A stretch of 64,000 bases of DNA. Source: Chloroflexota bacterium (GTDB lineage: Bacteria; Chloroflexota; Anaerolineae; Promineifilales; Promineifilaceae). The stretch covers positions 186,001-250,000 of the forward strand of contig JAGOMA010000001.1 of assembly GCA_017993775.1 (NCBI GenBank), written 5' to 3'. The number at the start of each line of letters is the position of its first letter. The stretch's first letter is position 1. A program made the position numbers and the translations under genes. The notes below the pieces were generated by a model. That model was given only the letters and a program-made list of their open reading frames with translations, was not told the origin of the DNA and ran no database searches. Of this stretch, positions 1 to 64,000 are shown piece by piece.

Positions 1-2
1 TG

Positions 3-671
3 GTGATCCTGGCGACGCCGGTGCGCAGCATTGTGGCGCTGTTGGCGGAACTGGCGCGGGTGCGGCCCGGTGGCTGCATGGTGCTGGACCTGGGCAGTAC
101 AAAGACGGACATTTGTCAGGCGATGGCCGATCTGCCGGAGGGGTTTCAGGCGATTGGCGGGCATCCAATGTGCGGCAAGGAGACGGCCGGGTTCGGCGCG
201 GCGACGCCGGATTTGTACCGCGATAAGACGTTTGTGTTGTGCCGCAATGGGCGGACGACCACGGCCGTTGAAACCCTGGTGTTAGATCTGCTGGCCATTG
301 TGGGGGCACGGCCGTTATTCCTGCCGCCGGAAGTGCACGATGAGATTGTGGCCGCGGTGAGCCATCTGCCCTATGTGGTGGCCGGGACGTTGATGCGCGC
401 GGCCTTTGGCCTGGGCGACGAGCGGACCTGGGCGGTGAGTGCCTCCGGCTTCCGCGATACGGCGCGGGTGGCCGGGACCGATCCGCGGATGATGCTGGAC
501 ATTTTGCTGACGAACCGCACGGCCGTTCTCGCCCAATTGCAGCAGTATCAGAGCGAATTAAGCGAGGCCATCCGTCTGCTGCAATCTGGCGACGAGGCGG
601 CTCTGGCTGCCTGGCTGGCTGAAACCCAGCGCGAATACCGGGTGTATAGAACGCTGAAGGATGAACGATGA
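3..671 (+). CDS. tyrA: Prephenate dehydrogenase, 3' part (5' end outside window)
   Basis: This is the C-terminal part of an NAD(P)-dependent prephenate dehydrogenase, which makes 4-hydroxyphenylpyruvate in tyrosine biosynthesis. The visible part has the family signature around residues 30-65: a DLGSTKTD segment followed by GGHPMCGKE and the helical dimerisation domain (HLPYVVAG, then the SGFRDTARVAGTDP stretch). The N-terminal Rossmann glycine motif is missing, so the reading frame enters from before position 1. The GTG at position 3 is only the first in-frame start-like codon, not the true start. The frame closes with TGA at 669-671. A tyrosine-degradation block lies at 52-58 kb in the same window. 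Family assignment is firm; I cannot tell whether the protein is NAD- or NADP-specific. Confidence 0.9.
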   Translation: MILATPVRSIVALLAELARVRPGGCMVLDLGSTKTDICQAMADLPEGFQAIGGHPMCGKETAGFGAATPDLYRDKTFVLCRNGRTTTAVETLVLDLLAIVGARPLFLPPEVHDEIVAAVSHLPYVVAGTLMRAAFGLGDERTWAVSASGFRDTARVAGTDPRMMLDILLTNRTAVLAQLQQYQSELSEAIRLLQSGDEAALAAWLAETQREYRVYRTLKDER

Positions 672-708
672 ATGCAAGAGATCGTCATTCCTTATCAGGA
701 GAGGGTAG

Positions 709-1062
709 ATGTATATGCTAATGATGGTGCTGGATGACAGCACACGGTTAAACGAGGTGTTGCAGGCGTGGGTTGGCGCGGGGGTACGCGGGGTGACTAT
801 TTTGGAGAGTACGGGCATTCACCGCATGCTGCCGCGCGATGCGGCCGGGCCGATGTTTGCCGGTTTCAGCCAGATGTTTGGCAGCGGGCGGGTGGGGCAT
901 AACACCTTGTTTGCTGTCATTGACGAGATGGCCGTGGCGGAAACGGCCGTTGCCGCCACCGAAGCCGTCCTCGGCGATCTCAGCCAGCCGCACACCGGCA
1001 TTATTTTTGCCCTGCCCGTCGCCAAAACCTGGGGCATGCCAGAACCCTATGCCAGCGAGTAA
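709..1062 (+). CDS. Small PII-like signalling protein (117 aa)
   Basis: A 117-residue protein with a short beta-strand start (MYMLMMVLDD) and a helix-strand pattern (GVRGVTILESTG) reminiscent of nitrogen-regulatory PII/CutA-like folds. In such proteins a trimeric ferredoxin-like core binds nucleotides or metals and regulates a neighbouring transporter. It lies 37 bp after tyrA and 46 bp before a cation exchanger, and the leader has a GGAGAGG ribosome site, so co-transcription with the exchanger is plausible. The classical PII uridylylation T-loop tyrosine is not evident. The fold call is from pattern only; a distinct DUF is possible. Confidence 0.6.
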   Translation: MYMLMMVLDDSTRLNEVLQAWVGAGVRGVTILESTGIHRMLPRDAAGPMFAGFSQMFGSGRVGHNTLFAVIDEMAVAETAVAATEAVLGDLSQPHTGIIFALPVAKTWGMPEPYASE

Positions 1063-1108
1063 TAGTAAATGGCAACCCACTCACAGCTAACAGCTAAGAA
1101 CTTACTTC

Positions 1109-2104
1109 ATGATCTGGATTAAATTTGTAATCACGGCGGCCATCGTAGTGGTGGCGGCTATAAAATTGGCAGAGTATGGCGACGTAATCGCCGTGCGCAC
1201 GAAACTGGGCGGTCTGTTTGTCGGCACGATTTTTTTGGCGGGGGCCACGTCGCTGCCGGAATTGATTGCGTCTATCAGTTCTTTTCGCCTGGGTGTGCCG
1301 GATTTGGCCGCCGGTAACTTTCTGGGCAGCAACATGGTCAACGTGGTGCTGCTGGCGATTGTCGATCTGGTGAATTACCAGGTGCCGCTGCTGCGGCGGG
1401 TAGCCCTCAGCCATGCGCTGACGGCCGCGCTGGCTTCGGTGCTGATGCTGATTGCCGCCATTTTCATCCTGGCCGATATTGACATCACCATAGGTTGGGT
1501 GGGTATTGAGAGTTTGGCCCTGATCGGGCTGTATTTTGGCGGCATCTGGCTCATTCAGCGAGAGAATCGCGGGCCGGTGGCGACCACAGCGGCTACGGCC
1601 GTTGAACCATCACCCGGATTCCCCTCCCTGCGGCGCGGCGCGGTCGGGTTTGCCGCTGCCGCCGCCGTGCTGGTGCTGGTTGTGCCACAGTTGGTAGCCA
1701 GCAGCACGGAAATCGCCGTCATCACCGGCCTGGGGACCGGGTTTGTCGGCACGGCGCTGCTTAGCGTGGTCACCTCGCTGCCGGAACTGCTGGCGGCGCT
1801 GGCGGCCATGCGCATTGGCGCGTTCGACATGGCCGTGGGCAATTTGTTTGGTTCCAGCGTGTTTAACATGCTGGCGCTGGGGATGGCGGACTTTTTTTAT
1901 ACGAACGGCCGTTTCCTCGGCGACATCGACCCCAATTTTGCGCTGGTGGCCTTGCTGGCGCTGCTGCTGACCAACATGGCGCTCATCGGCACGCTGGCGC
2001 GGGTGGAACGTAAGATTTTGTTCATCGAAGTGGACGCAGTGGGCATTGTGGTGGTTTATCTGTTGGGCATGTATTTGTTGTTCATCAAAGGTATTGGCGG
2101 GTGA
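1109..2104 (+). CDS. Sodium/calcium exchanger family membrane protein
   Basis: A 331-residue integral membrane protein of the CaCA superfamily (YrbG-like), expected to exchange Na+ or H+ for Ca2+ across the cytoplasmic membrane. It shows the two internal alpha repeats of the family: GATSLPELIAS near residue 47 with GNFLGSNMVN after it, and VVTSLPELLAA near residue 223 with GNLFGSSVFN after it. The acidic residue in each TSLPEL motif binds the cation in known members. About ten hydrophobic segments are visible, with a short polar loop near residues 155-175. The length is typical for bacterial members. The stop codon overlaps the GTG start of the next gene by 4 bp, so the two are translationally coupled. 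Confidence 0.93.
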   Translation: MIWIKFVITAAIVVVAAIKLAEYGDVIAVRTKLGGLFVGTIFLAGATSLPELIASISSFRLGVPDLAAGNFLGSNMVNVVLLAIVDLVNYQVPLLRRVALSHALTAALASVLMLIAAIFILADIDITIGWVGIESLALIGLYFGGIWLIQRENRGPVATTAATAVEPSPGFPSLRRGAVGFAAAAAVLVLVVPQLVASSTEIAVITGLGTGFVGTALLSVVTSLPELLAALAAMRIGAFDMAVGNLFGSSVFNMLALGMADFFYTNGRFLGDIDPNFALVALLALLLTNMALIGTLARVERKILFIEVDAVGIVVVYLLGMYLLFIKGIGG

Positions 2105-4425
2105 TTTTGCGCGAAAATAGCAGCGTAGAGGATCAGAAGTCTAGAAGTGGCCGGCTGCGATGGGGGGAATGGCTGCTGCTGTTGTTGGGTCTGGCGGTGA
2201 TGGCTGCGCAGGCGGCGCTGGCCTCGCCGTTGAAATCGGCGGCGTTTGACGAGGAGTACCACCTGGCCGCCGGGTATGCTTACCTGAAAACCGGCGATTT
2301 TCGCATGTCGACCAGCCATCCGCCGCTGGTAGATACCCTCGGCGCGCTGCCGCTGCTGCTGCTGGACAACATCACCCTGCCCACCGACCATCCTGCCTGG
2401 GCGGCCAGCGATTATTTCATTTTTTCCGACGTGTTTTTGTGGCAGGCCAATGAGAACGCGCAGGAGATGTTGGTGTACGGCCGTTATGCCATCATCGCCC
2501 TATCCGTTTTGCTGGCGGCCGTTCTGTTTGTCTGGGCGCGGCAAATGGCCGGACCGGCAGCCGGCTGGATGGCCCTGGCGTTGGCCGTGTTCGAGCCGAA
2601 TCTCATCGCCAACGGCCGTCTCCTGACCACCGATTTGGGCCTGACGCTGTTTATGACGCTGACGATGTGGCGTTTGTGGGTCTGGTTGGAACGGCCGTCC
2701 AGCCGCAACCTCGTCCTCGCCGGCATCCTGGCCGGCGGTACGATGGCCGCCAAATTCACCGGTGTCATGGTGTGGCCGATGATTGTGGGGGTGATGGTGA
2801 TCCGGAGAGTGGAGACTAAAGAGTGGAGACTACGCCACAGCCTCCACTCTTTAGTCTCCACTCTCTTCTTCATGGCTCTGGCCGCTTACGTCGCCCTTTG
2901 GGCCATTTATCGCTTCGACTTTGGGCCGATTCCGGGCAGCAATTTCCCGCTGCCGATTCCCGCGCCGTTTTATCCCTTCAGCCTGTGGGATACATTCCGG
3001 GTGATTGAGGAGCAGCCAAAGGCGGCCTTTTTGCTGGGGCAGGTGTCCGACCGGGGCTGGTGGTATTACTTCCCGGTAGCGCTGGCGCTCAAAACGTCGC
3101 TGCCGCTGCTGGGGCTGACGGCCGTCGGCCTGTTCGTCGCCGTGAAAGACAAAGGGTGGGGGAAAACGGCCGTGCTGTGGCTGCCACCCCTCTCCTTCAT
3201 GCTCCTGGCCATGACCGGCCGCATCACCATCGGCTACCGCCACATTTTGCCCGTCGTGCCGTTCCTCATCCTGCTGGCGGCGCAGGTAGGGAAGAGATGG
3301 GAGATTGGAGACTGGAAATTTTGGCGCACACGCAGTCCTCGGTCTCCAGTCTCCAGTCTCCTTCTTATGCTGCTTTTCCTCTGGCACATCTCTGGCTCCC
3401 TGCGCCTGTGGCCCCACCAGGAGGCGTATTTTAACGAATTGGCGGGCGGGCCGGAAAACGGCAGCCGCTGGCTGGTAGACTCCAACATCGATTGGGGCCA
3501 AGACCTGATCTTTTTGCACCAACTGCTGTTGGAGCGCGGCATTGGCGAGGTGTATCTGGGTTATTTTGGCACGGCTCTGCCGGAAAAATATGGCATCGTT
3601 TACAAACCGCTGCCCGGATTTATGCGCTTCACGGCCGGGGCGGAAATCGACGCCTACAACCCATACACGCCGCCGCCGGGCTGGTACGCCATCAGCGAGA
3701 CAAGCAGGCGGCTGGGTTTGATGCTGCAAAATACAGACGTGTACGCCTATTTTCAGGACAAAGAGCCGGTGGCTTGCGCCGGGTATTCGATTTGCCTGTA
3801 CCGGGTGGAGTATCCGGCGGGTACGCCGGTGGATCGGGTGGTGGTGGCCGACGGCCGTTCCCTTTCCGACATTCCGCCGGAAGAATTAGGGGTGCAAAAC
3901 GGCCGTTTGCTCATCGCCAAATGGGTCCAGCCGCCGGGCGAGATTTACCCGTTGGGTGATGGCTTTGAACGTCCAATTGGATTTGTGCCGGTGGCGGCTA
4001 ATTTTCACGGGGCGTTTGCATTGGTGGGTTATGTGCTGACGGGTGGGGAGGAAACGGCCGTGTCTCCCGGCCAATCCATCACCCTGACCCTGTACTGGCA
4101 GGTGGCATCAGGGCAAATCGCCACGCCGCGCCCCAGCCAGGCCGCGCCGCTGGCCGCCTTCGTCCACCTTTCCGGCGCGGATCCGGCGCAAATTGTGGCC
4201 CAATTTGATGGCTGGCCGACGGCGCTGACCGGCCTGGAACCGGGCGACATCATTGCCCAGCCGGTGACACTAACTGTTCAGGAAACGGCCGTGCCGGGAG
4301 ACTACTTCGTGCGCGTTGGCCTCTATTCACCGCAGTCCGGTCAACGGCTGCCCCTTGTCTCGCCTGTCGGGACCGGCGACGCCTTTCTACTGACCTCTGT
4401 GCTGATCGCGCCGCCGATTAAATAG
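2101..4425 (+). CDS. GT39/ArnT-like membrane glycosyltransferase with two in-frame hairpin insertions
   Basis: A 774-residue polytopic protein of the dolichyl-phosphate-mannose/ArnT-like (GT-C) fold, which transfers sugars from polyprenyl-phosphate carriers to proteins or lipids outside the membrane. The first periplasmic loop near residue 48 has the acidic FDEEYH segment expected for the catalytic Asp/Glu of the fold, followed by TSHPPLVD. About 10-12 membrane segments follow, then a soluble C-terminal beta-rich domain (residues about 500-774). Two hydrophilic stretches, near residues 234-256 and 400-421, are encoded by long inverted repeats and look inserted. It begins with GTG inside the stop of the exchanger gene. 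Substrate unknown. Confidence 0.82.
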   Translation: MILRENSSVEDQKSRSGRLRWGEWLLLLLGLAVMAAQAALASPLKSAAFDEEYHLAAGYAYLKTGDFRMSTSHPPLVDTLGALPLLLLDNITLPTDHPAWAASDYFIFSDVFLWQANENAQEMLVYGRYAIIALSVLLAAVLFVWARQMAGPAAGWMALALAVFEPNLIANGRLLTTDLGLTLFMTLTMWRLWVWLERPSSRNLVLAGILAGGTMAAKFTGVMVWPMIVGVMVIRRVETKEWRLRHSLHSLVSTLFFMALAAYVALWAIYRFDFGPIPGSNFPLPIPAPFYPFSLWDTFRVIEEQPKAAFLLGQVSDRGWWYYFPVALALKTSLPLLGLTAVGLFVAVKDKGWGKTAVLWLPPLSFMLLAMTGRITIGYRHILPVVPFLILLAAQVGKRWEIGDWKFWRTRSPRSPVSSLLLMLLFLWHISGSLRLWPHQEAYFNELAGGPENGSRWLVDSNIDWGQDLIFLHQLLLERGIGEVYLGYFGTALPEKYGIVYKPLPGFMRFTAGAEIDAYNPYTPPPGWYAISETSRRLGLMLQNTDVYAYFQDKEPVACAGYSICLYRVEYPAGTPVDRVVVADGRSLSDIPPEELGVQNGRLLIAKWVQPPGEIYPLGDGFERPIGFVPVAANFHGAFALVGYVLTGGEETAVSPGQSITLTLYWQVASGQIATPRPSQAAPLAAFVHLSGADPAQIVAQFDGWPTALTGLEPGDIIAQPVTLTVQETAVPGDYFVRVGLYSPQSGQRLPLVSPVGTGDAFLLTSVLIAPPIK
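2805..2865. repeat. In-frame inverted repeat inside the glycosyltransferase gene (24-bp arms)
   Basis: Two perfect 24-base complementary arms (2805-2828 and 2842-2865) surround a 13-base loop. The arms are built from the words GAGTGGAGAC and ACTAAAGAG. The reading frame passes through and adds a Arg/Glu/Ser-rich peptide that breaks a hydrophobic region. This resembles palindromic elements tolerated inside genes, such as those of Rickettsia. Confidence 0.85.
3300..3361. repeat. Second in-frame inverted repeat inside the glycosyltransferase gene
   Basis: Arms at 3300-3315 and 3346-3361 are complementary over 16 bases with one mismatch and use the words GGAGACTGG and CCAGTCTCC. The whole unit is 62 bp, nearly the same size as the first insertion (61 bp), and the frame is kept open through it. 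Confidence 0.8.
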
Positions 4426-4428
4426 TTC

Positions 4429-4572
4429 CTCCCGCCTGCGGAACCATTTCTCCCGCTGCGGAACCATTTCTCCCGCTGCGGAACCATTTCTCCCAGCTGC
4501 GCGACCATTTCTCCCGCTGCGGAACCATTTCTCCCGCTGCGGAACCATTTCTCCCAGCCGCGCAGCCGGTTT
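4429..4572. repeat. Tandem repeat, about seven copies of a 20-21 bp unit
   Basis: The unit reads approximately CTCCCGCTGCGGAACCATTT. Copies are 20 or 21 bp long, with two variants (CTCCCAGCTGCGCGACC and CTCCCAGCCGCGCAG). It starts three bases after the glycosyltransferase stop codon and precedes a terminator hairpin. Because unit length varies it is unlikely to be coding. Confidence 0.9.
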
Positions 4573-4593
4573 AGATTGATCATCTGGCAACAC

Positions 4594-4625
4594 AAAAAGG
4601 CTCACCTGGTCTGGTGAGCCTTTTC
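4594..4625 (+). terminator. Rho-independent terminator
   Basis: GGCTCACC and GGTGAGCC form an 8-bp stem around a 6-base loop, with A5 before and T4 after. It can act in both directions and separates the converging glycosyltransferase and rhodanese genes. Confidence 0.85.
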
Positions 4626-4641
4626 TCTTTGTGGAGGAAAG

Positions 4642-4680
4642 TTGAAAAAGATGGGTCCAATCTGCCAGATTGGACCCATC
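4642..4680 (-). terminator. Rho-independent terminator of the rhodanese gene
   Basis: GATGGGTCCAATCT and AGATTGGACCCATC pair over 14 bp around a GCC loop. On the minus strand the stem is followed by CTTTTTCAAC. It starts 11 bp after the stop of the minus-strand rhodanese lipoprotein gene. Confidence 0.9.
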
Positions 4681-4690
4681 GGGCGAAGGC

Positions 4691-6520
4691 TTATGGGACG
4701 TAATCGACAACCGGATAACCGGCGTCTACCCAGGCCGTGAAGCCGCTCTTCAGGCTTTGCACGTTGGTGTAACCATACGACCACAAAATGGTCATGGCGA
4801 TGGTCGAACGATGGCCGCTGCCGCAGTAAACCACGATGGGCGCATCCAAATCGGCCGGCCACATATCTTTATTGGTGATAAAGTCTTCCAAGGGGACATT
4901 CAGCCAGCGTTCCGGATCATGCTCGATAATGCCGTTCTCTTCCAATTCAGTGGCGGTACGCACGTCGATTAGAATCAGGTCGGTGTTCTCAGCCTGTGCC
5001 AGGAAAAGATCGTCGGCGCTGATGCCGCCAAACCCTTCGGGCACATTTTGCAGCATGGCGCTCATCGCCGCGACGATTGCCGGGTCTGGCTCGGCAGCGT
5101 TCAGAGCGACCAATTCGGGCAGTTCGCCTTCAGCAATGGGATACCCCGCTTCCACCCAACCACCAAAACTGCCGCCTTTCAGGCCCTTGACATTTTCCCA
5201 GCCCATCGCTTCCAGAGCGGTGAGGGCGATGGTGCAGCGCCAGCCGCTGCCACAGTAGCTGACAATGGGCGTGTCGAAACTGGGCAGATATTCGATGCTG
5301 TCGGCGACTTGTCGCAGGGGGATGTTGACAGCGTTTTCGATCCAGCCATTTTCTTCCAATTCGGCCGGTTCGCGGACGTCCAGAATATAAAGGTCGCCGC
5401 CCTCAACGATGAGCGTGTTGAGGTCTTCCAGGCCGATGGTGTTGTAGGCTTCCATGCTGCCCAGGAAAGTTTGGAAAGCGGTGTCCAGATCGGCTACCGG
5501 TTCCGGCGCGCCAATGGTGGCATAACCGGCGTCGGTCCAGGCTGCGTAGCCGCCCTTCATGCTGCGAACGTCGGTGTAGCCGTTGGCCCAGAGCATGGTC
5601 ATGGCGATGGTGGAACGATGGCCGCTGCCGCAGTAGGTGACGATGGGTGCGTCCAGGTCGGCCGGCCATTGGTCTTTGTCGGCAATGAATTGTTCCAGGG
5701 GGATGAAGGTGACATTGGGGGCGTCGATGTACCCTTTTTCTTCTACTTCGGCCGGAGTGCGGACATCAATGAGGATCAGGTCCGGGTTTTCGACCAGTTC
5801 CGTGGACAGATCATCGACGGATAGGGCGCCGAAGCCTTCGGGGATGTTTTGCAACATTTCTTGGGCGGCAGCGACGACGGCCGTCTCCGGCTGCGCGGCG
5901 TCCAATTCCACCAGGGCGGGGACTTCCCCTTCAGCGATAGGATAACCAGCTTCCACCCAACCGGCATAGCTGCCGTCTTTCAGACCCAACACATTTCCCC
6001 AGCCCATGCCTTCCAACGTTGTCAGGGCGATGGTGCAGCGCCAGCCGCTGCCACAGTAGCTGACGATGGTGGTGTCTTCGCTGGGCAGGTAGGCGATGCT
6101 GTCGGCTACCTGGCGCAGGGGAATGTTGACTGCGCCTTCGATCCAGCCGTTTTCGGCCAATTCGCCCGGTTCGCGGACATCAAGGACAAAGACGTCGCCG
6201 CCCGTCAGCATTTCGTTCAGGGCTTCAATGCCGATGGTGTTGTAGGCTTCCATGTCATCCAAAAAGACCTGGAAACCGGCGTCCAATTCGGCGATGCCTT
6301 GTTCTAACGACACTTCTTCGACCACGGGAACGGCCGTGGGTTCCGCAGTTGGCGCTTCGGTTGGAACCTCAGCGACTGTGGGTTCAACGGCCGGCTCTTC
6401 AACAACCGGCGCGGCGGCTTCTTGCACGGCCGGCTCGGTGGGCGTGGCTGCGCCGCCACAGGCGACCAGGGCCAATCCCAAAATCAGTAACAAAACAAGA
6501 AATAAACGGTGATTTTTCAT
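4691..6520 (-). CDS. Lipoprotein with four tandem rhodanese domains
   Basis: A 609-residue exported lipoprotein. The signal peptide ends in a lipobox (ALVACGG), followed by a Pro/Thr/Glu/Val-rich linker to about residue 75. Four rhodanese (sulfurtransferase) domains follow, each with an active-site cysteine loop: YCGSGWRC near residue 156, YCGSGHRS near 296, YCGSGWRC near 422 and YCGSGHRS near 565. The alternation A-B-A-B shows duplication of a two-domain unit. All four catalytic cysteines are kept, so all domains could carry persulfide sulfur outside the membrane. It has its own terminator and ends the minus-strand side of the cytochrome cluster, which hints at a sulfur-linked role. Substrate is not known. 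Confidence 0.9.
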   Translation of the reverse strand: MKNHRLFLVLLLILGLALVACGGAATPTEPAVQEAAAPVVEEPAVEPTVAEVPTEAPTAEPTAVPVVEEVSLEQGIAELDAGFQVFLDDMEAYNTIGIEALNEMLTGGDVFVLDVREPGELAENGWIEGAVNIPLRQVADSIAYLPSEDTTIVSYCGSGWRCTIALTTLEGMGWGNVLGLKDGSYAGWVEAGYPIAEGEVPALVELDAAQPETAVVAAAQEMLQNIPEGFGALSVDDLSTELVENPDLILIDVRTPAEVEEKGYIDAPNVTFIPLEQFIADKDQWPADLDAPIVTYCGSGHRSTIAMTMLWANGYTDVRSMKGGYAAWTDAGYATIGAPEPVADLDTAFQTFLGSMEAYNTIGLEDLNTLIVEGGDLYILDVREPAELEENGWIENAVNIPLRQVADSIEYLPSFDTPIVSYCGSGWRCTIALTALEAMGWENVKGLKGGSFGGWVEAGYPIAEGELPELVALNAAEPDPAIVAAMSAMLQNVPEGFGGISADDLFLAQAENTDLILIDVRTATELEENGIIEHDPERWLNVPLEDFITNKDMWPADLDAPIVVYCGSGHRSTIAMTILWSYGYTNVQSLKSGFTAWVDAGYPVVDYVP

Positions 6521-6573
6521 TCTAAAGCTCCTCTCTATTGTCTTTATTTTTTATTTCGGAATCGTAACGATTC

Positions 6574-6652
6574 AGGTTTCTCTAGCAAGACCTCAAGGTT
6601 TTGATTCCCCAATAATCTCAATTCTCAAGGGCAAACCCTTGGGGTTTGTATA
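6574..6652. repeat. Dispersed palindromic element, family 1 (about 78 bp)
   Basis: It has the same layout as copies at 23890, 36396 and 52274: TCTCT.GCAAGACC.CAAGG.TTTGAT, a spacer with CTCA, then AGGGCAAACCCTTGGGGTTTG. The end segments are complementary. This copy is slightly degraded in its left arm. It lies between the rhodanese and 12-heme cytochrome genes and fills most of the gap from 6521 to 6663. Confidence 0.8.
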
Positions 6653-6663
6653 GGTAAACGGAA

Positions 6664-8226
6664 TCAAGGGGTTTGTTCCGTTGGGCTAATGATGGTTGTG
6701 GTGGTTAGGCCATCGGTGGCGGAAATGCCTTCCGTGATGGTGATGCCCACCGTAGCGGTTATCTCGGAAATGGGCGCGGGAATCATGGGTACGATGACCG
6801 GTAGATTCGCTTCCACTTCATTGGGATACACCTGATCGACAGTTAAGAACAAATCGGCATTGCCGTGGCAAGCGTTGCAGGAGGCGGCTTGCGGCGTTTC
6901 TCGCTGGATATTGTGCGGCGTGGTGTATACCCAGGTGGGCAAGGCGTTGAGATTTGGCACCAAGTTATCGCCATAAAACGCAAAGCTGTCGCTGGATATC
7001 GGCACGTGTCGGAGTGTTACGTAATCATAGGGTCTGTCGAAACTCTTTAACGGGTTCAGGCCAATTTTAAAGTCCAGGTAGGAGCCATCGGTAGCGTAGA
7101 ACGGGTTGCCGGTGGTTTCGCTGATGGCGACATGGCAGCCATCGCAGCTTGTGTAGGCGACAGAGTGGCATACCTGGCAGGAAAGATCGCCGCCGTGGAC
7201 CTGGTGCATCTCAAAACCATCCTGGCCGGTAGCGGCCGTGATGTGGCAGGATTCGCAGCGCGGCGACTGCACGCCGTCGTAGCGATGGTTGGCCGGTTCC
7301 ACCATTTGGGTTTCCGGGCTGGTGTGGCAATCCTCACAAGCGGCCGGTTGGCCGTGCATTTCGTGGCCAGTGTGGCAGTCGATGCAGGCCATGCGCCCCT
7401 GGCGGAAGTGGACGTCGGCTTGCAGGTCTTCATGTTTGCCCAGGTATTCGTTGCCCACACGGCTGCCGTGGCAGGCGGTGCAGTTGCGTGTAAGGGAGGG
7501 CGTTTTGTTGAATATGTGCCCATCAATCAGGCCACCGCCGACCAGGGCTGGCTGGCTGACATGGCAGTCGCCGCAGGTGGCATGGCAGCTTGAGCAGTGG
7601 TTGCCAAACATGGTGGCGATGGTTTCGTGGTCTTCGGGGACGGTGCGTTGGTCCAGAATGGTCCAGTAGCCGGCCAGGTTGTCGTGCAGGTTGTGTTCGT
7701 TCAGGGCAACCACATCGGGGTGGCATTCCTGGCAGTAGATTTCCGGATCGTCGCTGGGTCGGGCGATGATGTCGGTATGGGCCTCGGCTTTGTCGGCTGA
7801 TTGCCGGCCGCCGTGGCAGTTTTGGCAAGGTATCTGACCGTGAACGCTATCAGGATAGGTTTCACCGTTTACGAGTGCTTTTTCCCATGGCTCCAACGGA
7901 GCCACCGAACCGCCTCAACCTTCGCCTTCGTTTTCGCTGACGACCTCCTCGACGGGATCGGCCGTTCGGATGAGTTCGTCCTTGTTGATGTGGCAGACGA
8001 GGCACTCATCGGTGGGGAGGGGCGCGGCGTCTGTGGTGGGGGCGACGGCCGTTTCTTCGGTCGGTGTGGGAATGACGGCCGTTGGCTCCAGCCCTGTTTG
8101 CATGGCGACGACTGAATCGGTTTCGGCGCTGCTGCTGCAACTGGAAAAGAGAACGGCCGTTGCCAGAACAAGCAAAAGGCTCAATAAAATAGGTTTTGTG
8201 TATTGGATACGCTGTGCCTCTTTCAA
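6664..8226 (-). CDS. 12-heme cytochrome c lipoprotein with one in-frame TGA (candidate selenoprotein)
   Basis: Read through its single internal TGA (7915-7917), this is a protein of about 520 residues. The 5' part (8226-7918) encodes a lipoprotein signal peptide (LFSSCSSS lipobox), a TP-rich linker and one heme site, CLVCH. Just past the TGA the same frame continues at GGSVAPLEPWEK and carries eleven more CxxCH sites (CQNCH, CQECH, CSSCH, CGDCH, CTACH, CIDCH, CEDCH, CESCH, CQVCH, CDGCH, CNACH). The 3' part has no export signal of its own and its first possible start, GTG 7905, has no good ribosome site and sits inside a hairpin. Heme attachment occurs only after export, so read-through is needed for function. 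Alternatives are a recent nonsense mutation or a base error. It diverges from the LysR gene. Confidence 0.75.
7888..7904 (-). promoter_or_regulatory. SECIS-like hairpin downstream of in-frame TGA
   Basis: In the mRNA sense, a perfect 7-bp stem UGGCUCC / GGAGCCA with loop GUU begins 11 bases after the TGA. The loop G is 18 bases after the TGA. Bacterial SECIS elements typically have the loop 16-37 bases after UGA, a stem of at least 4 bp and a G among the first two loop bases, so the geometry fits. No SelB binding evidence can be read from DNA alone. Confidence 0.5.
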
Positions 8227-8250
8227 AACAGGCTCCTTTGGTTCGTTTTA

Positions 8251-8266
8251 AGTGAAAATTTTCACT
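8251..8266. promoter_or_regulatory. Perfect 16-bp palindrome in the divergent cytochrome/LysR promoter region
   Basis: AGTGAAAATTTTCACT lies 25 bp before the start of the 12-heme cytochrome gene. Its position in a divergent spacer next to a regulator gene suggests an operator. The regulator that binds it is not known; TTTCACTTAT at 8311-8320 repeats one half-site. Confidence 0.55.
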
Positions 8267-8330
8267 ATCAGTATAAACAAGAGTAGAGGGAAGACAATAG
8301 CCAGACAAGGTTTCACTTATAGGTTTTTCT

Positions 8331-8350
8331 TCTGCTTACCCATAAGCAGA
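8331..8350. promoter_or_regulatory. Inverted repeat, possible LysR-type binding site
   Basis: TCTGCTTA and TAAGCAGA flank a CCCA centre (8-bp perfect arms). A half-site CTGCTTA recurs at 8367-8373. LysR-type regulators bind interrupted dyads of this kind upstream of their own and divergent genes. It lies 97 bp before the LysR start. Confidence 0.5.
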
Positions 8351-8446
8351 ACCAATGGGTGGGCTACTGCTTACTATTGAGTTCCTAATCCTTTTTGTTA
8401 CAATATTCACAAACGGAGCCTTAAAGAAGAGCTTTGGAGGCAAAAA

Positions 8447-9388
8447 ATGCTGGATGCGCACCAATTAAATGTATTTTTAGAAGCGGCTGACGCCCTGAGT
8501 TTTACCCAGGCAGCGCAGCGGCTACACATGACACAGCCGAGTGTAAGCCAGCATATACAGACACTGGAGCAGCATTTTGGCGTCCCGTTGTTTAATCGGG
8601 TGGGGCGGTACATAGAATTAACGGATGCCGGGCAAGCATTGCTGCCGTTGGCCAGAGAATTGGTTACGCGTTCGGTGCATATCGAAGAGACGATGAAATC
8701 ATTGGAAGGCGAGGTGTATGGGCATTTGTTGGTTGGGTGCAGCACGACGCCGGGAAAATATGTTTTGCCGAGCTTGTTGGCCAATTTCCACCGCCGTTAC
8801 CCCAAGGTGCGGGTTTCTTGCCATGTGGCGTCGCAAGATCACGCCTTGCAGATGGTATGTGATGGCGAGGTGCATTTCGCCTTGGCGAGTGTGCCGCACA
8901 TGGTGTGTAAAGATGTGGAGTTTCGCCAATTTATGACCGATGAGGTCATTTTGTTGGCGCCACTAGGCCATCCGTGGGCTAATCGGGGAGAAATTGAGCC
9001 GGAAGAGCTGCTGGAAGCGGAATTTATTCTGCGGGAAGAGAGTTCTGGCACGTATACGGCCGTGCGTGAAGCCCTGTCTGGCGTCGGCATCGATATTGAG
9101 CAGTTGGATACGATTTTGGTTTTGGGCAATGCGGAAGCCATTGCTCTGGCTGTGCAAGAAGGGTTGGGGCTGGGCTTTGTTTCCAGCATCGTTTACACGC
9201 GGTTGGTGCAGGACAGCGTTGCCCCCATCAAAGTGCGCGGATTGTCCATCCAACGCGAAATTTACCTGGGTTGTCACACTCGGCGACCACCAACGCTGGC
9301 TCAGGCGGCCTTCTGGGCGCTCATTGGAGACAACTACGAACTCAATGTACTTGGCCTGGAAGCGAACCAACAGAGAGATAACGAGTAA
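8447..9388 (+). CDS. LysR family transcriptional regulator
   Basis: A 313-residue LysR-type regulator. The N-terminal winged helix-turn-helix is clear (residues about 17-40, FTQAAQRLHMTQPSVSQHIQ), followed by a periplasmic-binding-like effector domain in which TTPGKYVLPSLLANFHRRYP is typical of the family. GGAGG is 7 bases before the ATG. It diverges from the 12-heme cytochrome and its stop is only 13 bp before the 8-heme cytochrome start, so it is probably co-transcribed with and controls both sides of the cytochrome cluster. The family regulates sulfur, nitrogen and carbon assimilation genes; the effector here cannot be told. Confidence 0.93.
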   Translation: MLDAHQLNVFLEAADALSFTQAAQRLHMTQPSVSQHIQTLEQHFGVPLFNRVGRYIELTDAGQALLPLARELVTRSVHIEETMKSLEGEVYGHLLVGCSTTPGKYVLPSLLANFHRRYPKVRVSCHVASQDHALQMVCDGEVHFALASVPHMVCKDVEFRQFMTDEVILLAPLGHPWANRGEIEPEELLEAEFILREESSGTYTAVREALSGVGIDIEQLDTILVLGNAEAIALAVQEGLGLGFVSSIVYTRLVQDSVAPIKVRGLSIQREIYLGCHTRRPPTLAQAAFWALIGDNYELNVLGLEANQQRDNE

Positions 9389-9401
9389 AAGAGGCAGAAT
9401 T

Positions 9402-10430
9402 ATGAGATGTTTGCGACTTTCTATCAACTGGTCGCTGTTAAGCGGGGTTTTGGTAGGCTTGCTGGGTATGGTTATGACCGTTCACTTGGCTTCGGCCGCG
9501 CCCATGCAGCAAGAGGGTAATGGCGAGGTCATCGAAGAGCATGAGACGCAGAAGGCGTGTCAGGAATGTCATTTGGATGTAAAAAGCCATTGGCAAGACA
9601 GCCCGCACGCCCATGCGTTTGATGATCCTTATTTTCAGCAACAGTGGGTTGGTTTGGGGCAGCCAGGCGAGTGTTTGTCCTGTCATACCACCAATTACCA
9701 GCCGGCAAACGGTCAATATGACGCCGAGGGTATCGCCTGCGAGGCGTGCCACGGAGAAGTGACTGGCGAGCACCCACCCGAAGTAGTTTCTATCAAAGCC
9801 GATACCGAATATTGCGGCACGTGCCATACCACCACATTGGGCGAGTGGCACCAGACAAGCCATGCAACGGCCGAAATCGGTTGTATGGATTGCCATGATC
9901 CCCACAGCCAGCAGCCATTGTTTGATGTGGCCGATGATTTGTGCATCAACTGTCACAAAGACTCCATGGAAGCGTATTTAGAAGATTTGCATGTGCAACA
10001 AGGGATTGGGTGCGTAGATTGCCATGCGCTGGTGGTGCCGCCGGATGAAATTCCGGTCGATGGCATTGTGCCAACGGGTCATGCCTTTAGCATTACGCCG
10101 GCAACTTGCGTGGCCTGCCACACGGACGCTTTACACGCGGGATTCCATTTGCCCGGTTATGAAGATGGAGCCAAAGCGGCCGCCAACGGAGATGAACCGG
10201 CGCCGGTTCTGCTGCAAGCTGCGGAAGCTCCTCAACAAGAGGGAATGCTGACGCACGATCAGCAAATCCAGGCGTTGGAAACGGCGCTTGCCAGCCAGAA
10301 TGTCACGCTGATCTTTCAGGGTGGGCTGGTTGGGCTGGCCCTGGGCGGCACTACGGCCTGGTTTGTGTCGCAAAATATTCGGGCGCGTGAATTGGAGAAG
10401 AAAAATGACGACGACAAACCAGAAGAATAA
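9402..10430 (+). CDS. 8-heme cytochrome c with C-terminal membrane anchor
   Basis: A 342-residue exported protein. The signal peptide is residues 1-32 (hydrophobic GVLVGLLGMVMTVHLASAA). Eight heme sites follow in order: CQECH, CLSCH, CEACH, CGTCH, CMDCH, CINCH, CVDCH, CVACH. A hydrophobic segment near residues 305-328 (LIFQGGLVGLALGGTTAWFV) and a positive tail anchor it to the membrane. The ATG at 9402 is chosen because GAGG lies 8 bases before it and the signal peptide starts there, although the frame is open much further upstream over the lysR gene. Its 3' end overlaps the ferredoxin gene by 26 bp. With the next two genes it forms a cytochrome-NrfC-NrfD unit, known from several membrane quinol-linked complexes. 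Confidence 0.92.
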   Translation: MRCLRLSINWSLLSGVLVGLLGMVMTVHLASAAPMQQEGNGEVIEEHETQKACQECHLDVKSHWQDSPHAHAFDDPYFQQQWVGLGQPGECLSCHTTNYQPANGQYDAEGIACEACHGEVTGEHPPEVVSIKADTEYCGTCHTTTLGEWHQTSHATAEIGCMDCHDPHSQQPLFDVADDLCINCHKDSMEAYLEDLHVQQGIGCVDCHALVVPPDEIPVDGIVPTGHAFSITPATCVACHTDALHAGFHLPGYEDGAKAAANGDEPAPVLLQAAEAPQQEGMLTHDQQIQALETALASQNVTLIFQGGLVGLALGGTTAWFVSQNIRARELEKKNDDDKPEE

Positions 10431-11226
10431 GACGTCGCCAATGTTAACCCGGCGTGATGTATTAAAAATTGCGGGAGCAACGGGCGGGGCGATTCTCCTG
10501 TCGCGGGCGTTTACGTCTGGCCCACTTTCAGCCGATTCAATTTCAGGTTTGGCGCGTACAACTCATGCCAGTGCGGCGCATGAGTGGCATATGGGCATTG
10601 ATTTGGAAAAGTGCATTGGCTGCCAGTACTGTTTGTGGGCTTGCCAGGCAACGAATGACGTGCCGGATGATGAGATGCGTTGGAATGTAGGGTTTCCAGA
10701 GCGGACCGAAAATGGCACGGATTTTTTCATGACACGGCCGTGTCTCCATTGCCAGGAAGCGCCCTGCACCAAAGTTTGCCCGGTCGGCGCGACCTGGGTG
10801 CGTGAAGATGGCATTGTGGCCATGGATTACGATCGGTGTATTGGCTGTCGATACTGTGAGGTGGCTTGCCCGTACGACGTACGGCGGTTTAATTGGGATG
10901 TGGCTACCGCTGAAAATCCTTACCAGCCTACTTGGGGAGAGCCAGAAATAGCGCGACGGCCGCGTGGCGTGGTGGAAAAGTGTACCTTCTGCGTGCATCG
11001 GATCGATCGGGGGCTTGAACAGGGCTTAACCCCGGGGGTCGATCCGCAGGCAACGCCAGCCTGCGTGAACGTATGCCCGGTAGGCGCGCGTGTTTTTGGC
11101 GATGTGCGCGATCCGCAAAGCCCGATCACCCAATTCCTGGCCGAACATGACACCTTCCGTTTACGGGAAGATTTTGGCACCGAGCCAAAGGTGCATTACG
11201 TGCGCCCGGCTAAGGAGGAGATATAA
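10405..11226 (+). CDS. Tat-exported four-cluster ferredoxin subunit (NrfC/DmsB-like)
   Basis: A 273-residue iron-sulfur subunit. The N-terminus has a twin-arginine signal (LTRRDVLKIAGATGG). Four cysteine groups for four [4Fe-4S] clusters follow: CIGCQYCLWACQ, CLHCQEAPCTKVCP, CIGCRYCEVACP and CTFCVHR with a later CVNVCP. In NrfC, DmsB and PsrB relatives this subunit carries electrons between a membrane quinol site and an exported catalytic or cytochrome subunit. The start at 10405 has GGAG 9 bases upstream; a second ATG at 10441 lacks a good site. It overlaps the preceding cytochrome and is followed 1 bp later by the nrfD-like gene. No molybdopterin catalytic subunit is present in the cluster, so the partner is probably the multiheme protein. 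Confidence 0.93.
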   Translation: MTTTNQKNKTSPMLTRRDVLKIAGATGGAILLSRAFTSGPLSADSISGLARTTHASAAHEWHMGIDLEKCIGCQYCLWACQATNDVPDDEMRWNVGFPERTENGTDFFMTRPCLHCQEAPCTKVCPVGATWVREDGIVAMDYDRCIGCRYCEVACPYDVRRFNWDVATAENPYQPTWGEPEIARRPRGVVEKCTFCVHRIDRGLEQGLTPGVDPQATPACVNVCPVGARVFGDVRDPQSPITQFLAEHDTFRLREDFGTEPKVHYVRPAKEEI

Positions 11227-11227
11227 G

Positions 11228-12445
11228 ATGGCTGCGGGTCAGGTAGCTATGCAAAAACCCAGTCGTTGGCCGATGCGTCTATGGTATCTTACTCTAGGCG
11301 TCATGTTATTGGTGGGAGTGTATGGCATGTTCCAAACCTTGTGGTTTGGTCTGTCGGTGACAAACCTGACCGATCAGGTGCCGTGGGGGTTGTGGATTAC
11401 ATTAGATTTGTCGGCGATTGCTTTGGGGGCTGGGGCGTTTACGTTTTCGGCCGTGGTGTATCTGTTTCGTTTGAAGCGATTTGAGCCAGTGGCGCGGGTG
11501 GCAGTCTTTGTTGGATTTTTGGGATATTCGTCGGCGATGTTGGCGTTGGCCATGGACATCGGCCGGCCGGATCGGTTTTATCACCCACTGATTTATTGGA
11601 ATGTCCATTCGGTGCTTTGGGAGATCACGCTGTGCGTGATTTTGTACTCAACGGTACTGATTATTGAGTTTGTGCCAATTGTGTTGGAGAGCCGATTTTT
11701 TGACGGCCGTTATCGGGCGCGGGCATTTGGCCATATGCTGCACAAACTGACACCCGTTATGGCGGCTATTGGTTTAGGACTATCCCTGCTGCACCAATCA
11801 TCTCTGGGGGCAACATATGGGGTGCTGTCGGGGCGCGAAATTTGGTTCAAGCCATCCATGCCGGTCTTGTTTATTCTATCGGCGATAGCCGGCGGGGTTT
11901 CTTTGACCTTGTTGGTTACGCTTGTGGTGAGCAAACTGTCGGGGCGCGAGCTAATCGACAAATTTTTGCGCCGTGATATTGCCCGTTTGGCGGCATTTGC
12001 CCTGCTGGCATATCTCTATCTGAAAATGTGGGATTGGGCGGCCACGTCTTATTACAGCCATGCGCCGGGAACGGCCGATGCGCTACTTCGCCTGCAAGCG
12101 ACAACACCATATACGCAATCGTTTTGGATCATCGAAGTTTTTCTGGGAATTTTGGTTCCGGTGGTTATTTTGTTGAATCGGCCGCTGCGCCGGCAAACCG
12201 GACTGTTGATTTTGGCGTTGGTTTTGGTCATTGTCGGTGTGGTTGTAAATCGTTGGAACGTAACGTTGTCTGGTCTGACAGTTCCGCCGCAGTGGTCGCC
12301 GGGAGTTTTAGGCAACGTGGTTGCGACGCCCTATTTTCCATCAATAATTGAAGTGTGCGTTGCGCTAGGGATTTTAGCGTATGCCTTGCTGGCGCTAACC
12401 CTGGGCTTAAAGTATTTACCGTTGTTTAACAAATCTGACGAGTAA
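11228..12445 (+). CDS. NrfD/PsrC-family membrane subunit
   Basis: A 405-residue polytopic protein of the NrfD/polysulfide reductase PsrC family, with about ten membrane helices. The family exchanges electrons with menaquinol or menaquinone and in some complexes moves protons. The DIGRPDRFYHPLIYWNVHS segment near residue 110 and the SLLHQSSLGATYGVL segment near 190 are typical of the family. AAGGAGG is 9-10 bases before the ATG. It is the last gene before a strong terminator, so genes 9402-12445 form one unit, perhaps with lysR. The direction of electron flow (quinol oxidation or quinone reduction) cannot be read from sequence. Confidence 0.93.
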   Translation: MAAGQVAMQKPSRWPMRLWYLTLGVMLLVGVYGMFQTLWFGLSVTNLTDQVPWGLWITLDLSAIALGAGAFTFSAVVYLFRLKRFEPVARVAVFVGFLGYSSAMLALAMDIGRPDRFYHPLIYWNVHSVLWEITLCVILYSTVLIIEFVPIVLESRFFDGRYRARAFGHMLHKLTPVMAAIGLGLSLLHQSSLGATYGVLSGREIWFKPSMPVLFILSAIAGGVSLTLLVTLVVSKLSGRELIDKFLRRDIARLAAFALLAYLYLKMWDWAATSYYSHAPGTADALLRLQATTPYTQSFWIIEVFLGILVPVVILLNRPLRRQTGLLILALVLVIVGVVVNRWNVTLSGLTVPPQWSPGVLGNVVATPYFPSIIEVCVALGILAYALLALTLGLKYLPLFNKSDE

Positions 12446-12472
12446 CCGCTCATTTCCTTCAAAAGAGTAATA

Positions 12473-12507
12473 GACGGCCCGATCTGCCACAGATCGGGCC
12501 GTTTTTG
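12473..12507 (+). terminator. Rho-independent terminator after the nrfD-like gene
   Basis: ACGGCCCGATCTG and CAGATCGGGCCGT form a 13-bp stem with a short CA/CC loop, followed by T5. It lies about 28 bp after the nrfD-like stop. Confidence 0.9.
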
Positions 12508-12650
12508 TGTGGTTGGCGGGCAGGAATTTGGGGGCGGGCGGGGGTGGAACGGCCGTTTTTTCTTCACCCGTCGCCACTCGAGGTCAGCCAACTTTTCCTG
12601 TCGTATAGCAAGAAAAGACTTGTCATTTTCCTGAATATTAGAGTAAGATT

Positions 12651-12760
12651 AACCCCATTGGGGAATCACCCTATTCCTCAATGGGGGATTCTACCCATAC
12701 AAATGGGTAGGATCTTGGGAGTAGTGGGGTTTGTAACCCATTGCACGTGACCTTTGTCAC
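12651..12760. promoter_or_regulatory. Cluster of small dyads upstream of the collagen-stalk cytochrome
   Basis: The gene-free stretch 12508-12891 holds several close dyads: CCCCATTGGGG (12653-12663), a hairpin at 12687-12714 with CTACCCAT / ATGGGTAG arms, and GTGAC-CTTT-GTCAC at 12747-12760, which resembles a CRP/FNR-type half-site pair. They lie 130-240 bp before the start codon, where operators and a promoter for the second cytochrome unit would be expected. No clear -35/-10 pair was assigned. Confidence 0.4.
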
Positions 12761-12891
12761 TAGCAGATGATAGGTTGGCCAATATACTTAACACACATAC
12801 TTCCTCAAAATGGGTTTATGTGAAGATGTTTGTTTAAAGGCAGATTCAGATGCAAAGAATGAGACGATTTTTGAGAACAAGGAAGGGGATC

Positions 12892-14133
12892 ATGCGTAAA
12901 CCATGGGGGTTTGTAGTATTTATTTTAGTACTTTCCTTGCTCGTAGTTGGTTGTGCAGGCGCGAGTGGTGAGCAAGGTCCGATTGGGCCGGAAGGCCCAC
13001 AAGGCCCTCCGGGACCAACAGGTCGCGATGGTCTGCCGGGCGCACCCGGCCCAGCTGGCGCCGATGGTCTCAATTATGAGCCACCGACTTTCATCGGAAG
13101 CGGAGCTTGCGCCGAATGTCATCAGGATTTATTCGAACAGTTTGCCGCCAGTGGCCATAATCACCCATTAACCAAAGTTGTGAATGGTGAAGCGCCAACA
13201 TTCCCCTTTACCAATGTTACGAATCCGCCAGAAGGGTACACCTGGGACGATATTAGTTATGTGGTTGGCGGGTATAACTGGAAAGCTCAGTTCGTTGATA
13301 GCAATGGATACCTGATTACCGGGGAAGCTGTTCAGTTAAACGTGAATGATGGTAATGATTGGGTGGCCTATCATGCTGGCGAGGAAAAGCCGTATGATTG
13401 CGCGACCTGTCATGCGACCGGTTATACACCGAGTGGTAATCAGGATAATTTACCCGGTATTGTCGGGACCTGGGCTTTTGAAGGCGTGCAATGTGAAGAA
13501 TGTCACGGCGCAGGCAGTGCCCATGCCAATCATCCAATGTCTTTTGAGATGAAAGTAGATCGCACGTCTGGTGCTTGCAGTGATTGTCATTCACGAGGCG
13601 CCGGGCAGGAACTGGTGATTGCTGACGGCTTCATTCAGCATCAAGACACCTATGGTGATCTTTTCCAGGGCAAACATGCGGTTATTGATTGTGTTGTTTG
13701 CCATGACCCGCATACTGGTGTCGTCCAGCTCGATAACGCCAAAGAAGCCACCACGCAGACGGCCTGCCAGGACTGCCATTTTGACCAGACGAAGGTGCAG
13801 AACGTTGGTGTTCATACGCGGGTGGGCGTTGATTGTGTAGATTGCCACATGCCATACCTTATTCAAAATGCTGTGGCAAATGCGGTGATGAATACAGGTG
13901 ACGTTCGGACGCACATGGTTTCGATTGCTGCCACCCAAATTACGCAGTTCTCGGAGGATGGCTCGACGGCCAACCCGCAATTGGGTCTGGATTTTACTTG
14001 TAGAGGTTGCCACAACCCAGATGGCAGTGCAACAGTCAAGACAGATGAAGAGTTGTTGACTGCCGCGAATGGATACCATACCTTGCAACCGGCCGAAACT
14101 GAACCTACTCCGGAACCGGCTACGACTAATTGA
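12892..14133 (+). CDS. 8-heme cytochrome c lipoprotein with collagen-like stalk
   Basis: A 413-residue lipoprotein. A signal peptide with lipobox (LLVVGCAG) is followed by about eleven uninterrupted Gly-X-Y triplets (residues about 25-57, such as [13 protein letters not shown]), a collagen-like segment that normally trimerises into a rod. The rest carries eight heme sites (CAECH, CATCH, CEECH, CSDCH, CVVCH, CQDCH, CVDCH, CRGCH). The ATG at 12892 is preferred over 12850 because GGAAGGGG precedes it and it begins the signal peptide. A Thr/Glu/Pro tail ends the protein. The stalk would lift the heme domain off the membrane. It opens the second half of the cytochrome cluster. Confidence 0.9.
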
Positions 14134-14266
14134 TGAATCTTCTTTCGAATAGTCAGTCTACAAACATGAATTGGCCGCATCGAATGCGCGGACTCAAAAG
14201 TATGACACAATTTCTATTCTCAGTAACCGGTGATCTACTGGTGATCAAAGATGCAAGGAGGCTTCG

Positions 14267-15958
14267 TTGAAGCAATTTAATCGAGCCTGTCGATTTGCTC
14301 TTGGCACAGGCGGCATCTGGGTTTTATTTCTGATTCTGGGCGGGTTGTTGGCGTTATCATCAACGCAAACGTACGCTGCGGCTGACTCGCCAGAACAGGT
14401 CATTCTTGGATCCTCGGTGGAAAACCAGGCAGCCTCTCTTCTCCCGCTATCTTTTCAAGAACCGGGCACGAACAGCCACCCGGCGACGGATTTTGCGTGT
14501 AAATCTTGTCATAGTGACACAACGGCCGTTATCGAATTCCCTTCTGGCGAGACAGTGTCGGCGCAAGTGGATTTGGCTGTGCTGGCATTGTCGGTACACG
14601 GCAATCAATTAGAAAGCCCGCTGGTCTGTACAGATTGTCACCAAACGATCAATGATTATCAGTTTCCCCATACGCCATTAGACAGCACGGATTTGCGGGC
14701 ATATCAGGTTGCCCAGGCCGCAACATGTGAGCGCTGCCATCAGCAGACACATATCACCAGCCATCCTGGTGATGATGCGGCTATGCCCGTTACCTGCACC
14801 GATTGTCATGGTTCTCATGACGTGCATACCGCAGAAGCGTGGGATTCGGCTGAAGCTGTTGATCGCTGTGTGAATTGTCATGTAAAAGAAGAGGTTGAGC
14901 TAAATCAAGCGGATCAATTATTGCCGCTGATTCGGAGCGGTTTGTTTACCGATGAGCCGAATTCAGATTACTGCCTCGCCTGTCATAGTCAGCCGGACCG
15001 TGTCAAGATTTTCCCCAATGGCGACATGGTATCCCTGACAATTGACAAAGATGCCTTCCACGCATCGGTCCACGGTATGAACAATTCGTGGCAGGCCCTC
15101 GAATGTAACGATTGTCACCAAAATCATATTTTCCCCCACCAACCAACAGAAACAGAAAGCGCCCGCGACTTTACAATTGCCATGAACAGCGCTTGTCAAG
15201 ATTGTCATGTGCAGTTCTTCGATAGAGCGATGGACAGTGTGCATGGAGCCGCGCTGCAAGACGGGAATACAGACGCGGCCGTTTGCACAGATTGCCATGG
15301 CGCGCATGATACACCTGTACCGGGTGTGCCTCGGTCGGCTATTTCGCATACCTGTGAAAAATGCCACAGCACCATATTTAATGAGTACGCAGAAAGTGTG
15401 CATGGCAGCGCGTTGTTGGAAGACGATAATCCTGACGTGCCAACTTGTATCGATTGTCACGGCGTGCATGACATCCATGATCCCACGACAGCTCAAGCGC
15501 GCGAGCGATCACCAGAATTGTGTGCAAAGTGCCATGCTGATTATGAGTTGATGACGAAATATGAGATTTCCACGAACGTGTTTGATTCGTACGTCAGTGA
15601 TTTTCATGGCACGACGGTGATGTTGTTCGAAAATGAGGGTTCCGATGTACCGCCGAATACGGCCGTTTGTTACGACTGTCACGGCGTCCACAATATCAAA
15701 TCACCCAGTGATCCAGACGCCGGTATTCAACAAAACCTGATCGAAACGTGTCGGCAGTGTCATCCAGATGCCCAGCCCAACTTTGCGGGCGCCTGGCTCA
15801 GCCACTATACGCCATCCTTGCAAAATTATCCCGTTATCTTCCTGGTAGACCTTTTCTATAAAATTGTCATTCCACTCACCTTAGGCTTTTTCTCCTTGAT
15901 GGTAGGAACGGATATTTACCGTCGGGTTCGTATGCGGCTTCGGAAAAACAAGGCTTAG
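14267..15958 (+). CDS. 14-heme cytochrome c with C-terminal membrane helix
   Basis: A 563-residue exported cytochrome. The N-terminal signal segment is residues 12-38 (ends TQTYAAAD). Fourteen CxxCH sites follow: CKSCH, CTDCH, CERCH, CTDCH, CVNCH, CLACH, CNDCH, CQDCH, CTDCH, CEKCH, CIDCH, CAKCH, CYDCH and CRQCH. Two repeats of a unit with FPSGE or FPNGD, then SVHG, then C.DCH and FPH, show internal duplication. A membrane helix near residues 525-548 and a basic tail anchor the C-terminus inside. The start is TTG at 14267, with AAGGAGG 5-6 bases upstream. It is followed 63 bp later by a cytochrome b gene, its likely quinol-side partner. Confidence 0.92.
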   Translation: MKQFNRACRFALGTGGIWVLFLILGGLLALSSTQTYAAADSPEQVILGSSVENQAASLLPLSFQEPGTNSHPATDFACKSCHSDTTAVIEFPSGETVSAQVDLAVLALSVHGNQLESPLVCTDCHQTINDYQFPHTPLDSTDLRAYQVAQAATCERCHQQTHITSHPGDDAAMPVTCTDCHGSHDVHTAEAWDSAEAVDRCVNCHVKEEVELNQADQLLPLIRSGLFTDEPNSDYCLACHSQPDRVKIFPNGDMVSLTIDKDAFHASVHGMNNSWQALECNDCHQNHIFPHQPTETESARDFTIAMNSACQDCHVQFFDRAMDSVHGAALQDGNTDAAVCTDCHGAHDTPVPGVPRSAISHTCEKCHSTIFNEYAESVHGSALLEDDNPDVPTCIDCHGVHDIHDPTTAQARERSPELCAKCHADYELMTKYEISTNVFDSYVSDFHGTTVMLFENEGSDVPPNTAVCYDCHGVHNIKSPSDPDAGIQQNLIETCRQCHPDAQPNFAGAWLSHYTPSLQNYPVIFLVDLFYKIVIPLTLGFFSLMVGTDIYRRVRMRLRKNKA

Positions 15959-16021
15959 GACACAGCAGCTCTTAGAAAATGAATTCCTAAGAATCCTAAT
16001 TCTCAGAGTTGAGGACTTATT

Positions 16022-16882
16022 ATGAGCAAACCGAAACAAAAAATGTACCCGCGCTTTCGGGTCATGGCACGAATTGAGCACATTATCTTGTTAACAAGCT
16101 TTACTGTGCTGGCCATTACGGGGCTTCCCCAAAAATATGCTGCCGCTTCATTCTCGCAAAGCATGATTACATTCATGGGTGGTATATCGCAAGTCCGTAT
16201 CATTCATCGTTATGCCGCATTTTTGTTGGTCTTGGGATCCGTTTACCATCTCTTTACGATTGGCTTTCGCTGGTACGTCAAGGGTGAACGGATGCGCATT
16301 CTGCCAGAGCTGCAAGACGGGCGGGACATTATCGACATGCTGCGCTACAACCTGGGTCTGATCCAACATCACCCTAAAATGCCGAAGTTTAATTTTGGCG
16401 AAAAGATAGAATATTGGGCGGTAATCTGGGGCACAGCCATCATGGTCATTACCGGATTTATGTTATGGAATCCCATCGCCGTTACCTCTTATTTGCCCGG
16501 TGAAATAATCCCCGCAGCAAAAACTGCGCATGGCGGTGAAGCGCTTCTGGCTGTGTTATCCATTGTGATCTGGCATTTTTACAATGTGCTGATTAAAACC
16601 CGCAATTTCAGTATGTTTACGGGTAATTTACCCCATGACCAGATGGAAGAGGAACATGCTCTGGAATTAGAGCGCCTGGAGGCCGGCGGCGAGCCTTTTC
16701 CTGGCCTTCATTTGCGGGCAGAGAAAACGCGCAAGCGCATCTATTTCTTCGTGACAGTTGGCGCCGGCATCCTCATTTTCGTGGTACTTGTCTGGTTGTT
16801 TACCTTTGAAGAAACCGCCATTACCACTTTGCCGGCTGTTACCAGAGAAATTTTTGTACCATTGGCAACGGCCGTTCCCTAG
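16022..16882 (+). CDS. b-type cytochrome membrane subunit (formate dehydrogenase gamma-like)
   Basis: A 286-residue membrane protein of the cytochrome b561/FdnI family, which holds two b hemes and connects the quinone pool to periplasmic electron carriers. Four to five hydrophobic segments are visible, with histidines at the expected places: RIEHIILLTSF near residue 19, IHRYAAF near 61, VYHLFTIGF near 76 and SIVIWHFYN near 185. A final helix lies at residues 240-265. GAGG is 7 bases before the ATG. Its position between the 14-heme and 10-heme cytochromes suggests that it feeds or drains them. Confidence 0.9.
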   Translation: MSKPKQKMYPRFRVMARIEHIILLTSFTVLAITGLPQKYAAASFSQSMITFMGGISQVRIIHRYAAFLLVLGSVYHLFTIGFRWYVKGERMRILPELQDGRDIIDMLRYNLGLIQHHPKMPKFNFGEKIEYWAVIWGTAIMVITGFMLWNPIAVTSYLPGEIIPAAKTAHGGEALLAVLSIVIWHFYNVLIKTRNFSMFTGNLPHDQMEEEHALELERLEAGGEPFPGLHLRAEKTRKRIYFFVTVGAGILIFVVLVWLFTFEETAITTLPAVTREIFVPLATAVP

Positions 16883-16991
16883 TTTTTTTGTCGGCGGAAA
16901 TGTTTTGTCACAAAAACATCCTAGCCGATTTATAAGTTTTAGAAGACGAGCTATTTCGCATCGTCAAAATAGACAGAAGAGGAGGTTTTCT

Positions 16992-19226
16992 ATGTTTCAC
17001 CCGAATAAACGTTTTTACATAGTGACTGTACTTCTTTTCGTGTTCATCGTCGCTTTGGCTGCTTGTAGCCAGACACCCGTCGAGGTTACTCGCGTGGTGG
17101 AGGTCCCAGGAGCCGAAGTAGAGGTAACAAGAGAAGTTGAAGTACCAGTCGAGGTGACCCGTGTGGTCGAGGTTATGGTTGAGCCAGAAGTACCGGTTTC
17201 GGCCGTATCTGTTGTTCCGTTTGAAGAAAAATGGGTTGCGTCCGCTCATGCCGACGTTACCGCTGAAGCCTTCAACCACTGGAACGAAGATGATCCGAAA
17301 GAAGTCCCCGTCGCTTGTGCAAAATGCCACAGCACGCCAGGTTTCCAGGACTTCACCGGCGCTGATGGTTCTGCAGCTGGCGTTGTCGACGCGGCAGCCC
17401 CCATTGGCACAGTCATCGAATGCCAGGCTTGCCACAACGACATCGTCATCCATCTGGACACCGTGATCTTCCCCTCTGGGGCAGAGGTGAGCGGTCTGGG
17501 CGCGGAAGCGCGCTGCATGACCTGCCATCAGGGACGCGCCTCAACCGTTCAGGTTAATGAAGGCATTGTCAACGCCGGTCTGGATCCATTAGCCGATCTC
17601 GACACAGTCAGCCCGGATGTAGGTTTTACCAACATTCATTACTTCGCTGCTGCGGCCACCCAATATGGGACCATCGCCAAGGGCGGTTATGAATATGACG
17701 GCAAAGCTTATGACTCCAAATTCGACCATGTAGAAGGGTATAACACCTGCGCCAGCTGCCACGATCCGCACAGCCTGCAAGTGAAAGTAGACGAATGCCA
17801 GGCTTGCCATACCAACGTGGAAACCGTTGAGGATTTTGCCAATATCCGTATGGCTGGTTCTCTGGTTGACTACAATGGCAATGGCGACATGGAAGAAGGC
17901 ATCTACGCCGAAATCGAAGGCCTGCGCGATTCCTTATTCCAGGCAATGCAAGCCTACGCCACGGAAGTTGCCGGCGCTCCGATTGTTTATGACCAAGCCA
18001 GCTATCCTTATTTCTTCACGGATACGGATAACAGCGGCGCTTTCAATGAAGGTGACGAACGTTACGCTACCTGGACGCCCCGTCTGGCCAAAGCAGCTTA
18101 CAATTTCCAAGTTTCTCTGAAAGACCCCGGTCGTTACGCGCATGGCGGCAAATACATCATTCAACTGCTGTATGATTCCATGGAAGATGTGAATCAGGCT
18201 ATCGCTGCCCCCATCGACATGAGTGCGATGCACCGTATTGATTATGGTCACTTTGCCGGTTCCGAAGAAGCGTTCCGCCATTGGGACGAGGATGGCGCTG
18301 TGCCTGGTACTTGCAGCCGCTGCCATTCGGCTACTGGCCTGCCCCTGTTCCTGGAACAAGGCGTTACCATCAGCGAGCCGACAGCCAATGGCCTGAACTG
18401 CGCCACTTGCCATTCCGACCTGACGACCTTCGAACTGCGCTCTTCTGAAACGGTTAAATTCCCCAGCGGCGTAACGGTTAGCCTGGCTGCGGATGAGAAT
18501 GACGAAGCTGGTCTGAAGAGCAACCTGTGCATTAACTGCCATCAGGGACGTGAATCTACGGTTTCAGTGAATGCGGCTCTGAAAGATTTGGAGCCAAACA
18601 CGGTTTCTGACCAGATTCGTTTCCGTAACGTCCATTACTTCGCGGCCGCCGCCACCTTGTTTGGCACGGAAGTGCAGGGCGCGTATGAGTATGATGGACA
18701 GGAGTATCTGGGTCGTAACGAACATGTTGGCGCGTTTAACACTTGCGTGGAATGCCACAACGCTCATGCGTTGGAAGTTGAATACGTAGAATGCGCTGAA
18801 TGCCATGAAAACGTACAGACACCGGAAGACCTGAAGGCCATTCGCGTTTCCGAAATCGATTTTGACGGTGACGGCGATGTGACTGAAGGGATCTATGGTG
18901 AAATCACCACGGTCAACGAAGTGCTTTACGCTGCAATTCAGGCTTATGCCGTAAACACAGCTGGCGCAGCGATTGTGTATAACCCGAACAGCTACCCCTA
19001 TTTCTTTGCTGATGATAATGGCAATGGGACAGCGGATGAGGGTGAAGGCGCTTTCGCCAGTTGGACGCCTGAACTGCTGAAGGCAGCTTACAACTACCAA
19101 TATGGCCAGAAAGACCCGGGTGCATACGCCCATAACGGCAAGTATGTTCTCCAGTTCTTGATGGATTCCATCTCTGGTGTTGGCGGCAGCACCGACGGCA
19201 TGACACGGCCGTCTTTGACTGAGTAA
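16992..19226 (+). CDS. 10-heme cytochrome c lipoprotein made of two repeated modules
   Basis: A 744-residue lipoprotein. The lipobox is VALAACSQ, followed by a repeated EVTRVVEV/VEVPVEVTR stalk (residues about 30-70), as seen in many Chloroflexota surface lipoproteins. Two homologous modules of about 320 residues each have five heme sites: CAKCH, CQACH, CMTCH, CASCH, CQACH in the first and CSRCH, CATCH, CINCH, CVECH, CAECH in the second. Each module ends in a DYNGNGD or DFDGDGD acidic loop, probably binding Ca2+, and an SYPYFF segment. GAGGAGG is 7 bases before the ATG. It closes the cytochrome cluster and is followed by a terminator. The long stalk points to a surface terminal electron carrier. 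Confidence 0.92.
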   Translation: MFHPNKRFYIVTVLLFVFIVALAACSQTPVEVTRVVEVPGAEVEVTREVEVPVEVTRVVEVMVEPEVPVSAVSVVPFEEKWVASAHADVTAEAFNHWNEDDPKEVPVACAKCHSTPGFQDFTGADGSAAGVVDAAAPIGTVIECQACHNDIVIHLDTVIFPSGAEVSGLGAEARCMTCHQGRASTVQVNEGIVNAGLDPLADLDTVSPDVGFTNIHYFAAAATQYGTIAKGGYEYDGKAYDSKFDHVEGYNTCASCHDPHSLQVKVDECQACHTNVETVEDFANIRMAGSLVDYNGNGDMEEGIYAEIEGLRDSLFQAMQAYATEVAGAPIVYDQASYPYFFTDTDNSGAFNEGDERYATWTPRLAKAAYNFQVSLKDPGRYAHGGKYIIQLLYDSMEDVNQAIAAPIDMSAMHRIDYGHFAGSEEAFRHWDEDGAVPGTCSRCHSATGLPLFLEQGVTISEPTANGLNCATCHSDLTTFELRSSETVKFPSGVTVSLAADENDEAGLKSNLCINCHQGRESTVSVNAALKDLEPNTVSDQIRFRNVHYFAAAATLFGTEVQGAYEYDGQEYLGRNEHVGAFNTCVECHNAHALEVEYVECAECHENVQTPEDLKAIRVSEIDFDGDGDVTEGIYGEITTVNEVLYAAIQAYAVNTAGAAIVYNPNSYPYFFADDNGNGTADEGEGAFASWTPELLKAAYNYQYGQKDPGAYAHNGKYVLQFLMDSISGVGGSTDGMTRPSLTE

Positions 19227-19268
19227 GTCTCAATCGTCGTTGTTAAAACGACCTAAGTGTTAATGAAG

Positions 19269-19301
19269 AGGCCGGGTATCCGCATATACCCGGCCTTTTT
19301 A
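19269..19301 (+). terminator. Rho-independent terminator at the end of the cytochrome cluster
   Basis: GGCCGGGTAT and ATACCCGGCC pair over 10 bp around CCGCAT, followed by T5. It lies between the converging 10-heme cytochrome and serA genes. Confidence 0.9.
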
Positions 19302-19305
19302 TTTG

Positions 19306-20892
19306 TTAGATGGTGACGAGATGGAGTTTGGTAACGGCCGTTATCTCTCCCAGTGCATGGAGCGCCGCCGCTGTGGGTTCACTATCCAGATTGATAAACG
19401 ACAGCGCGCGCCCGCCTGGCTCGTTGCGACCCATGCGCCATTCGCCGATATTCACCTTGTAAGCCGCCAAAATCGTGCCAATCTGCCCGATGACGCCGGG
19501 AACATCCTCGTTCTGCAAGATAAGCAGCACACCTTCTGGACGGGCTTCTACCCGGTATTGATCGAGCTGCACAATGCGCGGCTCTGCGCCGCCAAACAAG
19601 ACGCCAGCCAACATGCGCTCACCGCCGTCCCATTTCACCCGGCAGGAGACCAGATTGGGGTAATCCAGACCATTGATGCCTTTGGCTTGCGTAATGGAGA
19701 TACCCGCTTGCTCGGCTAAAACCGGTGCATTGATGGAGTTGAGCGGGCCATCGTAACTGACACTGAGAATACCTTTGAGCAGCGCGGCCGCGATGGCTTT
19801 GACCTGATTTTCTACCATTTCTCCAGAGGCTTGCACTTCCACGCGGCGAATGGGGCCATCGGCCAGACTGACCTGGAGTTTGCCTAACTTTTCTGCCAGG
19901 CGCATATACGGCCGTATCGCCTGATATTCGCCCGGCCCCACCGTAAATGGCATATTCACCGCATCACGGAAATCGGTTCCTCGCAGGGCATCCAACACCT
20001 GCGACACGATTTGCGTCGCCACTTCTTTTTGCGCCTCATGTGTACTGGCTCCCAGGTGCGGGGTGTGCAGCACATTCGGCAAACCGATTAGCGGATTATC
20101 CAGGGGCGGTTCGGCGCTGTACACATCCACAGCCGCCGCCTTCACCTTACCGCTCCTCAGCGCTGCCGCCAGGGCGGCCTCGTCAATAAGTTTACCCCGC
20201 GCCCCATTGACAATGATGACCCCATCCTTCATCTGGGCAATCGCCGCAGCGTTGATGATCTTTTCGGTATCTGGCGTGTAGGACGTGTGTAGACTCAAAT
20301 AATCCACCTGAGGCAGCAGATCATCCAGGTCTAGCAGGGTCACGCCCAATTCACGGCCCACCGCTTCCGAAACAAACGGATCGTAGGCCACCACTTCCAT
20401 GCCAAAGGCTTGCGCGCGCGCCGCTACCAGTCGGCCAATTCGGCCAAAGCCGATGAGTCCCAGCACTTTGCCATATAACTCGCGGCCCATAAAACGCGAG
20501 CGTTCCCATTCGCCGGCCGCCAGAGCAATATGCGCCGGCACGGTATACCGGCTGACGGCCAGCATCAGGCCCATTGCCTGTTCGGCGGTGGCGATGTTGT
20601 TGGCTGTGGGCGTATTGATGACGATGATGCCTCGCCTGGAGGCTGCGGGCACGTCGATGTTGTCGATGCCGACGCCGGCCCGACCGACCACGCGCAGGTG
20701 TGTGCCTGCGGCCAGAACGTCTTCGTCAACGGCCGTGCCGCTCCGCACAATCAACGCCTCATAACCGGGAATCAGCTGCAAAAATTCCGACTTGCTCATC
20801 GTCGATTTAAGATCGTACTGCACATCCACAGCCTGATCGAGCAGTTCTAACCCGGCCCCGCCCAATTTATCTGAAACAAGAATCCGAAACAT
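19306..20892 (-). CDS. serA: D-3-phosphoglycerate dehydrogenase
   Basis: A 528-residue long-type phosphoglycerate dehydrogenase, which oxidises 3-phosphoglycerate to 3-phosphohydroxypyruvate in serine synthesis. It has the N-terminal substrate domain, the NAD-binding GLIGFGRIGR motif near residue 146, the catalytic NGARGKLIDE arginine region near 232, the HTPHLGAST histidine near 283, an intervening ASB domain and a C-terminal ACT domain (residues about 455-528, QNEDVPGVIGQIG). The start MFRILVSDKL is chosen over an upstream in-frame ATG because it matches the family. Genes for the other two steps lie directly upstream. Confidence 0.97.
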   Translation of the reverse strand: MFRILVSDKLGGAGLELLDQAVDVQYDLKSTMSKSEFLQLIPGYEALIVRSGTAVDEDVLAAGTHLRVVGRAGVGIDNIDVPAASRRGIIVINTPTANNIATAEQAMGLMLAVSRYTVPAHIALAAGEWERSRFMGRELYGKVLGLIGFGRIGRLVAARAQAFGMEVVAYDPFVSEAVGRELGVTLLDLDDLLPQVDYLSLHTSYTPDTEKIINAAAIAQMKDGVIIVNGARGKLIDEAALAAALRSGKVKAAAVDVYSAEPPLDNPLIGLPNVLHTPHLGASTHEAQKEVATQIVSQVLDALRGTDFRDAVNMPFTVGPGEYQAIRPYMRLAEKLGKLQVSLADGPIRRVEVQASGEMVENQVKAIAAALLKGILSVSYDGPLNSINAPVLAEQAGISITQAKGINGLDYPNLVSCRVKWDGGERMLAGVLFGGAEPRIVQLDQYRVEARPEGVLLILQNEDVPGVIGQIGTILAAYKVNIGEWRMGRNEPGGRALSFINLDSEPTAAALHALGEITAVTKLHLVTI

Positions 20893-20908
20893 AGCTACAT
20901 ACAAAAAT

Positions 20909-20949
20909 GATGCGTGATGCGTGACCAGAATCATCACGCATCACGCATC
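20909..20949. repeat. Dispersed palindromic element, family 2 (TGATGCGTGA words)
   Basis: GATGCGTGATGCGTGA (20909-20924) and its complement (20934-20949) form 16-bp arms around a 9-base loop. It lies just upstream of the serA start codon, so transcripts from the upstream genes would carry it in the serA leader. Confidence 0.85.
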
Positions 20950-20998
20950 GCAAACTTACAATTCGCCTGATTTTCTTACCAATTCAATCGCGCCGCGC

Positions 20999-22081
20999 CT
21001 AGGCAGCCAGATATTCGTCCATCGCCACGAACAATTCTTCCATGTCGCTCATCTGCAAATCGCCCATGTGGGCAATGCGGAAGGTCACATTTTTGAGCTT
21101 GGAGCCATATCCGTTGGACATGATCATCCCGCGTTCGCGCAAGAACTTGTTCATGCCGGATATGTCGATGTTGAGGTTGTTGCTGAAGCAGGTCACAGTC
21201 GGCGATTCGTAGCCGGCGGCGGCAAAAATTTCGATGCCGTGGCCTTTGCCCCAGGCAATCGTGCGGTCGCGCATGGCCAGATGGCGAGCAAAACGGTTTT
21301 GCAACCCTTCGGCCAGAATATCGTCTAATTGTTTGTCCAGGGCAAACATCAGCGAAACTACGGTGGTGGAAGGCGTCTGGTCTTTCACCAGATATTTTTC
21401 CAGGGTGAGAAAATCGAAGTACCAGCCGCGATCCGGAATGGTTTTGGCTTTTTCCATCGCCCGGTCAGACACGGCCGCAAAGGCCAGACCCGGCGGTAGC
21501 GCAAACGCTTTTTGGGTCGAGGTGAGCAGCACATCCAGATCCCATTCGTCGAAGCGGATATCCGCGCCGGCCAGGCTGCTGACGGCGTCTACCAAGATCA
21601 TGATCTGGTCGCCATTGGGGCTTTGGCGGATGGCTTGGGCTAACTCCGGAATGGGGTTGGTGACGCCAGTGGAGGTTTCGTTGTGCGTCAGGCAGACGGC
21701 GTCGAATTCGCCAGAGGCGAGACGCTCGGCTACCTGTTCGGGCAGAATGGGCTGGCCCCACTCCACTTCTAGCACTTCGTTGGCCTTGGCGTTGCCGACG
21801 ACAATTTCGTGCCAGCGCTGGCTGAATGCGCCATTGACGCAGTTCAAAACCTTTTTGTCTACGCAGTTACGAATGGCGGCTTCCATGAGGCCTGAACCGG
21901 TGGAGGCGCTGATGAGGACGCGCTGTTCTGTTTGGAAAACCTGGCGCAGTTTGGGGCGAATCCGGCTGATCAGTTCTGTGCATTCGGGCATACGATGCCC
22001 CAGCATCCAGGCTGCCTGGGCATCCAGAATTTCCGGGCGGACTTCAGTCGGGCCGGGGATAAAAAGTTTGATATGTGGCAT
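20999..22081 (-). CDS. Class V aminotransferase (serine-pyruvate/phosphoserine type)
   Basis: A 360-residue PLP enzyme of the alanine-glyoxylate/serine-pyruvate aminotransferase branch of class V. The start has the family FIPGPTEVRPE segment and the cofactor lysine is in STQKAFALPPG near residue 190. Set between serB and serA it very probably acts as the phosphoserine aminotransferase (SerC step). In several lineages that lack classical SerC this branch performs that reaction. The ATG at 22081 has GAGG 9 bases upstream and overlaps the serB end by 38 bp; an upstream ATG at 22117 is less likely. Confidence 0.9.
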   Translation of the reverse strand: MPHIKLFIPGPTEVRPEILDAQAAWMLGHRMPECTELISRIRPKLRQVFQTEQRVLISASTGSGLMEAAIRNCVDKKVLNCVNGAFSQRWHEIVVGNAKANEVLEVEWGQPILPEQVAERLASGEFDAVCLTHNETSTGVTNPIPELAQAIRQSPNGDQIMILVDAVSSLAGADIRFDEWDLDVLLTSTQKAFALPPGLAFAAVSDRAMEKAKTIPDRGWYFDFLTLEKYLVKDQTPSTTVVSLMFALDKQLDDILAEGLQNRFARHLAMRDRTIAWGKGHGIEIFAAAGYESPTVTCFSNNLNIDISGMNKFLRERGMIMSNGYGSKLKNVTFRIAHMGDLQMSDMEELFVAMDEYLAA

Positions 22082-22907
22082 TGACTGCCTCGGTGAATTT
22101 TGATTTGAGTCGTTCATCGTTAAATGTTAATGCTCCTGTTTGAATTAGGTCTAAACCTTTCTGAAATACGGAAAAATGGGGAGTGTCTTGTAGTTGGCTG
22201 ATGGCGGCGGGGCCGGCGGCAACGGCCGTTAACGGGGCCAGACTCGTTGTGTGCAGGTAAACCGGGGATTGGGTCAACACGCGCTGCCGTTCGATAATGC
22301 CGCCATACCCCACAAACAAATCCACGGCCTTGCTGGCCAGCAAATCGCTGTTCCCATCGCCTATCAGCAGCGAACGGCCGCGCTGGCCGGCTAAAAGCTC
22401 GCGCACAATTTGCGCCTTGCCATCGCTGATGGTGAGAGCGCCTTCCTCATAGGTGAGGTACTGCACTTCGCCTTCGGTGTATGGCTGGTTTTGCTCCCAC
22501 CATTGGCCGGAAAGCTGGTTGTAGGCTACGCCCACGGCGCGGATATTTTCTTTGGGCACGCCTAGAAAGATGCCAAATTCTTCTACTGGCTCGGCCAGAC
22601 CGCCGCTGATGATGTAGACTTTGTGACCGAGGTGCTGCAAAGCGGCAATGACGGCCGCAGCATCTTCGACGACGTTGCGTTTATACGCCTGCCGAATGCT
22701 GCGAATTTGTTCCCGGGTGGGTTTTACTGCCCGGAGACGCTTGCCATACACCTCTTCCAGGTCCAGTTCGCCATCCATGGCCGCACGCGTCAGCACTTCG
22801 ACGCGCCATTTTTTACCGGCGTGATCGGCTAAGACGTCGATGCCTTCGATGGTCGTTAGGGTTGAATCGCAGTCAAAAAAGACATGCTCATAATGAGGCC
22901 AGCGCAT
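22044..22907 (-). CDS. serB: Phosphoserine phosphatase-like HAD hydrolase
   Basis: A 287-residue haloacid dehalogenase-type phosphatase. Motif I is FDCDSTLT near residue 11 (nucleophile Asp plus the Asp two on), motif II is IISGG near 99, and motif III/IV is KAQIVREL with GDGNSDL near 180. The DxDST form and a helical cap are typical of phosphoserine phosphatases. It is first in a minus-strand operon with the aminotransferase and serA, which gives a complete phosphorylated route to serine. The C-terminus runs about 60 residues past a usual SerB and has an ALTFNDERLKSKFTEAVN tail. Confidence 0.9.
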   Translation of the reverse strand: MRWPHYEHVFFDCDSTLTTIEGIDVLADHAGKKWRVEVLTRAAMDGELDLEEVYGKRLRAVKPTREQIRSIRQAYKRNVVEDAAAVIAALQHLGHKVYIISGGLAEPVEEFGIFLGVPKENIRAVGVAYNQLSGQWWEQNQPYTEGEVQYLTYEEGALTISDGKAQIVRELLAGQRGRSLLIGDGNSDLLASKAVDLFVGYGGIIERQRVLTQSPVYLHTTSLAPLTAVAAGPAAISQLQDTPHFSVFQKGLDLIQTGALTFNDERLKSKFTEAVNATYQTFYPRPD

Positions 22908-23011
22908 AAGTCCCTGTCACTCAGAGATACACGTTTATTTGTGCCTATTCGCACAATGATCTCGAAATAAGTGTATCAAACAGCCGCCTAGTTGCGTAGG
23001 GTGAAAAATGC

Positions 23012-23851
23012 TTATTTGTGAATTAGCGGATTTGTACACTGTGTCATAATGTCGGTGATGGGTGCGTGGACACGGCCGTTACTCCCCAAACACTTCATGC
23101 CATTGTTGTCCCACACCAGCGGTTGCCCCACCATATTGGTCAATTGGCCGCCAGACTCTGCCAGCAGCAGGGTGGCAGCCGCGATGTCCCAGGGTTTGAT
23201 GGTGAAGTTGAAATAGGCATCCAAGCGACCGGCGGCTATCCAGGACAGCGCCAGCGTGGCGCTGCCTACGGCGCGAATGTTGAACACTTTGTGGGCTAGA
23301 TTGGCGATGCAGTTTAAGCCTTCCTCGCGCAGGGCGGGGACGTGGCTCCAATCGTGGGTCAGAAGAACCTGCCCTAAATCCTCGTTGGCGCTGACGTGTA
23401 ACGGCCGTTCCACGCCATCACTGCTTCTTACCGTCGCGCCTTGCCCGCGCTGCCCGCTAAACAGCTCCTCGCGCAGGGGATCATAGACCGCGCCGGCTAA
23501 AATTTGCGGACGGCCGTCTGGCGCAAACTGCACCGCCGCCACCGACACGCAAAAAATGGGCAGCCCCCGGCTAAAATTGATCGTCCCATCCAGCGGATCG
23601 ATCACCCAGATGATTGGCCCGCTGGTGGGCAGGTGGGTGTCTTCCTCTTCGGTGAGGAAGCCATGATCGGGCCAGCGGCGGCGAATGGTATCGGTGATGG
23701 CGGCTTGGGCGGCAAAATCGGTGTCTGTGACGACATCGCGAAAGCCTTTGCTGCTGACCTGTCTGGGTTGGTAGAAGTTATGGCGGATGATGGCGCCGGC
23801 GGAAACGGCCGTTTCCTGAGCCATCGCCAAAAGTTCATGATTGTGTGGCAT
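23012..23851 (-). CDS. Inositol monophosphatase family protein
   Basis: A 279-residue Mg2+-dependent phosphatase of the SuhB/inositol-1-phosphatase family. The metal sites are all present: EEED near residue 70, IDPLDGTINF near 84-93 and WDIAAATLLLAESGG near 220. Family members act on inositol phosphates, histidinol phosphate, fructose bisphosphate or PAP, and the substrate here is not decided by sequence. The ATG at 23851 is preferred over an adjacent TTG. It lies 104 bp upstream of serB in the same direction and could share its transcript. Confidence 0.92.
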   Translation of the reverse strand: MPHNHELLAMAQETAVSAGAIIRHNFYQPRQVSSKGFRDVVTDTDFAAQAAITDTIRRRWPDHGFLTEEEDTHLPTSGPIIWVIDPLDGTINFSRGLPIFCVSVAAVQFAPDGRPQILAGAVYDPLREELFSGQRGQGATVRSSDGVERPLHVSANEDLGQVLLTHDWSHVPALREEGLNCIANLAHKVFNIRAVGSATLALSWIAAGRLDAYFNFTIKPWDIAAATLLLAESGGQLTNMVGQPLVWDNNGMKCLGSNGRVHAPITDIMTQCTNPLIHK

Positions 23852-23889
23852 CAAAGCATCATTTCCCCGTAACGATGCAGGTGTTGGGT

Positions 23890-23963
23890 TTTACCAAGAG
23901 ACCCTGAGGGTTTGAACGAACGCAAAGTTGAATCTCTCGAGATCAAGCCCTTAGGGTCTGCAT
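23890..23963. repeat. Dispersed palindromic element, family 1
   Basis: Left arm AAGAGACCCTGAGGGTTTGA and right arm AAGCCCTTAGGGTCTGCAT match the ends of the family-1 elements at 6574, 36396 and 52274, with the same CTCTCGAGATC-type spacer. It is the most diverged of the long copies. Confidence 0.7.
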
Positions 23964-23993
23964 CGGTACATTTCCTCTAAACCTACAAAATAA

Positions 23994-24027
23994 ACAGCCC
24001 CAAGGACGATTCCTTGGGGCTGTTTTG
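23994..24027 (-). terminator. Bidirectional terminator after the ABC transporter operon
   Basis: ACAGCCCCAAGG and CCTTGGGGCTGT form a perfect 12-bp stem around a 6-base loop. T-rich sequence follows on both strands. It is 75 bp after the stop of the solute-binding protein gene. Confidence 0.85.
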
Positions 24028-24101
24028 TTATTAAATCTTACTTCTTCAGGTCAAGAAGCCTGTTCCCAGACGCCTGGAAACAAACTGCTTTCACCAAACA
24101 A

Positions 24102-25691
24102 TTACGGCTGAATCTCAGACATCAACTCGGCCTGGGCGGCGTTGGCGGTTTCGGTCAACGTCGTCAGAATGGCGGTGATGTCTTCAATGGTCGCGCCGGC
24201 GGGCAGCTGCATGATTTCATTGAAAGCTGCCTGAGCGCCATCGCGAGTTGTCTGGTAAGAGATCAGCTGTGGTTCGTAGTAAGAGAACGGCAGCATATCC
24301 ACGGCCTGCGCCCATTGCGGATTCTCGGTGAAGTAATCGCCCAAGAAGTCCCGTGTGCTGGCGCGGGTCGGGAAGTAACCGCTGATCACGTCCCACTCCG
24401 CCTGAACTTCCGGCGTGGTGAACCATTTGATGAAGATCCAGGCCGCCAATTGTTCTTCCGGCGTGGTGTTGGTGACCATGATGTCGCCACCATAGATGTT
24501 CTGGACCGGGTCATCGGTGGTGTGCGGAATCGCTGCCACACCCCAAACGTCTGGGTCTGTGCCATTTTCTTCAGCTACTGTGGCTACATCACCGGCGTAA
24601 AAAGGAATACCGGAGCTGGAACCCTGAGCGAACATCGCGCGGCGCGCGGCGAATTCCGGATTCGGGAAGCCTTCGGTGAAGAAGTAGGCGCAGCCATCAT
24701 CGTACAGGCCTTTCAGGAAGGCCATAGACTCAACAGTCGCTTGACCGTCATACACGTAACCCAAACCGTCTTCAGTCAGTACATCACCGCCGAAAGCGAA
24801 GGTCCAGGCCGCCACGGCCGAAGCATCGTCGCGCAGGATGTAACCACCGGTGCCGTCGCCATTGGCGTCAGCCGCAGCGCAAGCCATTGCACGGAAATCG
24901 TCTGGGGTGGTTGGCGGGCCATCGAAGCCTAATTCTTCCAGCCAGGTTTGGTTGTAGAACAGCACTTCCATGGAACGGTTGGGCGGGAAGCCTAAACGTT
25001 GGTTGTCGAAAGCGGGGTGGATGCTTTGGTTGAAGAAGCTGGGATAGAAATCAGCCACATCTTCAGCGCCCAGACCCCAGGTGGTGTCATCGACGTAGGG
25101 ATTCAAGTCGGCCAGGGAGTCGTTTAACTGGTAGAAAGCCTGGTCGTTCTGGTAACCGACGACCAACGCGGCCGGCAGTTCACCGGCGGCGATGCTGGCG
25201 TTTACCTGATTGCGGATGTCGTTGTAGCTGCCCTGGTTTTGGGCTTCTACGGTGATACCGCAGGCATTGCTTTGGTTGAATTGGTCAATGAGGGGCAGCA
25301 GTTGTTCTTCACGGGAGCCGCTGTGGTTGTGCCACCAGACAATGCTCTGGCCGGAAGGATCGACGCCGGCAAACGGACCATCGGTTGCTACGGTGCATTC
25401 TTCCAGCCCGTTCATGGTGCTGTTCATCATCACGGGTTCTTCGGTCGGAACGGCCGTGGGTTCTTCGGTCGCAACTTCGGCTGGCGCTTCGGTTGCGGGA
25501 ACTTCGGTCGGAACGGCCGTCGGTTCTTCCATCGGCGCTTCGGTGGGTTCAGCGGCTGTTTCTTCAACGGGGGCTGAGGTGGGCGCTGCTGTTGGTTCGG
25601 GGGTCGCGCCGCCGCCACAAGCCACGAGGGCCAGGGCGAAGATTACGGCCGTAAAGAGCAGCAGAAACAATTTTGCATTTTTGGTTTTCAT
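24102..25691 (-). CDS. ABC transporter solute-binding lipoprotein (family 1)
   Basis: A 529-residue lipoprotein (lipobox ALVACGG near residue 24). A low-complexity linker of Pro, Thr, Ala and Glu runs to about residue 95, then a family-1 extracellular solute-binding domain ([23 protein letters not shown], then [12 protein letters not shown]-like and later [14 protein letters not shown]). This class binds sugars, oligosaccharides or glycerol phosphates. The start is set at the signal peptide, with GGAGGAG 11 bases upstream. Two permease genes are directly upstream in the same direction. No ATPase gene is near, so a shared MsmX-type ATPase elsewhere is likely. Confidence 0.93.
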
Positions 25692-25892
25692 TATCAAAAG
25701 TCTCCTCCAGAAAGTATTGAAATAAAATTTTTTAGACGTCACCCACATCATTGAAGGATTCGTCTTGGAAAGCAAAGTGTCAAATCAATTTGGTTGGGGC
25801 CAGCAGCTAAAAAAGCCGTGGCAGCGGCATCACCTCCTTGAAGTTGGTGGCAAATCCAGGTTGGAACGGCCGTTCGTCCCTGGTTCGTTCGT

Positions 25893-26789
25893 TTAACCTT
25901 TCAAACCCGCAGTGGCAATCCCTTCCGTGAATTGCTTTTGGGTAAAGAAGTATACAATAATCAGCGGCAAAATCGTGATAACTGCGCCAGCCATCCGTAA
26001 ATGGGTTTGTGCGCCGCCTTCATCCACAAAATTATACAGGCCATACGAAATGGGCCGCCAATCCGGCGTGGTTGTCACCAGAATCGGCCAGGCCAGCGCA
26101 TTCCAGGAGCCAATAAAACTAAATAAAATCACGCTCACGATGGCTGGTTTGGACAGTGGCATAACCACCTTTACCAAATAACGCAAATAACCTGCGCCAT
26201 CAATTTGCGCCGAATCCCACAATTCACTTGGAATCTGCTGGAAAAATTGGCGCAAAATCAAAATGCTAAACGCACTGGCCATAAACGGAATGGTTAAAGC
26301 CGGCCAATTGTTAATCCATTGCATCGGCGTCACCCGGCCCAGCCAGGCAACCGTGATAAAGTTGGGAACCCAGGTAATGGCTTCCGGCAAAATCAGCGTG
26401 GATAACAATAGTGCAAACAGGAAATTTTTCCCTGGGAATTCAAATTGGGCAAAGGCATAAGCCGCCAGAGTGCAAAAAAACACTTGCCCGCTTACTGTAA
26501 TAAAGGCGATGCGCACACTGTTCCAAAAATACAATCCAAAATCTGCGTCTCGCCACGCTTTGGCGTAGTTACCCCATTGTGGCGTGGAGGGCAGCAAGGC
26601 CCGCCCTGTGGCTTCTGTGAGATTCATAAGCGATACGCTAATCGTAAACAAAAAGGGAACGATGGCAACCAGTGCCCCGACGATCAAGATGAAGTACATC
26701 AGCATTTTCCCAAAATCGATGTGACGAGGTCGGTGCAGTTTGGGGGCTTCGTTGGATTCCGGGGATTGAGCTGTCGTTAAATTAGCCAT
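25893..26789 (-). CDS. ABC sugar permease, MalG-like
   Basis: A 298-residue inner membrane permease with six hydrophobic segments. The ABC-contact EAA motif is at residues about 195-215 ([17 protein letters not shown]) and the C-terminus ends [12 protein letters not shown], typical of MalG/CUT1 proteins. The start at 26789 overlaps the upstream permease stop by 8 bp, which suggests translational coupling. It pairs with the MalF-like protein to form the channel for the binding protein encoded downstream. Confidence 0.93.
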
Positions 26790-28512
26790 AAAACACTCTC
26801 TTGCTGGCGACACGGTTGTTAAAGATAGTCAGACCCATTACGATGAGCAGCAGCAGCATCGCCAAAGCGGATGCGTAACCGATTCGCGTATCTCGATTGA
26901 AGGCGTCAAAAATGACCACACTGGCGGTATCTGTGGTTCCCAGGGCCGCACCGGTACGCAGAACGAAAATGTGAGTAAAGGCCTTAAATGTACCGATGAC
27001 CGCATATAGGGTGAGCAGGTAAATGGTGGGTGATAAAAGGGGCAGGGTTATGTGGCGGAATTGCGACCACCGCCCGGCGCCATCAATGGAGGCGGATTCA
27101 TACAATGGGAACGGGATGCTGCCCAGGCCAGCAAGAAAAATAACTGTATTGAAGCCGACAAAGGTCCAAATGCTGAAAATGATGACCACAACCAGGGATA
27201 AACTGGGGCCAACTGCCCAGCCAGGAAGTTTCACACCTTCGCCCAGCAGCATTTGGAAAATGCCATTTGGCTCATTGAGCCATCCCAGAGCGCCAAAACC
27301 AAAAGCTGTGACGATTCGGTTGATGGGCGCGTCTACACGACCGGAGAACAGGATGCGGAAGATAGCCGCCGCCCCGACTACCGGGGTGATGTATGGTAGA
27401 AAGTAAATGACGCGAAACATTGATTTCCCGCGAATATCTTGAAATAGGATGGTCGCTAGCATCAAGGAAATAGCTAATTGGAAAGGAATGGTGCCTAACG
27501 AGTAATAAACGGTGGTTTGCAAGCCCACCCACCATTTTTTGTCGCCGGACCCAATTGCCATTGGCAGTTCTACAATCAGTAAATAGCCGCCAATCATCAG
27601 CACAACGGCCGCGCCCAGCCGAAGAACCGTGCTCATGTTTGAATTGCGCTCACTGGCGCTGTTCCACAGCCACCATGAGAGCAGAAGCAAAACAAACCCG
27701 GCACTAATCGTTAGAACCTGTGTCCAGATGCTGAGAGATTCTCCATTGGCAATGGCTTCGGCGTAAGCGCGCTGCACTTCCGACCAGGTGTACCAGCCCA
27801 GAATCGCCGAAATGATAAACAAGAGGGAAATCTGCAAGAAATTACCAAAATATTCGCCCTGGTGACGACTGTCCGGCAAGATTCGGTTGAAAATGTAGGA
27901 GACAATGAGAGCAATCACCAGAACGCCAATGGACAGCCAAAATGCTTGTTGGATGGCCGGCATATGAAATGCCTCACTGACGAATTGACGGAATAACAGA
28001 GATGGCGGCCCTTCGCCCGCCCGTTGCGCGGTGCGCATTTTGTCGGCGACACGGAGGAGTTCGGGGAGAAAGAGGAAGAAGAAGCGCACAAAAAGGAGCA
28101 AGCCAACGGTGAGAATGGTGGCGGGGATGGCCAGGAGCCACGGCCGTTCTTCGCGTTCTTGGGCTAACTTTCTGGTTTTTAGCAGGGTTTGTGCGCCCAC
28201 ATACACCGCCCCGATAGCCAGCCAAAACCCAATTACATACGTCAGGTTGTCAACGGCTTTTACATAATTGCCCAGACCAACATACGTGCCAACGATTTTG
28301 TTGAGGCCAGTTAGGGTGCTTTGATAAGCCGAAAATGCTAAGGGGAAAATGCCAAAGGTGAAAATAATGAGGAAAGCGGGAAATAAAAGCGCATAAGCTA
28401 AAATATTCTCTTTGAGCTTACGCCCTCGGCGACCGGTAAAAATATTTAGACCGGTTTTCTGCGCACCCTTTTCGGCAACTTCGGTGTCGGAGGGTAATAA
28501 GGTGTCACTCAT
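26782..28512 (-). CDS. ABC sugar permease, MalF-like, with large extra membrane region
   Basis: A 576-residue permease. The first 75 residues and the last 250 match a normal CUT1 MalF-type permease ([20 protein letters not shown]; the EAA loop [20 protein letters not shown] near residue 500). Usual members of this subgroup have about 300 residues. Here about 250 residues with several extra hydrophobic segments (near 95, 125, 185, 230, 275, 310) are inserted after the first periplasmic loop. ATG 28512 is chosen over the TTG two codons before. It starts the minus-strand transporter operon. Confidence 0.9.
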
Positions 28513-28610
28513 GTCCAAAACCCCGTCTAGGTTGGCTCGTTTTCAGGCATTTCTTGGTTGACAATATTGAGGTTGCCAAGCAATAAATTTACAACGGCAG
28601 CCATGTAAAT

Positions 28611-28650
28611 GAAATTGTCTTCAAAACGGTAATGCGTTGTAGACAATTTC
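28611..28650. promoter_or_regulatory. Inverted repeat upstream of the ABC operon
   Basis: GAAATTGTCT and AGACAATTTC are perfect 10-bp arms 20 bp apart. It lies about 100 bp upstream of the MalF-like start. LacI-type sugar regulators bind shorter dyads, so this may be two half-sites or a hairpin. The rest of the gap 28513-28928 shows only two ACGGCCGT palindromes. Confidence 0.4.
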
Positions 28651-28928
28651 TCCCCGTCACTCATTATTCAAACAAGCTATCTGATGATCGTTATTTGTCA
28701 CCAAATTGTAACGCATTATATCATGGCATAGTATCAGGGCAAGACGCACGGCCGTTAATCCACACCGCTTGCGTTAATGCCCGGCTAACAGTTTGTAATC
28801 CTTCTGTTAACGGCCGTTCCCCTTTCTACACCCCATTCAGCGCCATCCGATTATGGTATAATCAGCCCGCTTTTCAGCCAGGAAGTGTCTGGCCTTAAGC
28901 AATACCTGAAAAACCGGACTAAAACCTT

Positions 28929-31900
28929 ATGACTTTTCCACGAATTTTTACCGTTGTTCTTGTCGTTTTGTCATTGATGGTGGGCTTCAGCGCTTGTAGT
29001 GAAACACCCGCCCCGGCGATGCCGGAAGTTGCGCCCACGGCCGTTCCAACCGCCGCCACGGCCGTTCCAACCGCCGCCACGGCCGTTCCCGAACCTGTCG
29101 CGCCGACCGATGTGCCTGCCCTTGAACAGCCCTCGAATCTGTCTACGCCTGGCGTATACATTAGCGAACTGCTCGCCGGTGTGCCTGGCAGCAACGCCAC
29201 CGAATTTATTGAACTCTACAACGCCGATCAGGAACCGGTGAATTTGCAGGGTTGGTCGCTGTGGTATTTGCTCAACTCTGGCGATGAAGAAACCCTAATT
29301 ATCCAATGGCCTGAAACGGCCGTGGCCGATGTGCCCGGTTATGGCCATTACCTGCTTGTACACGAAGGCCAGGATGTGGGCATGGTTCCCGACGCCTTTT
29401 TTGCCGAACCGTTGTTTGAACGGCGCGGTGGCCTGATCTTGCGCGACGTTGCCGGGCAAGTGGTGGACTCGTTGGGCTGGGGCGAGAATGCGCCGGAAAC
29501 GGCCGTCTCTGGCCAACCTGCGGCCACCCCTGAACCGGGCGGCAGCCTGGAGCGGCTGCCTGGCGGCGCACAAGGCAACGGCATGACCAGCGGCGATAAC
29601 GCCGCCGACTTTGTGGCCGCCGCAGTCCCCAATCCGCAAAACAGCGGCAGCGAGATGACCCCGCTGCCCGCCGACCGCCTCTCCGTCATCTTGCAGGCCC
29701 CGGAAACCATCACCCCCGGAACCGAATTTGGGGTAACGGCCGTCGTCGAAAACCTGTCCGCCGCCACAGCCGCCAATACGCAGGTTATCCTGCCGCTGCC
29801 CGATTACCTGGAAATTGCTCAATTGCCCGCCGATGCCGCCGAAATTGATGGCGGCATTCAGTGGACCATTGGCGATCTGGCTGCCGGTGATTCGGCGCAG
29901 GCGGAAATTATGCTCCGCAGCCCCTTTACGTACATTGATATGCTCCTGGGCGGCTATTTTGCCGCCGCCGACGCCCTGCCGCGCACCTATGGCCCTGTCC
30001 ATCAGGTGGCGGTTGCCGGCGGCGCCATTCCCATTGCCGCGGCGCGCACATTGATTGGCAGCGAGGTGACTATCGAAGGAACCGCCACCATGTACACCGG
30101 TGGTTACTTTGCCGGCAGCACCGGGACCAAGTTCTATCTGGAAGATGACAGCGGCGGCATTCAGGTGTATGTGCCCGGCGGCATGAGTCTGGTCGATGTG
30201 GCGATTGGCGACCAGGTGCGCGTGAAGGGCGGCATCGAGGTCTACCGCGATTCGCTGGAAATTATTCCCACCGTCTTGCCTGACGATGTGGAGATTTTGG
30301 CCCAGGCAGCCGATGACGGCCGTTTGCCCACAGCTATCACCATCCTGCAAAACGAAACCGACGAATCGGTGATCGGGCGGCTGACTGTGCTGGAAGGCAC
30401 AGCCACGCGCATCGACGAGTTTTCATTCTCCTATGAAATCGACCTGACGGATGAGGCCGGCAATACAACCCTGGTGTACATCGAAAAAGAGACCGGGGTT
30501 ACGCCGGAGCTGATGGAATTGGGTCAGAAATATCGCGTTACCGGCATTTCTGAGTTTTACAGCACCGTCCACCAGATCAAGCCGCGCCTTCAGGCTGATA
30601 TTTCCGAAATTTACCCGCCGGTGGTGTTGGTGGATATGAGTACCGCCACCAGCGCCTTGCCCGGCGAGACCGTGACAGTGACGATTGCCGTGCGCAATTA
30701 CACGGAACGGCCGTTAACTCAGGCCGTCATAATCGCTCAGGCTCCAGACAGATCAGAACCGCTAACCTGGAGCATCGACGATGTTGCCGCTGGCGGCGGC
30801 CGGGCGGAGGTGCAATACAATTTCACGCTGCCAAACGATGCCGCCGGTTCGTTAACCTTTCCGCCGGCCGAGGCGCAGTTTGCCGACCAGACCGAACCGG
30901 CTGCGTCGGAGCCGTTTGTGACTTACGTGGGCACGGCCGTGCCGATAGGCGCGATTCAGGGCACCGGCGACCGTTCGCCCTACGTAGCCCAGACGTTAAC
31001 CGCGGAAGGGGTGGTCACGGCCGTATTCCCCGAACTCGGCGGCTTCTGGCTGCAATCGGCGGCGGCCGATGCTGACCCGGCCACCTCTGAGGGTCTGTTT
31101 GTTCTGGCCGGCGCGGTTCCGGCTAATTTGGCGGTAGGCGATCTGGTGCAAATAAACGGCCGTGTGCGTGAATCGTCGGGTCAAACGGCGTTGGTTCCGG
31201 CCGGGGAAACGGCCGTCATCATCCTCAGTGCGGGCAATGCGCTGCCTGCGCCTGCCGCCTACGACCCGCCGGCCGACCCGGCCGACGCGCTGGCCTACAA
31301 GGAAGCGTTGGAGGGTATGTTGGTGACTGTGCCGGGAACGGCCGTGATCGTCGCCCCCACCACCCAATATGGCGAGTACGCCTACATCTTGCAAAAATGG
31401 GCCATCAATGCAGTGGCGCGCACCGAAGACGTAGGCTATCTGCTCTTTGCCGACGATGGCTCCAACGTGGCCCACGCCGCCGCCGCCACACTGCCCTACA
31501 CGGTGGCTAAAGGCGACCTGATCGACAATTTGACCGGCCCGCTGGCTTACACCTTCGACAATTACAAAATCGAGCCGGTGATCACCCCCACCGTGACGGC
31601 TGCGGAACGGCCGTTGCCCACGTTCGCTCCGGCCGGCCCGAATGAGATCACCATCGCCACCTTCAACGTAGAAAACCTGTTCGATGCGGCCGATCCCAAC
31701 CCGGACAGCCCGCCCAAACCCACGCCCGGCCAATACGAAGCCCGCCTCAACAAGGCGGCCGAAGCCATCCTGGCGCTGGGCGCGCCCACGATCATCGGTT
31801 TGCAGGAAGTGGAAAACATCGGCGTGCTGGAAGATTTGGCGGCGATGGCTCAACTGGCGGATTACGATTATCAGCCGGTGCTGATAGAAGGCTTTGATTC

Positions 31901-32486
31901 ACGGGGTATCGACGTGGGGTATCTGGTGCGCGGCGATGTGGCCACGGTGGATGGCTTTAGCAGCCATCCTGGTCCCGACGAGCTGACCAGCCGCCCGCCG
32001 TTGGTGCTGACAACTACGGTGCAGTTGGCTTCCGGCCCGCAAACCATTACCCTGATCAACAATCATTTCCTTTCGCTCTCGGCCGGGGAAGAGGCAACGG
32101 AACCACAGCGCGCAGCGCAGGCCGCCTGGAATGTGACCCTGGTGGAGCAAATTTTGGCGGACGATCCGTTGGCGCAGGTGGTGGTGTTGGGCGATTTGAA
32201 CTCGTTTTACCAGACGCTGCCCCTGGACACGCTGCAAGCGGGCGGGCTGCGGCACGTTTTTGAATTTGCGCTGGCGGCGGGGGAAGATCTGCCGTACACC
32301 TACATTTTTGAAGGGAAAACGCAGGCTCTGGACCATATTCTGCTGACGGAGGGGTTGTTTGCACGGGTAACGGCCGTTACCCCCCTGCACATCAACGCCG
32401 ACTATCCCCTCGCCGACCCGGCCGATACCTCAGCGCGCCACGTCTCTGACCATGATCCGCTGGTGGTGCGGCTCTCGTTCCCCTAA
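28929..32486 (+). CDS. Giant surface lipoprotein with lamin-tail, OB-fold and endonuclease/phosphatase domains
   Basis: A 1185-residue lipoprotein (lipobox GFSACSE). After a repeated TAVPTAATAVP linker come a lamin-tail domain (residues about 75-205, VYISELLAGVPGSNATEFIELYN), a DUF11-like beta domain (about 245-350), an OB-fold region (about 370-490), another beta domain (about 545-640), a second OB-fold (about 650-800) and a C-terminal endonuclease/exonuclease/phosphatase domain (from about 904: IATFNVENLF, GLQEVEN, NNHFLS, GDLNSF, SDHDPLVV). This is the plan of secreted bacterial nucleases that degrade extracellular DNA. All main catalytic motifs are present. It is a single gene between two terminators. 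Cleavage of nucleotides rather than DNA is possible. Confidence 0.88.
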   Translation: MTFPRIFTVVLVVLSLMVGFSACSETPAPAMPEVAPTAVPTAATAVPTAATAVPEPVAPTDVPALEQPSNLSTPGVYISELLAGVPGSNATEFIELYNADQEPVNLQGWSLWYLLNSGDEETLIIQWPETAVADVPGYGHYLLVHEGQDVGMVPDAFFAEPLFERRGGLILRDVAGQVVDSLGWGENAPETAVSGQPAATPEPGGSLERLPGGAQGNGMTSGDNAADFVAAAVPNPQNSGSEMTPLPADRLSVILQAPETITPGTEFGVTAVVENLSAATAANTQVILPLPDYLEIAQLPADAAEIDGGIQWTIGDLAAGDSAQAEIMLRSPFTYIDMLLGGYFAAADALPRTYGPVHQVAVAGGAIPIAAARTLIGSEVTIEGTATMYTGGYFAGSTGTKFYLEDDSGGIQVYVPGGMSLVDVAIGDQVRVKGGIEVYRDSLEIIPTVLPDDVEILAQAADDGRLPTAITILQNETDESVIGRLTVLEGTATRIDEFSFSYEIDLTDEAGNTTLVYIEKETGVTPELMELGQKYRVTGISEFYSTVHQIKPRLQADISEIYPPVVLVDMSTATSALPGETVTVTIAVRNYTERPLTQAVIIAQAPDRSEPLTWSIDDVAAGGGRAEVQYNFTLPNDAAGSLTFPPAEAQFADQTEPAASEPFVTYVGTAVPIGAIQGTGDRSPYVAQTLTAEGVVTAVFPELGGFWLQSAAADADPATSEGLFVLAGAVPANLAVGDLVQINGRVRESSGQTALVPAGETAVIILSAGNALPAPAAYDPPADPADALAYKEALEGMLVTVPGTAVIVAPTTQYGEYAYILQKWAINAVARTEDVGYLLFADDGSNVAHAAAATLPYTVAKGDLIDNLTGPLAYTFDNYKIEPVITPTVTAAERPLPTFAPAGPNEITIATFNVENLFDAADPNPDSPPKPTPGQYEARLNKAAEAILALGAPTIIGLQEVENIGVLEDLAAMAQLADYDYQPVLIEGFDSRGIDVGYLVRGDVATVDGFSSHPGPDELTSRPPLVLTTTVQLASGPQTITLINNHFLSLSAGEEATEPQRAAQAAWNVTLVEQILADDPLAQVVVLGDLNSFYQTLPLDTLQAGGLRHVFEFALAAGEDLPYTYIFEGKTQALDHILLTEGLFARVTAVTPLHINADYPLADPADTSARHVSDHDPLVVRLSFP

Positions 32487-32495
32487 ATGCATCAC

Positions 32496-32532
32496 GACCC
32501 CAAGGGTTTAAGGAAACCCTTGGGGTCTTTTT
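32496..32532. terminator. Terminator of family-1 repeat sequence
   Basis: GACCCCAAGGGTTT and AAACCCTTGGGGTC pair over 14 bp around AAGG, then T6 on the plus strand. The arms are the ends of the family-1 repeat joined by a short loop, and here they act as a terminator for the nuclease gene, facing the glpX end. Confidence 0.9.
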
Positions 32533-33509
32533 TATGGCTTGACGCGCAGGCCGTGTTCGGCATGAATAAAGCGGCGCGTGCCGGTTTCGGAGCGAATCAG
32601 CAGTGAGTGGGTTTCGGCCACATCGCTGCGAAAACGCATGGCGGGCAGCAGGGCGCTGTCGGTGATGCCGGTGGCGGCGAAAAAAATCTCGTCTGTTTGC
32701 ACCAATTCATCACACGTCATGATCTTTTTGATGTCCAGACCGGCTGCTTCCACTTCCTGCCGTTCCTCTTTGGTTTGTGGGCAGAGGCGGGCCAACATGC
32801 CGCCGCTCATGGCTTTGACGGCGCAGGCGGCCAATACGCCCTGGTGCGCGCCGCCGATGCCCATCAGCAGGTCCACGCCGGTCCCTGGCGACAACGTGAC
32901 CAATGCCCCTTCGGCGTCGCCCTCATCTTTCAGCAAAATGTGCGCCCCAGTGTCCCGAACTTCCTGAATGAGTGGTTCGTTGCGCGGGCGATCCAGAATG
33001 ATGACGGTGAGATCGCGTACCGCTTTTTCTTTGACGCGAGCCACGAGGGCGAGTGTCCAGGCGGCCGGAGCGTCCAGGCATTCGTGGACCAGGGCGTAGG
33101 CGGCTTCTTGATCGACGATGATTTTTTCCATGTAGGCCGCGGGGCCTGGCGACCAGAGTGTGTTGCGCGGGGTGATGCCGACGACGGAAATGGCTCCTGG
33201 ACGACCTTTGATGAGCAGGTTGGTGCCGTCGATGGGGTCGACGGCCAGGTCTACTTCGGGGCCGTTGCCGTTGCCTACTTTTTGGCCGCGGGCGAGAAGG
33301 GAATGGCCGTCTATTTCGCGTTCTTCACCGATGACGATACGGCCGTCCATGTCCAATGTGTCCAGAGCGGAGGCCATCGCGCGGGTAGCTGCCCGGTGGG
33401 CAGCCCCGTGATCCCCTGATCCCAGCCAATGCCCGGCAGCCAATGCGGCCGTTTCTGTCACGCGGATCAGGTCTAAGCCGATGTTGCGGGGTGGGTGTTC
33501 AACAGTCAT
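32532..33509 (-). CDS. glpX: Class II fructose-1,6-bisphosphatase
   Basis: A 325-residue GlpX-type fructose-1,6-bisphosphatase, a step in gluconeogenesis. Metal and substrate motifs are clear: VIGEERE near residue 60, VDLAVDPIDGTNLL near 86-99 and GIGGAHQGVLAA near 220. It starts inside the stop codon of the SulP gene (4-bp ATGA overlap), so translation is coupled. Its stop codon lies next to the shared terminator at 32496-32532. A gap gene and a yvcK-like gene, both linked to gluconeogenesis, lie 14 kb away. Confidence 0.95.
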   Translation of the reverse strand: MTVEHPPRNIGLDLIRVTETAALAAGHWLGSGDHGAAHRAATRAMASALDTLDMDGRIVIGEEREIDGHSLLARGQKVGNGNGPEVDLAVDPIDGTNLLIKGRPGAISVVGITPRNTLWSPGPAAYMEKIIVDQEAAYALVHECLDAPAAWTLALVARVKEKAVRDLTVIILDRPRNEPLIQEVRDTGAHILLKDEGDAEGALVTLSPGTGVDLLMGIGGAHQGVLAACAVKAMSGGMLARLCPQTKEERQEVEAAGLDIKKIMTCDELVQTDEIFFAATGITDSALLPAMRFRSDVAETHSLLIRSETGTRRFIHAEHGLRVKP

Positions 33510-35659
33510 AGCTCTACTGCCTCCAATAAACCGGCGGCTTCCCAGGCGATCATGCCGCCTTCCATAACGGCGAGGTTGGTCATGCCGCGTTCTTGTAGAG
33601 TATGGGCAGCGCGCCGGCTGCGCCGCCCACGCCGGCAGACCAGGATAATTTTGGCGTTGGGGGGAACGGCCGTATCCGGGTTAGACAAAATATCAGCCAG
33701 AGAAAGCAATCTTGCCTGAGGAATGTGGCCGCGGTTGTATTCGCGTGGTTCGCGCACATCCAGAATATGCAAATTCTCTTTTTCTGGTCCATGCAGTTCT
33801 TGCCATAGCTGCATGGGCGTAATGGTGGGCGCGGAATCTATCGGAACCTCGCCGATTTTAGAGATGCCGATCAAATCACTGCGTTTGGGCAAGTTTTGGC
33901 ACTCCTTAAATACGCGCCAGGGACATTCATAAATGCAAATGGCCGGGTCGAGCTTGCGGTAAAACAGATGAGAAATGGCGGTGTCGTCTTCCAAGAAATT
34001 CTCTTTGCCCAGGTACAGGTCAAATCCGGTTGATTCCATGATGCTCATGACCGGTGGACCGACCCGCACCATGAACACGTCTCCTCCGCGCTCGCGGTAG
34101 GTGTGGACAATAGATTCCAGCATGTGAATGCCGCTGAAATCAACGTGGGCCACGCTGTGCATGCGCAGCATCAGAAATCGTTGATCTGGACTTTGTTTCA
34201 GGTGTTCCAAAATGATTTCTTCAACGTGGTTGACCGCGCCAAAATACAAGTCGCCTAAAATTTCGATGATGATGAGCTGTGGGCAGCCTTCTCTCGCCGG
34301 TTGATGGTTGAAGTGTTTGAAGGTGGGGTCGGGGATGACGGCCAATACGCGCGGGGTGCTGGTGCGTAACACGTAAAGCGCCAGGGAAACCAAAATGCCG
34401 ATCAGGACGGCAAATTCTAACGAGATGACCAGCGTGCCCATCAGGGTGATGACCATGATGGCGGCGTCGCCGGCCGCGCCTTGCCAGATGCGGCGTATTT
34501 CTACTGTGTCCACCATGCCGTAAGCGATGACGATTACCACGCCGGCGAGAGCCGTGCGCGGCAAATATGCCGCCATCGGCCCCAGGGCAAACATGGCGAT
34601 AATGACAAAGAGCGCCGCAAAAATGGAAGAGAAGGCTGATTTTGCGCCCGCCTCGTAGTTGATGGCTGTGCGTGGAAAGGAACCGGTGACGGGGTAGCCG
34701 GAAAAGAGGCCGGAGGCGATGTTGGCCATGCCCTGACCGACAAATTCCTGGTTGCTGTCTGGCCGTTGGCCGGTGCGGGCGGCGAGAGACCGGGCAATGG
34801 CTGAGGTTTGCACCAGGCCAATGGCGCCGATGGCCAGCGCGCCCGGCGACAGCTTGGAGATGAGCGTCAGATCGAAAATGGGTAGTTTGGCCAGTGGCGG
34901 CAGGTTGTGTGGCAGTTGGCCGATGACGCTGACGCCGGCTTTGTCCAGTCGGAGAACGTAGACGATGACGGAGGCCAGGATCATGCTGATGAGGGCGGAG
35001 GGTAGTTTGGGGTTGATGCGCCGCAGGATGACGATGAAGACCATGACGCCAATGCCGAGAACGGCCGTTGGCCAATGCACTTGATTGAGGTTTGTAATGG
35101 TACTGGTGAGTGTGCCGACAATGGTATCGCTGGGGATGTTCATGCCCAACAACGGCTGAAACTGGCGGATAGCGATGAGAATGCTCGCACCAGAGGCAAA
35201 CCCGACGATCACCGAATGGGAGACGAAATTGACGAGAATGCCCAATCGGGCCAGACCCATGGCCAATTGGAACAACCCGGCCATCAGGGCGACCATGCCG
35301 GCCGCGATCACATATTCGGGGGAACCTACGGCGATAATCCCGGAGAGAGAAGAGAAGACCAATAACGAGATGGAATTGGTTGGCCCGGTTTGCATCTGGT
35401 CGGATGAACCCCAGAGGGCGGCAAAAATTGCGCCGACGATGGCGGTGTAAACGCCCATTTGGGGCGGAAGTTCGGCGATGAAGGCGAAGGCGATGCCCTG
35501 GGGGAGGAGGATGACGGCGACGGTGATGCCGGCGATGAGGTCTGGTCGAATGTGGCTGCGTTGATACGAGCGGAAAAGGCGATACGGCCGTTCCAAATAA
35601 AAAATCGCCGGTTTATACACAGAAGACAGGTTAACTCTCGGCCCAAATTTTGCTAACAT
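33506..35659 (-). CDS. SulP anion transporter with STAS and C-terminal rhodanese domains
   Basis: A 717-residue fusion. Residues 1-420 form a SulP-family (SLC26) membrane transporter, with YRPDLIAG-type start region and GLFSGYPVTGSFPRTAIN near residue 325. Residues about 450-560 form a STAS regulatory domain (MRMHSVAHVDFSGIHMLES). A linker with ICIYECPWRVFKECQNLP follows, then a rhodanese domain (about 620-717) with LDVREPREYNRGH and an active-site loop VCRRGRRS, keeping the catalytic cysteine near 673. Sulfate, bicarbonate or another oxyanion may be the substrate; the rhodanese suggests sulfur. The fusion is known in scattered bacteria. It is co-transcribed with glpX. Confidence 0.92.
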   Translation of the reverse strand: MLAKFGPRVNLSSVYKPAIFYLERPYRLFRSYQRSHIRPDLIAGITVAVILLPQGIAFAFIAELPPQMGVYTAIVGAIFAALWGSSDQMQTGPTNSISLLVFSSLSGIIAVGSPEYVIAAGMVALMAGLFQLAMGLARLGILVNFVSHSVIVGFASGASILIAIRQFQPLLGMNIPSDTIVGTLTSTITNLNQVHWPTAVLGIGVMVFIVILRRINPKLPSALISMILASVIVYVLRLDKAGVSVIGQLPHNLPPLAKLPIFDLTLISKLSPGALAIGAIGLVQTSAIARSLAARTGQRPDSNQEFVGQGMANIASGLFSGYPVTGSFPRTAINYEAGAKSAFSSIFAALFVIIAMFALGPMAAYLPRTALAGVVIVIAYGMVDTVEIRRIWQGAAGDAAIMVITLMGTLVISLEFAVLIGILVSLALYVLRTSTPRVLAVIPDPTFKHFNHQPAREGCPQLIIIEILGDLYFGAVNHVEEIILEHLKQSPDQRFLMLRMHSVAHVDFSGIHMLESIVHTYRERGGDVFMVRVGPPVMSIMESTGFDLYLGKENFLEDDTAISHLFYRKLDPAICIYECPWRVFKECQNLPKRSDLIGISKIGEVPIDSAPTITPMQLWQELHGPEKENLHILDVREPREYNRGHIPQARLLSLADILSNPDTAVPPNAKIILVCRRGRRSRRAAHTLQERGMTNLAVMEGGMIAWEAAGLLEAVEL

Positions 35660-35671
35660 GAAACGGTTCCC

Positions 35672-36277
35672 TTATTTCGTTTCTTCATCATCAACAGAGG
35701 CAATAGGCGGCGCTTTCACGGTTTCTTGTTCGCCAGATTCCTTGTCCTTTTCGTCCTTACCTAAGGCCATCGCCTGGGTAGTTTGTGTCAGACGTATGGG
35801 TTGAATATCGGGTTCGGGCAGGTCCACACGATACGGATCGACATGTTGGTTGCCACAAAATGGGCATAAATTCCAGGATAATTCCATGAGAGCGTGGCAA
35901 TCGGGGCAGGCTTTACGCAGGCGCGTGTGGCAGTAGGGGCACAGAATCCAGTTGGGATCGATGGTGCGAGAGCAGCCGGGGCAGGCCGGGCGTTCCTCAA
36001 TCTCTTGCAGCAAAGCTTCTTCTTCCAGAGCGCGTTCGTAAGCCTGGGCCAGGGTTTCGGGCGGCCGTAAAATGAAGTAAATGATAATACCCACAAATGG
36101 CAGCGCCGCCACCAACAGAGCCGCCAAAATTTGGGCAAAGGGATCGCGCGAACGGGCGCGCATGTCGCGGAAGGCCCAGATAATGAGACTAAGCCAGAGG
36201 GCGGCCAACAACGCGCCTAAAATCGCCGCGAGAATTGTGAGGAACGAGGTGATGGTTTCCAAACTAGGAATAGTCAT
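35672..36277 (-). CDS. Membrane protein with zinc-ribbon domains
   Basis: A 201-residue protein. Two membrane helices lie at residues about 12-36 and 48-70, then a charged Glu-rich helix and a run of CxxC pairs: CPGC, CPYC, CPDC and CPFC (residues about 98-142), which form two double zinc ribbons. The C-terminal 50 residues are polar and acidic. Such small zinc-ribbon membrane proteins have no defined function. GGAG lies 9 bases before the ATG. It is 12 bp upstream of the SulP gene and could be in the same operon. Confidence 0.85.
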   Translation of the reverse strand: MTIPSLETITSFLTILAAILGALLAALWLSLIIWAFRDMRARSRDPFAQILAALLVAALPFVGIIIYFILRPPETLAQAYERALEEEALLQEIEERPACPGCSRTIDPNWILCPYCHTRLRKACPDCHALMELSWNLCPFCGNQHVDPYRVDLPEPDIQPIRLTQTTQAMALGKDEKDKESGEQETVKAPPIASVDDEETK

Positions 36278-36333
36278 AAATGTTTCTCCGCCGCCACAAT
36301 GGGGTTACTGCTGCGCGGAAATTATAGCACATA

Positions 36334-36366
36334 ACAAAAAGCGCCCCACGAGAGGGCGCTGTAAAA
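36334..36366 (-). terminator. Hairpin between Flp pilin and zinc-ribbon genes
   Basis: AGCGCCC and GGGCGCT form a 7-bp stem with a 7-base loop. A5 precedes and A6 follows on the plus strand, so the minus strand has TTTTT after the stem. It would end transcription from the Flp pilin gene. Confidence 0.75.
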
Positions 36367-36395
36367 AATAAATGAGATAAAAATGTAACTGTTCC

Positions 36396-36473
36396 GGTTT
36401 CTCTGGCAAGACCCCAAGGGTTTGATACCCCGCTAGTCCAAAATCTCAGAAGCAAACCCATGGGGTCTGTATA
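36396..36473. repeat. Dispersed palindromic element, family 1
   Basis: A near-complete copy: TTTCTCTGGCAAGACCCCAAG, then GGTTTGAT, spacer with TAGTCCAAAATCTCAG, and AGCAAACCCATGGGGTCTGT. It shares the whole spacer layout, not only the arms, with the copy at 52274. Confidence 0.85.
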
Positions 36474-36523
36474 ATTAAGTTACATAAAAATAAAGATGGG
36501 GCTGACTATAAATGATGCCCGGG

Positions 36524-36676
36524 TTATTTAGATAAACCCTCGGTGACGCGGCTAAACATATTACCTATCTGCGGTCCAAGAATGGTTAAAATTGCCACAA
36601 TGATAATGGCGACCAGGACAATGGTTATGCCATATTCGGTTAAACCTTGCCCCTCTTCGCGTGGCAGAAAAATCAT
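36524..36676 (-). CDS. Flp-family type IVb pilin
   Basis: A 50-residue prepilin with a short leader (MIFLPREEG) and the Flp signature QGLTEYG, followed by one hydrophobic helix (ITIVLVAIIIVAILTILGP). Cleavage would fall after the glycine before QGLTEYG. The ATG at 36676 is chosen because AAGGAGGTGAG lies 7-8 bases upstream, although the frame is open further. No tad assembly genes are nearby, so the machinery must be encoded elsewhere. Function is adhesion or surface filament formation. Confidence 0.92.
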   Translation of the reverse strand: MIFLPREEGQGLTEYGITIVLVAIIIVAILTILGPQIGNMFSRVTEGLSK

Positions 36677-37074
36677 CGAATTCTCACCTCCTTTTGTAAT
36701 CGCTAGGCTAGCAGGCAGGCAGATCTTTGTCAATGAATCCGCAGCGTGGTTTGAGTTGGCTGGTTCAGTCCAATCAATTTTGTTTTTTCGGCGCGGGCAG
36801 GAATGTGAACAACAAGATGAGCAATAATATGCTAAGGGTAATCCAATCCATGTGTGTTTCCTTGGACCTTTTGGAGGCGATATGGCGAGGAAGAAAGGTT
36901 ATGGGGGTGAGACTTACGGTACAGATACCAGGAATCTGGTATGCTTTTAAAGCTTTTCAAAGTAAGCAGGTGTTTGTAATGGTATTATGCCTCACGCGCG
37001 GGCGCACTTCACTGAGATACAAGTCATGATTTGGTGGGCAGCAGGCGTTTACGCAGGGCATTGGAGCAGGTTCG

Positions 37075-37959
37075 ATGAATTTCCGAAAAATTTTGGTTCC
37101 TCTAGATGGCTCGGAATTGGCGGAACGAGTTGTGCTGCCGGCCATACGAATTGCGGAAGGCGTGAAGGCGCAGGTTGTTCTTCTGACGGTGGTTATGCCG
37201 ACCCCGCGCCCAGATCGGCCCGGTTTGGTGGAACGGGCAGTGCAGACAAGCAAGTATGAGGCGGGGCTTTATTTGAAGTCGGTGCGCAGCCATTATTTGC
37301 CGGCGACGGTGGAGGTGGTTACGGCCGTTACTACCGGTCAACCCGCCAACGCCATCATCGCCTACGTTCAGGAAAATGATGTCGATCTGATCCTGATGAC
37401 CACGCACGGCCGTTCCGGCCTCACACGTTGGTCTTATGGCCGGGTCGCCGAAAAAGTGCTGCGCCGTGCGCCCTGTCCCACCGTCATCTTGCGCAGCCAT
37501 CAGCAAATTGTGCCCGAAGGCATCAAGCGCATTCTTGTCCCCTTAGACGGCTCGCGGCTCGCCGAACAGGCGCTGCCGCCCGCCCACGACATCGCCGCAG
37601 CTTTAGGCGCAGAAATTGTTTTGCTGCAAGCGATAGAACCGATGCTGCCATTTCCTTTTTCCGCCGCCAATGTCGCCGAGGAAGTGGAGACTTCGCCGGT
37701 GTGGGAATACCTGACCCGTGTACGCATCCGGCTGCAAGCCGGCGGCGTGACGACCCAGGCGGAGGTGGTTGTGGGGCCGGTGGCCGATGCGGTTATCGAT
37801 TATGCCGATTCGCACCAGGTAGACCTGATTGTCTTATCCAGTTTGGGTTCATCGGGGTTTCAGATGTGGGTGTTTGGCAGTGTAGCGGAGCGGGTGATGC
37901 AAGGCGCGCACTGCGCAACGATGGTTATTCGACAAGAAGAGACCGCGCAAGAGGATTAA
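37075..37959 (+). CDS. Tandem-domain universal stress protein
   Basis: A 294-residue protein with two UspA domains. Each begins with an ILVPLDGS strand-loop (residues 5-12 and about 148-155). ATP-binding glycine patterns are in THGRSGLTRWSYGRVAEKVL near 112 and SLGSSGFQMWVFGSVAERVM near 262, so both may bind ATP. GGAG is 10 bases before the ATG. Its stop is 3 bp before the next gene, so the two are one unit. The 341-bp stretch upstream (36734-37074) shows no gene or clear repeat. Confidence 0.95.
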   Translation: MNFRKILVPLDGSELAERVVLPAIRIAEGVKAQVVLLTVVMPTPRPDRPGLVERAVQTSKYEAGLYLKSVRSHYLPATVEVVTAVTTGQPANAIIAYVQENDVDLILMTTHGRSGLTRWSYGRVAEKVLRRAPCPTVILRSHQQIVPEGIKRILVPLDGSRLAEQALPPAHDIAAALGAEIVLLQAIEPMLPFPFSAANVAEEVETSPVWEYLTRVRIRLQAGGVTTQAEVVVGPVADAVIDYADSHQVDLIVLSSLGSSGFQMWVFGSVAERVMQGAHCATMVIRQEETAQED

Positions 37960-37962
37960 GAC

Positions 37963-38694
37963 ATGGTTGAGCGACAAAAATTATCGTGGCTGGCGGCTGC
38001 GCCGCTGCTGGTGGATGGCCTGGCCCTGGCGGCGCTGTGGTTGTGGGGGGGCACGGCCGTTTCCACCCTGCAAACCCCTTCTGGTTTTAACGCGATTTAT
38101 CTCATTGGCGCATACATTCTGATGTGCGCCGGCGTTTACCTGATTCGAAAATTAGAGCCGGGGCCAAGTGTGGGCGCGTGGGCCGAACACAGCCCGCTGC
38201 TGGCCCGCCCAACGCGCATTGTTTTGGGCGTTGTGTTTGGTCTGGCCATGATGACTGTGCTGGCTTTCCAGCTTGGCTACTTTAACTCGATTTTTGTGGT
38301 GGACACCCTGGCTTTGGGCGAAGGGGAATCGGCGACATTGTTTGCCTTTGCGCCGGGGGCGTGGCTGGGCATGTCTTTGTTGTATACGGCGTTTCTGGCC
38401 TTGAAGGTGACGCCGACGGTGGTTTGGGGGAACGGCCGTTACCCCTGGCAGGCATTATTTGGACTGCTGGGCGTGAATGCCATGTTTGTGTTTCTGGCCA
38501 TGCAGCTAAAAGCGGTTCTGGCGCTGGTCACAAATCCGGGCATGGTTGGCCCGGTTTTGCTGACATTTTTTGCTTTTCTGCTGCTGTTTGGCCCGCCGCG
38601 CCTGGTTTATCTGGCAAAACAACGGGGAGTGGGCGGCGTGTCCTTTCTCGTTTTTGCCTTTGCTGCGGCCGGATGGGTTTGTTTGGTTGGCTAG
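37963..38694 (+). CDS. Polytopic membrane protein of unknown function
   Basis: A 243-residue protein with about six or seven hydrophobic segments (near residues 8-28, 40-60, 85-105, 125-145, 160-180, 190-210 and 222-240) and very few charged residues apart from the KLEPGPS loop and a lysine/arginine pair near 218. I do not recognise a family. It follows the universal stress protein gene by 3 bp and has its own ATG, so it may work with it in the membrane. Confidence 0.75.
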   Translation: MVERQKLSWLAAAPLLVDGLALAALWLWGGTAVSTLQTPSGFNAIYLIGAYILMCAGVYLIRKLEPGPSVGAWAEHSPLLARPTRIVLGVVFGLAMMTVLAFQLGYFNSIFVVDTLALGEGESATLFAFAPGAWLGMSLLYTAFLALKVTPTVVWGNGRYPWQALFGLLGVNAMFVFLAMQLKAVLALVTNPGMVGPVLLTFFAFLLLFGPPRLVYLAKQRGVGGVSFLVFAFAAAGWVCLVG

Positions 38695-38751
38695 CGTTTA
38701 GCTGCGGCCAAATTTCTTGGTTCTGTCTGTTGGGGTTTCCGGGGCTGCCCT

Positions 38752-39909
38752 TTAATGGCGCGCAAAAAAATCACGCACGTTTACCAGCAGACGCTGCTGG
38801 CCCGCGCTGTCGAAGTTGTGCGGCTGGCCGGCGTAATGCAGGCATTCCACCGCCTTGCCCAAGCCTCGCAGCGCCTCGCACAACTGGTCCGACCAGATTG
38901 GCGGGACGACGCCATCGTCCAGGCCGTGGTGCAGGCTCACCGGCGCATGAATGCGTTCCAGGTGGTAGCTGGGGGAGATGGCGCGCAGCAAGTCATCGTT
39001 GGTGTCTAGTTCGATACGGCCGTCTTCCCCCCCAGACCATTCCCAAATTCGCGCAAAGTTTTTCTGCTCGTTGCCGCTCATCGCCCCGTACAGAGCCGCT
39101 GCGCGCACATCGCTGCTTACGGTGATGACCCGCAGCGCCACGCCCCCGCCCATGCTGTGCCCAAACAGGTAAATCGCGTCCGGATCGGCCTGGGCCAGCG
39201 GACCGGGCTTGCCGGCTTGCGCTTTGATGAGCGCGATCAGGTTCAGGGTGTCGATGGCGTAGCCGACGCGGAACAAATTAGGACCGGAATCGGATGGCGG
39301 GTAGTTGCGGTAATTGGGATGGATGACCAGATACCCGGCGTTGGCCAGGGTGTCGGCATAGGGCGTGGTATAGGCTTGAATCTGGTAATCGGCCGGATCG
39401 ACGTAGCCGTGCAGCACCAGAACGACGGGCAGTTTGTCGCCGGGGGGCGTGTTCATGAAGCCGTAGATGGTCAGGCCGTCGCTGGGATAGGTGATGAGGC
39501 TGCGGGTAAACCTGGGCAGTTCGGCCATTGTTTCGACAATGCGCAGCTCGCCGCCGCCGTACGGCCGTAACGCCAGTTCATCAATGGTCAAGCCGGCATA
39601 GGGGTCGGGCGTGGGCGAGGGGCCAGGGGTGGGCGTGATTGTGGGCACGGCCGTTGGCCAGGGCGTGCCGGTAGGCGCGGCAAAGGTGGCCGGGGCAGGT
39701 GTGTAAGTGCCGGGCAGCGAGACCACGGGAAAGGGATCGGTTGGCGTGGGGAAAACGGCCGTGGCCATCAGCGTGGGCAGAATCATCGTCGGTCTTGTGG
39801 GGGCGCAGCCGACCAGCAGGCCCATAATCAGGCCGAGCAGCAAAAATTTGGGACAGCTAAGAAAAATGTTTTCAGGTTTATGCGGGTCTGAAGAATGCAA
39901 TCCGAACAT
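38752..39909 (-). CDS. Alpha/beta hydrolase lipoprotein
   Basis: A 385-residue secreted lipoprotein (lipobox LLVGCAP near residue 35) with a Pro/Thr linker to about residue 100. The catalytic domain resembles dienelactone hydrolases and prolyl-oligopeptidase-type esterases: oxyanion strand VVLVLHGYVDP near 165, nucleophile LFGHSMGGG near 250, acid in HHGLDDGVVP near 330 and histidine in GQPHNFDS near 364. The triad looks complete. Substrate unknown. It lies 30 bp after the propeller protein gene in the same direction. Confidence 0.9.
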   Translation of the reverse strand: MFGLHSSDPHKPENIFLSCPKFLLLGLIMGLLVGCAPTRPTMILPTLMATAVFPTPTDPFPVVSLPGTYTPAPATFAAPTGTPWPTAVPTITPTPGPSPTPDPYAGLTIDELALRPYGGGELRIVETMAELPRFTRSLITYPSDGLTIYGFMNTPPGDKLPVVLVLHGYVDPADYQIQAYTTPYADTLANAGYLVIHPNYRNYPPSDSGPNLFRVGYAIDTLNLIALIKAQAGKPGPLAQADPDAIYLFGHSMGGGVALRVITVSSDVRAAALYGAMSGNEQKNFARIWEWSGGEDGRIELDTNDDLLRAISPSYHLERIHAPVSLHHGLDDGVVPPIWSDQLCEALRGLGKAVECLHYAGQPHNFDSAGQQRLLVNVRDFFARH

Positions 39910-39939
39910 GCTCCGGTCTTTGGGTTGATGTGTAATGGC

Positions 39940-41418
39940 TCACGGATTGGTCTGGCCCGGACTCCAAAACGGCATGTCGCCGCGCCCTAAATCGGTTGTC
40001 GGCCCGCCATCAACGGGGATGATTTTTACCTGGCTGCCACTTTCTTCCATCACGGATAAGACGATCGCGTCGCTGTTGGGCGACCAGATGTGGTGGCTGA
40101 GCGCATACTGGTCAAAAAACGGCAAAAATTGGCTGATGAACAGGCCAGAGGGAACAAAGGAGAGCGCCTGCCGTTCTTCGCCTGTTTCCAGGTTGATGAT
40201 GGCCAGATTAAATTCGTGGCGCGGCGGTTGCAGATTGGGTTTGGCGGCGATGGGGCGACGGCCGTCATCCTTCTTCATTACGTTGGTGCCAAAATCGTCG
40301 CTGTTGTCGCCGGTGTTGATGGTGGCCAGGTAACGGCCGTCTGGCGACCAGAAAAAAGCGAGGTTGGTATTGCCGCTGAGCAGGCGCGTTTCGCCCGATT
40401 CGGCGTCGAACAGACGCAGCGGTCCCCAGGCGGTGATGCTGCCTTCGCGCGCGCCGTTGGTAAAGGCCAGTTGGCTGCCCATCGGACTCCAACTGAGGGC
40501 GACCATGCCGGAATGTCGTTCCAGCCAACGTTCGCCCGTCTCCCGATTGGTGACGACCAGCCAGCTTGTGCCGTCACCCAGGTCTTCGGCATAGGCCCAG
40601 AAACGGCCGTCGGCCGAAATGCCGGGCGTCTGGAAAAAGCCGGGCGGGGCGATGTCTTCGGCGTTCTCGAAGCTGTCGGTGTTGAGCAGGGCCAGGCGGG
40701 CGTCGGACCCGGAAATGCCGCTGTGGACCAGCAATTTTTGGCTGTCGCTGGTCCAATTCCAATACACAGGGCTGCCGGTGGTCAGCAGACGGTCGTCCAG
40801 GGGCGTATCGGCGGCCACCAGCCGCAGGCCGATGCCGTGGCGCGGGTCGTTGGTGAGAAAGCTGAGCAAACGGCCGTCTGGCGACCAATACAGGTAAAAC
40901 GGGTTTTGCCGCGTGTCGGTGTAGAGGCTAACGGCCTCACTGCCTTCCTGGTCGGGCAGCAGAAAGATGGTTTCATCGCCAATGACGGCCAGCGAACGGC
41001 CGTCTGGCGACCAGGCGGGGAACTGGTAGTTGGTGTTGGTGTCGGTGAGGAGACGGCCGTTGTTGCCATCCGGGTCGATGGTCACAACCTGGCCGTTTTG
41101 GTTGATGTAGGCGATGCGGCCGGGCGGATTGGCGTTGGCGGCGGAAACGGCCGTGTCGCTTCGCGCCCGCGTGATCAGCCAAAGCGCGCCGACCATGCCT
41201 GACCCTAACAAACTAATGACCAGAACAAGAATCAGACCGGTGAACCAACAGCCCGGTCTGGTTGATGGATGTTCTGGCAGGTGAGAAGCGACAGGCAGCA
41301 CATCAGGCAGTGGAGTGGAAAGAACAATAGGCGGTTCATCACCTGGAATGCCCAAATCTGGCAGTTCAGGAATGAATGGTTCCGGGTCTTCAACAGGCCA
41401 ATTTTCAGATTCGTTCAT
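39940..41418 (-). CDS. Membrane-anchored TolB/WD40-like beta-propeller protein
   Basis: A 492-residue protein with an acidic, Pro-rich N-terminus, one membrane helix near residues 55-80 (GLILVLVISLLGSGMVGALW), and an exported propeller. Blade signatures of TolB/PD40 type recur: SPDGRSLAVIG, SPDGRLLSFL, SADGRFWAYA, SPMGSQLAFT, SPDGRYLATI and SPNSDAIVLS. No catalytic domain is visible, so a binding or scaffold role is likely. The DGR in several blades is encoded by the ACGGCCGT palindrome. It may be co-transcribed with the hydrolase downstream. Confidence 0.85.
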   Translation of the reverse strand: MNESENWPVEDPEPFIPELPDLGIPGDEPPIVLSTPLPDVLPVASHLPEHPSTRPGCWFTGLILVLVISLLGSGMVGALWLITRARSDTAVSAANANPPGRIAYINQNGQVVTIDPDGNNGRLLTDTNTNYQFPAWSPDGRSLAVIGDETIFLLPDQEGSEAVSLYTDTRQNPFYLYWSPDGRLLSFLTNDPRHGIGLRLVAADTPLDDRLLTTGSPVYWNWTSDSQKLLVHSGISGSDARLALLNTDSFENAEDIAPPGFFQTPGISADGRFWAYAEDLGDGTSWLVVTNRETGERWLERHSGMVALSWSPMGSQLAFTNGAREGSITAWGPLRLFDAESGETRLLSGNTNLAFFWSPDGRYLATINTGDNSDDFGTNVMKKDDGRRPIAAKPNLQPPRHEFNLAIINLETGEERQALSFVPSGLFISQFLPFFDQYALSHHIWSPNSDAIVLSVMEESGSQVKIIPVDGGPTTDLGRGDMPFWSPGQTNP

Positions 41419-41635
41419 GGATTATTTTGGTTTTGCCGGGTTTGTAACCAGGCGCTTGCTGCCTTTATTGGGTATCCGGCCAGTTGTTGCCGCTTGGCCA
41501 GGTTGTCGCCTCGTCTTGCAAGGAAGGCGTAGGCGTTTACTCTGAACCTCATGCTAACATGCTTCGCCAGTTAGACGAACGATCATGTATTTTTTTAGCT
41601 TTGTTCTAACATACATCTAACGTGGCATTCTTACC

Positions 41636-41964
41636 ATGAACGTGTCTGAGACCGATGAGGCCATTGTGGTGACGGCCGAACTGCCGGGCCTGAGCGAGAA
41701 AGATGTAGGCGTACCCCTGACCCAGGACGCTCTGACCATTAAGGGAAGGGCGAGCAAAAGCAGGAACATGAAGAAAAGGGTCGAGATTATTACCGGATGG
41801 AACGCAGCTTTGGCTCATTTAGGCGGGTGATGCCGCTGCCCCGCGGCATAGTGGACGCCGCCAAAGTGGAAGCCGACTTTGATAAGGGCGTTTTGCGGAT
41901 CACGCTGCCCAAGTTGGAAAAATCGCAGCATATTTCACGGCGCATCCTGGTGATGAGCAAGTAA
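41636..41964 (+). pseudogene. Hsp20 (small heat-shock protein) remnant with frameshift
   Basis: The first frame (41636-41780) encodes an Hsp20 alpha-crystallin start, VSETDEAIVVTAELPGLSE. Near 41780 the homology jumps one base to another frame, which encodes YYRMERSFGSFRRV, then FDKGVLRITLPKLEKS and ends at 41964. The normal N-terminal 40 or so residues are also missing, and the usual GERK segment is corrupted. The gene is therefore both truncated and frameshifted. No promoter or ribosome site is apparent. Confidence 0.85.
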
Positions 41965-42000
41965 AACGGGTTCTTCAGGAACTCAGGCGGTTGACAGCCC

Positions 42001-42054
42001 CTGATGCGTGAAGCGTGATGTGTGACCAGAGAGGTTTCACGCATCACGCATCAG
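42001..42054. repeat. Dispersed palindromic element, family 2
   Basis: Arms CTGATGCGTGAAGCGTGA (42001-42018) and TCACGCATCACGCATCAG (42037-42054) pair over 18 bases with one mismatch. It lies downstream of the Hsp20 remnant. Confidence 0.85.
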
Positions 42055-42141
42055 ACCAAACCCCATGAAATCCCAATGACCCCTAAAACGGAATGGGGCG
42101 CACTGCACCAGGACCGTAATAAAGGTCTCGGATCATTTTTA

Positions 42142-42175
42142 GGCCGGCGTTGGGTAACCAGCGCCGGTTTTTTGT
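42142..42175 (+). terminator. Terminator-like hairpin
   Basis: GCCGGCG and CGCCGG pair around a TTGGGTAACCAG loop, followed by T6. No plus-strand gene stops nearby except the Hsp20 remnant. Confidence 0.7.
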
Positions 42176-42228
42176 TGTTCCAGAACAGAAATTGGCCGTC
42201 AAGCAGCTTGTTATCCCGGTAAAACGTC

Positions 42229-42458
42229 GTTTGTACGCGGTTGGATGGCGTTTGTACGCGGTTAGATGGCGTTTGTGCGCGGTTAGATGGCGTTTGTACG
42301 CGGTTGGATGGCGTTTGTACGCGGTTGGATGGCGTTTGTACGCGGTTAGATGGCGTTTGCACGCGGTTGGATGGCGTTTGTACGCGGTTGGATGGCGTTT
42401 GTACGCGGTTGGATGGCGTTTGTACGCGGTTGGATGGCGTTTGTGCGCGGTTGATGGC
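42229..42458. repeat. Minisatellite: ten 21-bp units plus a partial unit
   Basis: The unit is GTTTGTACGCGGTTGGATGG plus C. Variation is limited to TTGG/TTAG, GTAC/GTGC/GCAC. The last unit is 20 bp. As 21 is a multiple of three, several frames stay open, but no start signal or neighbouring domain supports a protein. It fills the region between the Hsp20 remnant and the epimerase gene. Confidence 0.95.
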
Positions 42459-42483
42459 GGTGTGTGGGGGAGGGAAACGGCCG

Positions 42484-43386
42484 TTACCCCATTTTGATGA
42501 GGTGTTGGTGCAGTAACGTAAGACCCTGACGCAGGGAAATGGCGGCCTGCCACTGGATGTGCCCGGTTGTTTGCCCTACATTGGCGATCTGGCTGGCTTC
42601 TTCGCCGGGCCGGGAGGGGAGCGCGCCGGGTAACGGCCGTCCGCCCTGGCCTACCACGTCATAAATCAATTGCGCCACTTCGGCCAGCGACGTGGCTTGC
42701 CCTGTGCCCAATTCCACCGTGGTTCCCGGTTTCAGCGGCGCGTCTAGCATGGCCGCCAGCCCGGCGGCCACATCCGCGCCAAAAATCCAGTCGCGCTGCT
42801 GCGCCCCGGCTGTCATGGGAAAATCTTCGCCGGCCATGGCGGCGCGAAAGGCGGCGGGAATGAAGGCGCGTTCCGGCTGACCGGGGCCGTAGGCCTGGAA
42901 GATCATGCCGCCGTGGAGGGGCCACTCGTGCGTACGGCCGTACATGCGGGCAAACTGCCAGGCTGCGGCTTTGCTGGCTGCGTATACATTCATCGCGCTG
43001 CGCTCTCCCGGCGTGCGCGCCAGAATCATCTGGTTGGTGACGGCCGTTTTCTCGAAACAGGCGCGTGCCAGGTTGACCGTGCCGGTGACGTTGTGGCGCA
43101 GCGCCTGTTCCACCGGCAAAAAGGGGTCGGTGGTGCCTACGGCGGCCAGATGGATCACTTTATGAGGTTGGGCTGCTTGCACGGCGCGCAGCGTAAGCTG
43201 GAAGTTGCGCAAATCGGCGTAAACGGCCTCGTATTGTGGGCGAAGTTGGTTGAGGGGCGGCGGGAGCGGGGTTCCACTCTGGCTTTCGAGAAGGAGGAGG
43301 GTAACGGCCGTGTCCTCTCTTTGCAGCAGTTGAGGGATGAGAAAACGGCCGATAAAGCCGGTCGCGCCGGTCACTAAAACGCGCAT
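42484..43386 (-). CDS. NAD-dependent epimerase/dehydratase (nucleotide-sugar)
   Basis: A 300-residue short-chain dehydrogenase of the extended nucleotide-sugar group. The NAD motif GATGFIGRFL is at residue 7-16 and the catalytic YAASK (Tyr, Lys) near 131. It follows rfbG by 3 bp. In CDP-sugar operons the third enzyme reduces or epimerises CDP-4-keto-6-deoxyglucose, so it may make CDP-abequose, CDP-6-deoxy-hexose or similar. The exact reaction is not decided. Confidence 0.88.
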   Translation of the reverse strand: MRVLVTGATGFIGRFLIPQLLQREDTAVTLLLLESQSGTPLPPPLNQLRPQYEAVYADLRNFQLTLRAVQAAQPHKVIHLAAVGTTDPFLPVEQALRHNVTGTVNLARACFEKTAVTNQMILARTPGERSAMNVYAASKAAAWQFARMYGRTHEWPLHGGMIFQAYGPGQPERAFIPAAFRAAMAGEDFPMTAGAQQRDWIFGADVAAGLAAMLDAPLKPGTTVELGTGQATSLAEVAQLIYDVVGQGGRPLPGALPSRPGEEASQIANVGQTTGHIQWQAAISLRQGLTLLHQHLIKMG

Positions 43387-43389
43387 GGC

Positions 43390-44370
43390 CTATTCCCGCG
43401 CCAGAAATGCGCGGTACCAATCGATTGTCTCGCGCAATCCTGCTTCTAAATCGTAAATTGGTTCCCAGCCCAGCACTTGCCGCGCCTTTTCCGAGCATAA
43501 AAATTGATTCTGGATTTCATTTTGCACTTCGTCCAGAATAATCGGTTTGATGGCCGCCTTGCCGGACAATTTAATGATTGCCTGAACCATTTCTAACACC
43601 GAGACCGGGTTGTCGATGCCAAAGTTAAACGCCTGGCCGGCCACGTCTGGCCGGTGCATCGCCTCGGCCACGCGCAGGTAGCCGCCCACCACATCTTTGA
43701 TGAAGATGTAATCGCGCCGCATGGTGCCATCGGAACGGATGATGGGTTGTTCGCCGCGCAGCACGCTGCGGATGGTTCCCGGCACGATGCGGTTCCAGTT
43801 CAAATCGCCGCCGCCATAAAGATTGGCGCAGCGGGTTACGGTTACGGGCAGGCCGTAGGTGTGGGCGTAGGTGCGCGAGATAAGGTCGGCGCAGCTTTTG
43901 GAGACATCGTAAGGATGTTGGCCCTGGAGAGGCGTGTCTTCGCGGTAAGGCAGGGTGGCGTGGGTTCCGTAGGCTTTGTCGCTGCTGGCCATCACCAGCC
44001 GCTGCACGCTGGGATTGCGCCGCGCGGCCTCCAGGATGATCCAGGTGCCTTTGATGTTGGTTTCGAAGGTGGGCATGGGTACGCGGTTGGCTGTGCCTAC
44101 CTGCGTTTGCGCGGCCAGATGAAACACTGTGTCGATTTCATAATCGGCCATGGTGCGTTCCATCAATTCATAGTCGGTTACATTGCCGCGCACCACGTCG
44201 ATTTGTTTGCTGGCCCCGGTTCGCGCCAGATGCGTGTCGCCCAACCGGTCGCGGACCAGCCCCACGACGCGTGCGCCTCTGGTCACCAATTCGGCCGTCA
44301 GCCAGGAGCCTAATAAGCCTGAGCAGCCGGTTACAAATACATGTTTGTCTTGCCAGAAATCGTCGTTCAA
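43390..44370 (-). CDS. rfbG: CDP-glucose 4,6-dehydratase
   Basis: A 326-residue extended short-chain dehydrogenase. The NAD motif is GCSGLLGSWL near residue 15, the catalytic SSDKAYG segment near 130 and YDVSK near 152, and the region LYGGGDLNWNRIVPGT near 180 is characteristic of CDP-glucose dehydratases (RfbG). It turns CDP-glucose into CDP-4-keto-6-deoxyglucose. It is 22 bp after rfbF in the same direction, which supports the nucleotide specificity. Confidence 0.92.
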   Translation of the reverse strand: MNDDFWQDKHVFVTGCSGLLGSWLTAELVTRGARVVGLVRDRLGDTHLARTGASKQIDVVRGNVTDYELMERTMADYEIDTVFHLAAQTQVGTANRVPMPTFETNIKGTWIILEAARRNPSVQRLVMASSDKAYGTHATLPYREDTPLQGQHPYDVSKSCADLISRTYAHTYGLPVTVTRCANLYGGGDLNWNRIVPGTIRSVLRGEQPIIRSDGTMRRDYIFIKDVVGGYLRVAEAMHRPDVAGQAFNFGIDNPVSVLEMVQAIIKLSGKAAIKPIILDEVQNEIQNQFLCSEKARQVLGWEPIYDLEAGLRETIDWYRAFLARE

Positions 44371-44392
44371 AGAATGCTCCAGTCTCCCATCT

Positions 44393-45190
44393 CTAATCTT
44401 CCCACACCTTCCACGGCGGGTCTTTTTGCCAGATTTCTTCCAACAGCATTGTGTCTTTCATGGTGTTCATGGACTGCCAGAAGCCGGTGTGCCGGTAGAT
44501 CATCAACTGGCTTTGTTCGGCCAGGCGCGGCAGGATTTCGGTTTCCAGGTTTATGTCGTCGCCGGGGCCGATGAGGTCTAGCACTTCACGCTCGAAGAGC
44601 ATGAAGCCGCCGTTGATCCAGTAGGGTAATTGTGGGCGTTCGCTGAAGCCGGTGACGAGGCCGTCGTCGGTGGCTTGAACGACGCCGTATTGGAGGTTGG
44701 TTTGCACGGCCGTAATCGTAGCCATCTTCCCGTGCGCTTTGTGAAACCGGATCAGGTCGGTCAGGTTCACGTCGCTCACGTCGTCGCCGTAGGCCACAAA
44801 AAAGCGTTCGGCGCGGATGTAGCTGGCGACGCGGCTGATGCGGCTCGCTTTTTCGGTGCGCAGGCCGGTGTCTACCAGCGAAATTTCCCAAACGGGGTGG
44901 GCGGGACGGCCGTAAAACTCCACTTCCGGGCGGCTCAGGTCTGGTTTGCCCAAATGCAGGGTCATGTCGCGGGTCATGGATTCATATTCCATGAAATAGC
45001 GGCGGATCTGGTCTTGCCCGTGGCCCAGCGTGAGGATAAAGCGGTTCAGGTCGTGGGCGGAGAAGATGCGCATGACGTGCCATAAAATCGGCCGTCCGCC
45101 TACCTCTACCAGTTCTTTTTTGCGACTGGTCGAGCCGCGCATTCGCGTGCCTTCGCCGCCGCAAACGATGATTACCGGGATGTTTTCCAT
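44393..45190 (-). CDS. rfbF: Glucose-1-phosphate cytidylyltransferase
   Basis: A 265-residue nucleotidyltransferase with VCGGEGTRMRG near residue 9 and KKELVEVGGRPILWH near 24, FVAYGDDVSDVN near 130 and the C-terminal HTGFWQSMNTMKD near 240. The last segment and the MRGST form are typical of RfbF, which makes CDP-glucose. It begins the three-gene CDP-sugar operon, presumably for surface polysaccharide. No later pathway genes (RfbH, RfbJ) are in the window. Confidence 0.93.
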   Translation of the reverse strand: MENIPVIIVCGGEGTRMRGSTSRKKELVEVGGRPILWHVMRIFSAHDLNRFILTLGHGQDQIRRYFMEYESMTRDMTLHLGKPDLSRPEVEFYGRPAHPVWEISLVDTGLRTEKASRISRVASYIRAERFFVAYGDDVSDVNLTDLIRFHKAHGKMATITAVQTNLQYGVVQATDDGLVTGFSERPQLPYWINGGFMLFEREVLDLIGPGDDINLETEILPRLAEQSQLMIYRHTGFWQSMNTMKDTMLLEEIWQKDPPWKVWED

Positions 45191-45284
45191 GATTAGGAGG
45201 GACTGGGGGCTGGGGCTTGGGGGCTGACGATGAGCGGCACGTCATTTCTAGCCCCTAATCCCTAATCCCTAGTCCCCAGCCTCC
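45191..45284. repeat. Word-type inverted repeat (GGGGCTGGGG / CCCTAATCCCTA)
   Basis: The left side holds GATTAGGAGGGACTGGGGG and the right side CCCTAATCCCTAATCCCTAG with CCCCAGCC. The two sides are imperfectly complementary over about 25 bases. It fills the gap between mtnA and rfbF, where the mtnA transcript would run into rfbF. Confidence 0.7.
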
Positions 45285-46327
45285 TTTTGTTCTTGTTCTA
45301 CTGCGCGGCGCAAATTTAGCCCAAATGGCGGGTAGACGATGCCGGCTTCGGTGACGATGCCGGTTACGTAGCGGTGGGGTGTGACGTCGAAGGCCGGATT
45401 GCGGGCGGAAATGCCGATGGGGGCGATGGGGTGGCCGAAAACGGCCGTAACTTCCTCCGGCCCGCGCTCTTCAATCGGGATCAGGTCGCCGTTTGCCAGG
45501 TTTAGATCGATGGTGCTGGTGGGCACAACCGGATAAAACGGCACGCCGTTCTCTTTGGCGACCACCGCCAGCTTGTAGGTGCCGATTTTGTTGGCCACAT
45601 CGCCGTTTGCCGCCGTGCGATCCGAGCCGACCAGGACGATATTCACCTGACCGGTGCGCATAAAATGACCGGCGGCGTTATCGGCGATGAGGTCGAAGGG
45701 GATGCCGCGCTGGTGCAGTTCCCAGGAGGTCAGGCGCGCGCCTTGCAGGCGCGGCCGGGTTTCATCGACCAGGACGTGGATGTGTTTGCCCTGCTCGTGG
45801 GCGGTGAAGATGACGCCCAGGGCCGTGCCCCAATCGACGGCGGCCAGGGCGCCGGTGTTGCAGTGATGGAGGATGGTGTCGCCGTGGCTGATCAGTTCCG
45901 CGCCGTGGGCGGCCATGCGTTTGTTCAGGGCCACGTCGTTGTCGGCGATGGTTTGGGCGGCGGTTAGCAGCGCGGCGCGGATGTCGGCGGCGGCGAGGGC
46001 GGGCTGTACGGCCGTTTGCAGCTGCCGCGCCACGGCCCAGGAGAGGTTAACGGCCGTTGGCCGCGCCGCGTTCAATACGTTGGCCGCTTCTTCCAGGTCA
46101 CGCAGCAGGCCGGCCCGGTTGGCGGCCGAACTTTGCCGCGCCGCCAGAGCCATGCCAAACGCGGCCGTGGCTCCGATGGCCGGCGCGCCGCGCACCACCA
46201 TGTCCGTGATGGCACGGGCGACGTCGCGGTAATCGTGGTAGGCGGCAACTTCAAACTCCCAGGGCAGTTTGCGCTGGTCGATCAGGTTCACTGTGTCTTG
46301 TTCGTAATCCCAAAATACGGTTCTCAT
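45269..46327 (-). CDS. mtnA: S-methyl-5-thioribose-1-phosphate isomerase
   Basis: A 352-residue member of the eIF2B/MtnA family, which isomerises methylthioribose-1-phosphate in methionine salvage. Seen are [19 protein letters not shown] at the start, [16 protein letters not shown] near residue 48, the catalytic cysteine in HHCNTGALA near 157 and aspartate in [18 protein letters not shown] near 236-250. The ATG at 46327 matches the family start; a GTG five codons upstream is possible. No other methionine-salvage gene is in the window. Confidence 0.95.
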
Positions 46328-46508
46328 AGGTTTTCTGCTCACCGATTTTTAGCTGATGGTCAACATGGTGGCGATGATAACACAGGCGATGTTGGCCTGC
46401 CAGACAGGCAGCCTGCCAGACGGCCGACGGCCGTTTTGACAGGTCTCATCGGCGCGGTATAGAATGAAGCAACCAGTAGATCATGTGGCATAGGGGAAGG
46501 TCTGAGAT

Positions 46509-47846
46509 ATGGACAAGAAGTTATTCAAACCCGTTAAGAATTGGCCCAATTCTCGCTGGTTAACGCCAGGTTTAGGCGTAAAACGCTGGCTGGTGCTGTT
46601 GGGATTGGGCGTGTTAATCACCGGGATGGGGTCTGTGTACCTGATTTTGGTGCTCCATCGCCTGAATTGGCTGCCGCAAATGGTGTACGATGTGCTGACT
46701 TTGCAGTTTGTGCCGGTTGCCTGGCGAATTGTGCTGCCTTTTGCCGTGGGCGGGGCTGTCATTTTGCTGGCAATTTACCGCTTGGGCCATGCGCTGGTGG
46801 CCCCGTTTCGCCAGGCGGATGAAGGCGTGGCGGAGTCGTTGTACCAGCACAGCCGGCAGGGGCGAGGGCCGTACATTGTGGCGATTGGCGGCGGGACGGG
46901 GATGCCGTCGCTGCTGCGCGGGCTGCGGGAACATACAAGGAACATTACGGCCGTTGTTACCGTGGCTGATGACGGCGGCAGCAGCGGGCGCTTGCGACGA
47001 GACCTGGGTCTGCTGCCGCCGGGCGATTTTCGCAACAACATTGCCGCCTTGTCACGCGATGAGGCGTTGATGACGCAAGTGCTGCAATACCGTTTTGGGC
47101 AGCAAGCCGTGGGCGGGCAGGTGGTGGTGGGAGAAGATGGCGGGGCGGAAAACGGCCGTTCCGACCTCCAGGGGCACGCATTCGGTAATTTGCTGCTGGC
47201 CGCGCTCACAGGCATCACCGGCAGTTTTGATGAGGCGCTGCTGGCCGCCGAACGCGTGCTGCGCCTGCGCGGGCGCGTTTTGCCATCCACCCTGGAACCC
47301 ATCATTCTGGAAGCCGACGTGGAAATTGCCGGGCACATGCAGCACGTGGTCGGGGAATCGCGCATTTCGGCCGCCGGAGGCCGCATCCATCACCTGTGTT
47401 TGCAACCGGCGCAGGCGCGCGCGTACCCGCCCGTGTTGAAAGCCATTTTGCAGGCAGACCTGATTGTGATGGGTCCGGGCAGTTTATACACCAGTATTTT
47501 GCCCAATTTGCTCATTGGCGATCTGGCAAGCGCCCTGCAACATGCCCGCGCACCTAAGATTTATATATGTAATCTTGCCATTCAGCCGGGGGAGACGGAT
47601 AATTACACCGTAGCTGATCATGTGGACGCAATTTTGCAGCACCTTCCCACCAATATTCTGGACATTGTCTTGGCAAATGATAACTTGAGTGTGCCACCGC
47701 AAACCGGCGGCGGCCATACGGTTTACGTTGAGCCGGTGGCTCCGGCTGGGGTGCGAATGATTACGGCGGATCTGGTGGACGAGAAACGGCCGTGGCGCCA
47801 CGACAGCGACAAAGTGGCGCGCGCAATCCTGAGATTGTTGCCTTAA
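46509..47846 (+). CDS. YvcK/CofD-like protein (gluconeogenesis factor) with N-terminal membrane region
   Basis: A 445-residue protein. Two hydrophobic segments lie at residues about 27-50 and 75-97. The rest is a CofD-like domain: IVAIGGGTGMPSLLRGL near 120, VVTVADDGGSSGRLR near 150, LPPGDFRNNIAAL near 172 and MGPGSLYTSILPNLL near 325. YvcK proteins bind UDP-sugars and affect cell shape and gluconeogenic growth. The membrane extension is found in many Chloroflexota and Actinobacteria-type versions. GGGAAGG lies 10 bases before the ATG. gap follows 107 bp later. Confidence 0.92.
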   Translation: MDKKLFKPVKNWPNSRWLTPGLGVKRWLVLLGLGVLITGMGSVYLILVLHRLNWLPQMVYDVLTLQFVPVAWRIVLPFAVGGAVILLAIYRLGHALVAPFRQADEGVAESLYQHSRQGRGPYIVAIGGGTGMPSLLRGLREHTRNITAVVTVADDGGSSGRLRRDLGLLPPGDFRNNIAALSRDEALMTQVLQYRFGQQAVGGQVVVGEDGGAENGRSDLQGHAFGNLLLAALTGITGSFDEALLAAERVLRLRGRVLPSTLEPIILEADVEIAGHMQHVVGESRISAAGGRIHHLCLQPAQARAYPPVLKAILQADLIVMGPGSLYTSILPNLLIGDLASALQHARAPKIYICNLAIQPGETDNYTVADHVDAILQHLPTNILDIVLANDNLSVPPQTGGGHTVYVEPVAPAGVRMITADLVDEKRPWRHDSDKVARAILRLLP

Positions 47847-47932
47847 TACGTCACACGTCACGCCAAAATTGTGACATTTTACCTACCTGGACATTCGTGT
47901 AAGCGTTACAATTAGCGAGGTTCTATCGCTAA

Positions 47933-48949
<1,017 letters not shown>

Positions 48950-48956
48950 GTAAAAT

Positions 48957-48996
48957 GTGATGCGTGATGCGTGATGTTGATTCGTCAGGCGTCATG
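48957..48996. repeat. Half copy of dispersed family 2
   Basis: TGATGCGTGATGCGTGATG (48958-48976) matches the left arm of family 2. The right arm is degenerate (TCAGGCGTCATGG). Confidence 0.7.
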
Positions 48997-49040
48997 GTGA
49001 TGGGTGAACCGATAGGTTAGCCTGCAATTTGAGCATTTGT

Positions 49041-49083
49041 GAAACGTAACGTGTCCTGGTGGTGCGTTACGTTTTACTTTTTT
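49041..49083 (+). terminator. Terminator after gap
   Basis: AAACGTAACG and CGTTACGTTT form a 10-bp stem around a 13-base loop with a T-rich tail (TTACTTTTTT). It lies 90 bp after the gap stop. Confidence 0.8.
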
Positions 49084-49175
49084 AAAGGCTGCCCATAGAA
49101 TAGGGGTCATGAGTTGGCACGGCCGTTGCCTTCGATAGTTGGGTAAAGGAACGCATTCAAACAAACTGAAACGAC

Positions 49176-49481
49176 ATGGAACTCAAAGAATTAGAAGCCC
49201 ACATGCACGCTTTTGTGGCCAGCAAGGGATGGTATGCCGCCGATTCGGCCAAACCGCAAACGCCCCGGAACCTGGCGGCTTCTCTGGCCATTGAAGCGGC
49301 CGAGGTGTTGGAGCATTTTCAGTGGCGGGATGAGGCGAAAGACACGGCCGAACTGGCCGGCGAGCTGGCCGATGTCGCCTTGTATTTGCTGCAGCTGGCC
49401 AGCGTGACGGGCGTTAACCTGGAGCAGGCAATTTTAGCAAAATTGGCGTTGAACCGGACGCGGGAGTGGCCCAATCCGTGA
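49176..49481 (+). CDS. MazG-like nucleotide pyrophosphohydrolase
   Basis: A 101-residue all-helical protein of the MazG/RS21-C6 type. Metal-binding residues are in the EAAEVLEHFQW motif (ExxE) near residue 38 and ELADVALYLLQL (ExxD) near 60. Members with this size hydrolyse dCTP or noncanonical dNTPs. Its end overlaps the next gene by 16 bp, so the two are coupled. No strong ribosome site precedes the ATG. Confidence 0.9.
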   Translation: MELKELEAHMHAFVASKGWYAADSAKPQTPRNLAASLAIEAAEVLEHFQWRDEAKDTAELAGELADVALYLLQLASVTGVNLEQAILAKLALNRTREWPNP

Positions 49482-50107
49482 AGATTATGGCGGTTAGCGA
49501 CCGGGTGCTGGATCAGTTGTATCACAGCCATGTGCGGCAGTACGTGCCGCCTTGCGACCTGATCATTGGGTGTGGGGATTTGCCGTACTACTACCTGGAT
49601 TTTCTCATTTCGGCGTTGGATTTGCCGTTGTTGTATGTGCGTGGCAATCACGACCAGGGGCCGCAGTATACGGCTGACGGCCGTGTGCTTTACGATGTGC
49701 CCGGCGGGATGGATATTCATGGGCAGACGGTGATGCACAACGGGTTGATTCTGGCCGGACTGGAAGGCTCGATGCGTTATCGGCCGCAAGCCTCGTTGAT
49801 GTATACCGAACGGGAGATGCGCTGGCAGTTTTCGCAGCTTGCCCCGCGCTTGTTGATGAACCGGAGTCGATACGGCCGTTACCTGGACATTATGGTGGTG
49901 CATTCGCCGCCGTTTGGCATCCACGACCGCCCCGATTTGCCCCACACTGGCTTCAAAGTTTTTCTCACCCTCATGCGCCTGTTCAAACCGCGCTACCTGC
50001 TGCATGGCCATATCCACATCTACCGCCCCGACACCCCCCGCGAAACCCAATTCGGCGACACAACGGTCATCAACGTTTACCCCTACCGGGTTTTAGATAT
50101 TTCTTAA
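49466..50107 (+). CDS. Metallophosphoesterase
   Basis: A 213-residue calcineurin-type phosphoesterase. The motifs are degenerate at the first step (AVSDRVLDQLY instead of DxH), followed by IIGCGDLPYYY near 36, VRGNHDQ near 64, VVHSPPFG near 148 and LLHGHIH near 178. Most metal ligands are kept, but the first histidine of the DxH motif is replaced. The start is a GTG within the end of the MazG-like gene. Substrate unknown. Confidence 0.88.
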   Translation: MAQSVKIMAVSDRVLDQLYHSHVRQYVPPCDLIIGCGDLPYYYLDFLISALDLPLLYVRGNHDQGPQYTADGRVLYDVPGGMDIHGQTVMHNGLILAGLEGSMRYRPQASLMYTEREMRWQFSQLAPRLLMNRSRYGRYLDIMVVHSPPFGIHDRPDLPHTGFKVFLTLMRLFKPRYLLHGHIHIYRPDTPRETQFGDTTVINVYPYRVLDIS

Positions 50108-50151
50108 GCCGCTATCTGTAAATGGCTGGCGGTTTTACCTGGGAATCCCCA

Positions 50152-51198
50152 ATGACATCACATCTACAAGTTGGATTGATTGGTTATGGCATGGCCGGCG
50201 AAGTGTTTCATGCTCCGTTGATTGCCGCCACCCCCGGATTGGTTTTGCGCAGTGTGGTGGAGCGGCGCACGGATCGTGTCGCCTTGCGTTATCCAGCCGC
50301 AAAAATTGTGCGTCGCCCGGAAGCGTTGTTGGCCGATCCGCAGATTGACCTGGTGGTCATCGCTACGCCCAATACGAGCCATTTCCCGCTGGCGCAGCAG
50401 GCTTTGTTGGCCGGTAAACATGTGGTGGTGGATAAGCCGTTTACGGTGACGAGCAGCGAGGCGCAGGAGTTAATCGATCTGGCGCGGCGTGAAAACCGCG
50501 TGCTGACTGTGTTCCAAAATCGGCGTTGGGATGGTGGCTTTTTGACGGTGCGGCAAATTTTAGCGCAGGAGTTGCTGGGCCAGTTGGTGAGTTTTGAGGC
50601 AACGTTTGATCGCTTCCGGAATTATTTGAAGCCGAATGCGTGGCGGGAAGAACCGCTGCCGGGGTCGGGGATTTTGTATGATTTGGGCGCGCATTTGCTG
50701 GATCAGGCGTTGGCGCTGTTTGGGTGGCCGGAAGGGGTTACGGCCGTTCTGCACCATCAGCGCCCCCATGCCCAGGCCGACGACGCCTTCACCGTGCGGC
50801 TAGACTACCCGGGTCTGGAGGTAACATTGGCCGCCGGTATGCTGCGCCGCCAGCCGCGACCTCATTTTGCGCTGCACGGGACGCTGGGCAGCTATGTGAA
50901 ATTTGGCCTGGACCCGCAGGAAGCCGCCCTGAAAGCGGGCAACATACCAGACACGCCAGGGTGGGGAATGGAACCATCAACGCAGTGGGGCAAATTAGAC
51001 ACGCAGTGGGATGGTTTGCACGTGCAAGGCGATGTGGAGACGCTGCCGGGGGATTATGTGGCGTTTTACAAAAATGTGGCCGGGGCGATCCTGTCTGATG
51101 CGGAATTGGCGGTAACGGCCGTGCAGGCGCGGGATGTGATTCGGCTGTTGGAAACGGCCGTGCAAAGCCACCAGCAACGGCGCACTATTTCATTCTAA
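50152..51198 (+). CDS. Gfo/Idh/MocA family oxidoreductase
   Basis: A 348-residue NAD(P)-dependent oxidoreductase with a Rossmann start (VGLIGYGMAGEVFHAPLI) and the family EKP-like lysine in VVVDKPFTVT near residue 95. The C-terminal domain has YDLGAHLLDQALALFG near 180 with the usual aspartate and histidine. Its closest type is YdgJ-like sugar or inositol dehydrogenases. An upstream ATG (50122) gives 10 extra residues; the shorter start fits the fold. Substrate not decided. Confidence 0.9.
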   Translation: MTSHLQVGLIGYGMAGEVFHAPLIAATPGLVLRSVVERRTDRVALRYPAAKIVRRPEALLADPQIDLVVIATPNTSHFPLAQQALLAGKHVVVDKPFTVTSSEAQELIDLARRENRVLTVFQNRRWDGGFLTVRQILAQELLGQLVSFEATFDRFRNYLKPNAWREEPLPGSGILYDLGAHLLDQALALFGWPEGVTAVLHHQRPHAQADDAFTVRLDYPGLEVTLAAGMLRRQPRPHFALHGTLGSYVKFGLDPQEAALKAGNIPDTPGWGMEPSTQWGKLDTQWDGLHVQGDVETLPGDYVAFYKNVAGAILSDAELAVTAVQARDVIRLLETAVQSHQQRRTISF

Positions 51199-51364
51199 AG
51201 GGGCGTATAGGTTGGAATTGTGTATGAGCACGGCCGTTTTTTCTCCTCTCCCGTTCTCATCTGCTAAAATAGGGATTGGTCAACAAAAAACGGTAACAAA
51301 CATCCGCTTTCGCCAGAAAACGGATGTTTTTGTGTCATGACATCGTATATATGGGAGTTTGTTT

Positions 51365-52240
51365 ATGGAAGATTATTTGATTCGGGTGATTGCTAAAGAA
51401 GCGGGCGTGCGCGGCCTGGCCTGCGTGACTACGAATATGGCCAACGAAGCGGCGCGGCGGCACGAGGCAGCGCCCACGGCGGCGGCTGCTCTGGCGCGAG
51501 GGCTGACCGGCGGCGCGCTGATGGGCGCAACGCTAAAAATTGGGCAGCGCATCGCCATCAAACTGGAAGGGGATGGGCCGCTGGAAAAATTGTTGGTGGA
51601 GTCGGATGCCTACGGCCGTATTCGCGGCTATGTCGGTAATCCACAGCTTGATCTGCCGCCGGTGAATGGAGGGCAAAATGTGAGCGGCGCCGTGGGCGAT
51701 ATTGGCTTTCTGACGGTGGTGCGCGATTTGAAATTGAAGGAGCCGGTGGAAAGCGTGGTTCCGCTGCAAACGGGCACGGTGGATGCCGACCTGACGTTTT
51801 TTCTCAACCAGTCGGAGCAGGTGTTGTCGGCGGTGGAGATTGGCGCGTTAATGGACGAGGCGGGGCAGTTGACGGCCGTCGCCGGCTTTTTATTCCAGGC
51901 GCTGCCTCCTTACGAAGAAAAAACCATTCAAGACATGATTGCGCGCATGACCGATTTGCCGCCCATCGAAAAGCTTTTACAAGAAGGCGACCAGCCGGAA
52001 GACCTGCTGGCTCTGATTTTTACGGGCATGGCGTATGAGGTGTTGGAGAAACGGCCGTTACTCTACCATTGCAATTGCAGCCAGGAACGCTCGGAACAGG
52101 CGCTGATCAACCTGGGGCGTGCCGGGCTGGAAGAGCTGTTGACGACTGAAGGTGAGGCCGTGGTCAACTGCCATTTTTGTGGCAACACATATTTGTTTGC
52201 GGCCGACGACCTGGAAATGATTTTGGCGGGAATGCCGTAA
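51365..52240 (+). CDS. hslO: Redox-regulated chaperone Hsp33
   Basis: A 291-residue Hsp33. The C-terminal zinc switch is complete: CNC near residue 235 and CHFC near 268, the four cysteines that release zinc and form disulfides under oxidative stress. The substrate-binding domain has GGALMGATLKIGQR near 45. The ATG at 51365 has GGGAG 7 bases upstream. It ends before a family-1 repeat. Confidence 0.97.
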   Translation: MEDYLIRVIAKEAGVRGLACVTTNMANEAARRHEAAPTAAAALARGLTGGALMGATLKIGQRIAIKLEGDGPLEKLLVESDAYGRIRGYVGNPQLDLPPVNGGQNVSGAVGDIGFLTVVRDLKLKEPVESVVPLQTGTVDADLTFFLNQSEQVLSAVEIGALMDEAGQLTAVAGFLFQALPPYEEKTIQDMIARMTDLPPIEKLLQEGDQPEDLLALIFTGMAYEVLEKRPLLYHCNCSQERSEQALINLGRAGLEELLTTEGEAVVNCHFCGNTYLFAADDLEMILAGMP

Positions 52241-52273
52241 ATCTGTAAATCTGTAAATTGTACGCAGCTGTTC

Positions 52274-52353
52274 AGATGTCTCTGACAAGACCCCAAGGGT
52301 TTGATGCCCACCTAGTCCAAATTCTCAGGAGCAAACCCTTGGGGTCTGGATAG
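52274..52353. repeat. Dispersed palindromic element, family 1
   Basis: A full copy: GATGTCTCTGACAAGACCCC, AAGGGTTTGATGCCC, spacer ACCTAGTCCAAATTCTCAGG and AGCAAACCCTTGGGGTCTG. It lies between the converging hslO and flavin reductase genes and may also end transcription. Confidence 0.88.
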
Positions 52354-52384
52354 TTCCAATTTTACACAGCTTGCAGCTCGCGGT

Positions 52385-53011
52385 TCACGGCAAACGGCCG
52401 TCTGGCGGCACACGCTCCATCTCGAACAGGTCGTTGATGTGGGCGTAGGTGTTGCCAGCGAGGCGGCCGATGGGCTGGAGCTTTTCGGGGAGGATACGGC
52501 CGTTTTCAATCACCTCATCACGCACGTGGATGGCCTGGACTTCGCCCAGGACCACGGCGCCGCCACCCGGACCTTCTTTTACCACCACAATTTGCTGCAA
52601 TTTACATTCAAACGAAATCGGCGCTTCGGCCACACGCGGCACGCGGATGGTCTGGCTGGCTGCGGGCGTCACGCCCGCCCACTCGAATTCGTTGACGCCG
52701 GGCGGGAATTCGGTGGCGGTGAGGTTCATGGCCTCTTTGGTGGCCTCGTCGGTGATGTTGATGACAAATTCCGGCACCTGCCGGATGTTGTCCAGCGTGT
52801 CTTTCATCTTGCCGCGGGCCGATGACCAGCCGGGGCAGAAGAGCAGGGTCATGGGATCGGTGGAAACGGCCGTAAAATAGCTAAACGGCGCTAAATTCAG
52901 CTTCCCTTCAGCGTCCATCGTGCTCACCCAGGCAATCGGGCGAGGCACAATCGAACCGATAATGAGCTTGTAACGGTCGGGTATCGTGAGGTTGGTCGGA
53001 TCGATAATCAT
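52385..53011 (-). CDS. Flavin reductase-like FMN-binding split-barrel protein
   Basis: A 208-residue protein of the flavin reductase/DIM6-NTAB family. It has the IIGSIVPRPIAWVSTMD start, NLAPFSYFTAVSTDPMTLLF near residue 40 and the VPRVAEAPISFECKLQQI region near 128. These bind FMN and either reduce it for a monooxygenase or act on their own. It lies 18 bp after hmgA in the tyrosine-degradation block, so it may supply an associated step. The partner is not present in the window. Confidence 0.9.
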   Translation of the reverse strand: MIIDPTNLTIPDRYKLIIGSIVPRPIAWVSTMDAEGKLNLAPFSYFTAVSTDPMTLLFCPGWSSARGKMKDTLDNIRQVPEFVINITDEATKEAMNLTATEFPPGVNEFEWAGVTPAASQTIRVPRVAEAPISFECKLQQIVVVKEGPGGGAVVLGEVQAIHVRDEVIENGRILPEKLQPIGRLAGNTYAHINDLFEMERVPPDGRLP

Positions 53012-53029
53012 TTGTTATTGCGCTCTCCT

Positions 53030-54193
53030 TTAGCTTTTGGGCAGCCAACTGTAAGCATAGCCCTCATCTTCCAACTTGCAAGCGGCCGTCGTCAGGCGCA
53101 GCGGCTGGAACGTGTCCACCATCACCGCCAGTTCCTCCGTGCGCTCTTTGCCGATGGAGCCTTCGTACGTGCCGGGGTGCGGCCCGTGCGGGATGCCGTT
53201 GGGGTGAATGGTCAGCGAGGCGCGTTCGATGCCTTTGCGTGACATGAAGTCGCCTTCGACGTAATAAAGCACCTCGTCGGAATCTACGTTGGAGTGGTTG
53301 TAAGGCGCGGGAATCGCCAACGGGTGGTAATCGAACAGGCGCGGCACGAAGGAGCAAACGACAAAACCTGGCCCGTCAAACGTCTGGTGGACGGGCGGCG
53401 GCTGATGGACGCGGCCGGTAATCGGCTCGAAGTCTTCGATGTTGAAGGCGAAGGGCCACAGGTGGCCGTCCCAGCCCACCACGTCCAGCGGGTGGTGGTT
53501 GTAGATGAAGCGGGTGATGACGCCGCGCGCCTTGACGCGCACTTCGAATTCGCCGCGCTCGTCGTGGGTGACCAGCTTTTCCGGTGTGCGGATGTCGCGC
53601 TCGCAGTAAGGCGAGTTTTCCAGGAATTGGCCGTAGTTGTTGAGGTAACGCTTGGGCGGGGTGACGTGGCCGTAGGATTCCACGAACAACATGCGCTGGG
53701 CCACGCCTTCATCGGGAACCAGCCGCCACATGACGCCGGTGGGGATGACCAGGTAATCGCCGGGCCGGTAGCGCAGGTCGCCGAACTGGCTTTCCAGGCG
53801 CCCGGTCCCTTCGTGGATGAAGATGATGTCGTCGCCGTGGGCGAATTTGTACCAGTAGGGCATGGTTTCGGTGGGCCGGCCGACGTAGAGGACGACGTCG
53901 TGGTTGCCCATGAGGGGGACACGGCCGTCTACGGCATTCCCTCCTTCAACCACTGGCGCAGCGCGCAGGTGGCGCGGCCGTAAAGGTCCGCTGTCTTCGT
54001 AATTGATGTGGGCGGGGAGGGCTTCCGGGATGCGGGCCACGGCCGTGGGCGGGTGCAGGTGGTACAAAATCGACTGTATCCCGGCAAAGCCATGAATACC
54101 CATCACTTCTTCGTGATAGAGACGGCCGTCTGGCTGCCGAAACTGCGTATGCCGCTTATGCGGCATCTCCCCCATTCGGTAATAGTAAGTCAT
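53030..54193 (-). CDS. hmgA: Homogentisate 1,2-dioxygenase-like protein
   Basis: A 387-residue cupin of the homogentisate dioxygenase family, which opens the homogentisate ring with O2 in tyrosine breakdown. It shows KFAHGDDIIFIHEGTG near residue 138, YRPGDYLVIPTGVMWRL near 163 and the iron-binding NHSNVDSDEVLYYVEGDF near 298 with HPNGIPHGPHPG near 332. It is shorter than human-type enzymes (about 440), as in other bacterial versions. HPPD is encoded upstream in the same direction, separated by a repeat-flanked GxxExxY gene. Confidence 0.93.
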   Translation of the reverse strand: MTYYYRMGEMPHKRHTQFRQPDGRLYHEEVMGIHGFAGIQSILYHLHPPTAVARIPEALPAHINYEDSGPLRPRHLRAAPVVEGGNAVDGRVPLMGNHDVVLYVGRPTETMPYWYKFAHGDDIIFIHEGTGRLESQFGDLRYRPGDYLVIPTGVMWRLVPDEGVAQRMLFVESYGHVTPPKRYLNNYGQFLENSPYCERDIRTPEKLVTHDERGEFEVRVKARGVITRFIYNHHPLDVVGWDGHLWPFAFNIEDFEPITGRVHQPPPVHQTFDGPGFVVCSFVPRLFDYHPLAIPAPYNHSNVDSDEVLYYVEGDFMSRKGIERASLTIHPNGIPHGPHPGTYEGSIGKERTEELAVMVDTFQPLRLTTAACKLEDEGYAYSWLPKS

Positions 54194-54208
54194 ATTCGTT
54201 TCCTCCAG

Positions 54209-54256
54209 AATGGGACGCGGAAGAACGCGGATGCAGCGGATTAGCGCGGATTTTTT
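54209..54256. repeat. CGCGGAT-word repeat at the 3' end of the GxxExxY gene
   Basis: TGGGACGCGGAAGAACGCGG and ATGCAGCGGATTAGCGCGGA run in series. It is inverted relative to the copies at 54823-55045, and its TTA supplies the stop codon of the GxxExxY gene. Confidence 0.8.
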
Positions 54257-54669
54257 GTGGGCTGATTTTTGCGTTCGTTGGAAAATGCTTTGCGCCTGAA
54301 CTGAGGTTCTGGACCAAAGTTTAACAGCAGACCCACTTCGATATCCGTAGCTTTAAGATAGTTTAGAAGCTGTGCTGTATGTTGTGGGTTTATTTGGTCG
54401 GCCGCTTTCAGTTCCAAAATCACACAGTTGTCTATGACCAAATCCGCAAAATATTGTCCCATAATCAAGCCATCGTAATAAACGTCAATGGCTAACTGCT
54501 GGGTAACGTCGAAACCACGTTTGCTTAATTCATGTGCCAGGGCATTTTCGTAGATTCTCTCGAGAAAGCCGTAACCGAGCTTGTTGTAAACGTGATAAAA
54601 CGCTTGCAATATCGCTCTCGTTTTGTCTTCATGTAAGAGTTTCTCTTTTTGGGGCAGGCTTTGGTTCAT
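54241..54669 (-). CDS. GxxExxY family protein
   Basis: A 142-residue protein of the GxxExxY family, named from the motif seen here as GFLERIY near residue 34. The family has a PD-(D/E)XK nuclease-like core: FADLVIDNCVILELKAA near 82-98 has the D...ExK arrangement. AAGGA precedes the ATG. Its 3' end runs into a CGCGGAT-word repeat, and further copies lie on the 5' side. Members are widespread, sporadic and often repeat-flanked; function is not established. It sits between hppD and hmgA, so it is probably a late insertion. Confidence 0.9.
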   Translation of the reverse strand: MNQSLPQKEKLLHEDKTRAILQAFYHVYNKLGYGFLERIYENALAHELSKRGFDVTQQLAIDVYYDGLIMGQYFADLVIDNCVILELKAADQINPQHTAQLLNYLKATDIEVGLLLNFGPEPQFRRKAFSNERKNQPTKNPR

Positions 54670-54693
54670 TGGAATCCTTCCTGTGTAGCCTTA

Positions 54694-54737
54694 ATTGGAC
54701 GCGGATAAACGCAGATACGGCGGATTTTCGCCGATAT
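54694..54737. repeat. CGCGGAT-word repeat upstream of the GxxExxY gene
   Basis: ATTGGACGCGGATAAACGCA and GATACGGCGGATTTTCGCCG, in the same orientation as the copy at 54209. Together the two bracket the gene. Confidence 0.7.
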
Positions 54738-54822
54738 GTTGTCAAAAATCAATAGTCACCACGCACCATTGAAAATCGCGTCCAATTCTATTTTCCCAAC
54801 GATTTATTAACGAACTATACCC

Positions 54823-55045
54823 TTCACAGAAAAATCCGCGTCCATCCGCCGCATCCGCGTTCATCCGCGTCCCATTCACCTAAAAAAGTTCTCAAACGGA
54901 CCGAGCTTCACAAAAAAATCCGCGACCATCCGCCGCATCCGCGTTCATCCGCGTCCCATTCACCTAAAAAAGTTCTCAAACGGACCGAGCTTCACAAAAA
55001 AATCCGCGTCCATCCGCCGCATCCGCGTTCATCCGCGTCCCATTC
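54823..55045. repeat. 84-bp tandem repeat, about 2.7 copies, CGCGGAT words
   Basis: Each unit has AAAAATCCGCGTCCATCCGC, CGCATCCGCGTTCATCCGCG, TCCCATTCACCTAAAAAAGT and TCTCAAACGGACCGAGCTTC. Starts at 54823, 54907 and 54991 give an 84-bp period. It is oriented opposite to the repeats nearer the GxxExxY gene and fills the gap up to hppD. Confidence 0.92.
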
Positions 55046-55047
55046 TC

Positions 55048-56169
55048 TTATAAATTGCCTCTCAGGTCTTGTTCGCGTTCGATGGCTTCGAAGAGGGCTT
55101 TGAAGTTGCCTTTGCCAAAGCCCCGGCTGCCGTGGCGCTCGATGATTTCATAGAAGACGGTGGGGCGGTCTTCGACCGGTTTGGTGAAGATTTGCAGCAG
55201 GTAGCCTTCCTCGTCGCGGTCTACCAGCACGCCCAGGTCGGCCAGTTTGTCGATGGGTTCGTCGATGTGGCCGACGCGCTCTTCCAGGTCTTCGTAGTAG
55301 GTGTTGGGCACGCGCAGGAATTCGATGCCGTTGTCACGCAGTTGGGTAACGGCCGTTACAATATCCCCCGTCGACAGCGCCAGATGCTGCACACCCGGCC
55401 CATAGTAATAATCCAGGTACTCCTGAATTTGCGACTTCTTCTTGCCTTCGGCCGGCTCGTTGATGGGGAACTTTACCTTGCCCGTGCCGTCTTGCATCAC
55501 CTTGGACATCAGCGCTGAGTATTCGGTAGAAATGTCCTCGTCGTCGAAGTGGATGAGCTGCGAGAAACCCATTGTCGTGGCGAAAAATTTCACCCAGCGG
55601 TTCATTGCGCCCAGTTCCACATTGCCCACCATGTGGTCGATGTGGGCCAGCCCGATGCCTTTGTGGGCAAATTTGCCGCCGCCATTTTCGGCTTGGGCTG
55701 CGCCGCTGCGGGCGGCGTAACCGGGCGCAAATGGGCCGTGATAGTCGCTGCGGTCGACAAACTTGATGAGCGTGTCGCCGTAAGCGCGGATGGCGCTGCA
55801 GCGGTAGACGCCGTGTTGGTCTTCAACGGCCGTTGGCGCAATTACCCCCGTCGCGCCGCGTTTGGTCGCCTCCTGGTAAGCGCGGGCGGCGTCCGGCACA
55901 CCCATGGCGATGATGCCTACGCCGTCGCCATGCAGGTGGGCGTGCCGGGCGATGGGGTGGTCGGGGCCGAGCGCGGCCGTGAGCACCAGGCGAATGGCGC
56001 CCTGCTCCAGCACGTAGGAGGCCGTTTCGCGGCTGCCCGTTTCCAGGCCGCTGTAGGCGGTGTGGGCAAAGCCGAAGCCGGTGCGATAAAAGTGCGCCGC
56101 CTGCCGGGCATTGCCCACATAAAACTCTACGTGGTCCATTCCTTTAATCGGCATGAAATCTTCAGACAT
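55048..56169 (-). CDS. hppD: 4-hydroxyphenylpyruvate dioxygenase
   Basis: A 373-residue two-domain vicinal-oxygen-chelate dioxygenase, which turns 4-hydroxyphenylpyruvate into homogentisate. The iron ligands are in GLAHIDHMVGNV near residue 162, GVQHLALSTGDI near 245 and FYEIIERHGSRGFGKGNFK near 340, all typical. AAGGAG is 9 bases before the ATG at 56169; the open frame extends further but the start MSEDFMPIKG fits the family. It lies directly downstream of the aminotransferase gene. Confidence 0.96.
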   Translation of the reverse strand: MSEDFMPIKGMDHVEFYVGNARQAAHFYRTGFGFAHTAYSGLETGSRETASYVLEQGAIRLVLTAALGPDHPIARHAHLHGDGVGIIAMGVPDAARAYQEATKRGATGVIAPTAVEDQHGVYRCSAIRAYGDTLIKFVDRSDYHGPFAPGYAARSGAAQAENGGGKFAHKGIGLAHIDHMVGNVELGAMNRWVKFFATTMGFSQLIHFDDEDISTEYSALMSKVMQDGTGKVKFPINEPAEGKKKSQIQEYLDYYYGPGVQHLALSTGDIVTAVTQLRDNGIEFLRVPNTYYEDLEERVGHIDEPIDKLADLGVLVDRDEEGYLLQIFTKPVEDRPTVFYEIIERHGSRGFGKGNFKALFEAIEREQDLRGNL

Positions 56170-56241
56170 GACTTGTTCTCCTTGAACTATTTGGTTTTTG
56201 CGGGTTTGTTTGGTTTGATGCGGGGTGGGGTGTGGCATTTG

Positions 56242-56285
56242 TGATGCGTGATGCGTGATAATCGGTCTTCACGCATCACGCATCA
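56242..56285. repeat. Dispersed palindromic element, family 2 (perfect 17-bp arms)
   Basis: TGATGCGTGATGCGTGA (56242-56258) and TCACGCATCACGCATCA (56269-56285) are perfect complements around a 10-base loop. The right arm supplies the TGA stop codon of the aminotransferase gene. Confidence 0.92.
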
Positions 56286-57479
56286 TTCTCGATTGATCAC
56301 TTGAGCCAGACGGGTGATGCCTTCTTCGATGCGGTCCGGGGTGCAGTTGGAGAAGTTGAGGCGCAGGCAGTTGGGCGCGGAGTGGCCGGGGATGGTGAAG
56401 GCGGCGCCGGGGATAAAGGCGACCTGGGCTTCGGTTACGGCCGTTTCCAACATTTCCTTCGTATCCACCCCTTCACTCAATTCCACCCACACAAACATGC
56501 CGCCCGATGGCACGGTCCAGCGAGCATCCGTGGGGAAATGGCGGTAGAGGGCTTGCAGCATGGTGTCCCGGCGACGGCCGTATTCATCCCGCAGCATCTC
56601 CAGGTGAGCGGGTAGATGTCCGGCGTCCAGATAGGCGGCCACCGCGCGTTGTGTCAGCGCCGACGATTCCAAATCGTTGGCTTCTTTGATCACCGTCAGT
56701 TTGGCCAGCAGCGGTTCAGGGGCAATCATCCAGCCCAGGCGCAGCGCTGGGGCCAGAATTTTGGAAAACGAACCGAGATAAAAGATCCATTCATCGTCGA
56801 AGGCGCGCAACGGCCGTTCCAGGTGGCAATCGTAGTGCAGGAAGCCGTAGGGGTCGTCTTCGATGATGGGCAAGCCATAGGCGCGGGCCAGGGAAACCAG
56901 CCGCTGCCGCTTACCGGGGCTGATGCTGACGCCGAGTGGGTTGTGGGCGTCGGGGATGACGTACAAAAAGGCCGGGCGCGCGCCGTCTGCCAGGTGCTGC
57001 TCAATCGTATCCACGTCAATGCCGGTTTCCAGGTCGGTGGGCACGGGCAGAATGTGGGGGCGATAGGGGGCGACGGTTTGCTGGATGCCGGGATAGACGA
57101 TTTCTTCCAGCAGCACCTCGCCGCCGGGGTTCAGGAACAGCCGGGTGAGGATGTCCAGCCCTTGCTGTGCGCCGGTGGTCAGGAAAACCTGCTCCGGCGT
57201 GACCTTTACGCCGCGTTCGGCCATCAAACCGACAATGTGAACCTTCAGCGCTTCGAGCGGCGGGCCATATTGCAGCGCTTTTGCGTCGGCGGTCAGGACG
57301 TGCTGCAAGGCGGCGGCGTAATCGGCTGCCGGGAAGAGGGCGGGGTCGGGCAGGCCGCCGGCGAACGACAAAATGCCGGGGCGGGCGGTGATGGCGATCA
57401 TCTGCCGCAGCACGGAGCGGCTCATGGTGTGGGTCCAGTGGGCCAGGACCATTTCGTGGGAGGGAGCGGGAAGAATCAT
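56283..57479 (-). CDS. PLP-dependent aminotransferase (class I/II, aromatic or 2-aminoadipate type)
   Basis: A 398-residue fold-type I aminotransferase. Seen are FAGGLPDPALFPAADY near residue 38, LQYGPPLEAL near 68, TTGAQQGLDILTRLF near 95, IPDAHNPLGVS near 175 and the PLP lysine in LGSFSKILAPALRLGW near 235. Relatives are the 2-aminoadipate/kynurenine/aromatic aminotransferases. Next to hppD it most probably converts tyrosine to 4-hydroxyphenylpyruvate. ATG 57479 is used rather than the TTG three codons before. Confidence 0.92.
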   Translation of the reverse strand: MILPAPSHEMVLAHWTHTMSRSVLRQMIAITARPGILSFAGGLPDPALFPAADYAAALQHVLTADAKALQYGPPLEALKVHIVGLMAERGVKVTPEQVFLTTGAQQGLDILTRLFLNPGGEVLLEEIVYPGIQQTVAPYRPHILPVPTDLETGIDVDTIEQHLADGARPAFLYVIPDAHNPLGVSISPGKRQRLVSLARAYGLPIIEDDPYGFLHYDCHLERPLRAFDDEWIFYLGSFSKILAPALRLGWMIAPEPLLAKLTVIKEANDLESSALTQRAVAAYLDAGHLPAHLEMLRDEYGRRRDTMLQALYRHFPTDARWTVPSGGMFVWVELSEGVDTKEMLETAVTEAQVAFIPGAAFTIPGHSAPNCLRLNFSNCTPDRIEEGITRLAQVINRE

Positions 57480-57483
57480 TTTT

Positions 57484-57573
57484 GTCAATTGCTATTGGTC
57501 AATGGTTAATTGCCAATGGTTCTGTGCCGCGCTTTTGGCGTTGGCAATTGACCATTGAAAATTGACCATTGGC
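57484..57573. repeat. Word-type inverted repeat (CAATTGACCATTG)
   Basis: The left part has GGTCAATGGTTAATTGCCAA and the right part TTGGCAATTGACCATTGAAA with ATTGACCATTGGC. The halves are imperfectly complementary. It fills the gap between the aminotransferase and Lrp regulator genes. Confidence 0.75.
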
Positions 57574-57577
57574 TATG

Positions 57578-58042
57578 TTATAGGGGCACGGCCGTTGTCG
57601 TTTTAATTTCGCTCAGGACGAGGCTGGTGTGGATTTTGTCCATGCCGGGCACAGGGGTCAGGGTTTCCAGGATGAATTGTTCCAGATGTTTGCGGTTGTG
57701 GACGATGACTTTAAGCAGGTAATCGGATTCGCCGGTGAGGTGATAGCCTTCCAACACTTCGGGCATTTCTTTGACAGCCTGGCGGAAAGCGGCTACGGCC
57801 GTTGGGTCATGACGCGCCAGGGTCACCTGCACAATGCACATCATGTCATACCCGACGGCTTCGTGGTTGACCAGGGTGACATATTTGTCAATCACGCCCG
57901 ATTCTTCCAACTTGCGGATGCGCTTTTGCAAGCCGGGCGGGGAAAGTTCCACCCGCCGCGCCAGCTCCGCGTTGCTGATGCGCGCATCCTCTTGTAAATA
58001 GGTCAGCAATACACGGTCGATTTCATCCAAGGATCCATTCAT
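57578..58042 (-). CDS. Lrp/AsnC family transcriptional regulator
   Basis: A 154-residue feast/famine regulator. The N-terminal helix-turn-helix is residues 5-60 (ISNAELARRVELSPPGLQKRIRKLE) and the C-terminal amino-acid binding RAM domain is about 70-150 (YHLTGESDYLLKVIVHNRKHLEQF). The ATG at 58042 gives the usual length; the frame extends upstream without homology. Beside the tyrosine-degradation genes it probably senses tyrosine or a related amino acid and controls them. Confidence 0.95.
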   Translation of the reverse strand: MNGSLDEIDRVLLTYLQEDARISNAELARRVELSPPGLQKRIRKLEESGVIDKYVTLVNHEAVGYDMMCIVQVTLARHDPTAVAAFRQAVKEMPEVLEGYHLTGESDYLLKVIVHNRKHLEQFILETLTPVPGMDKIHTSLVLSEIKTTTAVPL

Positions 58043-58142
58043 TCGTTTACTCTCCCTGAGTTGGGATAATGAACAAATTGTAATGAAATGGTAAATAAAA
58101 AGCAATGAATTTGCTGATGGGGTTAATAAATTGATTGATTTG

Positions 58143-58182
58143 AGGCCCAAAGGGTTTTGGCCCACAAAACCCTTTGGGCCTG
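58143..58182 (-). terminator. Terminator-like hairpin after the HD-domain gene
   Basis: GGCCCAAAGGGTTTT and AAAACCCTTTGGGCC form a 15-bp perfect stem around GGCCCA-type loop bases. It lies directly after the stop of the minus-strand HD gene. It has the same theme as family-1 repeats but a different core word. Confidence 0.75.
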
Positions 58183-58186
58183 GCGC

Positions 58187-59176
58187 TCAGGCCGCAGGGG
58201 GGATGACGCGCATGGGCCATTTGCCCTGTTTGCTGTGCAGATAAATGGCTCGATGGCGGGCGAAATCAGCGTCGAGGGTCGAAAGAGGAGCCAGTACGCC
58301 ATCGTCCAAAACCACATCCGGATCGATGGCCCGCAATTTGGTGCTGACGAGGAAGGTGGGGTTTTCTTCGTCCCAGGCAAAGCCGGTGGCCGGGTGGACC
58401 AGGCGCAGCGTGGTTTGTAATTGGGTGTCTGGGTGGGCGTGGAGTTTGGCCCACATGGGCTGGTCGATGCCCCAAATGTCGGTTTCGCTGATGGCTCCGA
58501 TGGCCAGCCCGCGCCGGATGGCCTGGGCAGTGAGTTCGTACAGGCCAACTTCGCGGAAGTTGGCCCAACTGGCGTCGTCGGCGGCGATGAAGGTGTAGCC
58601 GAGCCATTGGGCAGCTTCCAGGGTATTGGCGGCGATACGGCCGTTTCCCACCACCAGATGATCGAGCGCTGTTTGGATCTGCACGGCCGTGGCCAGCCCT
58701 AACCCGCGCGCATCACGCAGAAAATAATCCAGCCGGTCGGCGCACAGCCGCGGCGACGGCTGCTCCAGCAGCGGAAAATCTTCCTCGCGCAAAAAGTCTT
58801 GCCAGTCGTAGCCATATCGGGCCAGGATGCCCGGCACATCGGTTTGCGCCAGAAATTCTTCTTTCTTTTCGTCGTGGTAGCTCTGGCTGTCGTGGCCGTC
58901 GAAGACGTAGTCGATGACGTGACTGAAGGCGGTGTGGCTGGCGTCGTGCAGCAGCGCGGCGATTTGCTCGGCCAGCGAGCCATTCAGGCGGCGCACCAGC
59001 AGCATCGCGCCCACAGAATGATCAAAGCGCGTGACCGGCTCGGTGATGCCAATGAGGGCGCTGACGCCGTGTTGCAGCACGCCTTGCAGGCGGCGCATGG
59101 TCCCAGAAGCCAGTAAATCCAGCAAAACCGGCTCTTCAATTGTGATGAGACCGTAAATGTTGTCGTAATAATCCAT
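58187..59176 (-). CDS. HD-domain phosphohydrolase
   Basis: A protein of about 329 residues with an HD metal-dependent phosphohydrolase domain: RFDHSVGAMLLVRRL near 51, the ALLHDASHTAFSHVIDYVF segment near 73 and LCADRLDYFLRDA near 145. These are the ligands of dGTPase/(p)ppGpp-type hydrolases of the SAMHD1/YdhJ sort. The start is placed at the ATG at 59176, which begins the conserved MDYYDNIYGLITIEEPV segment; an ATG 14 codons upstream is possible. Substrate unknown. Confidence 0.87.
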   Translation of the reverse strand: MDYYDNIYGLITIEEPVLLDLLASGTMRRLQGVLQHGVSALIGITEPVTRFDHSVGAMLLVRRLNGSLAEQIAALLHDASHTAFSHVIDYVFDGHDSQSYHDEKKEEFLAQTDVPGILARYGYDWQDFLREEDFPLLEQPSPRLCADRLDYFLRDARGLGLATAVQIQTALDHLVVGNGRIAANTLEAAQWLGYTFIAADDASWANFREVGLYELTAQAIRRGLAIGAISETDIWGIDQPMWAKLHAHPDTQLQTTLRLVHPATGFAWDEENPTFLVSTKLRAIDPDVVLDDGVLAPLSTLDADFARHRAIYLHSKQGKWPMRVIPPAA

Positions 59177-59279
59177 ATTTTTTCTTGTATCGTGTCTCCT
59201 TCTGGTATCATTAGGCAAGAAAGCATCCGGCCCAATCGACTATCATAACCCGTTTGCCGGGCGAGCGAAACCATCACTT

Positions 59280-60761
59280 ATGAAAAAATATGCCTTCCTG
59301 TTTCTATTTTTACTGAGCGGTTTGATTGGCTGCCAGAGCGGTGAAAAACCGACGCCGACACCATTTCCGACTGCGCCTGCTCTGGGCACGATGCCGGTTG
59401 CGCCGGTTGGCGCGAAGGGTCTCCCGGTCGGTCTGGCTGATTTGTTGGCCAACCCGGAATTTTTTGAGGGGACGTTGGTTGAGGTGACGGGGGTGTACGG
59501 CCGTCAACCCCGTTTGGTGTGTGGTCAGGACCCGCACCCTTCGCCGGCCACCTGGACGCTGCAAGACGGCGAGTCGCTGCTCCAGGCCGGCGGGTTCGAC
59601 GATCCGTTGTATGAATTGTTCCCGGTGGGCCTGACGATGACGGTGTTGGGCAAGGTGGTCCATTGGCAGGGGCCAGTGGGCTGCGGCAAACAGGCCGTGC
59701 CGAAAGATTTCTGGTATCTGGACGTGACGCACCTCATCAATCCCAGCCAGCTTGCGCGGGTAACATTGACGCCCTTTTTGGGAGAAGAACCGGCCGTAGA
59801 GCCAACGCCACCGGAAGCGCCAATTCAGGAAATTGGACCACCGATTGTTGCGCCAACGGCCGTTTCCGCTGCCCCAACCATCGTCATTCCCACTGACTTT
59901 GCCGTACCGGTTTTGCCATCGGTTACGAGTTCTAACGAATTCACGGGCACGCTCGTCACGACCACGCCCATCAACCAGACAACCGTGACGCCCATCGTTA
60001 TCACGACCGGCGCCACCATTGGCGCAACGCCATCGCTGGCGGTGAGCCTTACCCCCTCGCTGACGCCGCGCCCCGGCACAACCTCCACGCCTACTGCCAC
60101 TGTTCCGCCAAACAGCACCGCCACCACAGCCCCCAAACCCACGATTGTGGATCGCGGCAGCATGAACTACTACGACGCCTTCTCTGATAAATTTGGCGCC
60201 AATGAAGCCCACAACTGGACCGTGTTCCTGGAGGCGGGGCTGCCGATTACCGTCAGTGTTGTGGCCGAACCGGAAATCGATCTGGGGCTGCGGATGCTAT
60301 CGCCGGCCGGTGCGGTGCTGGTGGACCGGAATCAGGTTCCTGCCGGTCAGGTGGAATCGCTCAGGTTAGATGTGACGGCAGATGACGATTACGTGATACA
60401 GGTGTATACCCTCGGCGGGCAGAGCGGCCGTTATTACATTTCTTTGTGGAACGAAACCGGCGATTATCGGCCGATGGGGACGCTGCAATCTGGCGTGGCG
60501 CGCAGCGGCACGGTGAATGATGTCACTACGCACGTTTGGTTCTTTAAAGCCGAGGCGGGACAGACGATCAACGTGCAAACCACATCTGCTTCCGGCAGCG
60601 ATTTGCTGCTGCTTTTGCTCAATCCAAACGATGAACTGTTGACGTACCAATCGAAGACGATTTCCAATTTCCGCCTGGAGGATTCTGGCTGGTTTGCTCT
60701 GGAAGTGGAGGAGTATTTACTGACGTTGAATACTTATCAACTGACGATGACGTTGCAGTAA
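59280..60761 (+). CDS. Lipoprotein with OB-fold-like and C-terminal beta domains
   Basis: A 493-residue lipoprotein (lipobox GLIGCQS). A Pro-rich linker, an OB-fold-like domain with two cysteine pairs (near residues 78 and 139; GTLVEVTGVYG), a Thr/Pro-rich low-complexity region (about 180-290), then a beta domain similar to pre-peptidase C-terminal (PPC) modules (about 295-493: VSVVAEPEIDLGLRMLSPAG and GQSGRYYISLWN). No catalytic motif is seen. It diverges from the HD gene, with only a short spacer between. Confidence 0.75.
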   Translation: MKKYAFLFLFLLSGLIGCQSGEKPTPTPFPTAPALGTMPVAPVGAKGLPVGLADLLANPEFFEGTLVEVTGVYGRQPRLVCGQDPHPSPATWTLQDGESLLQAGGFDDPLYELFPVGLTMTVLGKVVHWQGPVGCGKQAVPKDFWYLDVTHLINPSQLARVTLTPFLGEEPAVEPTPPEAPIQEIGPPIVAPTAVSAAPTIVIPTDFAVPVLPSVTSSNEFTGTLVTTTPINQTTVTPIVITTGATIGATPSLAVSLTPSLTPRPGTTSTPTATVPPNSTATTAPKPTIVDRGSMNYYDAFSDKFGANEAHNWTVFLEAGLPITVSVVAEPEIDLGLRMLSPAGAVLVDRNQVPAGQVESLRLDVTADDDYVIQVYTLGGQSGRYYISLWNETGDYRPMGTLQSGVARSGTVNDVTTHVWFFKAEAGQTINVQTTSASGSDLLLLLLNPNDELLTYQSKTISNFRLEDSGWFALEVEEYLLTLNTYQLTMTLQ

Positions 60762-60832
60762 ACGGCCGTCTCTCTCTTCCTGCTCATGCCTGTTAACGCT
60801 TCTCATAGATTCCTGTGGTATGCTGCGCCGTC

Positions 60833-61450
60833 ATGGAACCCGTACACATTCTCCTGGTAGGTGATGATCCCCTGGCCCGCATGGGCCTGGCCATGCTGCT
60901 TGGCGGCCAGCCAGATTGCCTTGTGGTTGGGCAGGTAGGCAGCTCCGTTTTTGCCGACGATTTTGGCGACCTGGAAGATCTGCCAGATGTGGTGGTTTGG
61001 GATGTGGGCTGGGCGGCGGCCGATGGCCTGCCGGTGTGGGAGGCGATTCCTGTGCCAGTGGTGGCTCTGGTAGCCGACGAAGGGCAAACGGCCGTTCTCT
61101 GGTCGGCGGGTGTGCGGGCGCTCCTGCGGCGGGAAATGGATTTAGACCGGCTGTGGACGGCCGTGCAGGCTGCCGTGCATGGTCTGATTGTGTTGGACCC
61201 GGAACTGAGCGCCGGATTGATAACGGCCGTCTCTCCCATCACCCACCCGGCCGACGACCTGACACCCCGCGAACTGGAAGTTTTGCAGCATCTGGCCAAA
61301 GGGCTGACCAACAAAGCCATCGCCCAACGATTGTCTGTCAGCGAACATACCATCAAATTCCACGTCAACGCCCTCATGGGCAAACTCGGGGCGCAGTCGC
61401 GTACTGAGGCGGTTGTTCTGGCTACTCGCCAGGGCCTCATCGTGCTTTAG
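60833..61450 (+). CDS. NarL/LuxR-type response regulator
   Basis: A 205-residue response regulator. The receiver domain (residues 1-115) has VHILLVGDDPLARMGLAML at the start and a candidate phospho-acceptor aspartate in VVVWDVGWAAA near 53, but the conserved lysine near 100 is replaced by arginine (LLRREMD). The C-terminal LuxR helix-turn-helix is at about 140-200 (LTPRELEVLQHLAKGLTNK). No sensor kinase is adjacent, so it may be an orphan or a degenerate regulator. The ATG at 60833 begins the receiver domain. Confidence 0.9.
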   Translation: MEPVHILLVGDDPLARMGLAMLLGGQPDCLVVGQVGSSVFADDFGDLEDLPDVVVWDVGWAAADGLPVWEAIPVPVVALVADEGQTAVLWSAGVRALLRREMDLDRLWTAVQAAVHGLIVLDPELSAGLITAVSPITHPADDLTPRELEVLQHLAKGLTNKAIAQRLSVSEHTIKFHVNALMGKLGAQSRTEAVVLATRQGLIVL

Positions 61451-61552
61451 CCCGCTCATTTTTTTCTTTTCCTACCCATTCTTCCAGGTTCTGCCCCATC
61501 AAACAGGCGATGCGCACGGCCGTTAGCCTCGATATGCTTGGTACTAATTAGA

Positions 61553-61588
61553 AAGACCCCAAGGGTTTTTAAAAACCCTTGGGGTCTT
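61553..61588. repeat. Perfect 36-bp palindrome, core of family 1
   Basis: The 18-base AAGACCCCAAGGGTTTTT is followed directly by its exact complement, with no loop. It lies 32 bp before the protease start. T4-5 within the stem and TTGCG after it make it a possible terminator of the response regulator gene, or a leader element of the protease gene. Confidence 0.9.
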
Positions 61589-61620
61589 GCGAGAACCTAA
61601 CATTCTCAGGAGAAAAACAA

Positions 61621-62517
61621 ATGGCAAACGTATTAGCTGAATTATCCGACACCCTGGCCAACACCGTCGCCGCCGCCGGGGCGAGCGTGGTGCGCGTTGA
61701 AGGTCGGCGGCGCATTCCGGCCACAGGCATCGTCTGGTCGGCTGATGGGTTGATTGTTACCGCCCACCATGTCGTCGCGCAGGATGAGAATATCCAGGTG
61801 GGGCTGCCCGACGGCCGTGTCGTGGCCGCCACCCTGGTCGGACGCGATCCGTCTACCGATACGGCCGTGCTGCGCGCCGCCGCCGCCGACCTGACCCCGA
61901 TCACCGAAAGCAACAAACAGGAATTGGGCGTGGGCAACCTGGTGCTGGCGCTCGGCCGTCCGGGTAAAACCGTGCAGGCCACATTGGGCATTGTCTCTGC
62001 TCTGGGCGATGGTTGGCGCACGCGCATGGGCGGCCAGATCGACCGTTACCTGCAAACCGACGTGGTGATGTACCCTGGCTTTTCCGGCGGGCCGCTGGTG
62101 GACGCGCACGGCCGTCTGGCTGGCATGAACACCTCGGCGCTGATGGGCGGCGTGAGTCTGGCTATTCCCACGTCCACGTTGGCGCGAGTGGCCGATGCTT
62201 TGGTGGCTGACGGCCGTATGAAACGCGGTTATCTCGGCGTTAGCACACAGCGCGTCAAGCTGCCCACCGAACTGCGCGAACAATTGGGCCAGAAAACCGG
62301 CCTGCTCATCGTCTCCGCCGAACCCAACAGCCCGGCGTCGGCTGCCGGCTTAACTCTGGGCGATACGATTGTGACCCTGGATGGCGAAAAAGTGCGCGAC
62401 CATGATGATTTGTTGGCCTTGTTGAGCGGCGATCGCGTGGGAACGGCCGTGCCGGTTGGCGTTGTGCGCGGCGGGCAGGTGCAGCCAATGCAGGTGACAA
62501 TCGGCGAGCGGGAGTGA
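61621..62517 (+). CDS. HtrA-like serine protease with PDZ domain, no signal peptide
   Basis: A 298-residue trypsin-fold protease. The triad is H in TAHHVVAQ near residue 47, D in STDTAVLRA near 81 and S in PGFSGGPLV near 157. The usual GNSGGP is here GFSGGP. One PDZ domain follows (about 205-298, GYLGVSTQRVKLP; GLLIVSAEPNSPASAAGLTLGD). No signal peptide or membrane anchor is seen, unlike typical DegP/DegS proteins, so it may act in the cytoplasm. AGGAG is 8 bases before the ATG. Confidence 0.9.
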   Translation: MANVLAELSDTLANTVAAAGASVVRVEGRRRIPATGIVWSADGLIVTAHHVVAQDENIQVGLPDGRVVAATLVGRDPSTDTAVLRAAAADLTPITESNKQELGVGNLVLALGRPGKTVQATLGIVSALGDGWRTRMGGQIDRYLQTDVVMYPGFSGGPLVDAHGRLAGMNTSALMGGVSLAIPTSTLARVADALVADGRMKRGYLGVSTQRVKLPTELREQLGQKTGLLIVSAEPNSPASAAGLTLGDTIVTLDGEKVRDHDDLLALLSGDRVGTAVPVGVVRGGQVQPMQVTIGERE

Positions 62518-62532
62518 GCAGGGTTTTCTTTG

Positions 62533-62575
62533 TGTGTGATGCGTGAGGCTTAGACCAGCGTTAACGCATCACACA
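62533..62575. repeat. Dispersed palindromic element, family 2 (short copy)
   Basis: TGTGTGATGCGT (62533-62544) and ACGCATCACACA (62564-62575) are perfect 12-bp arms. It lies between the converging protease and molybdoenzyme genes. Confidence 0.8.
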
Positions 62576-62578
62576 TTA

Positions 62579-63238
62579 CTATCGCCCCGACAACCAATTG
62601 CTGCCACTGAAGCGCTGCTCTGTCCAGGGGTCGGCTTCGTTGTGGTAGCCGGCGTTTTCCCAAAAGCCTGGCTTATCGCTGGCGCGAAATTCCAGCCCGC
62701 GCAGCCATTTGCCGCCCTTCCAAAAATAGGCTGTTTTGGGTTCGCTGCGGTCGGCAAAGCTGCCAACCACCCCGCGCAGCGGATAGCCATGGTCGGGCGT
62801 CAGCGGCTGGCCATCAAAATGCGTCGCCAGGAGAAAATTGTCTTGCAGCACCAAATCTAGCGGCGTATTGGTGGTGTAATTAAATTCGCAGTGCTGCACC
62901 ACGTACTTAGCCTCGGGCTTGAGCTTGATAACTCCTTCGTCAATTAAGGTTTTGATGGAAACGCCTTCCCAGGTGGTGTCATATTTCGACCAGCGGGTGA
63001 CGCAATGAATGTCCATCAACACTTTGGTGCGCGGTAATTGGTTGAAGGCTTCCCAAGACCACAATTTGTCTTCTTCTACCTCGCCGAATACCCGAAAATT
63101 CCAGGTAGTCAGATTGACTTTAGGTACGGGTCCGTAGTGGAGCACCGGAAATTTTTGGGTGAGCGATTGGCCGGGTGGCAGCCGGTTCATGCTGCGCACA
63201 GAATCTTCAGCTTCGCGTCTGCCAAATGGGTTTTTCAT
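62579..63238 (-). CDS. Sulfite oxidase-type molybdopterin protein (YedY-like)
   Basis: A 219-residue protein of the sulfite oxidase/YedY molybdopterin family, with the cofactor cysteine in MDIHCVTRWSKYD near residue 80 and the GYPLRGVVGSFADRSEPKTAYFW region near 160. It lacks a Tat signal and the C-terminal dimerisation domain, as in short cytoplasmic or unexported members. GAGGAG lies 8 bases before the ATG. No cytochrome b partner (YedZ) is adjacent. Possible substrates are sulfoxides or sulfite. Confidence 0.9.
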   Translation of the reverse strand: MKNPFGRREAEDSVRSMNRLPPGQSLTQKFPVLHYGPVPKVNLTTWNFRVFGEVEEDKLWSWEAFNQLPRTKVLMDIHCVTRWSKYDTTWEGVSIKTLIDEGVIKLKPEAKYVVQHCEFNYTTNTPLDLVLQDNFLLATHFDGQPLTPDHGYPLRGVVGSFADRSEPKTAYFWKGGKWLRGLEFRASDKPGFWENAGYHNEADPWTEQRFSGSNWLSGR

Positions 63239-63392
63239 GTTTGTCTCCTCGATTGCGGGATTTTATGCCTATGATTGGAGTGAGTGTAAGCCAAATTTCT
63301 TACACAAGCGTTACGCCCGCTTAAACATTGGATGAAAGCAAAACTATTCTGGTCACTTTCCCAGGTTCCACCGTGTATTTGCAAGTTTTGCC

Positions 63393-64000
63393 CTACCAGC
63401 CAACGGCCGTGCCGTCATTCCTCGGTTCACTGCCGCCAATAAGGACGCCGGTGTCCAAATCGCGCACAATCACCTGCCCGCCGCCATAATGAAACGGCGT
63501 TTCGCCGGGATAGAGTTGATGGCCGCGCCGCTGCAAATCGGCGCGGATGGGGTCGGGAACGGCCGTTTCCAGGCCAAATTCCAGCCCATGCAGCCAGTTA
63601 AAACGCGGCGCATCCAGCGCCGTTTGCGGGTCCATGCCAAATTCCACCAGATTAAGGCCTACCTGCAAATGGCCCTGCGGCTGCATAAAGCCGCCCATCA
63701 CGCCAAAACTGCTCCACGCCTGGCCGTTTTTGGTGATAAAGCCGGGGATGATGGTGTGATACGGCCGTTTCCCCGGCGCGGCTTCATTCGGATGCCCAGG
63801 GTCCAGGCTGAAATTCGCCCCCCGGTTTTGCAGCTGCACGCCTGTCGTGCCCGCCGTCAGGCCGCTGCCGAAGCCCATGTAAAGGCTTTGAATCCAGCTC
63901 ACCATATTCCCCTCACCATCGGCTGCCGTCAGATAAACAGTGTCGCCATGGCGCGGCGGGTTGCCCGCCAGCGGTGGCCGCGCGCGGTCTGGGTTGATCA
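63393..64000 (-). CDS. Gamma-glutamyltransferase, 3' part (5' end outside window)
   Basis: The C-terminal part of a gamma-glutamyltransferase/acylase-type Ntn-hydrolase. The frame is open to the window edge on the minus strand and the first visible residues are INPDRARPPLAGNPPRHGDT. The GDTVYLTAADGEGNMVSWIQ segment marks the start of the small subunit with its candidate catalytic threonine, followed by GFGSGLTAGTTGVQLQNRG and GGFMQPQGHLQVGLNLVEFG. The visible part therefore has the small-subunit region. These proteins cleave gamma-glutamyl bonds in glutathione or related compounds. The internal ATG at 63905 is not the true start. Confidence 0.92.
   Translation of the reverse strand, partial: INPDRARPPLAGNPPRHGDTVYLTAADGEGNMVSWIQSLYMGFGSGLTAGTTGVQLQNRGANFSLDPGHPNEAAPGKRPYHTIIPGFITKNGQAWSSFGVMGGFMQPQGHLQVGLNLVEFGMDPQTALDAPRFNWLHGLEFGLETAVPDPIRADLQRRGHQLYPGETPFHYGGGQVIVRDLDTGVLIGGSEPRNDGTAVGW

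Follow-up and report, generated by a model that had tools for sequence, protein, structure and literature searches.

The locus described here raises the question of whether an in-frame TGA in a gene for a multiheme cytochrome c ends a short lipoprotein or is decoded as selenocysteine (Sec), so that a single long cytochrome is produced. We analysed it within a 64,000-nucleotide stretch of DNA from a Chloroflexota bacterium (the window), to whose numbering coordinates refer unless another sequence is named. We consider it very likely that this is a genuine selenoprotein gene in which the UGA at 7915-7917 is decoded as Sec, a conclusion that is inferred from sequence and for which there is no peptide evidence.

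An in-frame TGA in a cytochrome reading frame

The gene lies on the minus strand (6664..8226). According to the reading of the frame, it extends from a TTG start codon at 8226 to a terminal TGA stop at 6664-6666, and when translated through the internal TGA it encodes 520 amino acids with 12 CxxCH motifs. The N-terminal part consists of a lipoprotein signal, with its predicted end at the lipidation residue Cys30 (LFSSC; 8137..8139, minus strand; Cys30 is present in at least 90% of the aligned homologues), a low-complexity linker, and heme motif 1 (CLVCH, residues 75-79; 7990..8004, minus strand), which is the sole CxxCH upstream of the internal TGA. The latter is codon 104 (7915..7917, minus strand), and past it the same frame runs for 416 codons to the terminal stop. 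This second part (6667..7914, minus strand) carries eleven more CxxCH motifs and has no signal peptide of its own. With 12 CxxCH motifs and a lipoprotein export signal, the product meets what is expected of a multiheme c-type cytochrome, and no other TGA-interrupted frame of similar length in the window has CxxCH on both sides. A sequence-only reading made before this analysis had described the frame, its coordinates and motifs, as well as a 3' half without an export signal, and all of this held; its count of 410 codons after the TGA was slightly off.

We then examined whether the TGA is shared by relatives. A first sample of 59 relatives contained 16 homologues that reached the site, and TGA was present in 16/16. 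When one genome per species was scanned, 80 loci were found, every one from Chloroflexota records, and surveys of the phylum (400 genomes) and the class (396 genomes) added more. After removal of duplicates, 147 distinct sequences spanned the site, and in 140 of them TGA occupies this very position; among these are the sequences of the cultured species Bellilinea caldifistulae and Thermanaerothrix daxensis. Profile matches were found in 78 of the 396 sampled genomes of the class, nearly all with the in-frame TGA; the TGA and the hairpin described below recur at this place in homologues from the class and from outside it. Phyla outside Chloroflexota were not sampled directly, so absence of the family from them is not implied. 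The glycines flanking the TGA are near-invariant (G-1 in 140/140 and G-3 in 139/140 homologues), defining the motif G-x-G-U-[GA]-G.

A recent nonsense mutation or a base-calling error in one genome, which the sequence-only reading had left as a possibility, would account for the TGA without Sec. Nothing supports this explanation beyond the stop codon itself, and it is excluded by the occurrence of the same TGA in 140 distinct homologues, two cultured isolates included.

A hairpin under selection and the selenium machinery

The putative SECIS element is the hairpin GTGGCTCC-GTT-GGAGCCAT (7887..7905, minus strand). Its stem begins at the 11th base after the TGA and is formed by 7 Watson-Crick pairs (T+GGCTCC / GGAGCC+A) enclosing a GTT loop, as had been proposed from the window sequence, and 17 bases separate the TGA from the loop G. 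Positions 7865-7920 fold with a free energy of -23.6 kcal/mol (z = -3.4), and 0/200 shuffles were as good.

Among the 140 TGA homologues, the codons that form the hairpin are nearly fixed: Pro+6 is CCG in 135/135, Leu+7 is TTG in 130/133, and Glu+8 is GAG in 138/140, compared with a top codon share of 0.37-0.70 in equally conserved Pro and Leu columns elsewhere. Third-position identity is 0.71 in codons +1 to +9 versus 0.36-0.39 elsewhere. Stem pair 15-27 is G-C in 84 homologues and C-G in 54, and it is paired in 139/140, against a shuffle mean of 73 and a maximum of 92; pair 14-28 is paired in 137, against a shuffle maximum of 128. The loop is GTT in 131/140. Since these shuffles ignore relatedness, they provide strong evidence and not exact probabilities. 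The frozen synonymous sites and the compensatory stem pair show that the hairpin is under selection at the RNA level. Bacterial SECIS elements are stem-loops located directly 3' of the UGA with a small, G-containing apical loop (PMC1088965; PMC9312934), and the hairpin satisfies this description in its position, its small loop with a G, and its covarying stem.

The same genome, a 6.0-Mb assembly, contains a tRNA-Sec with anticodon UCA (64.8 bits, above the family cut-off), selB (342 bits), selA (561 bits) and selD (370 bits). Hence, as in bacterial selenoproteins generally (UGA, SECIS and SelABCD), all the genetic parts are present. Moreover, selD carries its own in-frame TGA in the active-site motif ASCAG-U-ASK; therefore, at least one further selenoprotein gene, and a well known one, is present. 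The selD hairpin, folded as an in-genome reference, adopted a shape of its own and was unusable as a template. The selD gene is located at C31:49694-50644 of its own genome (L198 108-1244, minus strand), and the selD matches of four other genomes tested also have one TGA each. The search for selA, selB, selC (tRNA-Sec) and selD that the sequence-only reading had proposed as a check thus came out in favour of Sec, and its interpretation of the site as a Sec candidate held, given the conserved TGA and hairpin and the Sec genes.

The co-occurrence of selB with the cytochrome gene was considered as discriminating evidence and rejected. Across the class, selB was found in 309/396 genomes; it was present in 65/76 genomes with the cytochrome gene and in 242/318 of the rest (p = 0.09). 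Co-occurrence is barely higher with the cytochrome gene because the Sec trait is common in the class.

Homologues without the TGA and the role of the residue

Seven of the 147 distinct homologues have a sense codon in place of the TGA: Trp (TGG) in L050, L068 and L166, Leu in L149, His in L150, Val in L156, and Phe in L151. On a FastTree tree with a midpoint root, Sec is ancestral and about six changes have occurred. In six of the seven, the GTT loop has been lost and/or stem pairs no longer form in that register; in L166 (Trp), which has a very short branch, the stem is still formed. The genomes of most non-Sec homologues retain selA and/or selB, so the loss of Sec in the protein does not track loss of the machinery. 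Genome G657, the source of L151, carries the gene twice on a single contig, once with TGA and once with Phe at the site; the Phe copy is longer (873 aa, 21 CxxCH).

In 7/7 of these homologues a single open frame runs from upstream of heme 1 through the site, which indicates that the joined polypeptide is the functional product. This bears on the possibility of two proteins, in which translation really ends at the TGA and the 3' part arises by re-initiation at a GTG or TTG a few codons on. In support of re-initiation, GTG or TTG occupies codon +4 in 120/140 homologues, and the post-TGA bases GAGGNGG could resemble a ribosome-binding site. However, GTC, CTG or TTA also occur at codon +4, and the distance to the first in-frame ATG downstream varies from 6 to about 99 codons. 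A separate 3' part, with about 11 c-heme motifs, would be without an export signal, and re-initiation predicts neither the compensatory stem changes nor the joined protein that the seven homologues encode with sense codons. We regard it as very unlikely.

Cys was not found at the Sec position in any of the 147 distinct homologues; the alignment of homologues, which was to reveal Cys or TGA at the site, returned TGA in 140/147 and Cys in none. The expectation of the sequence-only reading that Sec usually replaces Cys fails here, since the substitutes are W, W, W, L, H, V and F. Almost all known selenoprotein families have Cys homologues (PMC9312934), and, unlike most of them, this family has none that we could find. 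The lack of a Cys exchange is unusual for a catalytic Sec. Either the chemistry depends on selenium as such, or some lineages can do without the residue and the UGA acts as a switch. A bolder reading, to which we lean slightly against giving credence, is that Sec has a function which Cys is unable to take over; this could be, for example, chalcogen transfer that is specific to Se and coupled to a 12-heme wire, or a selenium-dependent translational switch. If this reading were true, loss of Sec would take the site straight to bulky or unrelated residues.

The same substitutions are relevant to another alternative, namely that the UGA is read through with a different residue, e.g., Trp, or serves as a selenium-sensing switch whose residue is chemically unimportant. 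In the switch form, the UGA and the SECIS would set the ratio of short to full-length product; this rivals a catalytic role and is compatible with Sec insertion. The substitutes, which are never Cys, suggest that the site tolerates non-redox residues, and TGG is one base from TGA. On the other hand, the UGA has been kept in 140/147 homologues although substitution is possible, the flanking glycines are near-invariant, as for a working site, and the hairpin fits SelB-dependent Sec insertion. To our knowledge, no stem-loop serves Trp read-through. This alternative is, in our view, unlikely.

Exactly one CxxCH precedes the TGA in 131/131 homologues with both frame ends, and full-length homologues have mostly 10 to 14 CxxCH. 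Eleven CxxCH are invariant, as are eleven histidines outside them; because these numbers match, bis-His ligation of the constant hemes is possible without Sec. The sequence-only reading had suggested a heme-ligating Sec, and this was not borne out: according to the count of conserved histidines such a ligand is not needed, though it is not excluded. A redox or substrate-binding role of Sec is probably a better account than heme ligation, its function being inferred. Pfam detected only the generic heme repeats PF14537 and PF14522 above their gathering scores, and no NCBIfam model exceeded its cut-off for the Sec cytochrome. The AlphaFold model was weak (mean pLDDT 66.7), also next to Sec, with residues 105-109 below 50; a PDB fold search with it gave no informative match to a solved fold, and a PDB sequence search returned weak heme-motif matches alone.

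Genomic neighbourhood and relation to known cytochromes

Just downstream of the cytochrome gene lies a partner gene (4691..6520, minus strand) encoding a four-rhodanese lipoprotein (PF00581 x4, 202 bits), which adjoins the cytochrome in 76/80 loci; several of the loci without a partner are short contigs. This protein has alternating active sites, CGSGWRC and CGSGHRS. It also matches NF041203, the model for a rhodanese-related (seleno)protein, with 128 bits (cut-off 115); it passes the cut-off but has Cys active sites. Two loci (L027 and L028) have a rhodanese-like segment in frame upstream of the Sec cytochrome. In these two, which belong to a second family, the frame also extends downstream, where it adds two CxxCH and what is probably a membrane anchor.

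Divergent from the cytochrome gene is a LysR-type regulator (8447..9388, plus strand), found in 71/80 loci. Its best model is NF040786, the selenium metabolism-associated LysR (229 bits, under the cut-off of 250), and a sub-cut-off best match to this model was likewise obtained in three relatives. A redox gene cluster (9459-15958, plus strand) adjoins the Sec cytochrome and encodes multiheme cytochromes (9459-10430, 12850-14133 and 14267-15958), a QrcC/DsrO-like iron-sulfur protein (10405-11226; DsrO model 204 bits, cut-off 200) and a QrcD-like NrfD membrane protein (11150-12445), all on the plus strand. A module of multiheme and QrcC/QrcD-like iron-sulfur and membrane proteins is present in about 30/80 loci.

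In the mechanism that we propose, the hairpin at 7887-7905 would direct SelB and tRNA-Sec to decode the UGA at 7915-7917 as Sec, and the product would be a single exported, lipid-anchored 12-heme c-type cytochrome in which Sec lies between hemes 1 and 2, in a glycine-rich segment. The mature cytochrome would be outside the membrane, where its heme chain may trade electrons with a quinone-linked or other partner, and a chalcogen substrate (sulfane sulfur, polysulfide or selenite) would be handled jointly by Sec and the rhodanese persulfide. Such extracytoplasmic sulfur/selenium redox chemistry with the rhodanese is drawn from the gene neighbourhood alone, and we put it forward only tentatively, as an idea that we would not yet call probable.

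A comparable system is ExtKL of Geobacter, a predicted Sec cytochrome of the extHIJKLMNOPQS cluster (PMC5877670; PMC13188914); this cluster has been linked to the reduction of selenite and tellurite, and it also encodes the rhodanese-like protein ExtH (PMC5877670). By analogy, both are multiheme c-type cytochromes with a predicted Sec and a rhodanese nearby; homology has not been shown. In contrast to ExtKL, with 5 hemes, members of the window family have mostly 10-14, and the ExtKL cluster differs in having porin, Rieske and cytochrome b genes too. The NF040886 (ExtKL) model gave no match at E <= 10 for five queries, including the window protein and three relatives, and other Ext cytochrome models matched some relatives far below cut-off. 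The octaheme tetrathionate reductase family cytochrome (TIGR04315) has a Sec-annotated member (PMC13188914); it is named for 8 hemes, versus 12 CxxCH in the window protein. This model matched 2/16 relatives (best E 1.2e-5) and not the window protein, and none of the matches was above cut-off. The DmsE family decaheme (TIGR03508; 20.9 bits versus a cut-off of 192 bits) and NrfA-type cytochromes show a weak likeness over the heme repeats.

No earlier description of a Sec cytochrome of the window family was found in the literature searched, which left subscription journals mostly outside. We consider it very likely that this is a new, overlooked family of selenoproteins that joins the few Sec multiheme cytochromes already known, and an unusual one in that no Cys counterpart was found. 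The finding holds and is wider than the single gene first noted, since it concerns a whole overlooked family. Annotation pipelines are expected to split such genes in two, and published selenoprotein searches rely on Sec/Cys pairs; the authors of deep-Sep note that selenoproteins lacking Cys homologues may escape their method (PMC12013277). The family would thus represent unrecognised, widespread selenoproteins in the class, and would connect selenium with multiheme electron transfer and the chemistry of rhodaneses in Chloroflexota, with two cultured species that make it testable now.
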